Assembly (NCBI GenBank): GCA_025363015.1
Contig: JANYEQ010000107.1
Location: 1 to 34,202, forward strand
Direction of reading: 5' to 3'
Length of the DNA: 34,202 bases
Source: Bacteroidota bacterium
GTDB taxonomy: Bacteria > Bacteroidota > Bacteroidia > B-17B0 > Aurantibacillaceae
Shown piece after piece: positions 1-34,202 of the stretch. Position 1 is the stretch's first letter. The number at the start of each line of letters is the position of its first letter. The translations under genes were made by a program, and so were the position numbers. Below the pieces are notes generated by a model. It was given only the letters and a program-made list of their open reading frames with translations. It ran no database searches and was not told the origin of the DNA.

Positions 1-68
1 TTATTTTTTTCATTTGAATATCTAATTTTAAATTGTTAAAAATTTTTACTTATTAATTTTTGAGATGA

Positions 69-509
69 TTATTTCTCAGTATTTAAAGTAACGCCTTTAG
101 CTACAACTTTAATTTTAGAATTGTATTTTGTAAAAAATAATAACCATTTTCTAGTGTATTCTCTAGTTACACGTACGTTAGTTAAATAATCAAAATTTGG
201 GTTAGCATCTAATATTTTGTATACTGCTATTTGAGACGGAATGTCTAAACCAAAACCATTAACAATACCTTGGCGTAATTCGTGTTTAGCTTCGCCAACT
301 GCTTTTGCACCTTTTAAGTAACCACCTAAAGCTGACCAGCTTTTTACCTCTACTTCTGCACTTACATCTTTAGATAATTTGTAATCTGCGCGTGTAACTG
401 TCATACCTGGAAAAGGCACTGAGTTTTTAGACATTGAATTAATTTTTGCTGAGCAAGAAGCTAAAAACATAGCTGAAGCAGCAACTGCAATAATAAATAG
501 TTTTTTCAT
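69..509 (-). CDS. Small predicted lipoprotein, unknown function
   Basis: A 146-residue protein with a lipoprotein signal peptide: MKK start, hydrophobic core and lipobox FLASC with the acylated cysteine at residue 19. After cleavage about 127 residues remain, basic and without further membrane segments. The middle (VTRADYKLSKDVSAEVEVKSW) and the alternating hydrophobic pattern suggest a small beta-rich envelope protein. I do not recognise a named family. It lies downstream of mdh but is separated by a strong hairpin terminator (577-604). A perfect TAnnTTTG box (TATTTTTG, 552-559 on the minus strand) sits about 43 bases upstream of the ATG, so it is probably its own transcription unit. The reading frame and lipobox are secure; the function is unknown. 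Confidence 0.85.
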   Translation of the reverse strand: MKKLFIIAVAASAMFLASCSAKINSMSKNSVPFPGMTVTRADYKLSKDVSAEVEVKSWSALGGYLKGAKAVGEAKHELRQGIVNGFGLDIPSQIAVYKILDANPNFDYLTNVRVTREYTRKWLLFFTKYNSKIKVVAKGVTLNTEK

Positions 510-551
510 TTTGTTTGTTTTTGGGGTTTAAATTGTTTTAATAATTAACGG

Positions 552-559
552 CAAAAATA
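552..559 (-). promoter_or_regulatory. -7 promoter box for the small lipoprotein gene
   Basis: Reads TATTTTTG on the minus strand, a full match to the Bacteroidota -7 consensus TAnnTTTG, placed 43 bases before the ATG at 509. No TTG is found at the usual -33 distance, which is occupied by the terminator hairpin of the upstream gene. Confidence 0.45.
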
Positions 560-576
560 TACATACCTTTAAATAA

Positions 577-604
577 AAAAAATACCCACCAGTGGGTATT
601 TTTT
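577..604 (-). terminator. Rho-independent terminator after mdh
   Basis: A perfect 12-bp stem (AAAAAATACCCA paired with TGGGTATTTTTT) closes a 4-base loop. On the minus strand it is followed by a T-rich tail. It lies 38 bases past the mdh stop and separates mdh from the downstream lipoprotein. Confidence 0.8.
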
Positions 605-641
605 AAATTTTATTCCTATTTTACCAAAGGTGGTAATTTTT

Positions 642-1580
642 TTATGCTGTTTTCATTTCGTTTAAAACAGTATTCATGGCTCTTACTGCATCAGCACTTT
701 TTGCAAAAGCAGCTTGTTCATCTGCATTAAGTTTATAGTTTACAATTTTTTCCCAACCGTTAGCACCAATAATAACTGGCACTCCAAGGCAAATATCTTT
801 TTGTCCATACTCGCCATCTAAAAACACACAGCAAGGAAATAATTTTTTTTGGTCGTTTAAAATACTGTTTACTAATTGCGCAACCGATGCACCTGGGGCA
901 TACCAAGCGCTTGTGCCTAACATGCCAGTTAATGTTGCACCACCTACCATGGTGTCGGCAGCTACTTTTTTAAGCGCATCAGCATCTAAAAACTGAGAAA
1001 CAGGTACGCCAGTATAAGAAGCTAAACGTGTTAAAGGTATCATGGTTGTATCGCCATGGCCACCAATTACCACGCCGCTAATATCGCTTGCAGGGGCGTT
1101 TAACGCCTGCGATAAATAGCATTTAAAACGAGCGCTATCTAATATACCGCCCATACCAATTATACGATTTTTTGGTAATTTGCTTTCTTTTAAAGCTAAA
1201 TAGGTCATCGTATCCATTGGGTTACTAACAATTATTATAATGGCTTCGGGGCTGTGTTTTAAAACATTTTCGGTTACTGTTTTTACAATACCAGCATTAA
1301 TACCAATTAATTCTTCGCGGGTCATACCTGGTTTGCGAGGTATACCACTGGTTATAACTACTACTTTACTATTTGCTGTTTTAGCATAATCGTTAGTGCT
1401 ACCAGTAATTTTTGTATTAAAGCCGTTTAAAGTGGCAGTTTGCATTAAATCTAAAGCTTTACCTTCTGCAAAATTTTCTTTAATGTCTAAAATAACTACT
1501 TCGCTTGCAATGCTGTTAAGAGCAATATATTCGGCACATGTTGCGCCTACGTTTCCAGCTCCAATTATTGATACTTTCAT
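642..1580 (-). CDS. mdh: Malate dehydrogenase
   Basis: Catalyses NAD-dependent oxidation of malate to oxaloacetate in the cytosolic TCA cycle. The 312-residue length matches the LDH-like MDH family. Visible features: Rossmann motif GAGNVG at residues 7-12, the acidic residue D32 that selects NAD(H), the substrate-loop arginines R82 and R88 in IPRKPGMTREEL, N120 in VSNPMD, and the catalytic pair D148 and H175 (GGHGD) with R151. R82 in place of the glutamine of lactate dehydrogenase supports malate specificity. It lies 60 bases downstream of parB on the same strand with no obvious terminator between, so some readthrough from parAB is possible. A strong terminator follows it. The identification is secure. 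Confidence 0.97.
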   Translation of the reverse strand: MKVSIIGAGNVGATCAEYIALNSIASEVVILDIKENFAEGKALDLMQTATLNGFNTKITGSTNDYAKTANSKVVVITSGIPRKPGMTREELIGINAGIVKTVTENVLKHSPEAIIIIVSNPMDTMTYLALKESKLPKNRIIGMGGILDSARFKCYLSQALNAPASDISGVVIGGHGDTTMIPLTRLASYTGVPVSQFLDADALKKVAADTMVGGATLTGMLGTSAWYAPGASVAQLVNSILNDQKKLFPCCVFLDGEYGQKDICLGVPVIIGANGWEKIVNYKLNADEQAAFAKSADAVRAMNTVLNEMKTA

Positions 1581-1640
1581 AGGTTGATTTTTTATTTGTT
1601 AAGAATTTTTATAATTATTTGTGTAAATTAAAGTATTTTA

Positions 1641-2537
1641 TTATTCAATGCCAAAAAACGAAAGAATATTTTGTAATTCTTTATTATTATTAAATTTTAA
1701 ATTAATGTTTCCGCCGCCCTTACTGTTACGTGAAAATTGATACGATTTATCAAAAAGCTTATCTAGTTGTTTGGTAATAATTTTATCTTCGGTGGTTAAA
1801 GGTTTTTCGACGCGAGTAACTTTTGGCATTACTTTTATTTTTTCGCCACGGGCTAAATCTTCTATTTGCCTAACCGATAAATCTTGCTCTAAAGCCAATG
1901 CAAAAATGGCTAATTGCCTATCGTCGTTATCAATATTAATTAATGCTTTTGCGTGACCCATCGTTATTTCTCTATCGCGCAAGGCTTTTTGAATGGGCGC
2001 AGGCAATTTTAAAAGCCTTAAAAAATTTGTAACGGTACTACGTTGTTTGCCAACTTTTTCGCTTAATTGTTCTTGGGTTAAATTACATTCATCAATTAAA
2101 CGTTTGTAGGATAAGGATACTTCAATGGGGTCTAAATCTTCGCGTTGAATGTTTTCTACTAGTGCCATTTCTAACATGGCTTGGTCATCAGCAATACGAA
2201 TGTAAGCTGGCACATCGGTTAATCCAGCAATTTGCGAGGCTCTAAAACGGCGTTCGCCCGAAATTAATTGGTATTTATCATAGCCTAATTTACGTACTGT
2301 AAGGGGTTGAATGATACCGTGTTGTTTTATACTATCGCTTAATTCGTGTAGGGCTGTTTCTTCAAAATTACTACGTGGATTAAAGGGATTAGCTTCAATG
2401 TGCTTAATTTTTATTTGAGAGATAGTGTTAACAAGGGGGGTGTTTTCACCCACTTCTTTTGTGGTAATATCGGTTTTTGCATTTTGTAGTAAGGCGCTTA
2501 ATCCTCGGCCCAATGCAGGTTTTTTTATGTTACTCAT
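1641..2537 (-). CDS. parB: Chromosome-partitioning protein ParB (Spo0J family)
   Basis: Site-specific DNA-binding CTPase that loads at parS and works with ParA in origin segregation. Translated from the ATG at 2537 it is 298 residues. I chose this start because the protein then opens MSNIKKPALGRGLSALL, the conserved ParB N-terminus that stimulates ParA; the frame is open 63 bases further, but that extension only reads through a simple repeat. Visible parts: ParB/Srx nuclease-like domain with NPFNPR and the CTP-binding GERRFRA box, then NIQREDL and a helix-turn-helix region (LTQEQLSEKVGKQRSTV), and a short C-terminal dimerisation segment ending LSFFGIE. No parS-like TGTTTCACGTGAAACA is seen in the window. 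It follows parA across a repeat-rich 103-base gap. Confidence 0.95.
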   Translation of the reverse strand: MSNIKKPALGRGLSALLQNAKTDITTKEVGENTPLVNTISQIKIKHIEANPFNPRSNFEETALHELSDSIKQHGIIQPLTVRKLGYDKYQLISGERRFRASQIAGLTDVPAYIRIADDQAMLEMALVENIQREDLDPIEVSLSYKRLIDECNLTQEQLSEKVGKQRSTVTNFLRLLKLPAPIQKALRDREITMGHAKALINIDNDDRQLAIFALALEQDLSVRQIEDLARGEKIKVMPKVTRVEKPLTTEDKIITKQLDKLFDKSYQFSRNSKGGGNINLKFNNNKELQNILSFFGIE

Positions 2538-2640
2538 TTTTTTAAGTTTGAAAGTTAGGAAAGTTAGAAAAGTTAGGGGAGTTTTAGAGTTGTTATCCAA
2601 CTTTCTAAACTTTAATTTTTTTTAACTTTCTAAACTGTTA
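2538..2640 (-). repeat. Short tandem and inverted repeats in the parA-parB gap
   Basis: On the minus strand the parB leader contains AGTTTAGAAAGTT twice, then three tandem near-copies of CTAACTTT(T/C) that are approximately the reverse complement. The two blocks could fold into an imperfect stem of about 15 bp just before the parB ATG. The repeat explains why the parB frame appears extended upstream (a run of LTF residues). Confidence 0.6.
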
Positions 2641-3477
2641 TTAAATGTCTTCGCTTAGTTCTTCCTCTGATTCTTGTACTTTTATGACTCTATTTTTATC
2701 GCTAATTTTTGTTAGTCCGTTGCGTTGTAATATTTCGCGAGCTAAGTTTAAGTAACTAGTAGAACCTTTGCCAATAGCATCGTGCATAATAATTGTTTTA
2801 CCAAAACTTGGGGCTTCGGCTAGTTTGGTATTGCGTTGAATAAGGGTATCAAATACCATGTCTTGAAAATGGGTTTTAACTTCTTCTACAACTTGGTTAG
2901 CTAAGCGTAAACGCCCATCAAACATAGTAAGTAACACACCTTCAATATCTAAATTTGTATTTAAATGGGTTTGTACAATTTTAATAGTTTGTAATAATTT
3001 ACCCATTCCTTCTAACGCAAAATACTCGCATTGTACAGGTATAATAACGCTATCAGATGCACACAAAGAGTTTATAACGGTTAAGCCTAAGGATGGGCAG
3101 CAATCTACAATAATAAAATCGTACTTATCTTTTATTTTGTCAATTGCTTTTTTCATCATGTATTCACGATTTGTAAGGCTTACTAGCTCTAGTTCAACAC
3201 CTACTAAATCGGCATTGGTTGGTAGTAAAAACAAATTAGGAGTGTCTGTTTTTAAAATAACATCTTTAGGGTGTACACTATCAATTATACACTCGTACAA
3301 GCCTGCTGTTACTGAGGCGACATCAATGCCAACGCCAGATGTAGCATTTGATTGAGGGTCGGCATCAATTAATAATGTTTTGTATTCTAAAACAGCTAAA
3401 CTTGCTGCTAAGTTAATGGCAGTAGTAGTTTTACCTACGCCACCTTTTTGATTTGCTATTGCTATTATTTTTCCCAT
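2641..3477 (-). CDS. parA: Chromosome-partitioning ATPase ParA (Soj)
   Basis: MinD/ParA-family P-loop ATPase that binds the nucleoid non-specifically and drives ParB-parS segregation. The 278-residue protein begins MGKIIAIANQKGGVGKTTT: deviant Walker A with signature lysine K11 and K16, T17. Walker A' is DADPQSN around residue 39, and Walker B is IIVDCCPSLG. The length is that of chromosomal Soj-type proteins without an N-terminal HTH, as opposed to plasmid ParA with an HTH. The C-terminus is acidic (SEEELSEDI). It is followed by parB on the same strand, the normal chromosomal order. No clear -7 box is seen upstream; the 76-base gap to the UPF0173 gene holds a dispersed repeat. Confidence 0.96.
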   Translation of the reverse strand: MGKIIAIANQKGGVGKTTTAINLAASLAVLEYKTLLIDADPQSNATSGVGIDVASVTAGLYECIIDSVHPKDVILKTDTPNLFLLPTNADLVGVELELVSLTNREYMMKKAIDKIKDKYDFIIVDCCPSLGLTVINSLCASDSVIIPVQCEYFALEGMGKLLQTIKIVQTHLNTNLDIEGVLLTMFDGRLRLANQVVEEVKTHFQDMVFDTLIQRNTKLAEAPSFGKTIIMHDAIGKGSTSYLNLAREILQRNGLTKISDKNRVIKVQESEEELSEDI

Positions 3478-3512
3478 GTTAGTATAATTATAAGTTATAA
3501 ATTAAGATACTA

Positions 3513-3538
3513 CCCTTCGACTATGCTCAGGATGACAA
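3513..3538 (+). repeat. Dispersed hairpin repeat, copy A
   Basis: Core TTCGACTATGCTCA with flanks CCC and GGATGACAA; CCT pairs with AGG around the core. It lies alone between parA and the UPF0173 gene. It shares its core with the copies at 7037-7060 and 7091-7115. Confidence 0.6.
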
Positions 3539-3553
3539 CTTAGTTTATAGTTT

Positions 3554-4234
3554 TTATTTTGTTATTGTTTCGCCAATTGGCATTAATGTTAGTTTTTTAC
3601 CTTGTTGTTTAAATTTATTTATGGCCTCGTTTTTATCAATTTGTATAGATTCAAATGTGTCATAATGCATTCCAATTATATCATCGCACTTAATAAAGTT
3701 GCAGGCTATAATAGCGTTATCAACACCCATTGTATAATTATCGCCAATGGGTAAAAATGCAAAGTTAATGTTGCGATATTCGCCAATTAATTTCATATCG
3801 TAGGTTAAAGCGGTATCGCCTGCATAATAAAAACTACCTTCTGTACTTTCAATCACAAATCCCATTGCTGTGCCGCCATATGTTCCGTCGGGCATGCTAC
3901 TGCTATGTATTGCCACTACTGCTTTAATGTTACCAAATTCTAATTTTAACTTACCACCTATATTCATTGGGTGTGTGTTTTCAACACCTTTTCTTACCAA
4001 CCAATCGTTAATTTCGCCATTACAAATTACCTTTGCTTTTGTGTTTTTGGCAATGGCTTCCACATCGGCAATGTGATCTTCGTGCCCATGAGTAATTAAA
4101 ATATAATCGGCTTTTATGGCATTAATATTTATGTTTATAGCTAATTTGTTATGCGAAATAAATGGATCAAATAACAAGTGTTTGCCATTAATTTCAACTC
4201 CAAAACAAGAATGACCGTAATATGTAATGTTCAT
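3554..4234 (-). CDS. UPF0173-family metal-dependent hydrolase
   Basis: A 226-residue cytosolic protein of the metallo-beta-lactamase fold, UPF0173 (YtkL-like) branch. The zinc signature HxHxDH is present as H49, H51, D53, H54 (THGHEDH). The domain opens with the usual YYGHSCF strand, and further metal ligands are likely in the AIHSSSMPDG, YYAGDTAL and GMHYDTF segments. The family is widely conserved but its physiological substrate is unknown. It lies upstream of parA-parB on the same strand with a 76-base gap, so it may head that transcription unit, although the gap holds a repeat. The start ATG gives MNITYYGHS, typical of the family. The family call is secure; the substrate is not known. Confidence 0.92.
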   Translation of the reverse strand: MNITYYGHSCFGVEINGKHLLFDPFISHNKLAINININAIKADYILITHGHEDHIADVEAIAKNTKAKVICNGEINDWLVRKGVENTHPMNIGGKLKLEFGNIKAVVAIHSSSMPDGTYGGTAMGFVIESTEGSFYYAGDTALTYDMKLIGEYRNINFAFLPIGDNYTMGVDNAIIACNFIKCDDIIGMHYDTFESIQIDKNEAINKFKQQGKKLTLMPIGETITK

Positions 4235-4351
4235 AAAAAAATTAAGAAATAGTAAAAATGCTTTTTGTAAAGTTAAACTTATTACGAACTTTAAGTGTTG
4301 TTAGTTTTTAACAATAGGGCTTATAAGTTTAATAAAAATGTTAATAAAAAT

Positions 4352-4879
4352 ATGGATAAAATAGTTATAATAAATTGTACCAATCGCGCAAACAGCAATA
4401 GCTTAAAGATAAGTAAGTTGTACCAAAGCTTTTTAAAAGAAAAAAATGTAGATGCTCAAATTTTTGATTTTTGCGAATTACCTCAAACCATTGCTTTTAC
4501 AGAATTGTATGGTAATCGTAGCGACGGATATACGCAATTAATACAAAAATATATTGTGAATACCACAAAATTTATTTTTGTAGTACCCGAGTACAATGGT
4601 GGTTATCCAGGTATTTTAAAATTATTTTTAGATAGTATTTCGCCAAAAGAATGGGCAAACAAAAAGGCGTGTTTAGTAGGGGTAAGTAGTGGCCGCGCCG
4701 GAAATTTAAGAGGTATGGAGGATTTAACAGGTATTTTAAACTATTTAAAATTACATGTTTATCATACAAAGTTGCCAATATCAACAATAGATAAGGTATT
4801 AAACGAAGCTGGAAATTTTATTAGCGACGAACAAAAAAATGTAAGTATTGCTCAATTAGAAGGTTTTTTAGGCTTTTAA
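4352..4879 (+). CDS. NAD(P)H-dependent FMN reductase-like flavoprotein
   Basis: A 175-residue flavodoxin-fold oxidoreductase that would bind FMN and reduce flavin, quinone or other acceptors with NAD(P)H in the cytosol. Evidence: an N-terminal beta strand followed by a phosphate-binding loop (INCTNRANSNSLKIS) and the family signature VPEYNGGYPGILKLFLD in the middle, followed by KKACLVGVSSGRAGN. I chose the ATG at 4352 because the protein then begins directly with the first strand, MDKIVII; the in-frame ATG at 4295 would add an AT-rich, unlike-protein extension. Its 3' end overlaps the convergent seven-TM gene by 12 bases. It is divergent from the UPF0173 gene. The exact substrate is not predictable. 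Confidence 0.85.
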   Translation: MDKIVIINCTNRANSNSLKISKLYQSFLKEKNVDAQIFDFCELPQTIAFTELYGNRSDGYTQLIQKYIVNTTKFIFVVPEYNGGYPGILKLFLDSISPKEWANKKACLVGVSSGRAGNLRGMEDLTGILNYLKLHVYHTKLPISTIDKVLNEAGNFISDEQKNVSIAQLEGFLGF

Positions 4880-5536
4880 ACTTTTTAATTTTAGCAAAAT
4901 ACCTTTAACCATTATTATGGAAGAGATGAGTATAACAACATGTGCAATGTCTTTATAATTAAACCAATCACTTATTGATAATTTTAATGAATGAATTATA
5001 ATAGATATAAACGAAACTAAAATACCACCCGCAATCCACCCGCTACCAGTTTGTTTTTTAAAATAGGTTATGCTATGAGTAACTAGCGAATACATAAGTA
5101 CCAAGCCCGCATGGATTTTAATTAATAAAAAATCGTTATTAATTAAAGTAAAAATTAACAAAATTAAAACCCACGCCATTACAATATAAGTAGTGTATTT
5201 ATTTTGTTGAGGTTTATGAAGTAATAAACTAGTATTTGCGGCTTTAAAACAAAAGTAAATAGATAGTAACGAAAGGCTATTCATTAAAAAAATAACAGTA
5301 TTTAAAAATAAATTTCCTAGTTGGTAATGTACAACATGGGCAGTTGAGCCAAAGCAACTACTTATACCGAGTAATAAAAAAAAGTAAGCCCACTCGGTAG
5401 CTAATTTTGTGTTATATTTTTTTATTTTTATAAATGAGTAAACACAAAACGTTCCAATAAAACTATTGGTTAAAAGGGTTACGGGCTCAAAAATTTTTGC
5501 GTTGCCTAAGGGGATATATGTATAATCAAAATTCAA
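4868..5536 (-). CDS. Seven-transmembrane protein, possibly CREST-like hydrolase
   Basis: A 222-residue integral membrane protein with seven hydrophobic segments, roughly at residues 16-38, 48-70, 74-98, 110-130, 134-156, 162-184 and 195-216. Polar residues cluster at membrane edges: E17 and N24 in segment 1, S64, H67 and H70 (GSTAHVVH) in segment 2, H182 in segment 6 and N193, D196, H199 before segment 7. Seven helices with paired Ser/His/Asp resembles the CREST superfamily (alkaline ceramidase, PAQR, Per1), but the spacing Ser-x2-His differs from the usual Ser-x3-His, so this is inference. It is last in the minus-strand series after DUF3820 (33-base gap). The function is unproven. Confidence 0.7.
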   Translation of the reverse strand: MNFDYTYIPLGNAKIFEPVTLLTNSFIGTFCVYSFIKIKKYNTKLATEWAYFFLLLGISSCFGSTAHVVHYQLGNLFLNTVIFLMNSLSLLSIYFCFKAANTSLLLHKPQQNKYTTYIVMAWVLILLIFTLINNDFLLIKIHAGLVLMYSLVTHSITYFKKQTGSGWIAGGILVSFISIIIHSLKLSISDWFNYKDIAHVVILISSIIMVKGILLKLKSLKA

Positions 5537-5569
5537 AAAAATAATTATAAAAAATAAAAGGCAAAACTA

Positions 5570-5797
5570 CTATTTTTTATGCATTTTTTTAAGCGGTTCT
5601 AATAAATACTCTAACCCATTTAATTTTATTTCGTATAGGGTTTGTAATTGCATACCCAATTTACCTTGCGGAAACCCCTTGCCATTATACCAACTTAAAT
5701 AATATTCAGGTATATTGCAAAGTGTAACGTTTTTGTACTTGCCAAAAGGCATTTTTACAGTAACTAAATCTATTAATATTTGTGAGTCTGTTTCCAT
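5570..5797 (-). CDS. DUF3820 family small protein
   Basis: A 75-residue protein. The family signature is visible: MPFGKYKN at residues 16-23, then the IPEYYLSWY segment and a G-K-L-G turn before a helical C-terminus. DUF3820 proteins are small cytosolic proteins, sometimes annotated as putative quorum-sensing-regulated virulence factors on thin evidence. The MPFGKY core also resembles the end of some exonuclease-associated domains, which hints at nucleic-acid work, but this is not established. The ATG abuts the stop codon of the DUF1501 gene with no intervening base, so the two are almost certainly cotranscribed and possibly translationally coupled. No signal peptide or membrane segment is present. 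Confidence 0.82.
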   Translation of the reverse strand: METDSQILIDLVTVKMPFGKYKNVTLCNIPEYYLSWYNGKGFPQGKLGMQLQTLYEIKLNGLEYLLEPLKKMHKK

Positions 5798-6982
5798 TTA
5801 AATAATATCAAACGGATTTACATTTGCAGATACAATTTTAGTAGCATCGGTTTGTAACCAGTTTTGTAAAATATCTTTATAAATGCTTCTAAAATCAACA
5901 CTGTATTTTAAGTCTCCGTTATCTAAATTTGTTAAGTCGGGTGCTTGGTTTACAATTCCTTTCTTTTTTAAGTTTTTACCAAATAAAAATACATTACCAG
6001 CCGTGCCATGATCGGTACCTGTACTCGCATTTTCTTCTACTCTTCGGCCAAATTCGCTAAAGGTAAAAATTAAGGTATCGTCCCATTTATTTAGTTCTTT
6101 TAAATTTTTTATAAATGTGGCAACGGCTTCGGCATATTGGCTTAATACTTTGTTTTGTTTATCTACTTGTCCTGCATGCGTATCAAAGCCTCCCAAACTT
6201 ACATAATATACTTTTGTAGTAATTTCACTAGAAATAAAATTGGCAATATTTTTTAATTGATTTCCAATTTCGGTATTGGGATAAGTAAAGTTATTTGAAA
6301 TTATTTTGTTTTTTTCATATATATAACCTACACTACTTTGGGTTTCAATTAATGTTTTATAAAGGTATCCTTGATTATCTTCTGATAAGATATCATCATT
6401 TATAACGCTTACCAAATCATTAAAGTAGGGCGTTTTTACTTCTTTATACAATTGATTAATATTTTTTACTGCTAAGCCATTTAAGGTTTTACCTTTTAGG
6501 GCCAATGATAAATAATTATCTACTTCAATGGCTTCGTATGAGAATTTGCAGGAAGTATCTAAGTATCTTCCCAACCAACCCGACTGTAAAATTTGATTAC
6601 TATCGCTGGCAGTATGCCAAATATCCATACTTCTAAAGTGCGACCTATCTGGGTTTGGATATCCAACATTATTTACAATACTTAACTCGCCATTGTCATA
6701 AAATTCTTTAATTGGTAACAACACATTATTTAAGGCTAAATCTTTTTCTAACAAGGTTATTTTGTCGTTTTTTAAGCCAATGTGCGGACGTTTTTTAAAA
6801 TATAAATCGTTATTAAAAGGCACAATGGTATTTAACCAATCGTTACCTCCCGAAAACTGAATAACCACCAAGTTTTTTTGTGCGGGTAGGGTTACTATAT
6901 TTTGTAAAGGCTTTAAAAAACCAGGCAACATAAAATAACCGCTTGCAAGCGAACTTGTTTTTATAAAATTTCTTCTGTTCAT
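5798..6982 (-). CDS. DUF1501 family exported protein
   Basis: A 394-residue protein of the DUF1501 family, a sulfatase/alkaline-phosphatase-like fold found in Bacteroidota and Planctomycetes. The N-terminus MNRRNFIKTSS carries a twin-arginine motif and a hydrophobic stretch, consistent with Tat export of a folded, perhaps metal-bound, protein. Candidate metal-site segments are VIQFSGGNDW near residue 40, the NPDRSHFRSMDIWHTA region, the GGFDTHAGQ motif and GRRVEENASTGTDHGTAGN near residues 315-335; these are the conserved blocks of the family. It is directly downstream of a DUF1800 gene, its usual partner, separated here by a 140-base gap full of dispersed repeats. Biochemical activity is unknown. 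Confidence 0.92.
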   Translation of the reverse strand: MNRRNFIKTSSLASGYFMLPGFLKPLQNIVTLPAQKNLVVIQFSGGNDWLNTIVPFNNDLYFKKRPHIGLKNDKITLLEKDLALNNVLLPIKEFYDNGELSIVNNVGYPNPDRSHFRSMDIWHTASDSNQILQSGWLGRYLDTSCKFSYEAIEVDNYLSLALKGKTLNGLAVKNINQLYKEVKTPYFNDLVSVINDDILSEDNQGYLYKTLIETQSSVGYIYEKNKIISNNFTYPNTEIGNQLKNIANFISSEITTKVYYVSLGGFDTHAGQVDKQNKVLSQYAEAVATFIKNLKELNKWDDTLIFTFSEFGRRVEENASTGTDHGTAGNVFLFGKNLKKKGIVNQAPDLTNLDNGDLKYSVDFRSIYKDILQNWLQTDATKIVSANVNPFDII

Positions 6983-6994
6983 ACTCTTAATTTT

Positions 6995-7023
6995 ATCACC
7001 ACAGAGACACGGAGCAACTGAGG
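6995..7023 (+). repeat. Dispersed intergenic repeat of the CCACAGAGACACGGAG type
   Basis: ATCACCACAGAGACACGGAG followed by CAACTGAGG, in the DUF1501-DUF1800 gap. I recognise it as a short motif that recurs in intergenic DNA of many Bacteroidota; no second copy lies in this window. Confidence 0.4.
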
Positions 7024-7036
7024 TTTTTTTATTTTT

Positions 7037-7060
7037 TGGTGGTTGAGTTTATCGAAACCA
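7037..7060 (-). repeat. Dispersed hairpin repeat, copy B
   Basis: On the minus strand it reads GGTTTCGATAAACTCAACC, core TTCGATAAACTCA, with GGTT pairing with AACC. It is in opposite orientation to copy C, 31 bases away. Confidence 0.6.
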
Positions 7061-7090
7061 CATCTATTATTTTATTATAAATTATTATTT

Positions 7091-7115
7091 ATCGCTTCGA
7101 CAAGCTCAGCGACCA
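7091..7115 (+). repeat. Dispersed hairpin repeat, copy C
   Basis: Core TTCGACAAGCTCA flanked by CGC and GCG, giving the stem CGCT/AGCG. It lies just past the stop codon of the DUF1800 gene and could also act as a transcript-end hairpin. Confidence 0.6.
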
Positions 7116-7122
7116 AATAATA

Positions 7123-8499
7123 CTATGCTAAGCTGTATTCGGGCAACGACACAATTTTTAAAATCATTTCTTTTTGTCCCAGGGCAGTATCGCTTTTTAT
7201 TTTATTAATTACTTTTAGTAAAGGTTGTTTTAATAAATATATTTTTAATAATTTGTCAAATTCTAGGCCTTTTGTTTCTTCTAAAATGGGGGTCCAATTA
7301 ACTTCTGTTTCTAATTTTTTATTTGTAAAAATATATTCTTTTGCTTGGTCATCAGGGTCGTCAATTTTTTCGGCTACTTCTAATTCGCTGTTATTTAATA
7401 ATGCCGAGGGTAATTTCATGCGTAACAATAATGTAGAGCTATCTATAAATAATTTACCACCTGGCCAACCTGCAACATTTGGCGGAAAAAATAATTGCAT
7501 TCCTAAATTACGTTGTAACTGAAATATTAATTTATAGTTTGAATAAGTGATAGAAAATTGACGTGATAAACCCACCAAATAATCAATAGGCGATTTAATA
7601 TTACAGCCCATATTTTCTCCATCAAAAAACCAAGCACTTGTAACTATTTTTTTAATTAATGCCCCTGTATTATATTGATTTTGATAATAAAAATCGGCTA
7701 ACTGTTTTACGCGTTCTTCGTTTATAGTTTCGTTTACATAATATTTATACATTTTTTTTGTAATATAATAAGCGGTTTGTTTATTACTAATAAGCATATT
7801 TATTACATCTTCGCCACCAAAATTACCTTTTTGATTAAAAATAATTTTCTCATCCGCATCGTGTTGTTTTTCTTTAAATTCAAAATCGCGTGTATCTTTA
7901 TTTATAGTCCATCCGGTAAATGCTCTGGCGGCTTCTTTAATATCATTTTCGGTATAATTGCCTCGGCCTAATGTAAATAATTCCATCACCTCTCGTGCAA
8001 AATTTTCGTTAGGATGTTGTTTTTTATTTTGTTGATTATTTAAATACAAAATCATAGCAGGGCTTTTACTTACCTCTACTAATAAATCTCTAAAACTACC
8101 AAAAGCAAATTTGCGATGAATGTTATTTAATTCCTGCATGGCAAAAGGATCGCGAATACGACAGGCAAAATGGTTGTGCCAAAACAAGGTTTGTTTTTCG
8201 ACCAAATTACTTTTGGTTGAAATTATTTTTTTTACCCACGCAATATTTAATTCTTGTAATTTTTCGTTAACGAGTTGTTGAAATTCTTTTTTATTCATTC
8301 CCTCTTCCATGGCGTCTTTTCGGTTGGGAATATCTTCTTTTTTTATGTCGTTTAAATAGGTGGGGATAGAGGATGAAACAATTAGATTGTTTACAATTTC
8401 GGTTAATGTTTTTTGTTGTAATAGCTTAGCCTCAGCGTATGAAATGCCAAAACCCAAGCGACTATACAGATGAAAAATTTGACTTAAAGGAGTAGGCAT
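7123..8499 (-). CDS. DUF1800 family protein
   Basis: A 458-residue protein of the DUF1800 family, mostly alpha-helical with unknown activity. Family blocks visible are HLYSRLGFGISYAEA at the N-terminus, KQTLFWHNHFA near residue 105 (the WHNHF motif), NFAREVMELFTLGRGNYTE near 165-185, the AARAFTGW block, and FPPNVAGWPGGKLFIDSST near 335-355. No cleavable signal peptide is obvious at this start, whereas its partner DUF1501 has a Tat-type leader. It stands upstream of DUF1501, DUF3820 and the seven-TM gene on the same strand, and downstream of a lipoprotein gene (103-base gap). DUF1800/DUF1501 pairs are widespread, implying a joint role that remains uncharacterised. Confidence 0.93.
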   Translation of the reverse strand: MPTPLSQIFHLYSRLGFGISYAEAKLLQQKTLTEIVNNLIVSSSIPTYLNDIKKEDIPNRKDAMEEGMNKKEFQQLVNEKLQELNIAWVKKIISTKSNLVEKQTLFWHNHFACRIRDPFAMQELNNIHRKFAFGSFRDLLVEVSKSPAMILYLNNQQNKKQHPNENFAREVMELFTLGRGNYTENDIKEAARAFTGWTINKDTRDFEFKEKQHDADEKIIFNQKGNFGGEDVINMLISNKQTAYYITKKMYKYYVNETINEERVKQLADFYYQNQYNTGALIKKIVTSAWFFDGENMGCNIKSPIDYLVGLSRQFSITYSNYKLIFQLQRNLGMQLFFPPNVAGWPGGKLFIDSSTLLLRMKLPSALLNNSELEVAEKIDDPDDQAKEYIFTNKKLETEVNWTPILEETKGLEFDKLLKIYLLKQPLLKVINKIKSDTALGQKEMILKIVSLPEYSLA

Positions 8500-8602
8500 A
8501 TTTTTTTAGATGATTAAACTTTATAGAAGTTTAAGTTAGTTAATTATATTTAGCTAAAATTATTAAAAGCAGAAACAGTTAGCTAATTAAAATAACAAAC
8601 TA

Positions 8603-9181
8603 TTAGTAACGAATAGCCGCACCCAATCCGGCCATTAATGCTAATATTATTATGCCTACAATGATAATTAAAATAGCTTGTAAGGGTGGGAAAACACTAA
8701 ATAAATAAAGTAAAAGAATAGCTATTACTACTATTGCAGTAATAAATAAGTAGGCTATATAAATATTTTCAAATATTTCGAGTATATCCCCTAACTTATT
8801 TTTATTTTTTATGGTTAGTTCTTTATTAATTCTACTTTTTTTGCTTTCAACATTAACTGGTAGTAAGCTACTTTGAGTTCTTATGCTATTATTTAGTTGG
8901 GTGTTTATGCCATTATGTTTGATAAAATTTTGGTCTGTAGCATCATTACTTTTTTTAGTTAAAGGGGTTAGTGTCTTTGCAATTTCAACATCTGTTTTGG
9001 CTATAGGGGCTTGTATTTTTTTGTTGTGACTGGTTGTGTGACTTTTTTCGAAACTATTTTTGCCACTTGTTGATGTAATAAAAAAACCATTATTATACCT
9101 GCGTTTTTGTAACGAAAATTTATAACCGCAAGAGCTTATTAAAGCGCAAAGTATTAAAATTAAAAGGTAATTTTTTTTCAT
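8603..9181 (-). CDS. Lipoprotein with two C-terminal membrane segments
   Basis: A 192-residue protein with a type II signal (ALISSC, lipid cysteine at residue 18) followed by GYKFSLQKRRYNNGFFI. The basic K/QKRRYNxGF segment right after the cysteine is a recurrent feature of small Bacteroidota lipoproteins. Residues 30-135 are low-complexity, Ser/Thr/Lys/Asn-rich and probably disordered. Two strongly hydrophobic helices follow at about 138-160 and 168-188, ending GLGAAIRY. A protein with both an N-terminal lipid anchor and a C-terminal helical hairpin would stay at the inner membrane. I do not know its function. It may be first in the series that continues into DUF1800; GNAT lies 41 bases upstream on the same strand. 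Confidence 0.8.
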   Translation of the reverse strand: MKKNYLLILILCALISSCGYKFSLQKRRYNNGFFITSTSGKNSFEKSHTTSHNKKIQAPIAKTDVEIAKTLTPLTKKSNDATDQNFIKHNGINTQLNNSIRTQSSLLPVNVESKKSRINKELTIKNKNKLGDILEIFENIYIAYLFITAIVVIAILLLYLFSVFPPLQAILIIIVGIIILALMAGLGAAIRY

Positions 9182-9222
9182 TGAACATAAAATTACAAAA
9201 AATACCGTTACATATGTACTTA

Positions 9223-9717
9223 CTACACTTTTTTACCCACAATAATTAAATCGCGCATTACGCCATCCATATTTGCAATTGCCGGAAAGTTTGCCCAATT
9301 GGTAAAACCAAATTGATAAAATAAATTTAAACTGGGCGTATTATGCCCAAAAATAAAACCTAATAATGAGTGTATTTTTAATACTGGCGCTTCGTTAATT
9401 GCTTTTTGTAAACAGGCTTTACCTAAACCATTGCCTCTATATTTTTCTTCTAAATAAATACTTACTTCTACACAACCATCATAAGCGGGTCTACCATAAA
9501 AGCTGTTAAAACTTAACCAACCTGCATACTCATTGTTATAATTTACAAGCCAAAGTGGGCGGTTTGTTGTATTGTGTGCATTAAACCAAGCTAATTTACT
9601 TTCAACACTAACGGGTTCTAAATCAGCAGTTACAAGCCTACTGGCTATGGTGCTATTATAGGTATTAACAATTTTTGGTAAATCGTTTAAAGTGGCATTT
9701 ATAAATTGTGTATTCAT
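9223..9717 (-). CDS. GNAT-family N-acetyltransferase
   Basis: A 164-residue cytosolic acetyl-CoA-dependent acetyltransferase, nearest in look to the phosphinothricin/PAT-type (MnaT-like) subgroup. The acetyl-CoA pyrophosphate loop is EKYRGNGLGKA at about residues 91-101 (R/QxxGxG/A). The N-terminus (INATLNDLPKIVNTYNSTIASR) and the late LGFIFGHNTPSLNLFYQFGF block (the usual site for N..s..ly...GF) fit the subgroup. The likely acceptor is a small amine or amino acid, but the substrate cannot be read from the sequence. A terminator hairpin belonging to the tRNA gene lies immediately upstream of the ATG, so its own promoter must sit in that short stretch or readthrough must occur. Confidence 0.9.
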   Translation of the reverse strand: MNTQFINATLNDLPKIVNTYNSTIASRLVTADLEPVSVESKLAWFNAHNTTNRPLWLVNYNNEYAGWLSFNSFYGRPAYDGCVEVSIYLEEKYRGNGLGKACLQKAINEAPVLKIHSLLGFIFGHNTPSLNLFYQFGFTNWANFPAIANMDGVMRDLIIVGKKV

Positions 9718-9731
9718 TGCAAATTTTATTT

Positions 9732-9764
9732 AAAAAAAAATCCCTCAGAAAATCTAAGGGATTT
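9732..9764 (-). terminator. Rho-independent terminator of tRNA-Gln
   Basis: AAATCCCT pairs with AGGGATTT (9738-9745 with 9757-9764), with an inner AGA/TCT extension. On the minus strand it is followed by a run of nine T. It starts about 15 bases past the tRNA 3' end. Confidence 0.85.
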
Positions 9765-9779
9765 AAAATTTAAGTTTAG

Positions 9780-9850
9780 TTGCCCGAGCTGGATTCGAAC
9801 CAACATAGTCAGAACCAAAAACTGAAGTCCTGCCATTAGACGATCGGGCA
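9780..9850 (-). tRNA. tRNA-Gln (anticodon TTG)
   Basis: A full cloverleaf can be drawn on the minus strand. The acceptor is TGCCCGA with TCGGGCA (7 bp). The D stem is GTC/GAC with loop TAATGGCAG. The anticodon arm is TCAGT-TTTTGGT-TCTGA, giving anticodon TTG (reads CAA). The variable loop is CTAT, and the T arm is GTTGG-TTCGAAT-CCAGC. The discriminator base is A and CCA is not encoded. Positions 31 and 39 form a U-U mismatch at the top of the anticodon stem. A promoter (9881-9910) precedes and a terminator (9732-9764) follows, so it is a single-gene unit, divergent from the DUF2723 gene. Confidence 0.92.
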
Positions 9851-9880
9851 TTTTTGTTAAAAGAACTTAATTTTGAGTGG

Positions 9881-9910
9881 CAAAGATACTATTTTTTTAT
9901 TTATTGCAAA
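9881..9910 (-). promoter_or_regulatory. Promoter of tRNA-Gln
   Basis: On the minus strand TTTG (9907-9910) and TATCTTTG (9881-9888) are separated by 18 bases, matching the Bacteroidota -33/-7 arrangement. The tRNA 5' end is 31 bases downstream. Confidence 0.7.
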
Positions 9911-9954
9911 TAAATTTACAAAAAAAACGTTCTTCGTAAAACCAAGTAAAATTG

Positions 9955-9962
9955 TATCTTCG
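9955..9962 (+). promoter_or_regulatory. Candidate -7 box for the DUF2723 gene
   Basis: TATCTTCG differs from TAnnTTTG by one base. It ends 12 bases before the ATG at 9975, which implies a very short leader. No TTG is seen at -33. Confidence 0.35.
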
Positions 9963-9974
9963 CAAACATTAATT

Positions 9975-12900
9975 ATGATGACTAAAGAATTTAAAAAATT
10001 AAACAACCTCGCTGGATGGATTGTTTGGGCTATTGCCACCATTACGTATTGCTGCACCATTGAGCCCACGGCTAGTTTTTGGGATTGTGGCGAGTACATC
10101 GCCTGTTCATATAAATTAGAGGTTGGTCACCCACCTGGTGCTCCCTTCTTTTTATTATTAGGGCGTTTTTTCTCACTATTAGGGGGTGGCGATCCATCAA
10201 CTGCTGCCATGATGATAAATATTATGAGCGCCTTATCAAGCTCGTTTAGTATATTATTTTTATTTTGGACAATTACTCGCCTTGGCATTAAAGCCTACGG
10301 CAAAAAAGTAGCAGATTTAGCTCAAGGTCAACAATGGGCGGTAATTGGCGCTGGTATTGTTGGCGCATTGGCCTACACGTTTTCCGATTCGTTTTGGTTT
10401 AGTGCTGTTGAGGGCGAGGTTTACGCCATGAGTAGCTTTTTTACTGCCATTGTATTTTGGGCCATTTTAAAATGGGACGAGGAAGATAGCCTTAACCCAA
10501 CAGGTGCTTTACGTTGGATAGTATTAATTAGTTATTTAGTAGGTTTATCCATTGGGGTCCATTTACTAAACTTATTAGTAATACCAGCCATTGGCTATGT
10601 AATTTATTTTAAAAAATACAAATTTAGTTGGAAAGGTTTTTTTATTGCAGGCTTTGCATCGGTGGGTATTTTAGCCTTTGTACAAAATTTATTAATTACA
10701 AAATTTGTAAAATTTTTAAGCGATTACGAAGTGTTTTTTACCAACAAAATTCACTTGGGCTTTAGTAGTGGTACCATTGTTTTTTGTTTATTGTTAGTTA
10801 CAGCTTTATCTTTTTTAATTTCGTACACCATTAATAAAAACGAAAAACATTACAAATTGGGCTTTTATGCCACTATTGGTTTTGCTGGTTTTGCAGTATT
10901 AACAGGCCAAAATGGTAGTGATATGTTTTTTAGATTAGTTTTTTTAGGCGCCATTGTTTACCTTATTCATAAATTTAAACAAAGCACTATTACTTTAAAT
11001 ACAGTATTTTTAAGTTTTGCCACTATTTTAATTGGTTTCTCTTCGTTTTTTGTGTTGGTAATTCGCTCGCAAGCTAACCCACCTATGGATGAAAACGATC
11101 CTGAAAATGCACCAAATATGTTATCGTATTTATTACGCGAACAATACGGTGATTGGCCTGTACTTTATGGTCAGTATTACAATGCGCCTCAACGCTCTCG
11201 TAACGAGTTTGGCGATGGCACGCCTGTTTATGGTAAAGATGAGACTGCAAAAAATTACCGTGTAATCGATTCTCGCAAAAACAGTATTCCTAAATACGAA
11301 AAAGAGTTTTGTACCGTTTTCCCACGTATGTGGAGCGGCCAATCGCATCACGAATCGGCTTACAAATATTGGGGTAATATTACCGAAAACCATAAAAATA
11401 AAGTAGTAGAAGGCCGCGATGGGCAACCCCAAACTATTGAAATACCTACAATGGCAGCTAATTTAAATTACTTTTTTAGTTACCAAATTAACTTTATGTA
11501 TTGGCGTTATTTTTGTTGGAATTTTATTGGCAGACAAAATGATGTACAAGGATTGATGCGAAATAGCATGGAGGGTAATTGGGTTTCAGGCATAAAACCC
11601 TTTGATGATGCACGTTTAGATAGCGATACTTCTCAAAAAATTCACCGCGATAAAAATAATTTTGCAAATAACCATTTTTATGCCCTGCCATTTATTTTAG
11701 GTTTATTAGGTTTGTTTTTTCACTTTAAAAAAGATAAACCAAACGCTTGGATTGTGTTGTGTTTCTTCTTATTAACGGGCTTAGCCATTGTTATTTATTT
11801 AAATCAAACCCCTTATCAACCACGCGAACGTGATTATGCCTATACGGGCAGCTTTTATGCCTTTGCCATTTGGATAGGTTTTGGCGTGTTATTTTTATAC
11901 GATTTACTAAGCAAAAAAGCGGCCACAATTGGCGCTGCTGTTGGCGCCACCGCTTTAAGCTTAATAGTACCAAGTATTATGGCTAAAGAAGGTTGGAATG
12001 ATCACGACCGCTCGCTTAGAACTTTATCGCGCGATTGTGCTATTAATTACTTACAAAGTTGTGCGCCAAATGCTATTTTATTTACCAATGGCGATAATGA
12101 TACCTTCCCACTTTGGTATGCGCAAGAAGTAGAAGGCATACGTACCGATGTGCGTGTAGTAAATTTAAGTTTATTGCAAACCGATTGGTACATCCGCCAA
12201 ATGCGCCGTGCAGCGTATGATAGCAAGCCAATACCGTTTACAATAGATGAGAAAAAATTAGAAGCCTCAAAGCTGGAGGTAGTTTACATTACAGGTCACG
12301 ACTCAAAACCAATGAACGTTGGCGAAGCCGTTAAATTTGTGCAAAGCGACGATCCTAATGATAAGTTAGATAACGGGGGTGAATTAATTGATGTATTACC
12401 TACCCGTAGCTTTTATGTAAACGTTGATAGTTTAAAGGTAATGCGTAATAAAGTTGTTGCCGTAAAAGATACTGCTCGCCTTACCAAACGTATAAGTTGG
12501 GATTTAGGTGGCCGTAGCTACATTACTAAAAATGATTTAATGGTGTTAGATTTAGTGGCACACAACGATTGGAGTCGCCCTATTTATTTTGCCGTTACCA
12601 CTGGTGACGAAGCATACGTAGGTTTAAAAAAATACTTTCAGTTAGAGGGTTTAGCTTACCGTTTTGTACCTATTAAACAAACCGAAAACGAAGAAGCGCA
12701 GGGTGGCAGAGTAAATACCGATGCGATGTATGATAACATTATGAATAAGTTTTTGTGGGGTGGTATGGATAAAAAAGGTGTAAACTTAGATGAAAATTGC
12801 GTACGCATGACGGGCAATTTACGCATGCAAATGAGCGTATTGGCGGGTGCACTAATAAATGAAGGCAAAAACAAAAAAGCCAAAGCGGTATTAGATAAGT

Positions 12901-13256
12901 GTTTACAGGTAATGCCTGATGAAAATGTAGCCTATGATGCAACTATTTTTACAATATGTGGTACCTATTACCAACTAAAAGAAACAAAAATTGCGAACGA
13001 GTTAGCACAAAAATTATTTACCATTTTTGAGGGCGATTTAAAAATTTATAATGCACAAAAACCAAATCATAGAGCGGCTTTTCAACGTGAAATGAACCAA
13101 GCTAAAGAAATTTTAAAACGTTTAGCAGGTTTAACACAACAGTATAAGCAAGATGCTTTGAGTAAAGAGTTTGTGCAACGCTTAAGCGCTATTATCCCCC
13201 CTGAGGAGTTAATGCCCGAAGGCGACCAACAAACACAAGGTGTGCCTGTAAATTAA
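9975..13256 (+). CDS. DUF2723 protein, putative protein O-mannosyltransferase (TMEM260-like)
   Basis: A 1093-residue polytopic membrane protein. I start it at the ATG at 9975 (MMTKEFKKLNNLAGW) since the open frame upstream crosses the tRNA promoter region. Residues 12-60 carry the hallmark FWDCGEY (D37, E40) and GHPPGAP, the luminal catalytic-loop blocks of GT-C fold enzymes that use a lipid-phosphate sugar. About ten hydrophobic helices follow up to about residue 680. A large soluble C-terminal part holds the conserved GDNDTFPLWYAQEVEGIR block and a helical TPR-like tail. Eukaryotic TMEM260 is a protein O-mannosyltransferase with the same DUF2723 domain, so a role in periplasmic protein O-glycosylation is likely but inferred. 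It is monocistronic and ends at a strong terminator. Confidence 0.9.
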   Translation: MMTKEFKKLNNLAGWIVWAIATITYCCTIEPTASFWDCGEYIACSYKLEVGHPPGAPFFLLLGRFFSLLGGGDPSTAAMMINIMSALSSSFSILFLFWTITRLGIKAYGKKVADLAQGQQWAVIGAGIVGALAYTFSDSFWFSAVEGEVYAMSSFFTAIVFWAILKWDEEDSLNPTGALRWIVLISYLVGLSIGVHLLNLLVIPAIGYVIYFKKYKFSWKGFFIAGFASVGILAFVQNLLITKFVKFLSDYEVFFTNKIHLGFSSGTIVFCLLLVTALSFLISYTINKNEKHYKLGFYATIGFAGFAVLTGQNGSDMFFRLVFLGAIVYLIHKFKQSTITLNTVFLSFATILIGFSSFFVLVIRSQANPPMDENDPENAPNMLSYLLREQYGDWPVLYGQYYNAPQRSRNEFGDGTPVYGKDETAKNYRVIDSRKNSIPKYEKEFCTVFPRMWSGQSHHESAYKYWGNITENHKNKVVEGRDGQPQTIEIPTMAANLNYFFSYQINFMYWRYFCWNFIGRQNDVQGLMRNSMEGNWVSGIKPFDDARLDSDTSQKIHRDKNNFANNHFYALPFILGLLGLFFHFKKDKPNAWIVLCFFLLTGLAIVIYLNQTPYQPRERDYAYTGSFYAFAIWIGFGVLFLYDLLSKKAATIGAAVGATALSLIVPSIMAKEGWNDHDRSLRTLSRDCAINYLQSCAPNAILFTNGDNDTFPLWYAQEVEGIRTDVRVVNLSLLQTDWYIRQMRRAAYDSKPIPFTIDEKKLEASKLEVVYITGHDSKPMNVGEAVKFVQSDDPNDKLDNGGELIDVLPTRSFYVNVDSLKVMRNKVVAVKDTARLTKRISWDLGGRSYITKNDLMVLDLVAHNDWSRPIYFAVTTGDEAYVGLKKYFQLEGLAYRFVPIKQTENEEAQGGRVNTDAMYDNIMNKFLWGGMDKKGVNLDENCVRMTGNLRMQMSVLAGALINEGKNKKAKAVLDKCLQVMPDENVAYDATIFTICGTYYQLKETKIANELAQKLFTIFEGDLKIYNAQKPNHRAAFQREMNQAKEILKRLAGLTQQYKQDALSKEFVQRLSAIIPPEELMPEGDQQTQGVPVN

Positions 13257-13273
13257 TTATATTTTTATAAAAT

Positions 13274-13308
13274 AAAACCTCGCATTAATAATTTAATGCG
13301 AGGTTTTT
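13274..13308 (+). terminator. Strong terminator after the DUF2723 gene
   Basis: A perfect 15-bp stem (AAAACCTCGCATTAA with TTAATGCGAGGTTTT) closes the 4-base loop TAAT and ends in a T run. It is symmetrical, so it can also stop the convergent permease transcript. Confidence 0.9.
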
Positions 13309-13504
13309 AATTTAAAACAAAATCTTTTCTTAACTGTTTATAGCAATAAATCTTTTGTATAATTGAAGCTTAGCGTCAATGCTATAAATTTCTTTTCTTT
13401 AATTTTATACTCAATTAAAACTATATGCCTATATGGTTAAAAAAAATTAAAACTAAACAATACTAATTGCTGTTTGTATAATCGTAGCTATTATTATTTG
13501 TGGT

Positions 13505-14323
13505 TTAAGCCAAATCAGCAAAATAAGCTTCAGTTTTTCTAAAATATACCAAGCCAATTATAAATAAAATTACCGACGATAAAATACTTAGTAAATTTAT
13601 TTGTAAATATAATTGCCCAATGCCAATACCAGCTCTAAATAAATTTAAGGGTGCTGTCATAGGGTTTAAGGCCATTACTATTTTTAAATATATGTTGGAC
13701 GTAATAGTTATAGGATAAATTACGGGTGTTAAAAACAATAAAAATTGCACCAAAAACGGGATTATATATCTAAAGTCGCGATACTTTACATTTAATGCTG
13801 CCAAAAAAGTACCAATGCCAAATGTGGCTACACTTGTTAATACTACTGCTACAGGAAAATAGATAATGGCTTGCCACATAAAACCCACATGATTAAATAA
13901 ACAAAACACTATAAACACCGTAAAAGCCATAAAAAAATCGAATACACCTACAAGCACTGCCGATATTGGTATTATTAAACGTGGAAAATAAATTTTTTTA
14001 ATAATGTTGGCATTTGCCACCATGCTATTGCCTGCATTGCTAATACCACTGCTAAAAATGCCCCACAATACCAGGCCACTTAATGCAAATACTACATAAG
14101 GCGTTTGCATATTGGTGTAGTTTACAATGGCTTTACCTATAAAAAACGAAAACAAAAGTGCCATTGCCAAGGGTTGTACCACCGCCCACAAAAAACCCAA
14201 CACCGTTTGCTTGTACTTAACTTTTATATCGCGCAAGGTAAAAAAATAAAATAGCTCACGGTATTCCCACAATTCCTTTAAGCCTATGCTAAATTTATTT
14301 TGTGGTTTTATTTCGTATTCCAT
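13505..14323 (-). CDS. Polysaccharide ABC-2 transporter permease (Wzm-like)
   Basis: A 272-residue inner-membrane permease of the ABC-2 type, O-antigen/teichoic-acid exporter branch (Wzm, TagG, KpsM). The amphipathic start LKELWEYRELFYFFTLRDIKVKYKQTVLGFLWAVVQPL is the classic cytoplasmic interface helix plus first membrane segment. Six hydrophobic segments follow, with a conserved NPMTAPLNLFR near residue 215. It should export a lipid-linked glycan with an ATPase partner (Wzt). Neither neighbour is an ATPase: downstream is the convergent DUF2723 gene and upstream is the divergent DUF4159 gene, so the partner must be encoded elsewhere. It could work with the fucose/WecA genes 4 kb away, an inference from context only. 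Confidence 0.92.
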   Translation of the reverse strand: MEYEIKPQNKFSIGLKELWEYRELFYFFTLRDIKVKYKQTVLGFLWAVVQPLAMALLFSFFIGKAIVNYTNMQTPYVVFALSGLVLWGIFSSGISNAGNSMVANANIIKKIYFPRLIIPISAVLVGVFDFFMAFTVFIVFCLFNHVGFMWQAIIYFPVAVVLTSVATFGIGTFLAALNVKYRDFRYIIPFLVQFLLFLTPVIYPITITSNIYLKIVMALNPMTAPLNLFRAGIGIGQLYLQINLLSILSSVILFIIGLVYFRKTEAYFADLA

Positions 14324-14430
14324 TTTTAATATTTTTTAGAGTGATGAATAGTACACAGAACATAATGTTATAAATGTAAGTATCAAATTTCAATTAGTAA
14401 AATTGTTTATTTTTATTGTAAATTTATAGG

Positions 14431-15120
14431 ATGTTACAAAAGTATTTTTTATTTAAAATAAGTTTAGTAGTGGCCATTGTTTTATCCTTCTCTTTTAAAA
14501 CAAAGCCACCCTTTGCCTACCAAATTGCTGTTTTAAAATACAACGGCGGTGGCGATTGGTATGCAAATTTAGAAACATCATTGCCCAATTTAATTAAATT
14601 TTGCAACGATAATTTAAAAACAAGCATTAACCCAGAGCAAGCTACCATTGATGTGGGCAGTGCCGAAATTTTTAATTTCCCGTTTATTCACATGACGGGT
14701 CATGGTAATGTTATTTTTAATAATCAAGAAACTGAAAATTTACGCAACTATTTAATTGGCGGCGGCTTTTTACACGTAAGCGATAATTATGGAATGGATA
14801 AATTTATTCGTCCGCAATTAAAAAAAATTTTTCCTGAATTAGATTTGGTAGAACTACCCTTTACACATCCTATCTACCACCAAAAATTTAATTTCGAAAA
14901 CGGTTTACCAAAAATTCACGAACATGATAATGCAGCACCCAAGGGCTTTGGTTTAATATACAAAGGACGCTTGGTTTGTTTTTATGATTTTGAATGCGAT
15001 TTAGGTGATGGTTGGGAAAGCCCAGAAATACATAAAGATAGCGAAGAAGCGCGCAACAAAGCCTTAAAGATGGGCGCAAACATTATTAGTTATGCTTTTA
15101 TGGGTTTTGATAAAAAGTAA
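14431..15120 (+). CDS. DUF4159 domain protein, exported
   Basis: A 229-residue protein with an N-terminal hydrophobic signal or anchor (residues 5-24). The rest is a DUF4159 domain, a glutamine-amidotransferase-like fold of unknown activity. Family blocks are visible: LKYNGGGDWYAN near residue 35, FIHMTGHG, GGFLHVSDNYGMDKF and LPFTHPIYHQKF. The cysteine expected for a catalytic amidotransferase is not obvious, so a binding role is as likely. In other Bacteroidota such proteins often stand beside MoxR/DUF58 genes, but here the neighbour is a DUF5686 gene 50 bases downstream on the same strand. The ATG at 14431 gives a normal signal sequence. Confidence 0.9.
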   Translation: MLQKYFLFKISLVVAIVLSFSFKTKPPFAYQIAVLKYNGGGDWYANLETSLPNLIKFCNDNLKTSINPEQATIDVGSAEIFNFPFIHMTGHGNVIFNNQETENLRNYLIGGGFLHVSDNYGMDKFIRPQLKKIFPELDLVELPFTHPIYHQKFNFENGLPKIHEHDNAAPKGFGLIYKGRLVCFYDFECDLGDGWESPEIHKDSEEARNKALKMGANIISYAFMGFDKK

Positions 15121-15170
15121 TTTTTATTAGTGTAACTATTTAATCTATATATCCGTCTTACAACAAAGCA

Positions 15171-17630
15171 ATGAAAAAAATATTTTTAAGTACTTTTCTT
15201 TTTTTATCTAGTTTAATAAATGCTCAAACCTTTATTTTATCGGGTAAAGTATCTGATAAAAATGAAGCACTACCCTTTGCTACCATTATTGTAAAAGGCA
15301 CCACGCAAGGCACCAACAGTAATATTAACGGGCTTTATACTTTAAAATTACCTGCCGGCACTTATGATATCGTGTACCAATATGTAGGCTATTCAAAACG
15401 TACCGAAAGAATAGAGTTAAACGAAAATAAAACACAAAACATTACCTTAACCACCGATGGCGTTGCCCTAAAAGAAGTAGAAATAAAAGCGGGCGAAGAT
15501 CCCGCCGTTGCCATTATTAAAAAAGCAGTTAAAAAACGAAAATATTATTTAAATCAGTTAGATGCTTATACCTGTAAAGCCTATATAAAAGGCTTACAAC
15601 GCATTGATAAATTACCAAAAAATCTTTCTAAACTTATAAAATTTTCGGGAGGTAACCCCAGTGACACCAACGATTTAAAAGGTGTGGTGTATTTAAGCGA
15701 AAGCGAAAGCAAATATCATTTTAAAAAAACTAATAACGAAAAAGAAATAATGTATAGCAGCAAAGTTAGTGGTAATAACAAAGCTTTTAGTTTTAATCAA
15801 CTAAGCGATATGAAGGTTAACTTTTATCAAAACCTTGTAGAAATGGGTAATTTAAGCTCACGCCCATTTGTATCGCCCATAAACCAAAATGCATTTTTGT
15901 ATTATCGTTTTTATTTAATTGGCAAAATTACTACCGAAGGCAAAGTAATTAATAAAATAAAAGTAGTTCCCAAACGCAAAACCGATCCTTGTTTTAGAGG
16001 TATTATTTATATTCAAGATAGCACTTGGCGCATAACCAGTGCCGATTTACTTCTTACCAAAGACGCAAAAATAAATTTTGTAGATACTCTTTACATAAAA
16101 CAAATACACTCACCTGTAATAGGTGATAGTATTTGGATGCCCTTTACACTTTACTTTGGTTTTAAATTTAATGCCTTTGGCTTTATGGGCAATGGTTATT
16201 TTAATGCCAATATTAAAGAGTATGATTTAAAACCAAACTTTACACCTAATTTTTTTAAAAACGAAGTGTTTGTTGTAGAAGAAGGTGCTAATAAAAAAGA
16301 TTCGGTGTATTGGGTGGCAAACCGTGCTGTGCCCTTAACAAGCGAAGAAAAATTTGACTATCGAAAAAAAGATAGCACCGAAAAAATTACCGATACCGAT
16401 AAGTATAAAGATTCGGTAGATAGAAAAAGCAATAAATTTAATGTTTCAAATCTTATACTTGGCTACAACTATCGCGTTACAAAAAATAATTTTAGTATTG
16501 CTTTTCCGGGTATTGTAACTGATGGCTTTCAATACAACACCGTTGAAGGTTATAATTTAAGTTATAAATTTTCTATTAATAAATCGTTTGAAGATTTTAG
16601 GAATTATAGTATTACTGGCAAATCGCGTTATGGTTTTTCTAATAAATTATGGGGAGGGGAGTTAGGTTTTAATTATTTATTTAAGCCAAAAAAGTTTTCG
16701 CGTTTTGGTATAATTGTAAAATCTATTTTTGAACAATATAACCAACAAGACCCTATTTCGCCCCTTGTTAATAGCCTTTACTCGCTTTATCTTAATCGTA
16801 ATTACATGAAGGCTTTTAAAGAAACAGGTGTAGAATTAAATTATTTTACCGAAGTAAAAAATGGTATTTATTTTAATTCAACTATAAAATACGTTGAGCG
16901 CGATGTCTTAAAAAATACAAGTGATTATTTAATTAGAGATGATAAAAATATATTGTTTACAAGCAACGACCCTCGATCTGATTTTTCGCACGACTCAATA
17001 TTTACGACCAACAATGCATTAAGTGCCGAAGTAAGTTTTTCCTTTAGGTTTAAACAAAAATATTATTCTCTTCCTCATCAAAAAATAATTAGTGGCAGTA
17101 AGTATCCTCGTTTGAGTATTATTTATAAAAAAGCTTTTCCGTATTTAAACACAACTGCCAATTACGATTTAGCAAGTGCTGTTATTACTGATGATATTAA
17201 ACTAGGATTATTTGGAAAGTTTAGTTATAAACTTAGAGGTGGTGGTTTTTTAAACACACAAAAATTATTATTTATGGATTTTAAATATTTTTTGGGTAAC
17301 CAAACTGTTTTTAACACAAATGATTATTTAAGTAGCTTTAGATTATTGCCATATTATACGTTTAGTGCAGATAAATGGTACACCGAAGCCCATGGCGAGC
17401 ACCATTTTAACGGCTTTATAATAAATAAACTACCACTTATTAAAAAACTAAAAGTACAAGAAGTAATTGGTGGGCACTTTTTAGCAAGTAATAAATTAAA
17501 ATATTATTACGAATTAAATTTTGGAATTGAAAAAATATTTAAAATCATTCGTATTGATTATGTACTTGGTTATGCCCCCAACACTAAATTTAATCAAGGG
17601 TTTACCATAGGTTTAAATGCAGCATTTTAA
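15171..17630 (+). CDS. Outer-membrane protein with carboxypeptidase-like and DUF5686 domains
   Basis: An 819-residue secreted protein. The signal peptide is MKKIFLSTFLFLSSLINAQ, cleaved after residue 19. Residues 22-107 form a CarboxypepD_reg-like Ig domain (SGKVSDKNEALPFATIIVKG ... GLYTLKLPAGTYDI), as found on SusC-type proteins. From about 110 onward it matches DUF5686, which begins with an AVAIIKKAVKKRKYYLNQL helix and ends in a long beta-rich region; the final residues GLNAAF, with terminal phenylalanine, suit an outer-membrane barrel. No TonB-dependent plug is present, so it is not a SusC transporter. Its function is unknown. Only 6 bases separate it from the next gene, a TonB-like protein, so cotranscription is likely. 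Confidence 0.92.
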   Translation: MKKIFLSTFLFLSSLINAQTFILSGKVSDKNEALPFATIIVKGTTQGTNSNINGLYTLKLPAGTYDIVYQYVGYSKRTERIELNENKTQNITLTTDGVALKEVEIKAGEDPAVAIIKKAVKKRKYYLNQLDAYTCKAYIKGLQRIDKLPKNLSKLIKFSGGNPSDTNDLKGVVYLSESESKYHFKKTNNEKEIMYSSKVSGNNKAFSFNQLSDMKVNFYQNLVEMGNLSSRPFVSPINQNAFLYYRFYLIGKITTEGKVINKIKVVPKRKTDPCFRGIIYIQDSTWRITSADLLLTKDAKINFVDTLYIKQIHSPVIGDSIWMPFTLYFGFKFNAFGFMGNGYFNANIKEYDLKPNFTPNFFKNEVFVVEEGANKKDSVYWVANRAVPLTSEEKFDYRKKDSTEKITDTDKYKDSVDRKSNKFNVSNLILGYNYRVTKNNFSIAFPGIVTDGFQYNTVEGYNLSYKFSINKSFEDFRNYSITGKSRYGFSNKLWGGELGFNYLFKPKKFSRFGIIVKSIFEQYNQQDPISPLVNSLYSLYLNRNYMKAFKETGVELNYFTEVKNGIYFNSTIKYVERDVLKNTSDYLIRDDKNILFTSNDPRSDFSHDSIFTTNNALSAEVSFSFRFKQKYYSLPHQKIISGSKYPRLSIIYKKAFPYLNTTANYDLASAVITDDIKLGLFGKFSYKLRGGGFLNTQKLLFMDFKYFLGNQTVFNTNDYLSSFRLLPYYTFSADKWYTEAHGEHHFNGFIINKLPLIKKLKVQEVIGGHFLASNKLKYYYELNFGIEKIFKIIRIDYVLGYAPNTKFNQGFTIGLNAAF

Positions 17631-17636
17631 AAATTA

Positions 17637-18440
17637 ATGAGCAGTATGTTTAAAAAAAGTATAATAATAGTGTTATTATTAAATATGTTTTGTCTCTATG
17701 CACAAATATCGCCTACGAGTTTAGAATATGAAGCGCAAGCTATTGGTGGAAAAGAACATATTGAACAAATTTTACAAACCCAATTAACCTTACCAAAAAC
17801 TATTTTAACGTCAAATTTTGACACCAAACTCATTACTTTTTTTGATTTAGATTCGAATGGAAATGCTATTAATATTAAAATAGAAGGTAAAGTAAATAAT
17901 GCACTAAGAAATGAAGTAATAAGAATGTTTTATTTTTTTAGATTTTATAAAACAATTAATTTACCGAATCAAAGCCGCCCTTATTTTTTAATGTTTAATT
18001 TAAGTACCGAAAAATATAAGCGTTATTTTAAACAAAAAAATAAACTAAGTTTAAAAAAACAATTACTTGCCGATAGTAGTTATAAAATTTTCACTAAAGC
18101 GGATAAATCGCCAGAGTATTATAAAAATGGAGAGGAAGGATTAAACGATTTTATTTTAACAACAATTGAATATCCAAAACTAGCTATTGAAAAATCGGTA
18201 GAAGGCACTGTAGTAATAGAGTTTGTTGTTGAAACGAATGGTTATGTATCAAATATTATTGTAAAGCAAGGAGTAAATACAGGTTGTAGCGAAGAGGCAA
18301 TGCGTTTAATAAAACAAACTAAATGGCAGCCTGCAATTTTAAATCACAAATGTGTAAGGTATAAAACAAATTACCCTATTACCTTTAATTTACGAAACAA
18401 TAATAAAGATAATTCTAGCTCGGGTTTACTTGGGCAATAA
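17637..18440 (+). CDS. Periplasmic TonB-like protein with tandem TonB C-terminal folds
   Basis: A 267-residue protein with a cleavable-looking signal peptide (MFKKSIIIVLLLNMFCLYAQ); the ATG at 17646 is as plausible as that at 17637. The C-terminal part, about residues 165-255, is a clear TonB_C domain (YPKLAIEKSVEGTVVIEFVV ... WQPAILNHKCVRYKTNYPITF). Residues 55-115 look like a second, diverged copy (FFDLDSNGNAINIKIEG ... RPYFLMFNLS). It lacks the proline-rich linker and inner-membrane anchor of a true energy transducer, so it may bind envelope partners rather than transduce proton-motive force. The last 15 bases overlap the convergent wecA-like gene. A functional link with the adjacent DUF5686 protein is likely from the 6-base spacing. 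Confidence 0.85.
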   Translation: MSSMFKKSIIIVLLLNMFCLYAQISPTSLEYEAQAIGGKEHIEQILQTQLTLPKTILTSNFDTKLITFFDLDSNGNAINIKIEGKVNNALRNEVIRMFYFFRFYKTINLPNQSRPYFLMFNLSTEKYKRYFKQKNKLSLKKQLLADSSYKIFTKADKSPEYYKNGEEGLNDFILTTIEYPKLAIEKSVEGTVVIEFVVETNGYVSNIIVKQGVNTGCSEEAMRLIKQTKWQPAILNHKCVRYKTNYPITFNLRNNNKDNSSSGLLGQ

Positions 18441-19520
18441 TTTTTTTTGATGCTTGTTGCGTATATGAATCACCGTAAATAAAAACGATAAACTACACAT
18501 TAATACGGTAATTAAACTTAACGTAGCTTCTTTAAAATAAAACGAAAAAAAGGATGCTGCAATGGTTAGTACTGTAAATATATATACAACTATAACTGTT
18601 TTAACGTGGCTATAACCACAATCCAACAACATGTGGTGAATATGTGTTCTATCGGCTGTAAATGGCGATTGCCCCTTAATGGCTCGTAAAATAAAAACAC
18701 GCAAGGTATCTAAAAGTGGGTAAATTAAAGCACTAATTACAAATACAGGCTTACTAACTTGTACCCAAACACCATCTAAATTTTGTATAGGGAATTCAAT
18801 TAATTTAAATGAAAGCACACTAATAAACATACCTATTACTAAGGAGCCCGAATCGCCCATAAATATTTTGGCTGGCGAAAAATTAAAAATTAAAAAGCCG
18901 CCTAATGCACCAGCTAATGCAAATGATAAAGCAGCATACGGAAATTCGTTGGCAACAATGAACCAAGTGCCAAACGTGCAGCAGATGATAAAGCCCACAC
19001 CAGCAGCTAATCCATCAATGCCATCAATTAAATTAAAAGCATTAACCACCACAACATACGTAAAAATAGATAAAAAAACACTCCCCCAATTAGGTATATC
19101 ATACACCCCAAACACACCGTGTAAACTGGTAATTCTAATATCACCCATTAATACTAAAATTAAGGCTACTACAATATGTGCAAATAATTTTTTTACAGGT
19201 GCTGTGCCAATAATATCGTCTTTAACGCCTACAAAAAATAAAATTAAACTACATGCTACTATTAGTTTAAACTCTTTTACTGATTGAAAAATTTTATCGT
19301 AATAAAGCATGTCATCAATACTATACCATAAGGCAAATGCAAATAAAGTGCCTGCATAAATAATAATACCGCCTATAGTAGGCACCGAGCGTTTATGAAT
19401 TTTACGATCTTCGGTAGGCACATCTATTAAGCGCTTTAAAACAGCCACCTTTATTAAAGCAGGCGTTGAATAAAGCACAACAATAAAAGACGTTAAAAAA
19501 ACAAGTACTAAGGTTGCCAT
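18426..19520 (-). CDS. WecA/TagO-like undecaprenyl-phosphate GlcNAc-1-phosphate transferase
   Basis: A 364-residue polytopic membrane enzyme of the MraY/WecA family. It transfers a HexNAc-1-phosphate from a UDP-sugar to undecaprenyl phosphate, the first step of O-antigen, capsule or similar glycan synthesis. Catalytic motifs are visible: DDIIG at residues 101-105 (Asp pair), NLIDGIDGL at 163-171, MGDSGSL at 221-227 and the HIHH segment at 293-296 that marks the WecA/TagO branch rather than MraY. About ten or eleven helices are expected. Its ATG abuts the stop of the Wzi-like gene, so it is the last gene of a gmd-fcl-Wzi-wecA unit. Its 3' end overlaps the TonB-like gene by 15 bases. Confidence 0.93.
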   Translation of the reverse strand: MATLVLVFLTSFIVVLYSTPALIKVAVLKRLIDVPTEDRKIHKRSVPTIGGIIIYAGTLFAFALWYSIDDMLYYDKIFQSVKEFKLIVACSLILFFVGVKDDIIGTAPVKKLFAHIVVALILVLMGDIRITSLHGVFGVYDIPNWGSVFLSIFTYVVVVNAFNLIDGIDGLAAGVGFIICCTFGTWFIVANEFPYAALSFALAGALGGFLIFNFSPAKIFMGDSGSLVIGMFISVLSFKLIEFPIQNLDGVWVQVSKPVFVISALIYPLLDTLRVFILRAIKGQSPFTADRTHIHHMLLDCGYSHVKTVIVVYIFTVLTIAASFFSFYFKEATLSLITVLMCSLSFLFTVIHIRNKHQKKLLPK

Positions 19521-21071
19521 TTAAAAATCGTAATAGGTATTATATAAATTTGTTTTAAAGCCAAAATACACATAGTTAGTTTGGTTATTTAAGTTGTTAA
19601 AGTTATTAAAATTTTGCACACGATAGTTAACGCCTATGTTTACATTTAAATTATACGATGGATTTATTAAATACCCAACTTTAGCATTGAGCATCGATAC
19701 AGTATAATAATAATTGTTATTAAGCGGTACAACTTGGTAGTTATATTTTACGTTGGTAAAAAATCGTTTAAATTTATAATCCGCTACAACAACTAATTCT
19801 TGCCCATAATTAGGTGTAAATGCTATGTTTTGGTTGTAATGTGAGTAAGGTTGTAAAATTGTAGTACTATTTGTACTTAAACCCAAGTAACTTCTTTCGC
19901 TTACATAATTATATTCTGTTTGAAAAAATAAATTTTTTATACTAAAGGCATCAAAATAATTTAAACCTGTTTGGTAGCCCCAACTGTTTCCTAATGTGTT
20001 GGTATTACTTAAATCATCTAACATTATTTGCCCATAAATATTTAATTTATTGGTTATTTTAAATTTTATATCGCTACCAATTAAAATATTATTTTTAGTA
20101 TTTAAGCCAAAGCGTGTAAGATTGGTATAAATAATAGGGTTAAAATATTCCCAACTCAAATGTTGTTTGTTTTTAGTATCGCCTGCCTGCCATATTAGGC
20201 CTTGAAAAAAACTAATATTTAAAAATTTAGTGGCATTAATACTTAGGTATTGAAAACTTGCCGCTTTTTTTTGAAACAAACGTTCGGCATAGGGCGAAAG
20301 AATTGCACTTGCCGACACTAAATTCATAAATACTGCATATATATTTGAATATTGTACTCTGCCTTTAAACCATTGTTGGGTAATGCGCGCATAAGGATAG
20401 TTAAATGCATTATCGCTTAACAATAAAGAGCGATAACCGTTGCCAATTTTTTGTTTACCGTGCCCCACTTGTATATTTAAGTTTTTTAAAGCTTGATACG
20501 AAAAAAAGCCAGAAGAAAAAGCATAATCAAAGCCATTACTTTTAAAAGCCTTCCAGCGGCCTTGTCCAGGTATAACGGTTGTTAGCTTTGCACTATTGAA
20601 AATATAGTTTGGAAACTGCGATTGATTTTCGGCAAATAAGGTTTCGAAATAAAAATTTTTGCCAATGCTTCCACTTCCTATAAAGCCGCGTGTATTATTA
20701 TTTAATCGGCGGCTAATGGTATCGGCAAAATCTTTACCTAATTCTAAATTTAAAATGGGATCTAATCGTAATTTAAAATTTTCGTTAGGAGGTTCAACGC
20801 GCACTACGTGTTTAATAAACATAACATCTAAAGCAGGATCGTCGGTTATGTATTTAAAAATACGATGCGTATCGGCAATATGCTCATACTTTTGTGAAAA
20901 AAACGGAATATAAGGTTGTATGCTAGAATGTATATTAGAATCTTTTTTTGCTAATTGTTTTTGCGTTAGAAAATTAAAACTATAATCGTTGGGTAAATTG
21001 TAAAATTGGGCAACAGAAATTAAAAATGATAAATTAAAAATTATAAATAATGGTATGTGTTTTTTTATCAT
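19521..21071 (-). CDS. Wzi/RemB-like outer-membrane beta-barrel protein
   Basis: A 516-residue protein with a signal peptide (residues 1-21, ending SVAQ), rich in aromatic beta-strand repeats and ending YNTYYDF, an outer-membrane-type C-terminus. The block GHGKQKIGNGYRSLLLSDNA near residues 205-225 with the following YPYARITQQW resembles capsule-assembly Wzi barrels and the related gliding-motility protein RemB. Wzi anchors group 1 capsule at the surface by binding the polymer. Placed directly after GDP-fucose synthesis genes and directly before a WecA-like enzyme (no intervening base), a role in surface-glycan attachment is the best guess. The similarity is motif-level, so Wzi against RemB cannot be decided here. 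Confidence 0.75.
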   Translation of the reverse strand: MIKKHIPLFIIFNLSFLISVAQFYNLPNDYSFNFLTQKQLAKKDSNIHSSIQPYIPFFSQKYEHIADTHRIFKYITDDPALDVMFIKHVVRVEPPNENFKLRLDPILNLELGKDFADTISRRLNNNTRGFIGSGSIGKNFYFETLFAENQSQFPNYIFNSAKLTTVIPGQGRWKAFKSNGFDYAFSSGFFSYQALKNLNIQVGHGKQKIGNGYRSLLLSDNAFNYPYARITQQWFKGRVQYSNIYAVFMNLVSASAILSPYAERLFQKKAASFQYLSINATKFLNISFFQGLIWQAGDTKNKQHLSWEYFNPIIYTNLTRFGLNTKNNILIGSDIKFKITNKLNIYGQIMLDDLSNTNTLGNSWGYQTGLNYFDAFSIKNLFFQTEYNYVSERSYLGLSTNSTTILQPYSHYNQNIAFTPNYGQELVVVADYKFKRFFTNVKYNYQVVPLNNNYYYTVSMLNAKVGYLINPSYNLNVNIGVNYRVQNFNNFNNLNNQTNYVYFGFKTNLYNTYYDF

Positions 21072-21136
21072 TTTATAGCTTTAATGCATTTAGGTTAATT
21101 GTCCTATTAACTTATTGCCAAATTATCTAATTAAGT

Positions 21137-22078
21137 TTACCAAACTTTTACATTTTCCTTTTTCTTAAAATCTTCGTAAACTAATTTTATTCCTTCGGGC
21201 AATTCAATTTTATGTTTCCACCCTAAAGAGTGTAAAAATGATACATCCATTAATTTACGAGGTGTACCATCGGGCTTTGTTAAATCGTGTTTTATTTCGC
21301 CGGTATAACCAACAGTTTTTTGTATTAAAAGTGCTAAATCTTTAATGGTTAAATCGGTTCCGCTGCCTATATTTACGTGCTTTAAACCGCTGTAATTATG
21401 CATTAAATACACACAGGCATCGCCTAAATCATCGGCATGTAAAAACTCGCGCATAGGGCTACCGGTGCCCCACATTTCTACAAAAGGTAAATTTTGTTCT
21501 TTAGCGTCGTGAAATTTTCGAATTAACGCAGGTAAAACATGGCTATTGTTTAAATTGTAATTATCATTAGGACCATACATATTTGTAGGCATGACGCTAA
21601 TAAAATCGCAACCGTATTGGCGCTTATAGCTTTCTATCATTTTAATACCAGCAATTTTTGCAATGGCATAGGGTTCGTTAGTTTCTTCTAAATAACCACT
21701 TAGTAAATAGTCTTCTTTTAAGGGTTGAGGGGCTAACTTAGGGTAGATACAAGAGCTTCCTAAAAACAATAATTTTTTTACGTTAGTTAAATACGCATTA
21801 TGAATAATGTTGTTTTGAATCATTAAATTTTCATAAATAAAATCGGCGCGGTAAGTATTGTTTGCTTGAATGCCACCAACTTTTGCCGCTGCTAAAAAAA
21901 CGTATTCAGGTTTTTCGCTTTCAAAAAATGTGCTTACTGCTTGTGAATTGCGCAAATCTAATTCGGCACTAGTTTTTAAAATAAAATTTGTAAAGCCTTT
22001 TTGTTTAAGGTTACGTAAAATGGCCGAGCCTACCATTCCTCGGTGCCCAGCGATGTATATTTTAGATGCTTTTTCCAT
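21137..22078 (-). CDS. fcl: GDP-L-fucose synthase
   Basis: A bifunctional epimerase/reductase that turns GDP-4-keto-6-deoxy-D-mannose into GDP-L-fucose with NADPH in the cytosol. The 313-residue length is typical. Motifs: Rossmann GHRGMVG at residues 11-17, the active-site SSC at 108-110 (S108 and C110) and the YxxxK pair Y137 and K141 (EPYAIAK). The substrate-binding block [12 protein letters not shown] follows, and then [15 protein letters not shown]. It acts directly after Gmd, whose gene is upstream on the same strand; 162 bases separate the two and contain a pseudogene remnant. It is followed by the Wzi-like gene after 65 bases. The identification is secure. Confidence 0.97.
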
Positions 22079-22107
22079 TTACAATTTTACCTTTTAAATT
22101 ATCTATG

Positions 22108-22239
22108 TTAGATGATTTGAACATAATTAATATCTTTTAAAATTTCACTAAACACAAATGGAATAAGCGACTCTTTTGTTACCATGTCAAAATTTTTAAA
22201 TCCAGTTTCAAATTCAATTAAAAAATTTAAATCACTATT
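22108..22239 (-). pseudogene. Remnant of an MNT-type nucleotidyltransferase (MntA-like)
   Basis: In the gmd-fcl gap the minus strand holds an open stretch ending at TAA (22108-22110) that translates SDLNFLIEFETGFKNFD, then directly MVTKESLIPF, then VFSEILKDINYVQII. These are the two halves of a minimal MNT nucleotidyltransferase: the strand with the metal-site acidic residues (normally SDIDLLVEFE) and the C-terminal (K)VDLVTKEAL...ILKEVxYV block. Roughly 25-30 residues between them are missing, in frame. The N-terminal GSRARG loop is missing too, replaced by the end of gmd. The second metal-site aspartate has become Asn (SDLN). No start codon fits. I read it as a deleted, inactive relic of an MntA-type gene; such genes usually partner a HEPN toxin. 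Confidence 0.7.
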
Positions 22240-22240
22240 T

Positions 22241-23329
22241 TTACTCTTTATAGTTCAAAATTTTATGCCCACCATCTAGTAAGTATTTATCTCTTTTAAA
22301 TAGTTCTACATCGGCAGCCACCATTTCTTTGCACAACTCGGCAACGGTGTAAGTGGGTGTCCAACCTAATTTTTGTTTTGCTTTTGTGGCATCTCCCACT
22401 AATAAATCTACTTCGGCTGGGCGGTAGTATTTTGGGTCAATTTCAACTAAAATTTTGCCTGTAGCAACATCCATTCCTTTTTCGTTTTCGGCTTTACCTT
22501 CCCATTTTATACTAACTCCTACTTGCGCAAAAGCCATGTTTATAAATTCGCGTACAGTAATTTTTATGCCTGTTGCTAATACAAAATCATCAGGAGTATC
22601 TTGCTGTAACATACGCCACATGCCCTCTACATAATCTTTAGCATGACCCCAATCGCGCTCACTATCTATGTTCCCCATAAATAACTTATCTTGTAAGCCT
22701 AAGCTAATTTTAGCAACGGCGCGTGTTATTTTGCGTGTTACAAAGGTTTCGCCGCGTAAAGGGCTTTCGTGATTAAATAAAATACCATTACAGGCATACA
22801 TGCCATAGGCTTCGCGGTAATTTTTGGTAATCCAAAAGGCATATAATTTTGCTACACCATAAGGGCTGCGTGGGTAAAAAGGGGTAGTTTCTTTTTGTGG
22901 AATTTCTTGCACTAAACCATATAATTCGCTTGTAGAAGCTTGATAAAAGCGAGTTTTTTTCTCTAAACCCAAAATACGAATAGCTTCTAAAATACGAAGA
23001 GTTCCAATTCCATCAGCATTAGCAGTGTATTCGGGTGTATCAAAACTAACTTTTACGTGGCTCATTGCCGCCAGGTTATATATTTCGTCGGGCTTTACCT
23101 CTTGCACAATTCGTATTAGATTAGTGCTGTCGGTTAAATCGCCATGGTGTAATTTAAAATTTACGTGTTTTTCGTGTTGGTCTTGATACAGGTGGTCAAT
23201 ACGATCCGTATTAAATAACGAACTGCGACGTTTAACGCCGTGTACCTCGTAACCCTTACTTAATAGTAATTCAGATAGGTATGCGCCATCTTGCCCTGTA
23301 ACGCCGGTAATTAATGCAACTTTTGCCAT
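22241..23329 (-). CDS. gmd: GDP-mannose 4,6-dehydratase
   Basis: Converts GDP-D-mannose to GDP-4-keto-6-deoxy-D-mannose, the first committed step to GDP-L-fucose (also to GDP-rhamnose, colitose or perosamine precursors). It is a 362-residue extended SDR. The NADP-binding motif is GVTGQDG at residues 9-15, with VKRR at 32-35 for the cofactor phosphate. Catalytic T133 and E135 lie in STSELYG, and Y157 and K161 in [19 protein letters not shown] and the C-terminal [16 protein letters not shown] are family hallmarks. It is first in the minus-strand glycan unit. A TAnnTTTG box (23368-23375) lies 39 bases upstream. The identification is secure. Confidence 0.97.
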
Positions 23330-23367
23330 AATAGTTTAAAAGAATAGCAATATTACAAAAAATTAAC

Positions 23368-23375
23368 CAAAATTA
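23368..23375 (-). promoter_or_regulatory. -7 promoter box of gmd
   Basis: TAATTTTG on the minus strand, a full TAnnTTTG match 39 bases before the gmd ATG; no good TTG at -33. Confidence 0.45.
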
Positions 23376-23443
23376 TGGAATAATTGAAGCCTAACTTGCG
23401 TTGAATTTATTTATATTTACACCTAACAAAAATTATTAATGCA

Positions 23444-23683
23444 ATGAAATCTACATTCACAAAAAAAAATTATTACATTTTAATTACGGGTATATTATTA
23501 ATTGCTTTAGGCTATGTGCTTATGATTGGTGGCGGTAGCGAAGACCCCAATGTATTTAACCCTGCAATTTTTGATTTTCAGCGCATTACCTTGGCACCTA
23601 TTGTGTGTTTATTGGGCTTTGCAGCTATTATCATAGCCATTATGTGGCGCCCAAAAGTAACCGAAGTAGAGGCCATTAAATAA
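23444..23683 (+). CDS. DUF3098 small membrane protein
   Basis: A 79-residue protein with two transmembrane helices (about residues 9-29 and 50-69) and a short linker with the family hallmark GGGSEDPNVFNPAIFDFQR, then ITLAPIVCLLGF. DUF3098 proteins are near universal in Bacteroidota and in many genomes lie beside ftsX and uppP, suggesting a cell-envelope role, but no function is known. Here the neighbours differ: divergent gmd upstream and a small membrane protein downstream whose ATG overlaps this stop codon by one base (TAATG), so the two are translationally coupled. The start at 23444 matches family length. Confidence 0.93.
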   Translation: MKSTFTKKNYYILITGILLIALGYVLMIGGGSEDPNVFNPAIFDFQRITLAPIVCLLGFAAIIIAIMWRPKVTEVEAIK

Positions 23684-24096
23684 TGGATATCACAACTACA
23701 GCATCATCGCCTCTGTTACCTAAAAAAAATAAGTTTAAAAAATTTATTGCTATTACACTAATTTGTGTAATTGTAGTTTGGTTTATTTACTATTTTATTT
23801 GTGGTATAACTTACAGCGAGGGTACTCGCAGTGGTATATTAACTAAAGTGAGCAAAAAAGGTTTTGTTTTTAAAACTTACGAAGGCGATTTAAATATTGG
23901 TGGTTTTAGCCAAGGCGATGGCACTATTATGCCAAACAGCCAATTTAAATTTTCGGTAACAGATGTAGCTATTTACAATAAGTTACAAGAAAAAGAGGGT
24001 AAAAAAATTGTGTTGCATTACAAACAAGTAATAAAAAACTTTTTTTGGCAGGGCGAAACCGATTATTTTATTTACGATGTTACCGATGTAAAATAA
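23683..24096 (+). CDS. Conserved single-pass membrane protein, unknown function
   Basis: A 137-residue protein with a basic N-terminus, one membrane helix at about residues 21-43 and a C-terminal domain outside the cytosol. The domain contains SEGTRSGILTKVSKKGFVFKT and the YEGDLNIGG block, later KIVLHYKQ and a W-x-G-x-T/D-Y pattern. I recognise this as a small Bacteroidota family; members have been annotated in databases as '6-phosphogluconate dehydrogenase', which the sequence does not support since no Rossmann motif exists. It overlaps the DUF3098 gene by one base, so both are made together. The function is unknown. Confidence 0.85.
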   Translation: MDITTTASSPLLPKKNKFKKFIAITLICVIVVWFIYYFICGITYSEGTRSGILTKVSKKGFVFKTYEGDLNIGGFSQGDGTIMPNSQFKFSVTDVAIYNKLQEKEGKKIVLHYKQVIKNFFWQGETDYFIYDVTDVK

Positions 24097-24157
24097 AAAT
24101 TACACCAACTATACACCTCAATTTTTTTAAATTATAGTACCATTACAAATTTTAGAA

Positions 24158-24165
24158 TATATTTG
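24158..24165 (+). promoter_or_regulatory. -7 promoter box of the PNGase F-like gene
   Basis: TATATTTG matches TAnnTTTG and ends 21 bases before the ATG at 24187. No TTG at the -33 distance. Confidence 0.5.
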
Positions 24166-24186
24166 TAATAAAATCTAAATCGTTTT

Positions 24187-27100
24187 ATGAAAAAAATAAT
24201 AGTAACCTTATTAGTGTTTTTAATGATAAGCACAAAGGCACAACAAGTTGGTGATACCATAGTAGTAAAGGCCTTTAAATATGGCAGTACTGTGCGCGAT
24301 ACGTTAATACAGTTTCCAAACAATAGCCTTACTTACGAAAAAATACTTATGAAATATAATATGCGTTGTAAAAACGCACTAATTTCAAACAGTGGCAGCC
24401 CTAATTTAGGTTGTGGCCAATGGGATTATTCGTGTAATTCATATATAGCCGATTCGAGTAAAGTTGAAAAAGAGTTAAATCTACAGCCAAATTATGTCGT
24501 TTCAAATTTTTCGGGTACTACGTTTAGCTATGTTAGCCAACCCACTTACGATTATTATAATTACAGCCAAACCAATGTTAGTTACAGTATTACTTCCGAA
24601 AGCCAATACACAATTGGTACTGGTAATGTAGCTACCCCCAATTTTTTAAAAGCTAACGAAAAATCGGGCAAGTCACAGCTATTATATACTGCAGCCGAAC
24701 TTAGTTTAGCAGGTTTTACTGCTGGCAACATAAATGGCATGTTACTCAATGTAGCTAATACAGGTGGTACAGTTAATTTTTTTAAAGTAAGTATTCAACA
24801 CACTACATTAACTGCTTTAAATAATGGTACCGTTGTAACTACTGGTTTTACAAATGTGTTTAATAGTAATTATACATTTGTAAATGGTAATAATAAAATT
24901 ATGTTTTATACCCCTTTTGTTTGGGATGGTACAAGCAATGTTATTATTGAGTATTCGTTTACAAATTCTGTTCCAAACACGGCTATTGTTTTTAATGGTG
25001 CTAACACGGCATCTATTACGGGCTTATATGCAAATAATAATTATGCTTTAGATTTATCTAATAATGGTCACGCTATTATAAACACAGCATTAATGGCCAG
25101 TATTAATACCGAAATTACAGTTTCGTTTTGGGCCTACGGTAATGCAGCAATGCTACCAGCCAATACCTCTATTTTGTTTGGTACCCCAACAAATACAACC
25201 ATTCAAGGCTTTAACATTCATTTGCCTTGGAGCGATAGTAAAGTTTATTTTGATTGTGGTAATGCTGGAAGTAATTACGATAGAATTAGTAAAGTAGCGG
25301 GTGCAAATAACCAAGGTGGGCAATGGAATCATTGGGCATTTACTAAAAATGCCAACACGGGCGATATGATAATTTATCTAAATGGCAATTTATGGCTTTT
25401 TAATACCGGTAAAATAAATACCATATCAATTATTAACTTAATACTTGGTAAAAGCAATACACTTACCAATAATTACAAAGGTAAAATTAACGAACTAACC
25501 ATTTGGGATAAGGAATTAAGTTTAACGGATATACAAACTTGGATGAATAAACCCATTACGAATGTACACCCATTTTATAGCAATTTAGTGGCTTATTATA
25601 AAATGAACGAAGGTGGAGGCTTAACCATAAACGATTTTAAAAATAGCTTAACAGCCCCATGTACTAATGTTTTATGGACGTTTGATAGAGGCCATACTCT
25701 AAACCGAATGTTTACCGAAACAATCACTCGCCCAAATATTGTTTTTTTAAGAGGTAGCTATGCACTTACTACCACTACCGTTACAGTAAAAGATTCTATT
25801 CAACATCTTGCAAATACAATTCAAAATTATTCAATTACCTCTAATGCTAGTGTAACACCAATGGCTAATGATGCTGTAAACCTAGTATCAACGGCTAACG
25901 CTTACCAGGCTGTATCTAATATTTATAACGGCGATACTGGCGTTTTAACAGGCACTACCGCCATTGCTTCAACAAGTGTTATTACCATTTCTAACTTAAA
26001 TTATTATAAGCGTTATCCTTATTACAACGAAATCATGTCGTTTGTTACGCCTTATGGTATAGGTTTAGATTTTGGTGCAAAAGGTAAAAGCTGGTATTAC
26101 GATGTAAGCGATTTTGCCCCAATATTAAAAGGTCCAAAACGCTTTTTAATGAGTTTAGGTGGCGAGTATCAAGAACAAATGGATATTGAATTTTGGTTTA
26201 TTGTAGGCACACCCCCTCGTACTGTTTTAGAGTTTAACCAACTATGGCAAGGTGCTGTTAGGCAGGGGCAAGCAGGCATTGCAAGTATTAATAACGATAC
26301 CCGATTTGAACCCTTAAATGTACCTTTATTAAGTAACGCACAAGCATTTAAAGTACGCTCTACTGTTACTGGGCATGGTAGCGAGGGCGAGTTTGGGCAA
26401 AATGGAGGCAACGTTAATCATTACTTTAATGTAAATGGTGGCGCTAACGAATTTGCGTGGCAAATTACTCAAACGTGCTCATCTAGCCCAATTATAGCAC
26501 AAGGTGGCACTTGGATTTACCCTCGACAAGGTTGGTGCCCAGGCCAAGCCTCTTTACTAAAACAAAACGATATTACACCCTATGTTACACCAGGCGCAAC
26601 AGTAACATTAGATTATAATTGTTCAAACCCACAAGTTGCCGCTGGCGATTATAGGTACATTGCCGCCCATCAATTAATAAGCTATGGCGGCGCTAATTTT
26701 ACTACTGATGCTAGTTTAAAAGATGTGCTAATGCCAAGCAATAAAGTATTGTATTCAAAATTTAATCCTATTTGTTCAAACCCAATAATACTTATACAAA
26801 ACACAGGGTCAAGTAATTTAACTAATTTACAAATAGACTATTGGTTAAATAATTCAAGTATAAAACAAACCTATAATTGGACAGGTAATATAGCCTTTAT
26901 GGATACCACACGGGTGGTGCTACCAATTGCAACATTATGGCAAAGTGGCGTACAAACTACAAATAATAGTTTTAATGTAGAGTTAAAAACAGCAAATAAC
27001 ATAACCGACCAATATTTGTATAACAACAAATACAATTCGCCCTTTATTTTGCCCGATGTTGTTACAGGCTCGCTTACAGTAGAGTTTAAAACAAATAATA

Positions 27101-27645
27101 ATCCTACCGAAAATACTTATAAAATTGTTGATGATAACGGAAACATTGTAGCGGGCGCTAGTGCCTTAACAACTGCCAATACCATTTATGCCGATAATTA
27201 TGTATTAAACGGGTGTTATAAATTAATTGTTGAAGATACTGGCGAAGATGGTGTACAATGGTGGGCAAATGCAGCGCAAGGCACTGGTTTTGTGCGATTA
27301 AAAGATGCTTCAGGAACAATAATAAAAACGTTTCAACCCGATTTTGGAAACCGATTTGAGTATAGTTTTACAACGCCAACAGCCTTAGCTATTAAAGAAA
27401 ACGAACTTGCCGCAAGTATCAGTATTTATCCTAACCCAGCACACAATAAGTTTAAACTTACTGGTAGTGATATAGAAAACATAACAATTACTATTGCCGA
27501 TGTTTTGGGTAAAACCATTGAGTTACCTTTTTATAAAGATAAAAATAGTGTTGAGTTTGATTGTAAACTTTTAAAAGCGGGTATATATTTAATATCAATT
27601 ATTAAAGACAACCAAACGGCAACTAAAAAAATTGTTATTTATTAA
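24187..27645 (+). CDS. Secreted PNGase F-like protein with LamG insert and T9SS sorting domain
   Basis: A 1152-residue exported protein. The signal peptide is MKKIIVTLLVFLMISTKAQ. Residues 21 to about 130 look like the N-terminal peptide-N-glycosidase F domain, with GCGQWDYSC at 75-83; D80 may correspond to the catalytic Asp of PNGase F. A jellyroll LamG-type domain occupies about 275-480 (FWAYGNA ... WNHWAFTKN ... YLNGNLW ... LWDKELS-like WDKELS). About 640-860 resembles the PNGase F C-terminal domain (TGHGSEGEFG near 728, GTWIYPRQGWCPGQ near 772). Residues 1080-1152 are a type-A T9SS sorting domain (ISIYPNPAHNKFKL, ending KKIVIY). It should be released or surface-anchored by T9SS. Removal of N-glycans from host or prey glycoproteins is the family activity; whether this member is active is unproven. 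Confidence 0.85.
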   Translation: MKKIIVTLLVFLMISTKAQQVGDTIVVKAFKYGSTVRDTLIQFPNNSLTYEKILMKYNMRCKNALISNSGSPNLGCGQWDYSCNSYIADSSKVEKELNLQPNYVVSNFSGTTFSYVSQPTYDYYNYSQTNVSYSITSESQYTIGTGNVATPNFLKANEKSGKSQLLYTAAELSLAGFTAGNINGMLLNVANTGGTVNFFKVSIQHTTLTALNNGTVVTTGFTNVFNSNYTFVNGNNKIMFYTPFVWDGTSNVIIEYSFTNSVPNTAIVFNGANTASITGLYANNNYALDLSNNGHAIINTALMASINTEITVSFWAYGNAAMLPANTSILFGTPTNTTIQGFNIHLPWSDSKVYFDCGNAGSNYDRISKVAGANNQGGQWNHWAFTKNANTGDMIIYLNGNLWLFNTGKINTISIINLILGKSNTLTNNYKGKINELTIWDKELSLTDIQTWMNKPITNVHPFYSNLVAYYKMNEGGGLTINDFKNSLTAPCTNVLWTFDRGHTLNRMFTETITRPNIVFLRGSYALTTTTVTVKDSIQHLANTIQNYSITSNASVTPMANDAVNLVSTANAYQAVSNIYNGDTGVLTGTTAIASTSVITISNLNYYKRYPYYNEIMSFVTPYGIGLDFGAKGKSWYYDVSDFAPILKGPKRFLMSLGGEYQEQMDIEFWFIVGTPPRTVLEFNQLWQGAVRQGQAGIASINNDTRFEPLNVPLLSNAQAFKVRSTVTGHGSEGEFGQNGGNVNHYFNVNGGANEFAWQITQTCSSSPIIAQGGTWIYPRQGWCPGQASLLKQNDITPYVTPGATVTLDYNCSNPQVAAGDYRYIAAHQLISYGGANFTTDASLKDVLMPSNKVLYSKFNPICSNPIILIQNTGSSNLTNLQIDYWLNNSSIKQTYNWTGNIAFMDTTRVVLPIATLWQSGVQTTNNSFNVELKTANNITDQYLYNNKYNSPFILPDVVTGSLTVEFKTNNNPTENTYKIVDDNGNIVAGASALTTANTIYADNYVLNGCYKLIVEDTGEDGVQWWANAAQGTGFVRLKDASGTIIKTFQPDFGNRFEYSFTTPTALAIKENELAASISIYPNPAHNKFKLTGSDIENITITIADVLGKTIELPFYKDKNSVEFDCKLLKAGIYLISIIKDNQTATKKIVIY

Positions 27646-27660
27646 TAGATTTAATTTTTT

Positions 27661-28647
27661 TTAAAACAACGGCAACACCGGTTTGTTTTGTAAAATAGAT
27701 TCTATTTTTTCAGTTACTTCTAGTGTTAGTAATGGTAATACTTCTAAGGCGGTAATGGTTTCTGTTAACTGCTCGGGTTTACTAGCGCCTAAAATAGCTG
27801 TACTTACATTTGGGTTTTTTACACACCAAGCTATTGCTAGTTTTGATAGGCTTGTGCCTAACTCTTTAGCTAAACCATTTAATTGTTTAGTTTTTTCAAT
27901 ACGTGTTTCATCGCCCAACGTGCGCTCTTTTAACCAATCCATCCCTTCAATATGTAAACGATTATCGGTTGGCATTTCATCAGCATACTTGCCTGTTAAT
28001 AAGCCACTGGCTAAGGGGCTCCAAATGGTAGTGCCTAAGCCAAAATCCCTAAACAGTAATAAATAATCTTTTTCTAATTTGGTACGTTCAAACATATTGT
28101 ATTGTGGCTGTTCCATAGTTGGGCCAATTAAACGGTTGCGTTCGGCAAATACAAAGGCTTGCATAATCTCGTCGTTTGCCCACTCGCTAGTGCCCCAATA
28201 TAAAATTTTACCTTGTTGTATTAAGGTATTCATTGCTAAAACGGTTTCTTCAATGGGGGTATTTTTATCAGGGCGGTGGCAATAAAATAAGTCAACATAA
28301 TCTACTTGCAAACGCTGTAAGGCAGCGTTACACCCTTCTATAATGTGTTTACGCGATAGGCCAGTTTGGTTGGGTTTTCCATCTTCGTAACCAAAATAAA
28401 CTTTGCTACTAAGGCAATACGAGCTGCGGCTCCAGCCTTTCTTTTTTAAAATTTCGCCCATTACGGTTTCTGATTTACCGCGCGCATATACTTCGGCATT
28501 ATCAAAAAAATTAACACCGTTATCGTAAGCAATGGTCATTAATTGTTCGGCGGTGTTATCGCCAATTTGTTTACCAAACGTAACCCAACTGCCAAAACTT
28601 AATACGCTAACCTGTAATCCCGATTTTCCTAATCTTCTATATTCCAT
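27661..28647 (-). CDS. Aldo/keto reductase, potassium-channel beta-subunit-like
   Basis: A 328-residue cytosolic NADPH-dependent (beta/alpha)8-barrel oxidoreductase. The catalytic tetrad is complete: D49 and Y54 (FFDNAEVYARGKSE), K82 (SSKVYFG) and H124 (YCHRPD). The YARGKSE segment and the family-wide C-terminal AILGASKPEQL cofactor loop place it in the AKR6/Kv-beta-like group, which includes bacterial YghZ, active on methylglyoxal-type aldehydes. The physiological substrate is not predictable. It follows the cytochrome-like lipoprotein gene on the same strand with an 11-base gap, so the two are probably one transcript, though a functional link is not obvious. It is convergent with the PNGase F-like gene, with only 15 bases between the stops. 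Confidence 0.95.
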   Translation of the reverse strand: MEYRRLGKSGLQVSVLSFGSWVTFGKQIGDNTAEQLMTIAYDNGVNFFDNAEVYARGKSETVMGEILKKKGWSRSSYCLSSKVYFGYEDGKPNQTGLSRKHIIEGCNAALQRLQVDYVDLFYCHRPDKNTPIEETVLAMNTLIQQGKILYWGTSEWANDEIMQAFVFAERNRLIGPTMEQPQYNMFERTKLEKDYLLLFRDFGLGTTIWSPLASGLLTGKYADEMPTDNRLHIEGMDWLKERTLGDETRIEKTKQLNGLAKELGTSLSKLAIAWCVKNPNVSTAILGASKPEQLTETITALEVLPLLTLEVTEKIESILQNKPVLPLF

Positions 28648-28658
28648 ATTTTTTTGTT

Positions 28659-28964
28659 TTAATTTTCAGGGTAACCTGCGTCTACCCAACATTGTATTTT
28701 GTTTAATTGATCGGTTGATAATGAATTGCCCTTGGGCATTGATTTATTTGTAATAACCTCTGTTTTAAAAGCCCCACTGTTTAAAATACTTTTAATGCCT
28801 GTGTAACTGGAGTAATTAGGGTGACAATTACTACTTGTACACGAATTATTTAGAATAGTTTTAATGTTTGAATTATAAGTAGATGTTGTGCCATCGCACT
28901 TGGGCGTTACCTTTTTTTTACACGAATAAAAAAATATTATTACTAATAACACTAAAAAACGCAT
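28659..28964 (-). CDS. Small lipoprotein with cytochrome c-like CX4CH motif
   Basis: A 101-residue protein with a very short lipoprotein signal (MRFLVLLVIIFFYSC, lipid cysteine 15). The mature part holds one candidate haem site with four residues between the cysteines: C42-TSSN-C47-H48. A possible axial methionine, M76 (SMPKG), is followed by the LSTDQLNKIQCWVDAGYP helix, which matches the C-terminal helix of small class I cytochromes (usually MPPG..LS..Q...I..WI..G.P). CX4CH variants of this kind occur in Bacteroidota c-type proteins. It would be an electron carrier or sensor anchored in the envelope. It has no redox-chain neighbour; the next gene is an aldo/keto reductase 11 bases away. Haem binding is inferred. 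Confidence 0.8.
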   Translation of the reverse strand: MRFLVLLVIIFFYSCKKKVTPKCDGTTSTYNSNIKTILNNSCTSSNCHPNYSSYTGIKSILNSGAFKTEVITNKSMPKGNSLSTDQLNKIQCWVDAGYPEN

Positions 28965-28968
28965 ACCC

Positions 28969-28976
28969 CAAAGGTA
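28969..28976 (-). promoter_or_regulatory. -7 box very close to the cytochrome-like gene start
   Basis: TACCTTTG on the minus strand fits TAnnTTTG but ends only 4 bases before the ATG. If used, transcription would start at or inside the start codon, giving a leaderless mRNA. Confidence 0.4.
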
Positions 28977-29155
28977 GTTTTTTATAGCTAATTAATTATT
29001 AAAATGTAAAAAACGAATACAGTATTAAAAACACCAAATTTAGACTACTCACCACTTAAATAGTGCAGTTTACCGAATAGTTATGTTTGTATAGCTAATA
29101 TTAACTTACTTACTTTTTGTTTTTTATTAAAATATTAAATTTTTAGCGGTTTAAA

Positions 29156-30298
29156 ATGAGTTTGAGCGGTAAAAAAATATATCAAATTTGCACAAGGTGT
29201 GTGATGGATACTTCCGATCCTGACATTACATTTAACCAAAAAGGTGAGTGTAACCATTGTACAGAGTATTTAACCAAGCGCATTCAACACAATTATCAAG
29301 GTGCAAAAAGCGATGTTGTATTTAAGCAATTAATTTCTAAAATAAAGCAGGCTGGTAAAGGTATAAAATACGATTGCGTTGTTGGATTAAGCGGTGGTGT
29401 GGATAGTAGCTATGTGGCAAGTATTTGTAAAAAAAATGGTTTAAGGGTTTTAGGTGTGCATGTAGATAATGGTTGGAACTCAGAGCAATCTATTTTAAAC
29501 ATTAAAAACGTTACGCAAACATTAAATATAGATTATGAAAGTTATGTGTTAGATTGGGAAGAGTTTAAAAATATACAATTAGCTTTTTTAAAAGCTAGCA
29601 CCCCCGAAGCCGAAACCCCAACGGATATAGCACTTTTAGCAGCACTGCACATAGTGGCAAATAAATATAACGTAAAACACATTATTAGTGGGGGTAATTT
29701 AGCCGCCGAAGGCATATTACCCAAACATTGGCATTACGATGCAAAAGACAAAAAATACTTTAATTATATATTAAAAACATTTGGAACAGGAACGGTTAAA
29801 ACCTTTCCGTTTTTTGGCTTTACTACCGAAATATATTATAAACTCATTAAAAAAATTAAAATTATTTATATTTTAAATTATGTGCCTTACATTAGAAATA
29901 ATGTAATAGATGAATTAAAAAAAGAGTTTAATTGGCAATGCTATGGCACTAAACATCACGAATCTATTTACACCAAATTTATTCAATCGTATTATTTATA
30001 TAAAAAATTTGGTATTGATTATAGGCGAGCCACGTTTTCAACCCAAATTTGCACAGGCGAATTAAGCCGCCAATACGCTTTAAAATTATTAGAAACGTTG
30101 CCTTATAACCAACAAAATTATAAAACCGACACGGAGGTTATTAATAAAAAATTAGGCATTTCCAAACATCAATTTAACGATTTAATAAACTTACCACCCA
30201 AATGGTATAGCCATTACCCCAACCAGCAAAAAACATTAAAATTTATTTATAATAGCTACCGCAAATTATTTAAAAAAGAAAAGTTAGGTAACTTTTAA
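29156..30298 (+). CDS. N-acetyl-sugar amidotransferase (WbpG/PseA-like)
   Basis: A 380-residue cytosolic PP-loop ATP pyrophosphatase of the N-acetyl sugar amidotransferase family. Such enzymes (WbpG, and relatives in legionaminic and pseudaminic acid pathways) convert an acetamido group on a nucleotide sugar to an acetamidino group. The N-terminal pairs CTRC (12-15) and CNHC (32-35) form a zinc-ribbon; the ATP loop is SGGVDSS at 79-85. ISGGNLAAEG (near 180) and QCYGTKHHES (near 262) are family blocks, with CTGELSR near 315. WbpG normally receives ammonia from HisH/HisF-like partners, which are absent here. The gene stands alone, starts after a 191-base AT-rich gap, and nearly touches the convergent glyS gene. 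Confidence 0.9.
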   Translation: MSLSGKKIYQICTRCVMDTSDPDITFNQKGECNHCTEYLTKRIQHNYQGAKSDVVFKQLISKIKQAGKGIKYDCVVGLSGGVDSSYVASICKKNGLRVLGVHVDNGWNSEQSILNIKNVTQTLNIDYESYVLDWEEFKNIQLAFLKASTPEAETPTDIALLAALHIVANKYNVKHIISGGNLAAEGILPKHWHYDAKDKKYFNYILKTFGTGTVKTFPFFGFTTEIYYKLIKKIKIIYILNYVPYIRNNVIDELKKEFNWQCYGTKHHESIYTKFIQSYYLYKKFGIDYRRATFSTQICTGELSRQYALKLLETLPYNQQNYKTDTEVINKKLGISKHQFNDLINLPPKWYSHYPNQQKTLKFIYNSYRKLFKKEKLGNF

Positions 30299-30300
30299 CG

Positions 30301-31842
30301 TTACAAGCTCTTTAGCAAACTTTTAATACTTACACGCTCCTCTAAAAAAGTGTAAATAGCAGTAATATTCATACGTTCTTGCAACATGGTATCTCTATTA
30401 CGAATGGTAACGGTGTTGTCTTCTAAACTTTGATGATCAACGGTTACACAGTAGGGTGTGCCAATGGCATCTTGCCTACGGTAACGTTTACCAACAGTAT
30501 CTTTTTCATCGTAAGTAACGTTAAAATCAAATTTTAAAGTATTAATTATTTTTTCGGCCAATTCGGGCAAACCATCTTTTTTAACCAATGGAAACACCGC
30601 TACTTTTATGGGCGCTAAAGCGGGGGGCAAACTTAAAACAGTGCGGGTATCGCCACCTTCAAGCGTTTCTTCTTTTAAGGCCGATGATAAAATGGATAAA
30701 AACAACCTATCCAAACCAACGCTAGTTTCTACCACATAAGGCACATAGCTTTCGTTTTTCTCCACATCAAAATACTGTAATTTTTTACCGCTAAATTGTT
30801 CGTGTTGTTTTAAATCATAATCCGTACGGCTGTGTATGCCTTCTAATTCTTTAAATCCAAACGGAAACTGAAATTCAATATCGCATGCGGCATTAGCATA
30901 ATGTGCTAGTTTTAAATGGTCGTGAAATTTATAATGCTCCTTACCCAGGCCTAAACTTAAATGCCAGTTCAGTCGTTTTGTTTTCCACTCTTCGTAATAC
31001 TGCATTTCGGTGCCTGGTTTTACAAAAAACTGCATTTCCATTTGTTCAAACTCACGCATTCTAAAAATAAATTGGCGAGCTACAATTTCGTTTCTAAACG
31101 CCTTGCCTGTTTGGGCAATACCAAAGGGCAACTTCATACGCCCTGTTTTTTGCACGTTGAGGTAGTTTACAAAAATATCTTGTGCGGTTTCGGGGCGAAG
31201 ATAAATGATATTACTTTCGTCGGTTACCGCACCGGTACTGGTGCTAAACATGAGGTTAAATTGGCGCACATCTGTCCAGTTTTTAGTACCACTTACGGGG
31301 CATACAATTTCTAAATCAACAATAAGTTGTTTTACTTCGGCTAAATCACCAGCATTTAAGGCGGTTTTAAAGCGATTATTAATATCGTTTATTTTTATTT
31401 GGTATTCTAAAACGCGTGCGTTGGTGCTTCTAAACATGGCTTCGTCAAAACCCTCAAAACGTTTTTTTGCTTTATCAACTTCTTTTTCAATTTTATCTTC
31501 AATTTTAGCAACATGTTCTTCAATTAACACATCGGCGCGGTAGCGTTTTTTACTATCTTTATTGTCTATTAAAGGGTCGTTAAAGGCATCTACGTGTCCG
31601 CTTGCTTTCCAGGTAGTGGGGTGCATAAAAATACTGGCGTCAATACCAACAATGTTGTCGTTAAGTTGCACCATGGCTTTCCACCAATACTCGCGAATGT
31701 TTTTCTTTAATTCGGCACCATTTTGGCCATAATCGTATACTGCGCTTAAACCGTCGTAAATTTCGCTACTCTGAAAAATATAACCATACTCTTTACAATG
31801 CGAAATAACGTTTTTAAAAAAATCTTCGGGTTTAATGGCCAT
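30301..31842 (-). CDS. glyS: Glycine--tRNA ligase, homodimeric class II
   Basis: Attaches glycine to tRNA-Gly in the cytosol. It is the single-chain (alpha2, eukaryote/Bacteroidota-type) enzyme, 513 residues, not the alpha/beta tetramer. Features: the SSEIYDGLSAVYDYGQNGAELK start, the LRPETAQDIFVNY motif near residue 222, class II motif 2 at FRNEIVARQFIFRMREF near 255-270, and motif 3 at ETSVGLDRLFLSIL near 370. The C-terminal anticodon-binding domain starts around 415 (APIKVAVFPLV) and ends with the short helix VSIKSLLKSL. A good promoter (31862-31894) precedes the ATG. The stop lies 2 bases from that of the convergent amidotransferase. The identification is secure. Confidence 0.97.
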   Translation of the reverse strand: MAIKPEDFFKNVISHCKEYGYIFQSSEIYDGLSAVYDYGQNGAELKKNIREYWWKAMVQLNDNIVGIDASIFMHPTTWKASGHVDAFNDPLIDNKDSKKRYRADVLIEEHVAKIEDKIEKEVDKAKKRFEGFDEAMFRSTNARVLEYQIKINDINNRFKTALNAGDLAEVKQLIVDLEIVCPVSGTKNWTDVRQFNLMFSTSTGAVTDESNIIYLRPETAQDIFVNYLNVQKTGRMKLPFGIAQTGKAFRNEIVARQFIFRMREFEQMEMQFFVKPGTEMQYYEEWKTKRLNWHLSLGLGKEHYKFHDHLKLAHYANAACDIEFQFPFGFKELEGIHSRTDYDLKQHEQFSGKKLQYFDVEKNESYVPYVVETSVGLDRLFLSILSSALKEETLEGGDTRTVLSLPPALAPIKVAVFPLVKKDGLPELAEKIINTLKFDFNVTYDEKDTVGKRYRRQDAIGTPYCVTVDHQSLEDNTVTIRNRDTMLQERMNITAIYTFLEERVSIKSLLKSL

Positions 31843-31861
31843 AATTACATATTTAAAAAAA

Positions 31862-31894
31862 CAAAAATAACTATTTTTTTATATTCGCTACCAA
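31862..31894 (-). promoter_or_regulatory. Promoter of glyS
   Basis: On the minus strand TTG (31892-31894) and TATTTTTG (31862-31869) are 22 bases apart; the -7 box ends 19 bases before the ATG at 31842. Confidence 0.6.
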
Positions 31895-31981
31895 CAATGC
31901 TGTAGCTTGCAATTAGCCTGCTAATTTAACCTCACTATTTTACCACTTAAATAAAATATACAGCTTTTTTAAAATAAAAAC

Positions 31982-32011
31982 TTTGTATTATAAATAATTT
32001 TTTTACTTTTG
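31982..32011 (+). promoter_or_regulatory. Promoter of the OmpA/TPR lipoprotein gene
   Basis: TTTG (31982-31985), an 18-base spacer and TACTTTTG (32004-32011), the best -33/-7 match in the window. The ATG is 26 bases past the -7 box. Confidence 0.75.
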
Positions 32012-32036
32012 ATACCTTATTAATAAAAACTTAAAG

Positions 32037-33776
32037 ATGAATTCAAAATTTTTACGCACAATTGGAGCCGGATTATCGGTAGCTGTTATTTTAACTAGCT
32101 GCGATGGATTAGGTAAAATGATTAAAAAACAAAAAGACATTAAATATACTGTGTCGCCTAACCCTATTGAAATGATTGGAGACAGCATTCAATTTAGTGT
32201 TAGTGGCAAATTTAACCCAAAGTTATTTGCTAAAAAAGTAACTTTAACCTTAACTCCTAGTGTTAAAGGCGTTAATGGAACTGAAAAAATGTTAAAGCCA
32301 ATAGTGTTAGTAGGCGAAAAAGCAACAGGTAGTGGCCAAAAAATTGGTTACTCAAGTGGTGGTTCGTTTAATTATACATCCGAAAAATTTGCTTACGAGC
32401 CAAGCATGCGCAATGCTAAGGTTTATTTAAGCGGCGTTGGTTCGGTTAAAAAGAAAGAGAAAAAATTTACACCAGTAGAATTAGCCGATGCTACCCTTGT
32501 TACTTCGTTATTAGTTCGTAACGACGAAAAAGGAATTATGGCAAAAGATGCATTTGTAAAAATTACACCTGCAAATTTATCTACGCACATATACTACACC
32601 ATCAACAATTCAACCGTTCGCCCAGCCGAATTAAAATCAGAAGAAGCAAAAACCTTTAACGATTTTATTACTAAAAACATTAACTCACCTTGGTATGAAT
32701 TTAAAGGTATTGGTGTTTCGGCTTACGCTTCGCCAGATGGTGAAACCGATAAAAATGAGAATTTAGCTAAAGACCGTGCAAAATCAGGTTCTACAGCTAT
32801 TATGAGCGAGTTTAACAAAAACAAAAATAAAGAAAACACCTTTGGTAAAACAAAAGAACAATACGCAGTAGGTACTACTAAAGAAGATTGGGAAGGTTTT
32901 AAATCATTAATGGAAGCGAGTACAATGGCCGACAAAGATTTAATTTTACGTGTATTAACCATGTATAGCGACCCAGAACAACGCCGTAAAGAAATTAAAA
33001 ACTTATCAAAAACTTATACTGAATTAGCTGATAAAGTATTACCAAAATTACGCCGTAGCGAAATTACTGTAAACGTTGATAAAAAATCGCGTACAGATGA
33101 GCAAATTACTAAGTTAATGACGAGTAACCCTGATAGCTTATCAATTGAAGAGTTATTATATGGCGCTACCTTAACAAACGATGTAAATACAAAAGTACAA
33201 GTTTACCAAGCTGCAGAAAAACAATACGCTACAGATTGGAGAAGCGCTAACAACCTAGGTGTAGCTTTATTATTACAAAACAAAGTTACAGAAGCGGGTG
33301 ATGCATTTAAACGTGCCGAAAAAGCAAGTGCTGGCCAACAAGCTGTAGCTAACAATTTAGGTATTATTGAAGCAAAAAATGGTAACCGTGCTGCTGCAAT
33401 GGATTTATACAAAAAAGCAGGTGGTGCAGCCGAAACAAAATATAACATGGGTATTTTAGATGTACGTAACGGTAAGTATGCTGATGCAGTGAGTAACTTT
33501 GGCGATTACAAAGGCCATAACAAAGCTTTAGCACAATTATTGGCAGGTAGCCCAGGTGCTGTAAAAGAAACAATTGACGCTAGCAACGAAAAAGAAATGG
33601 CGTATAGCTATTACTTAAAAGCAGTAGCTGCTGCCCGTGCTAATAACAATGCAGATGTATTAAGCAACTTAAAAACAGCTATTGAAAAAGATGGTGCTTT
33701 AAAAGCCTATGCTAAAGACGATGCAGAATTTGTTAAATTACGTGCCGAAACTGGCTTTACAAGTTTAGTAAACTAA
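32037..33776 (+). CDS. Lipoprotein with OmpA-like region and TPR tail
   Basis: A 579-residue lipoprotein: signal with ILTSC, lipid cysteine at residue 22. Residues 35-200 are beta-rich, with a repeated pattern around VSPNPIEMIGDSIQFSVSG. About 218-265 resembles the peptidoglycan-binding part of OmpA-C (GIGVSAYASPDGETDKNENL followed by AKDRA), although the region between is longer than usual. About 365-500 holds tetratricopeptide repeats (WRSANNLGVALLLQNKVTEA, AVANNLGIIEAKNGNRAA, ETKYNMGILDVRNGKYADA). It would tether an outer-membrane or periplasmic complex to the cell wall. No T9SS component genes are adjacent, so a PorE/SprE-type role is only a possibility. It is monocistronic with a strong promoter and terminator, and its relatively G-rich, optimised codons suggest good expression. 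Confidence 0.85.
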   Translation: MNSKFLRTIGAGLSVAVILTSCDGLGKMIKKQKDIKYTVSPNPIEMIGDSIQFSVSGKFNPKLFAKKVTLTLTPSVKGVNGTEKMLKPIVLVGEKATGSGQKIGYSSGGSFNYTSEKFAYEPSMRNAKVYLSGVGSVKKKEKKFTPVELADATLVTSLLVRNDEKGIMAKDAFVKITPANLSTHIYYTINNSTVRPAELKSEEAKTFNDFITKNINSPWYEFKGIGVSAYASPDGETDKNENLAKDRAKSGSTAIMSEFNKNKNKENTFGKTKEQYAVGTTKEDWEGFKSLMEASTMADKDLILRVLTMYSDPEQRRKEIKNLSKTYTELADKVLPKLRRSEITVNVDKKSRTDEQITKLMTSNPDSLSIEELLYGATLTNDVNTKVQVYQAAEKQYATDWRSANNLGVALLLQNKVTEAGDAFKRAEKASAGQQAVANNLGIIEAKNGNRAAAMDLYKKAGGAAETKYNMGILDVRNGKYADAVSNFGDYKGHNKALAQLLAGSPGAVKETIDASNEKEMAYSYYLKAVAAARANNNADVLSNLKTAIEKDGALKAYAKDDAEFVKLRAETGFTSLVN

Positions 33777-33790
33777 TACTTTTTAATTAA

Positions 33791-33826
33791 AAAAAACCGT
33801 ACTAGCTCAGCTAATACGGTTTTTTT
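33791..33826 (+). terminator. Terminator after the OmpA/TPR lipoprotein gene
   Basis: AAAAAACCGTA pairs with TACGGTTTTTT; an inner TAGC/GCTA stem closes the loop TCA, leaving one C-A mismatch. A T run follows. It starts 14 bases past the stop codon. Confidence 0.88.
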
Positions 33827-33869
33827 ATTGGCATAAATTACCATATAAAAAAGGTTAGGCTGCTACCAT

Positions 33870-34034
33870 TTATACCAATTTTCGTTCAAAAAGATACAAT
33901 AGAAACGAAATTATTTTTTATTCAGACGATGAATAAAATCGTTGCATAGCCTAAGCTACGGAACTATTTTATGAAGAAGTATGAATGAAAAAGAATGAGT
34001 TTATGTGTATTTTTTTGAACGAATATTGGTATTA
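33870..34034. mobile_element. Palindromic MITE-like element
   Basis: Terminal inverted repeats of 21 bases agree at 20 positions (33872-33892 and 34012-34032, outer end ATACCAAT). The 159-bp body 33873-34031 is an imperfect palindrome throughout, centred at the TAGC-CTAA-GCTA (33947-33958) in its exact middle. Trinucleotide TTA occurs on both outer sides (33870-33872 and 34032-34034), possibly a target duplication. There is no coding capacity. I read it as a non-autonomous foldback element moved by a transposase encoded elsewhere. Confidence 0.7.
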
Positions 34035-34071
34035 GCTGCTCAATAAAAACAAATTGCAACTAAGACTTTAT

Positions 34072-34202
34072 TCAAATACTTGCGTTCGACTTGTGTAAAC
34101 CAAGCCGTTGAAAAATAGTAAGTACTTCGGTTTTCAAAGTGAAAAAACTAACCGGTTGTTCTTTTTCAAGCCAGGATTCCGGTGCGCGTCTGCCGGTCAT
34201 TG
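34072..34202 (-). pseudogene. Truncated 3' part of a pheT-like gene (partial at window edge)
   Basis: The frame entering from the right edge encodes 42 residues before TGA: MTGRRAPESWLEKEQPV, then SFFTLKTEVLTIFQRLGL, then HKSNASI. The first 35 fit the central beta subunit of phenylalanyl-tRNA synthetase (pattern G-x-R-x-x-E-x-W, then V-x-F-x-x-LK, then the RLGL helix end). In intact PheT another 130-190 residues, including the anticodon-binding FDX-ACB domain, follow; here a stop comes at once, 38 bases before the palindromic element. Leucine codons are CTT, TTG, CTT, CTT, TTA, while the neighbouring genes use almost only TTA, and the last 30 bases are GC-rich. A broken or imported fragment is likely; the rest lies beyond the window. 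Confidence 0.55.

Follow-up and report, generated by a model that had tools for sequence, protein, structure and literature searches.

The window, i.e. the whole 34,202-nucleotide stretch of Bacteroidota DNA that was analysed (contig JANYEQ010000107.1 of assembly GCA_025363015.1), carries a long palindrome that stops 171 bp short of its end, which is also the contig end. The question raised by this locus is whether the palindrome is a mobile element, as the first-pass annotation had proposed, or a structured RNA bound to its place beside a gene, and, if mobile, what moves it and what its fold is for.

Position, symmetry and fold of the element

Direct reading placed the palindrome as annotated, with 159 bp (TACCAAT...ATTGGTA, 33873..34031, plus strand as defined by the tip) between two TTA copies at 33870..33872 and 34032..34034. 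Its symmetry centre, TAGC-CTAA-GCTA (33947-33958), lies exactly midway, as had been stated. The extent of the element was further supported by the fold and by flank statistics, the latter also supporting both TTA copies as target-site duplications, of which the left one has an empty-site parallel in another genome. The left terminal inverted repeat, TACCAATTTTCGTTCAAAAAG (33873..33893, plus strand), and the right one, TACCAATATTCGTTCAAAAAA in minus-strand reading (34011..34031), were read directly and recovered by the repeat search. Their reported match at 20 of 21 bases is obtained if one flanking base per side is counted (ATACCAAT...); the true termini, however, are TACCAAT and not ATACCAAT, because the extra A belongs to TTA.

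The inverted-repeat search returned arms of 27 nt (33872-33898 and 34006-34032) with 93% complementarity, alignment of the element with its reverse complement gave 76% identity over 161 bp, and a strand-symmetric alignment gave Watson-Crick pairs at 61 of 78 arm positions. The RNA fold of the element reached -57.9 kcal/mol, compared with -25.3 ± 3.7 kcal/mol for shuffled sequences (z = -8.9; none of 200 shuffles as good). Together with the pairing counts, this z-value puts the palindrome far beyond chance. The element thus folds end to end, but the description "fully palindromic" goes too far, as the palindrome is imperfect and contains internal loops, which recur in its relatives. A conserved hairpin tip, TTGCATAGCCTAAGCTACGGAA (33942..33963, plus strand), with loop CTAA and recurrent G.G and A.C mismatches, was delimited from the alignment and the covariance model. 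The apical 84-nt region (33911..33994, plus strand) matched this model, R1, with 102 bits, the window sequence being one of its 29 building sequences.

Upstream lies a gene for a TPR-like protein of 579 aa (32037-33776), followed by an intrinsic-terminator-like inverted repeat found by the repeat search (33790..33826, plus strand), which is a neighbour outside the element. The annotation of this region as the terminator of an OmpA/TPR gene was borne out for the terminator-like repeat and, by weak Pfam models only, for TPR, whereas the Pfam search returned no OmpA domain in the gene. Comparison of 33700-34202 with Rfam gave 38 matches with E-values up to 10, none above its own gathering score.

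Dispersed copies, duplicated flanks and the orthologous region

The own genome (143 contigs) holds four full copies with 98-100% identity, on contigs C126, C9, C60 and C108. With the element start set at TACC, their flanking triplets are TTA/TTA, TGA/TGA, TTA/TTA and TAA/TTA, i.e. equal in three of the four. BLAST returned relatives in 13 of 60 genomes, including the own one, 11 of them of the genus; the matches in the other two, of 30-34 nt and in other families, we take for chance. The copies of the genus share the core, and their outer arms differ yet still pair. The window element is thus short with terminal inverted repeats, flanked by a target-site duplication and present in several dispersed copies, as is characteristic of a MITE.

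Across the family, whose copies fall into end types A, B and C (defined below), equal 3-bp flanks were found in 42 of 61 type-A copies (TAA in 21, TTA in 20, TCA in one; shuffled mean 20.9) and in 12 of 24 type-B copies (shuffled mean 3.0), with none of 2000 shuffles as high in either case. All four type-C copies have equal flanks, which, being TTA throughout, are uninformative under shuffling. Flanks were unequal in 19 type-A and 12 type-B copies, some of which are wrong end assignments; visibly wrong A/B assignments (e.g. L060, L061, L098) were counted as misses. A TNA duplication is typical of the IS1031 subgroup of IS5, and the 3-bp duplication of TNA type found for type A is as expected of an IS5-derived element. 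In another genome (L251), a filled site, GATTTA-element-TTAACC, stands beside its empty version, GATTTAACC, in a tandem duplicate, which supplies the kind of empty site that the first-pass annotation had suggested looking for. A reading of the ends as TA-targeting (Tc1/IS630-like) was rejected, since this empty site fits duplication of TTA and not of TA.

A search with the upstream gene gave matches in 38 of the 40 genomes of the genus, including the own one. Twenty loci were retrieved, the window's own and 19 from relatives; among the latter, L293 was cut before the downstream region, which left 18 usable. As the gene next after the orthologue differs among relatives, the comparison concerns the region 3' of the gene rather than strict synteny. 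The covariance model matched the window's own locus, gave no match at 17 of these 18 loci and one match in G015, and reading by eye of 16 of them (L288 and L289 were scanned with the model only) found the hairpin absent in 15. The G015 copy (L287:3404-3488), located 3' of the orthologue of the TPR-like gene, is an independent hairpin on the opposite strand with different arms. Absence from 17 of 18 loci along with this independent copy indicates that the site is insertion-variable and that the region was struck twice independently. A terminator-like repeat is found 3' of the orthologous gene in most of the relatives' loci that were read.

A structured RNA fixed at this locus, or a hairpin that regulates the TPR-like gene, would account for the strong fold, the covariation and the place 3' of the gene's terminator, but it does not agree with four loci in one genome, with the lack of a model match at 17 of 18 relatives' loci after the orthologous gene, with the lack of any Rfam match above gathering score, or with the equal flanks and the empty site. 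A locus-bound RNA is refuted by the dispersed copies, the absence in relatives, the flanks and the empty site, and we leave this reading next to no probability. The proposal of a mobile element with a TTA duplication is accordingly upheld by the four dispersed copies, flanks equal beyond shuffling, the empty site and the absence at orthologous loci; a single copy conserved at this locus, which the first-pass annotation had named as the outcome that would speak against mobility, is not what the copies in the genome and the loci of the relatives show.

Spread, end types and the search for a transposase

When species genomes were scanned once with the tip pattern TTGCATAGCNNAAGCTACGGAA, 68 contigs were returned, whose titles all name Bacteroidota lineages or Chlorobiota. 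Many come from the same genomes, and the tip of all 68 is invariant by construction, as the pattern was required. The conserved tip of the family reads GCATAGC..GCTACGG. The covariance model (84 positions, built on 29 sequences), whose search is not bound to the tip pattern, also recovered tips such as AAGCATAGCCGTAGCTATGGTT and AGGCATAGCCGTAGCTACGGCG. It rings in 7 of 395 genomes of the phylum, including the own one, which corresponds to a patchy spread, as for mobile elements; the copy numbers per genome are lower bounds, with 11 candidates scored in each. No match to the hairpin was found in phage and plasmid records.

From 163 rows, 118 hairpins were kept by hand, and 117 after one at an edge was dropped. 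Opposite-strand matches, repeat visits and copies that were cut, rearranged or carried inserts were left out, while a few rearranged ones stayed (e.g. L130). End types were assigned to 89 of the 117, namely A (TACC/TACG) to 61, B (GAAGT/GAACT) to 24 and C (GGGATGGG) to four, with 28 untyped; at least three end types thus occur in the family. The length is 159-161 bp in 76 of the 89 typed copies (54/61 of A, 18/24 of B and 4/4 of C). None of the 108 hairpins with enough flank lies inside an ORF of at least 100 aa. Relative to the flanking genes, 43 of these copies run along and 25 against, 23 lie between convergent and 15 between divergent genes, and two were unclassed.

Ends of the window type also occur with other interiors. 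In the own genome, a 613-bp element (C13:54174-54786; L019:1501-2113) combines them with a different interior containing 8.7 copies of a 41-bp minisatellite, and two further ends without the window interior were found at C17:22005 and C115:1332, the former opening an element similar to that of C13. With up to three mismatches allowed, an end pattern matched 176 times in G254 and 193 times in G218, compared with 15 and 25 times in the respective reversed controls; elements with ends of this kind, counting mini and composite forms, are thus numerous in both genomes. In G254, mini-elements of ~40 bp have kept only the two ends (TACCAATTTAATTTTGAAATGTCGTATTGTTAATTTGGTA in L180; also L184, L192 and L200), which suggests that ends alone may suffice for mobility; those at L176 and L178, likewise of ~40 bp, have altered right ends. 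Six other loci of this genome (L186, L194, L196, L198, L204 and L265) carry one or two extra hairpins of ~50 nt (..CACGAAC..GTGAG..) within the arms, with the same tip on top. In G218, the same left end is followed at L183, L185, L187, L195, L199 and L203 by long arrays of nested small palindromes (GAATGTAGTTGC..GCAACCCGATG, GGAACCGAGGCC..), with a matching right end found in L187 and L199 and visible in L203. The hairpins L089, L123 and L131 of Cyclobacteriaceae 4R5-16-G switch just after GGAAC to a common AAACCC.. sequence, which would fit insertion of another element at a TTAA-like site; a TTAA-targeting IS1380-type element as the inserter is our guess only.

For type B, an insertion sequence with the same ends was found. 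The single-contig genome G159, which has both type-A and type-B hairpins, contains four IS copies of about 0.92-0.93 kb that start with GAAGTGATTTAAACTTTTT; three of them terminate in GAACTCATTTAAACTTTTT and the fourth, L230, in GAAGTCATTTAAACTTTTC. These ends equal those of the local type-B hairpins (GAACTCGTTTAAACTTTTT, GAAGTGATTTAAACTTTTT), and three of the four copies have equal 3-bp flanks (AAT, ATT, ATA). The L230 transposase belongs to the IS5 family, with 120.8 bits for NF033580 against a cut-off of 110 and with DUF4096 and DDE_Tnp_1 above their cut-offs. The IS5 clade of NF033580 (transpos_IS5_3) thus has termini and 3-bp flanks in common with type-B hairpins, whereas type-A ends match no element found. 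A frameshifted relative with AAT/AAT flanks and GAAGTGATTTAAAC ends was found in the Cyclobacteriaceae genome from which 17 of the 68 tip contigs come and which carries type-B hairpins, and a decayed one in Pricia antarctica. The G159 transposase was searched for in 14 other genomes, all of them hairpin carriers, and returned none, an empty answer that carries little weight without a positive.

A transposase with TACCAAT ends, which the first-pass annotation had asked for, was not found by the end-pattern search of the own genome, at the DDE_Tnp_1 loci of 11 relatives, by protein search or in a TIR-pair scan of the loci fetched by then. The latter gave six rows, and those at L019, L024, L067 and L265 were rejected as separate elements or ordinary genes. 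DUF4096 was detected in one of the 40 genomes of the genus, as a broken frame in G026, where BLAST gave no hairpin, and yielded no TACCAAT-ended mover. Also rejected were the IS5-type gene of the type-A carrier G465, which is intact but has visible ends GAAACTGTTTAAATTT and not TACC, and an IS5-like gene at the end of the own contig C108, which has other ends. The hairpin genomes G254, G282 and G423 gave no DDE_Tnp_1 match at all, which leaves present mobilisation there without explanation. The search for matching ends therefore succeeded for type B, where a same-ended parent IS is present in G159, and not for the window's type A, where none with TACCAAT ends was found in the draft genome; a MITE need not have its parent in the same genome, because the parent may have been lost. 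From the shared ends we infer mobilisation in trans by IS5-type transposases, which would recognise the ~20-bp ends and move the element into intergenic DNA, the one for the window's TACCAAT ends presumably being absent from the draft genome or missed.

A mover of another kind would be an HUH tyrosine transposase (RAYT), carrying a REP/BIME-like palindrome through ssDNA, which would explain why the fold of one strand is important. Agreeing with this, Y1_Tnp matches occur in eight of nine genomes examined, including the own one (G000:C136), a hairpin lies within 1.5 kb of all three Y1_Tnp loci of G218, and one strand is preferred in folding. Y1 transposases, however, are not known to make a target duplication, and the equal 3-bp flanks and the empty site are clear; the close hairpin of L251 sits in a duplicated gene piece and is itself an insertion with a TTA duplication; and G015 has hairpins and no Y1_Tnp match. 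RAYT/Y1 was rejected as the mover, both for the 3-bp duplications and because in the closest pair the hairpin has inserted into a duplicated gene piece, and it appears extremely unlikely. REP sequences, as passages of PMC3733652 describe them, are palindromes of 20-40 bp with a GTAG (or CGTC) tag at one end, and the window element, with its 159 bp, TACC..GGTA ends and duplications, is not REP-like. As a separate observation, the own genome encodes a RAYT-like Y1 transposase of 190 aa (G000:C136:2918-3490, L264; Y1_Tnp, 27 bits), and several further genomes with hairpins have Y1 frames of 176-210 aa that score weakly.

Conservation of the fold and preference for one strand

Among 29 diverse sequences, 16 of 22 apical pairs are changed on both sides, and apical cells are paired in 92.5%, compared with 69.6% when shuffled and 41-56% when slid, with the structure derived from the same alignment. 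Part of these sequences had been selected with the tip pattern, so that little weight comes from the tip pairs, four of which are invariant. In an ungapped comparison of 53 clusters (<75% identity), identity was 0.69 at the tip but fell to 0.32-0.34 at depth 44-80, against 0.29-0.30 for shuffled sequences; at this depth the arms are near-random between clusters, yet 0.67-0.84 of the positions are Watson-Crick within an element.

The palindrome could still be a by-product, i.e. the element an ordinary MITE whose long terminal repeats go back to a single IS end duplicated in inverted orientation, without selection for folding. Type-B ends do match IS5-type termini, and near-identical copies within a genome need no such selection; but outer arms that differ between clusters to this extent and still pair inside each element, a length of 159-161 bp kept in most typed copies across three end types, a tip with recurrent mismatches and an excess of G.U over A.C in every lineage all argue against this reading, which we regard as unlikely.

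This excess is found in the lower arms. A strand-blind alignment of the arms at depth 30-80 gave 458 G.U against 116 A.C over all copies and 210 against 62 over clusters, counts that are all inflated by shared descent. G.U exceeded A.C in the lower arms of 24 of 24 lineages (our own grouping) and, at depth 11-80, in 42 of the 48 untied clusters out of 53. At depth 0-30, the reverse was observed (258 A.C against 74 G.U), owing to conserved mismatches and loops, which limits the wobble rule to the lower arms. With RNA parameters, the plus strand folds more stably in 49 of 53 clusters, and with DNA parameters in 52; as both favour it, RNA and ssDNA are not told apart. Transcription-linked mutation was discarded as the principal source of the G.U surplus, since the ratio of G.U to A.C is 4.24 in copies against the flanking genes and 3.93 in those along them (5.38 convergent, 3.0 divergent; 101 of 117 copies classed). 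Fresh changes within families (31 G.U and 21 A.C) do not differ from even (p = 0.21) and are less skewed than those between clusters (Fisher p = 0.014); because they lean the same way, part of the asymmetry could be mutational.

A DNA cruciform extruded by both strands, or a dyad operator bound at its duplex tip by a dimeric protein, would be in keeping with a long imperfect palindrome and with the near-symmetric TAGC..GCTA dyad of the tip. A G.U pair on one strand is an A.C on the other, so that a cruciform, in which both strands are equal, cannot favour either, yet one is favoured in 49 of 53 clusters; moreover, the tip shows a recurrent G.G mismatch rather than symmetric half-sites. We consider this explanation very unlikely, and the strand preference points to selection on a single-stranded fold, of RNA or ssDNA, rather than on a cruciform. 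The window palindrome is most probably a non-autonomous IS5-type MITE, a member of a hairpin family of Bacteroidota and Chlorobiota in which the fold of one strand appears to be under selection; it is called IS5-type because the GAAGT/GAACT end type matches intact IS5-family insertion sequences. Judging from the base-pair statistics, folding of one strand would be required, either as ssDNA or as RNA made by read-through from a promoter nearby, and this fold would favour the spread of the element or render its insertions harmless. Proteins are predicted to bind most likely at the conserved tip and the internal loop.

Related systems and significance

A whole-length hairpin, which had been thought unusual, is less so in view of ERIC, YPAL/RU-2, RPE and Correia elements, which passages of PMC2229807 also describe as long stem-loops. 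ERIC and YPAL are the nearest known kinds. According to passages of PMC2229807 and PMC10969869, ERIC/IRU resembles the window family as a long stem-loop that is mostly intergenic, has a target duplication and occurs in many copies, and orientation-dependent RNA effects are reported for it. ERIC is set apart by its description, with 127 bp instead of 159-161, 5'-TA-3' termini and Enterobacteriaceae/Vibrionaceae as hosts; the window element (159 bp, TNA duplication) is therefore not ERIC by length and duplication, the features compared in place of the consensus with what passages of PMC2229807 give. The same passages present YPAL/RU-2 as a Yersinia palindromic sequence of ~168 bp, alike in size, palindrome and known empty and filled sites, but with duplications of 3-26 bp, internal inverted repeats, a composition that is not A+T-rich and hosts from another phylum. 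Correia/NEMIS and RPE are described there as mobile elements of roughly 105-155 bp with RNA stem-loops, NEMIS RNA being a proposed RNase III substrate; their hosts and ends are others, and fusions to reading frames are described for RPEs and some Correia repeats, whereas none of the 108 hairpins assessed here lies inside an ORF of at least 100 aa. Among the MITEs of P. gingivalis (BrickBuilt, 464/PgRS), likewise from Bacteroidota and with ends akin to IS5-family elements according to PMC4596501, 464/PgRS holds 41-nt tandem repeats, comparable to the 41-bp repeats of the C13 sister element. BrickBuilt differs in its ends, GAGACCTTTGCA, and the main text of PMC4596501 lacks "palindrom" and "hairpin". 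Among the publications accessible here, no paper was recognised as describing the hairpin family. The constant apex and length on exchangeable ends, with strand-specific pairing, look new.

Bacterial MITEs are usually seen as passive IS leftovers. Here, the constant part is the hairpin tip and the length and not the ends, which are of several types, while the arms covary. With the covariance model, a repeat family without a match in Rfam can be annotated. If strand-specific folding does drive spread, the family would allow the dependence of small mobile repeats on RNA or ssDNA structure to be tested directly. Tentatively, the hairpin itself, with its constant tip, internal loop and fixed arms of ~80 nt, may be the heritable unit, which would have swapped IS5-type transposases by changing its ends, kept its arms matched and owed its success to the fold of one strand, as RNA or ssDNA. 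If so, selection would act on a structured single strand in an element that is transposed as DNA and has spread across a phylum.
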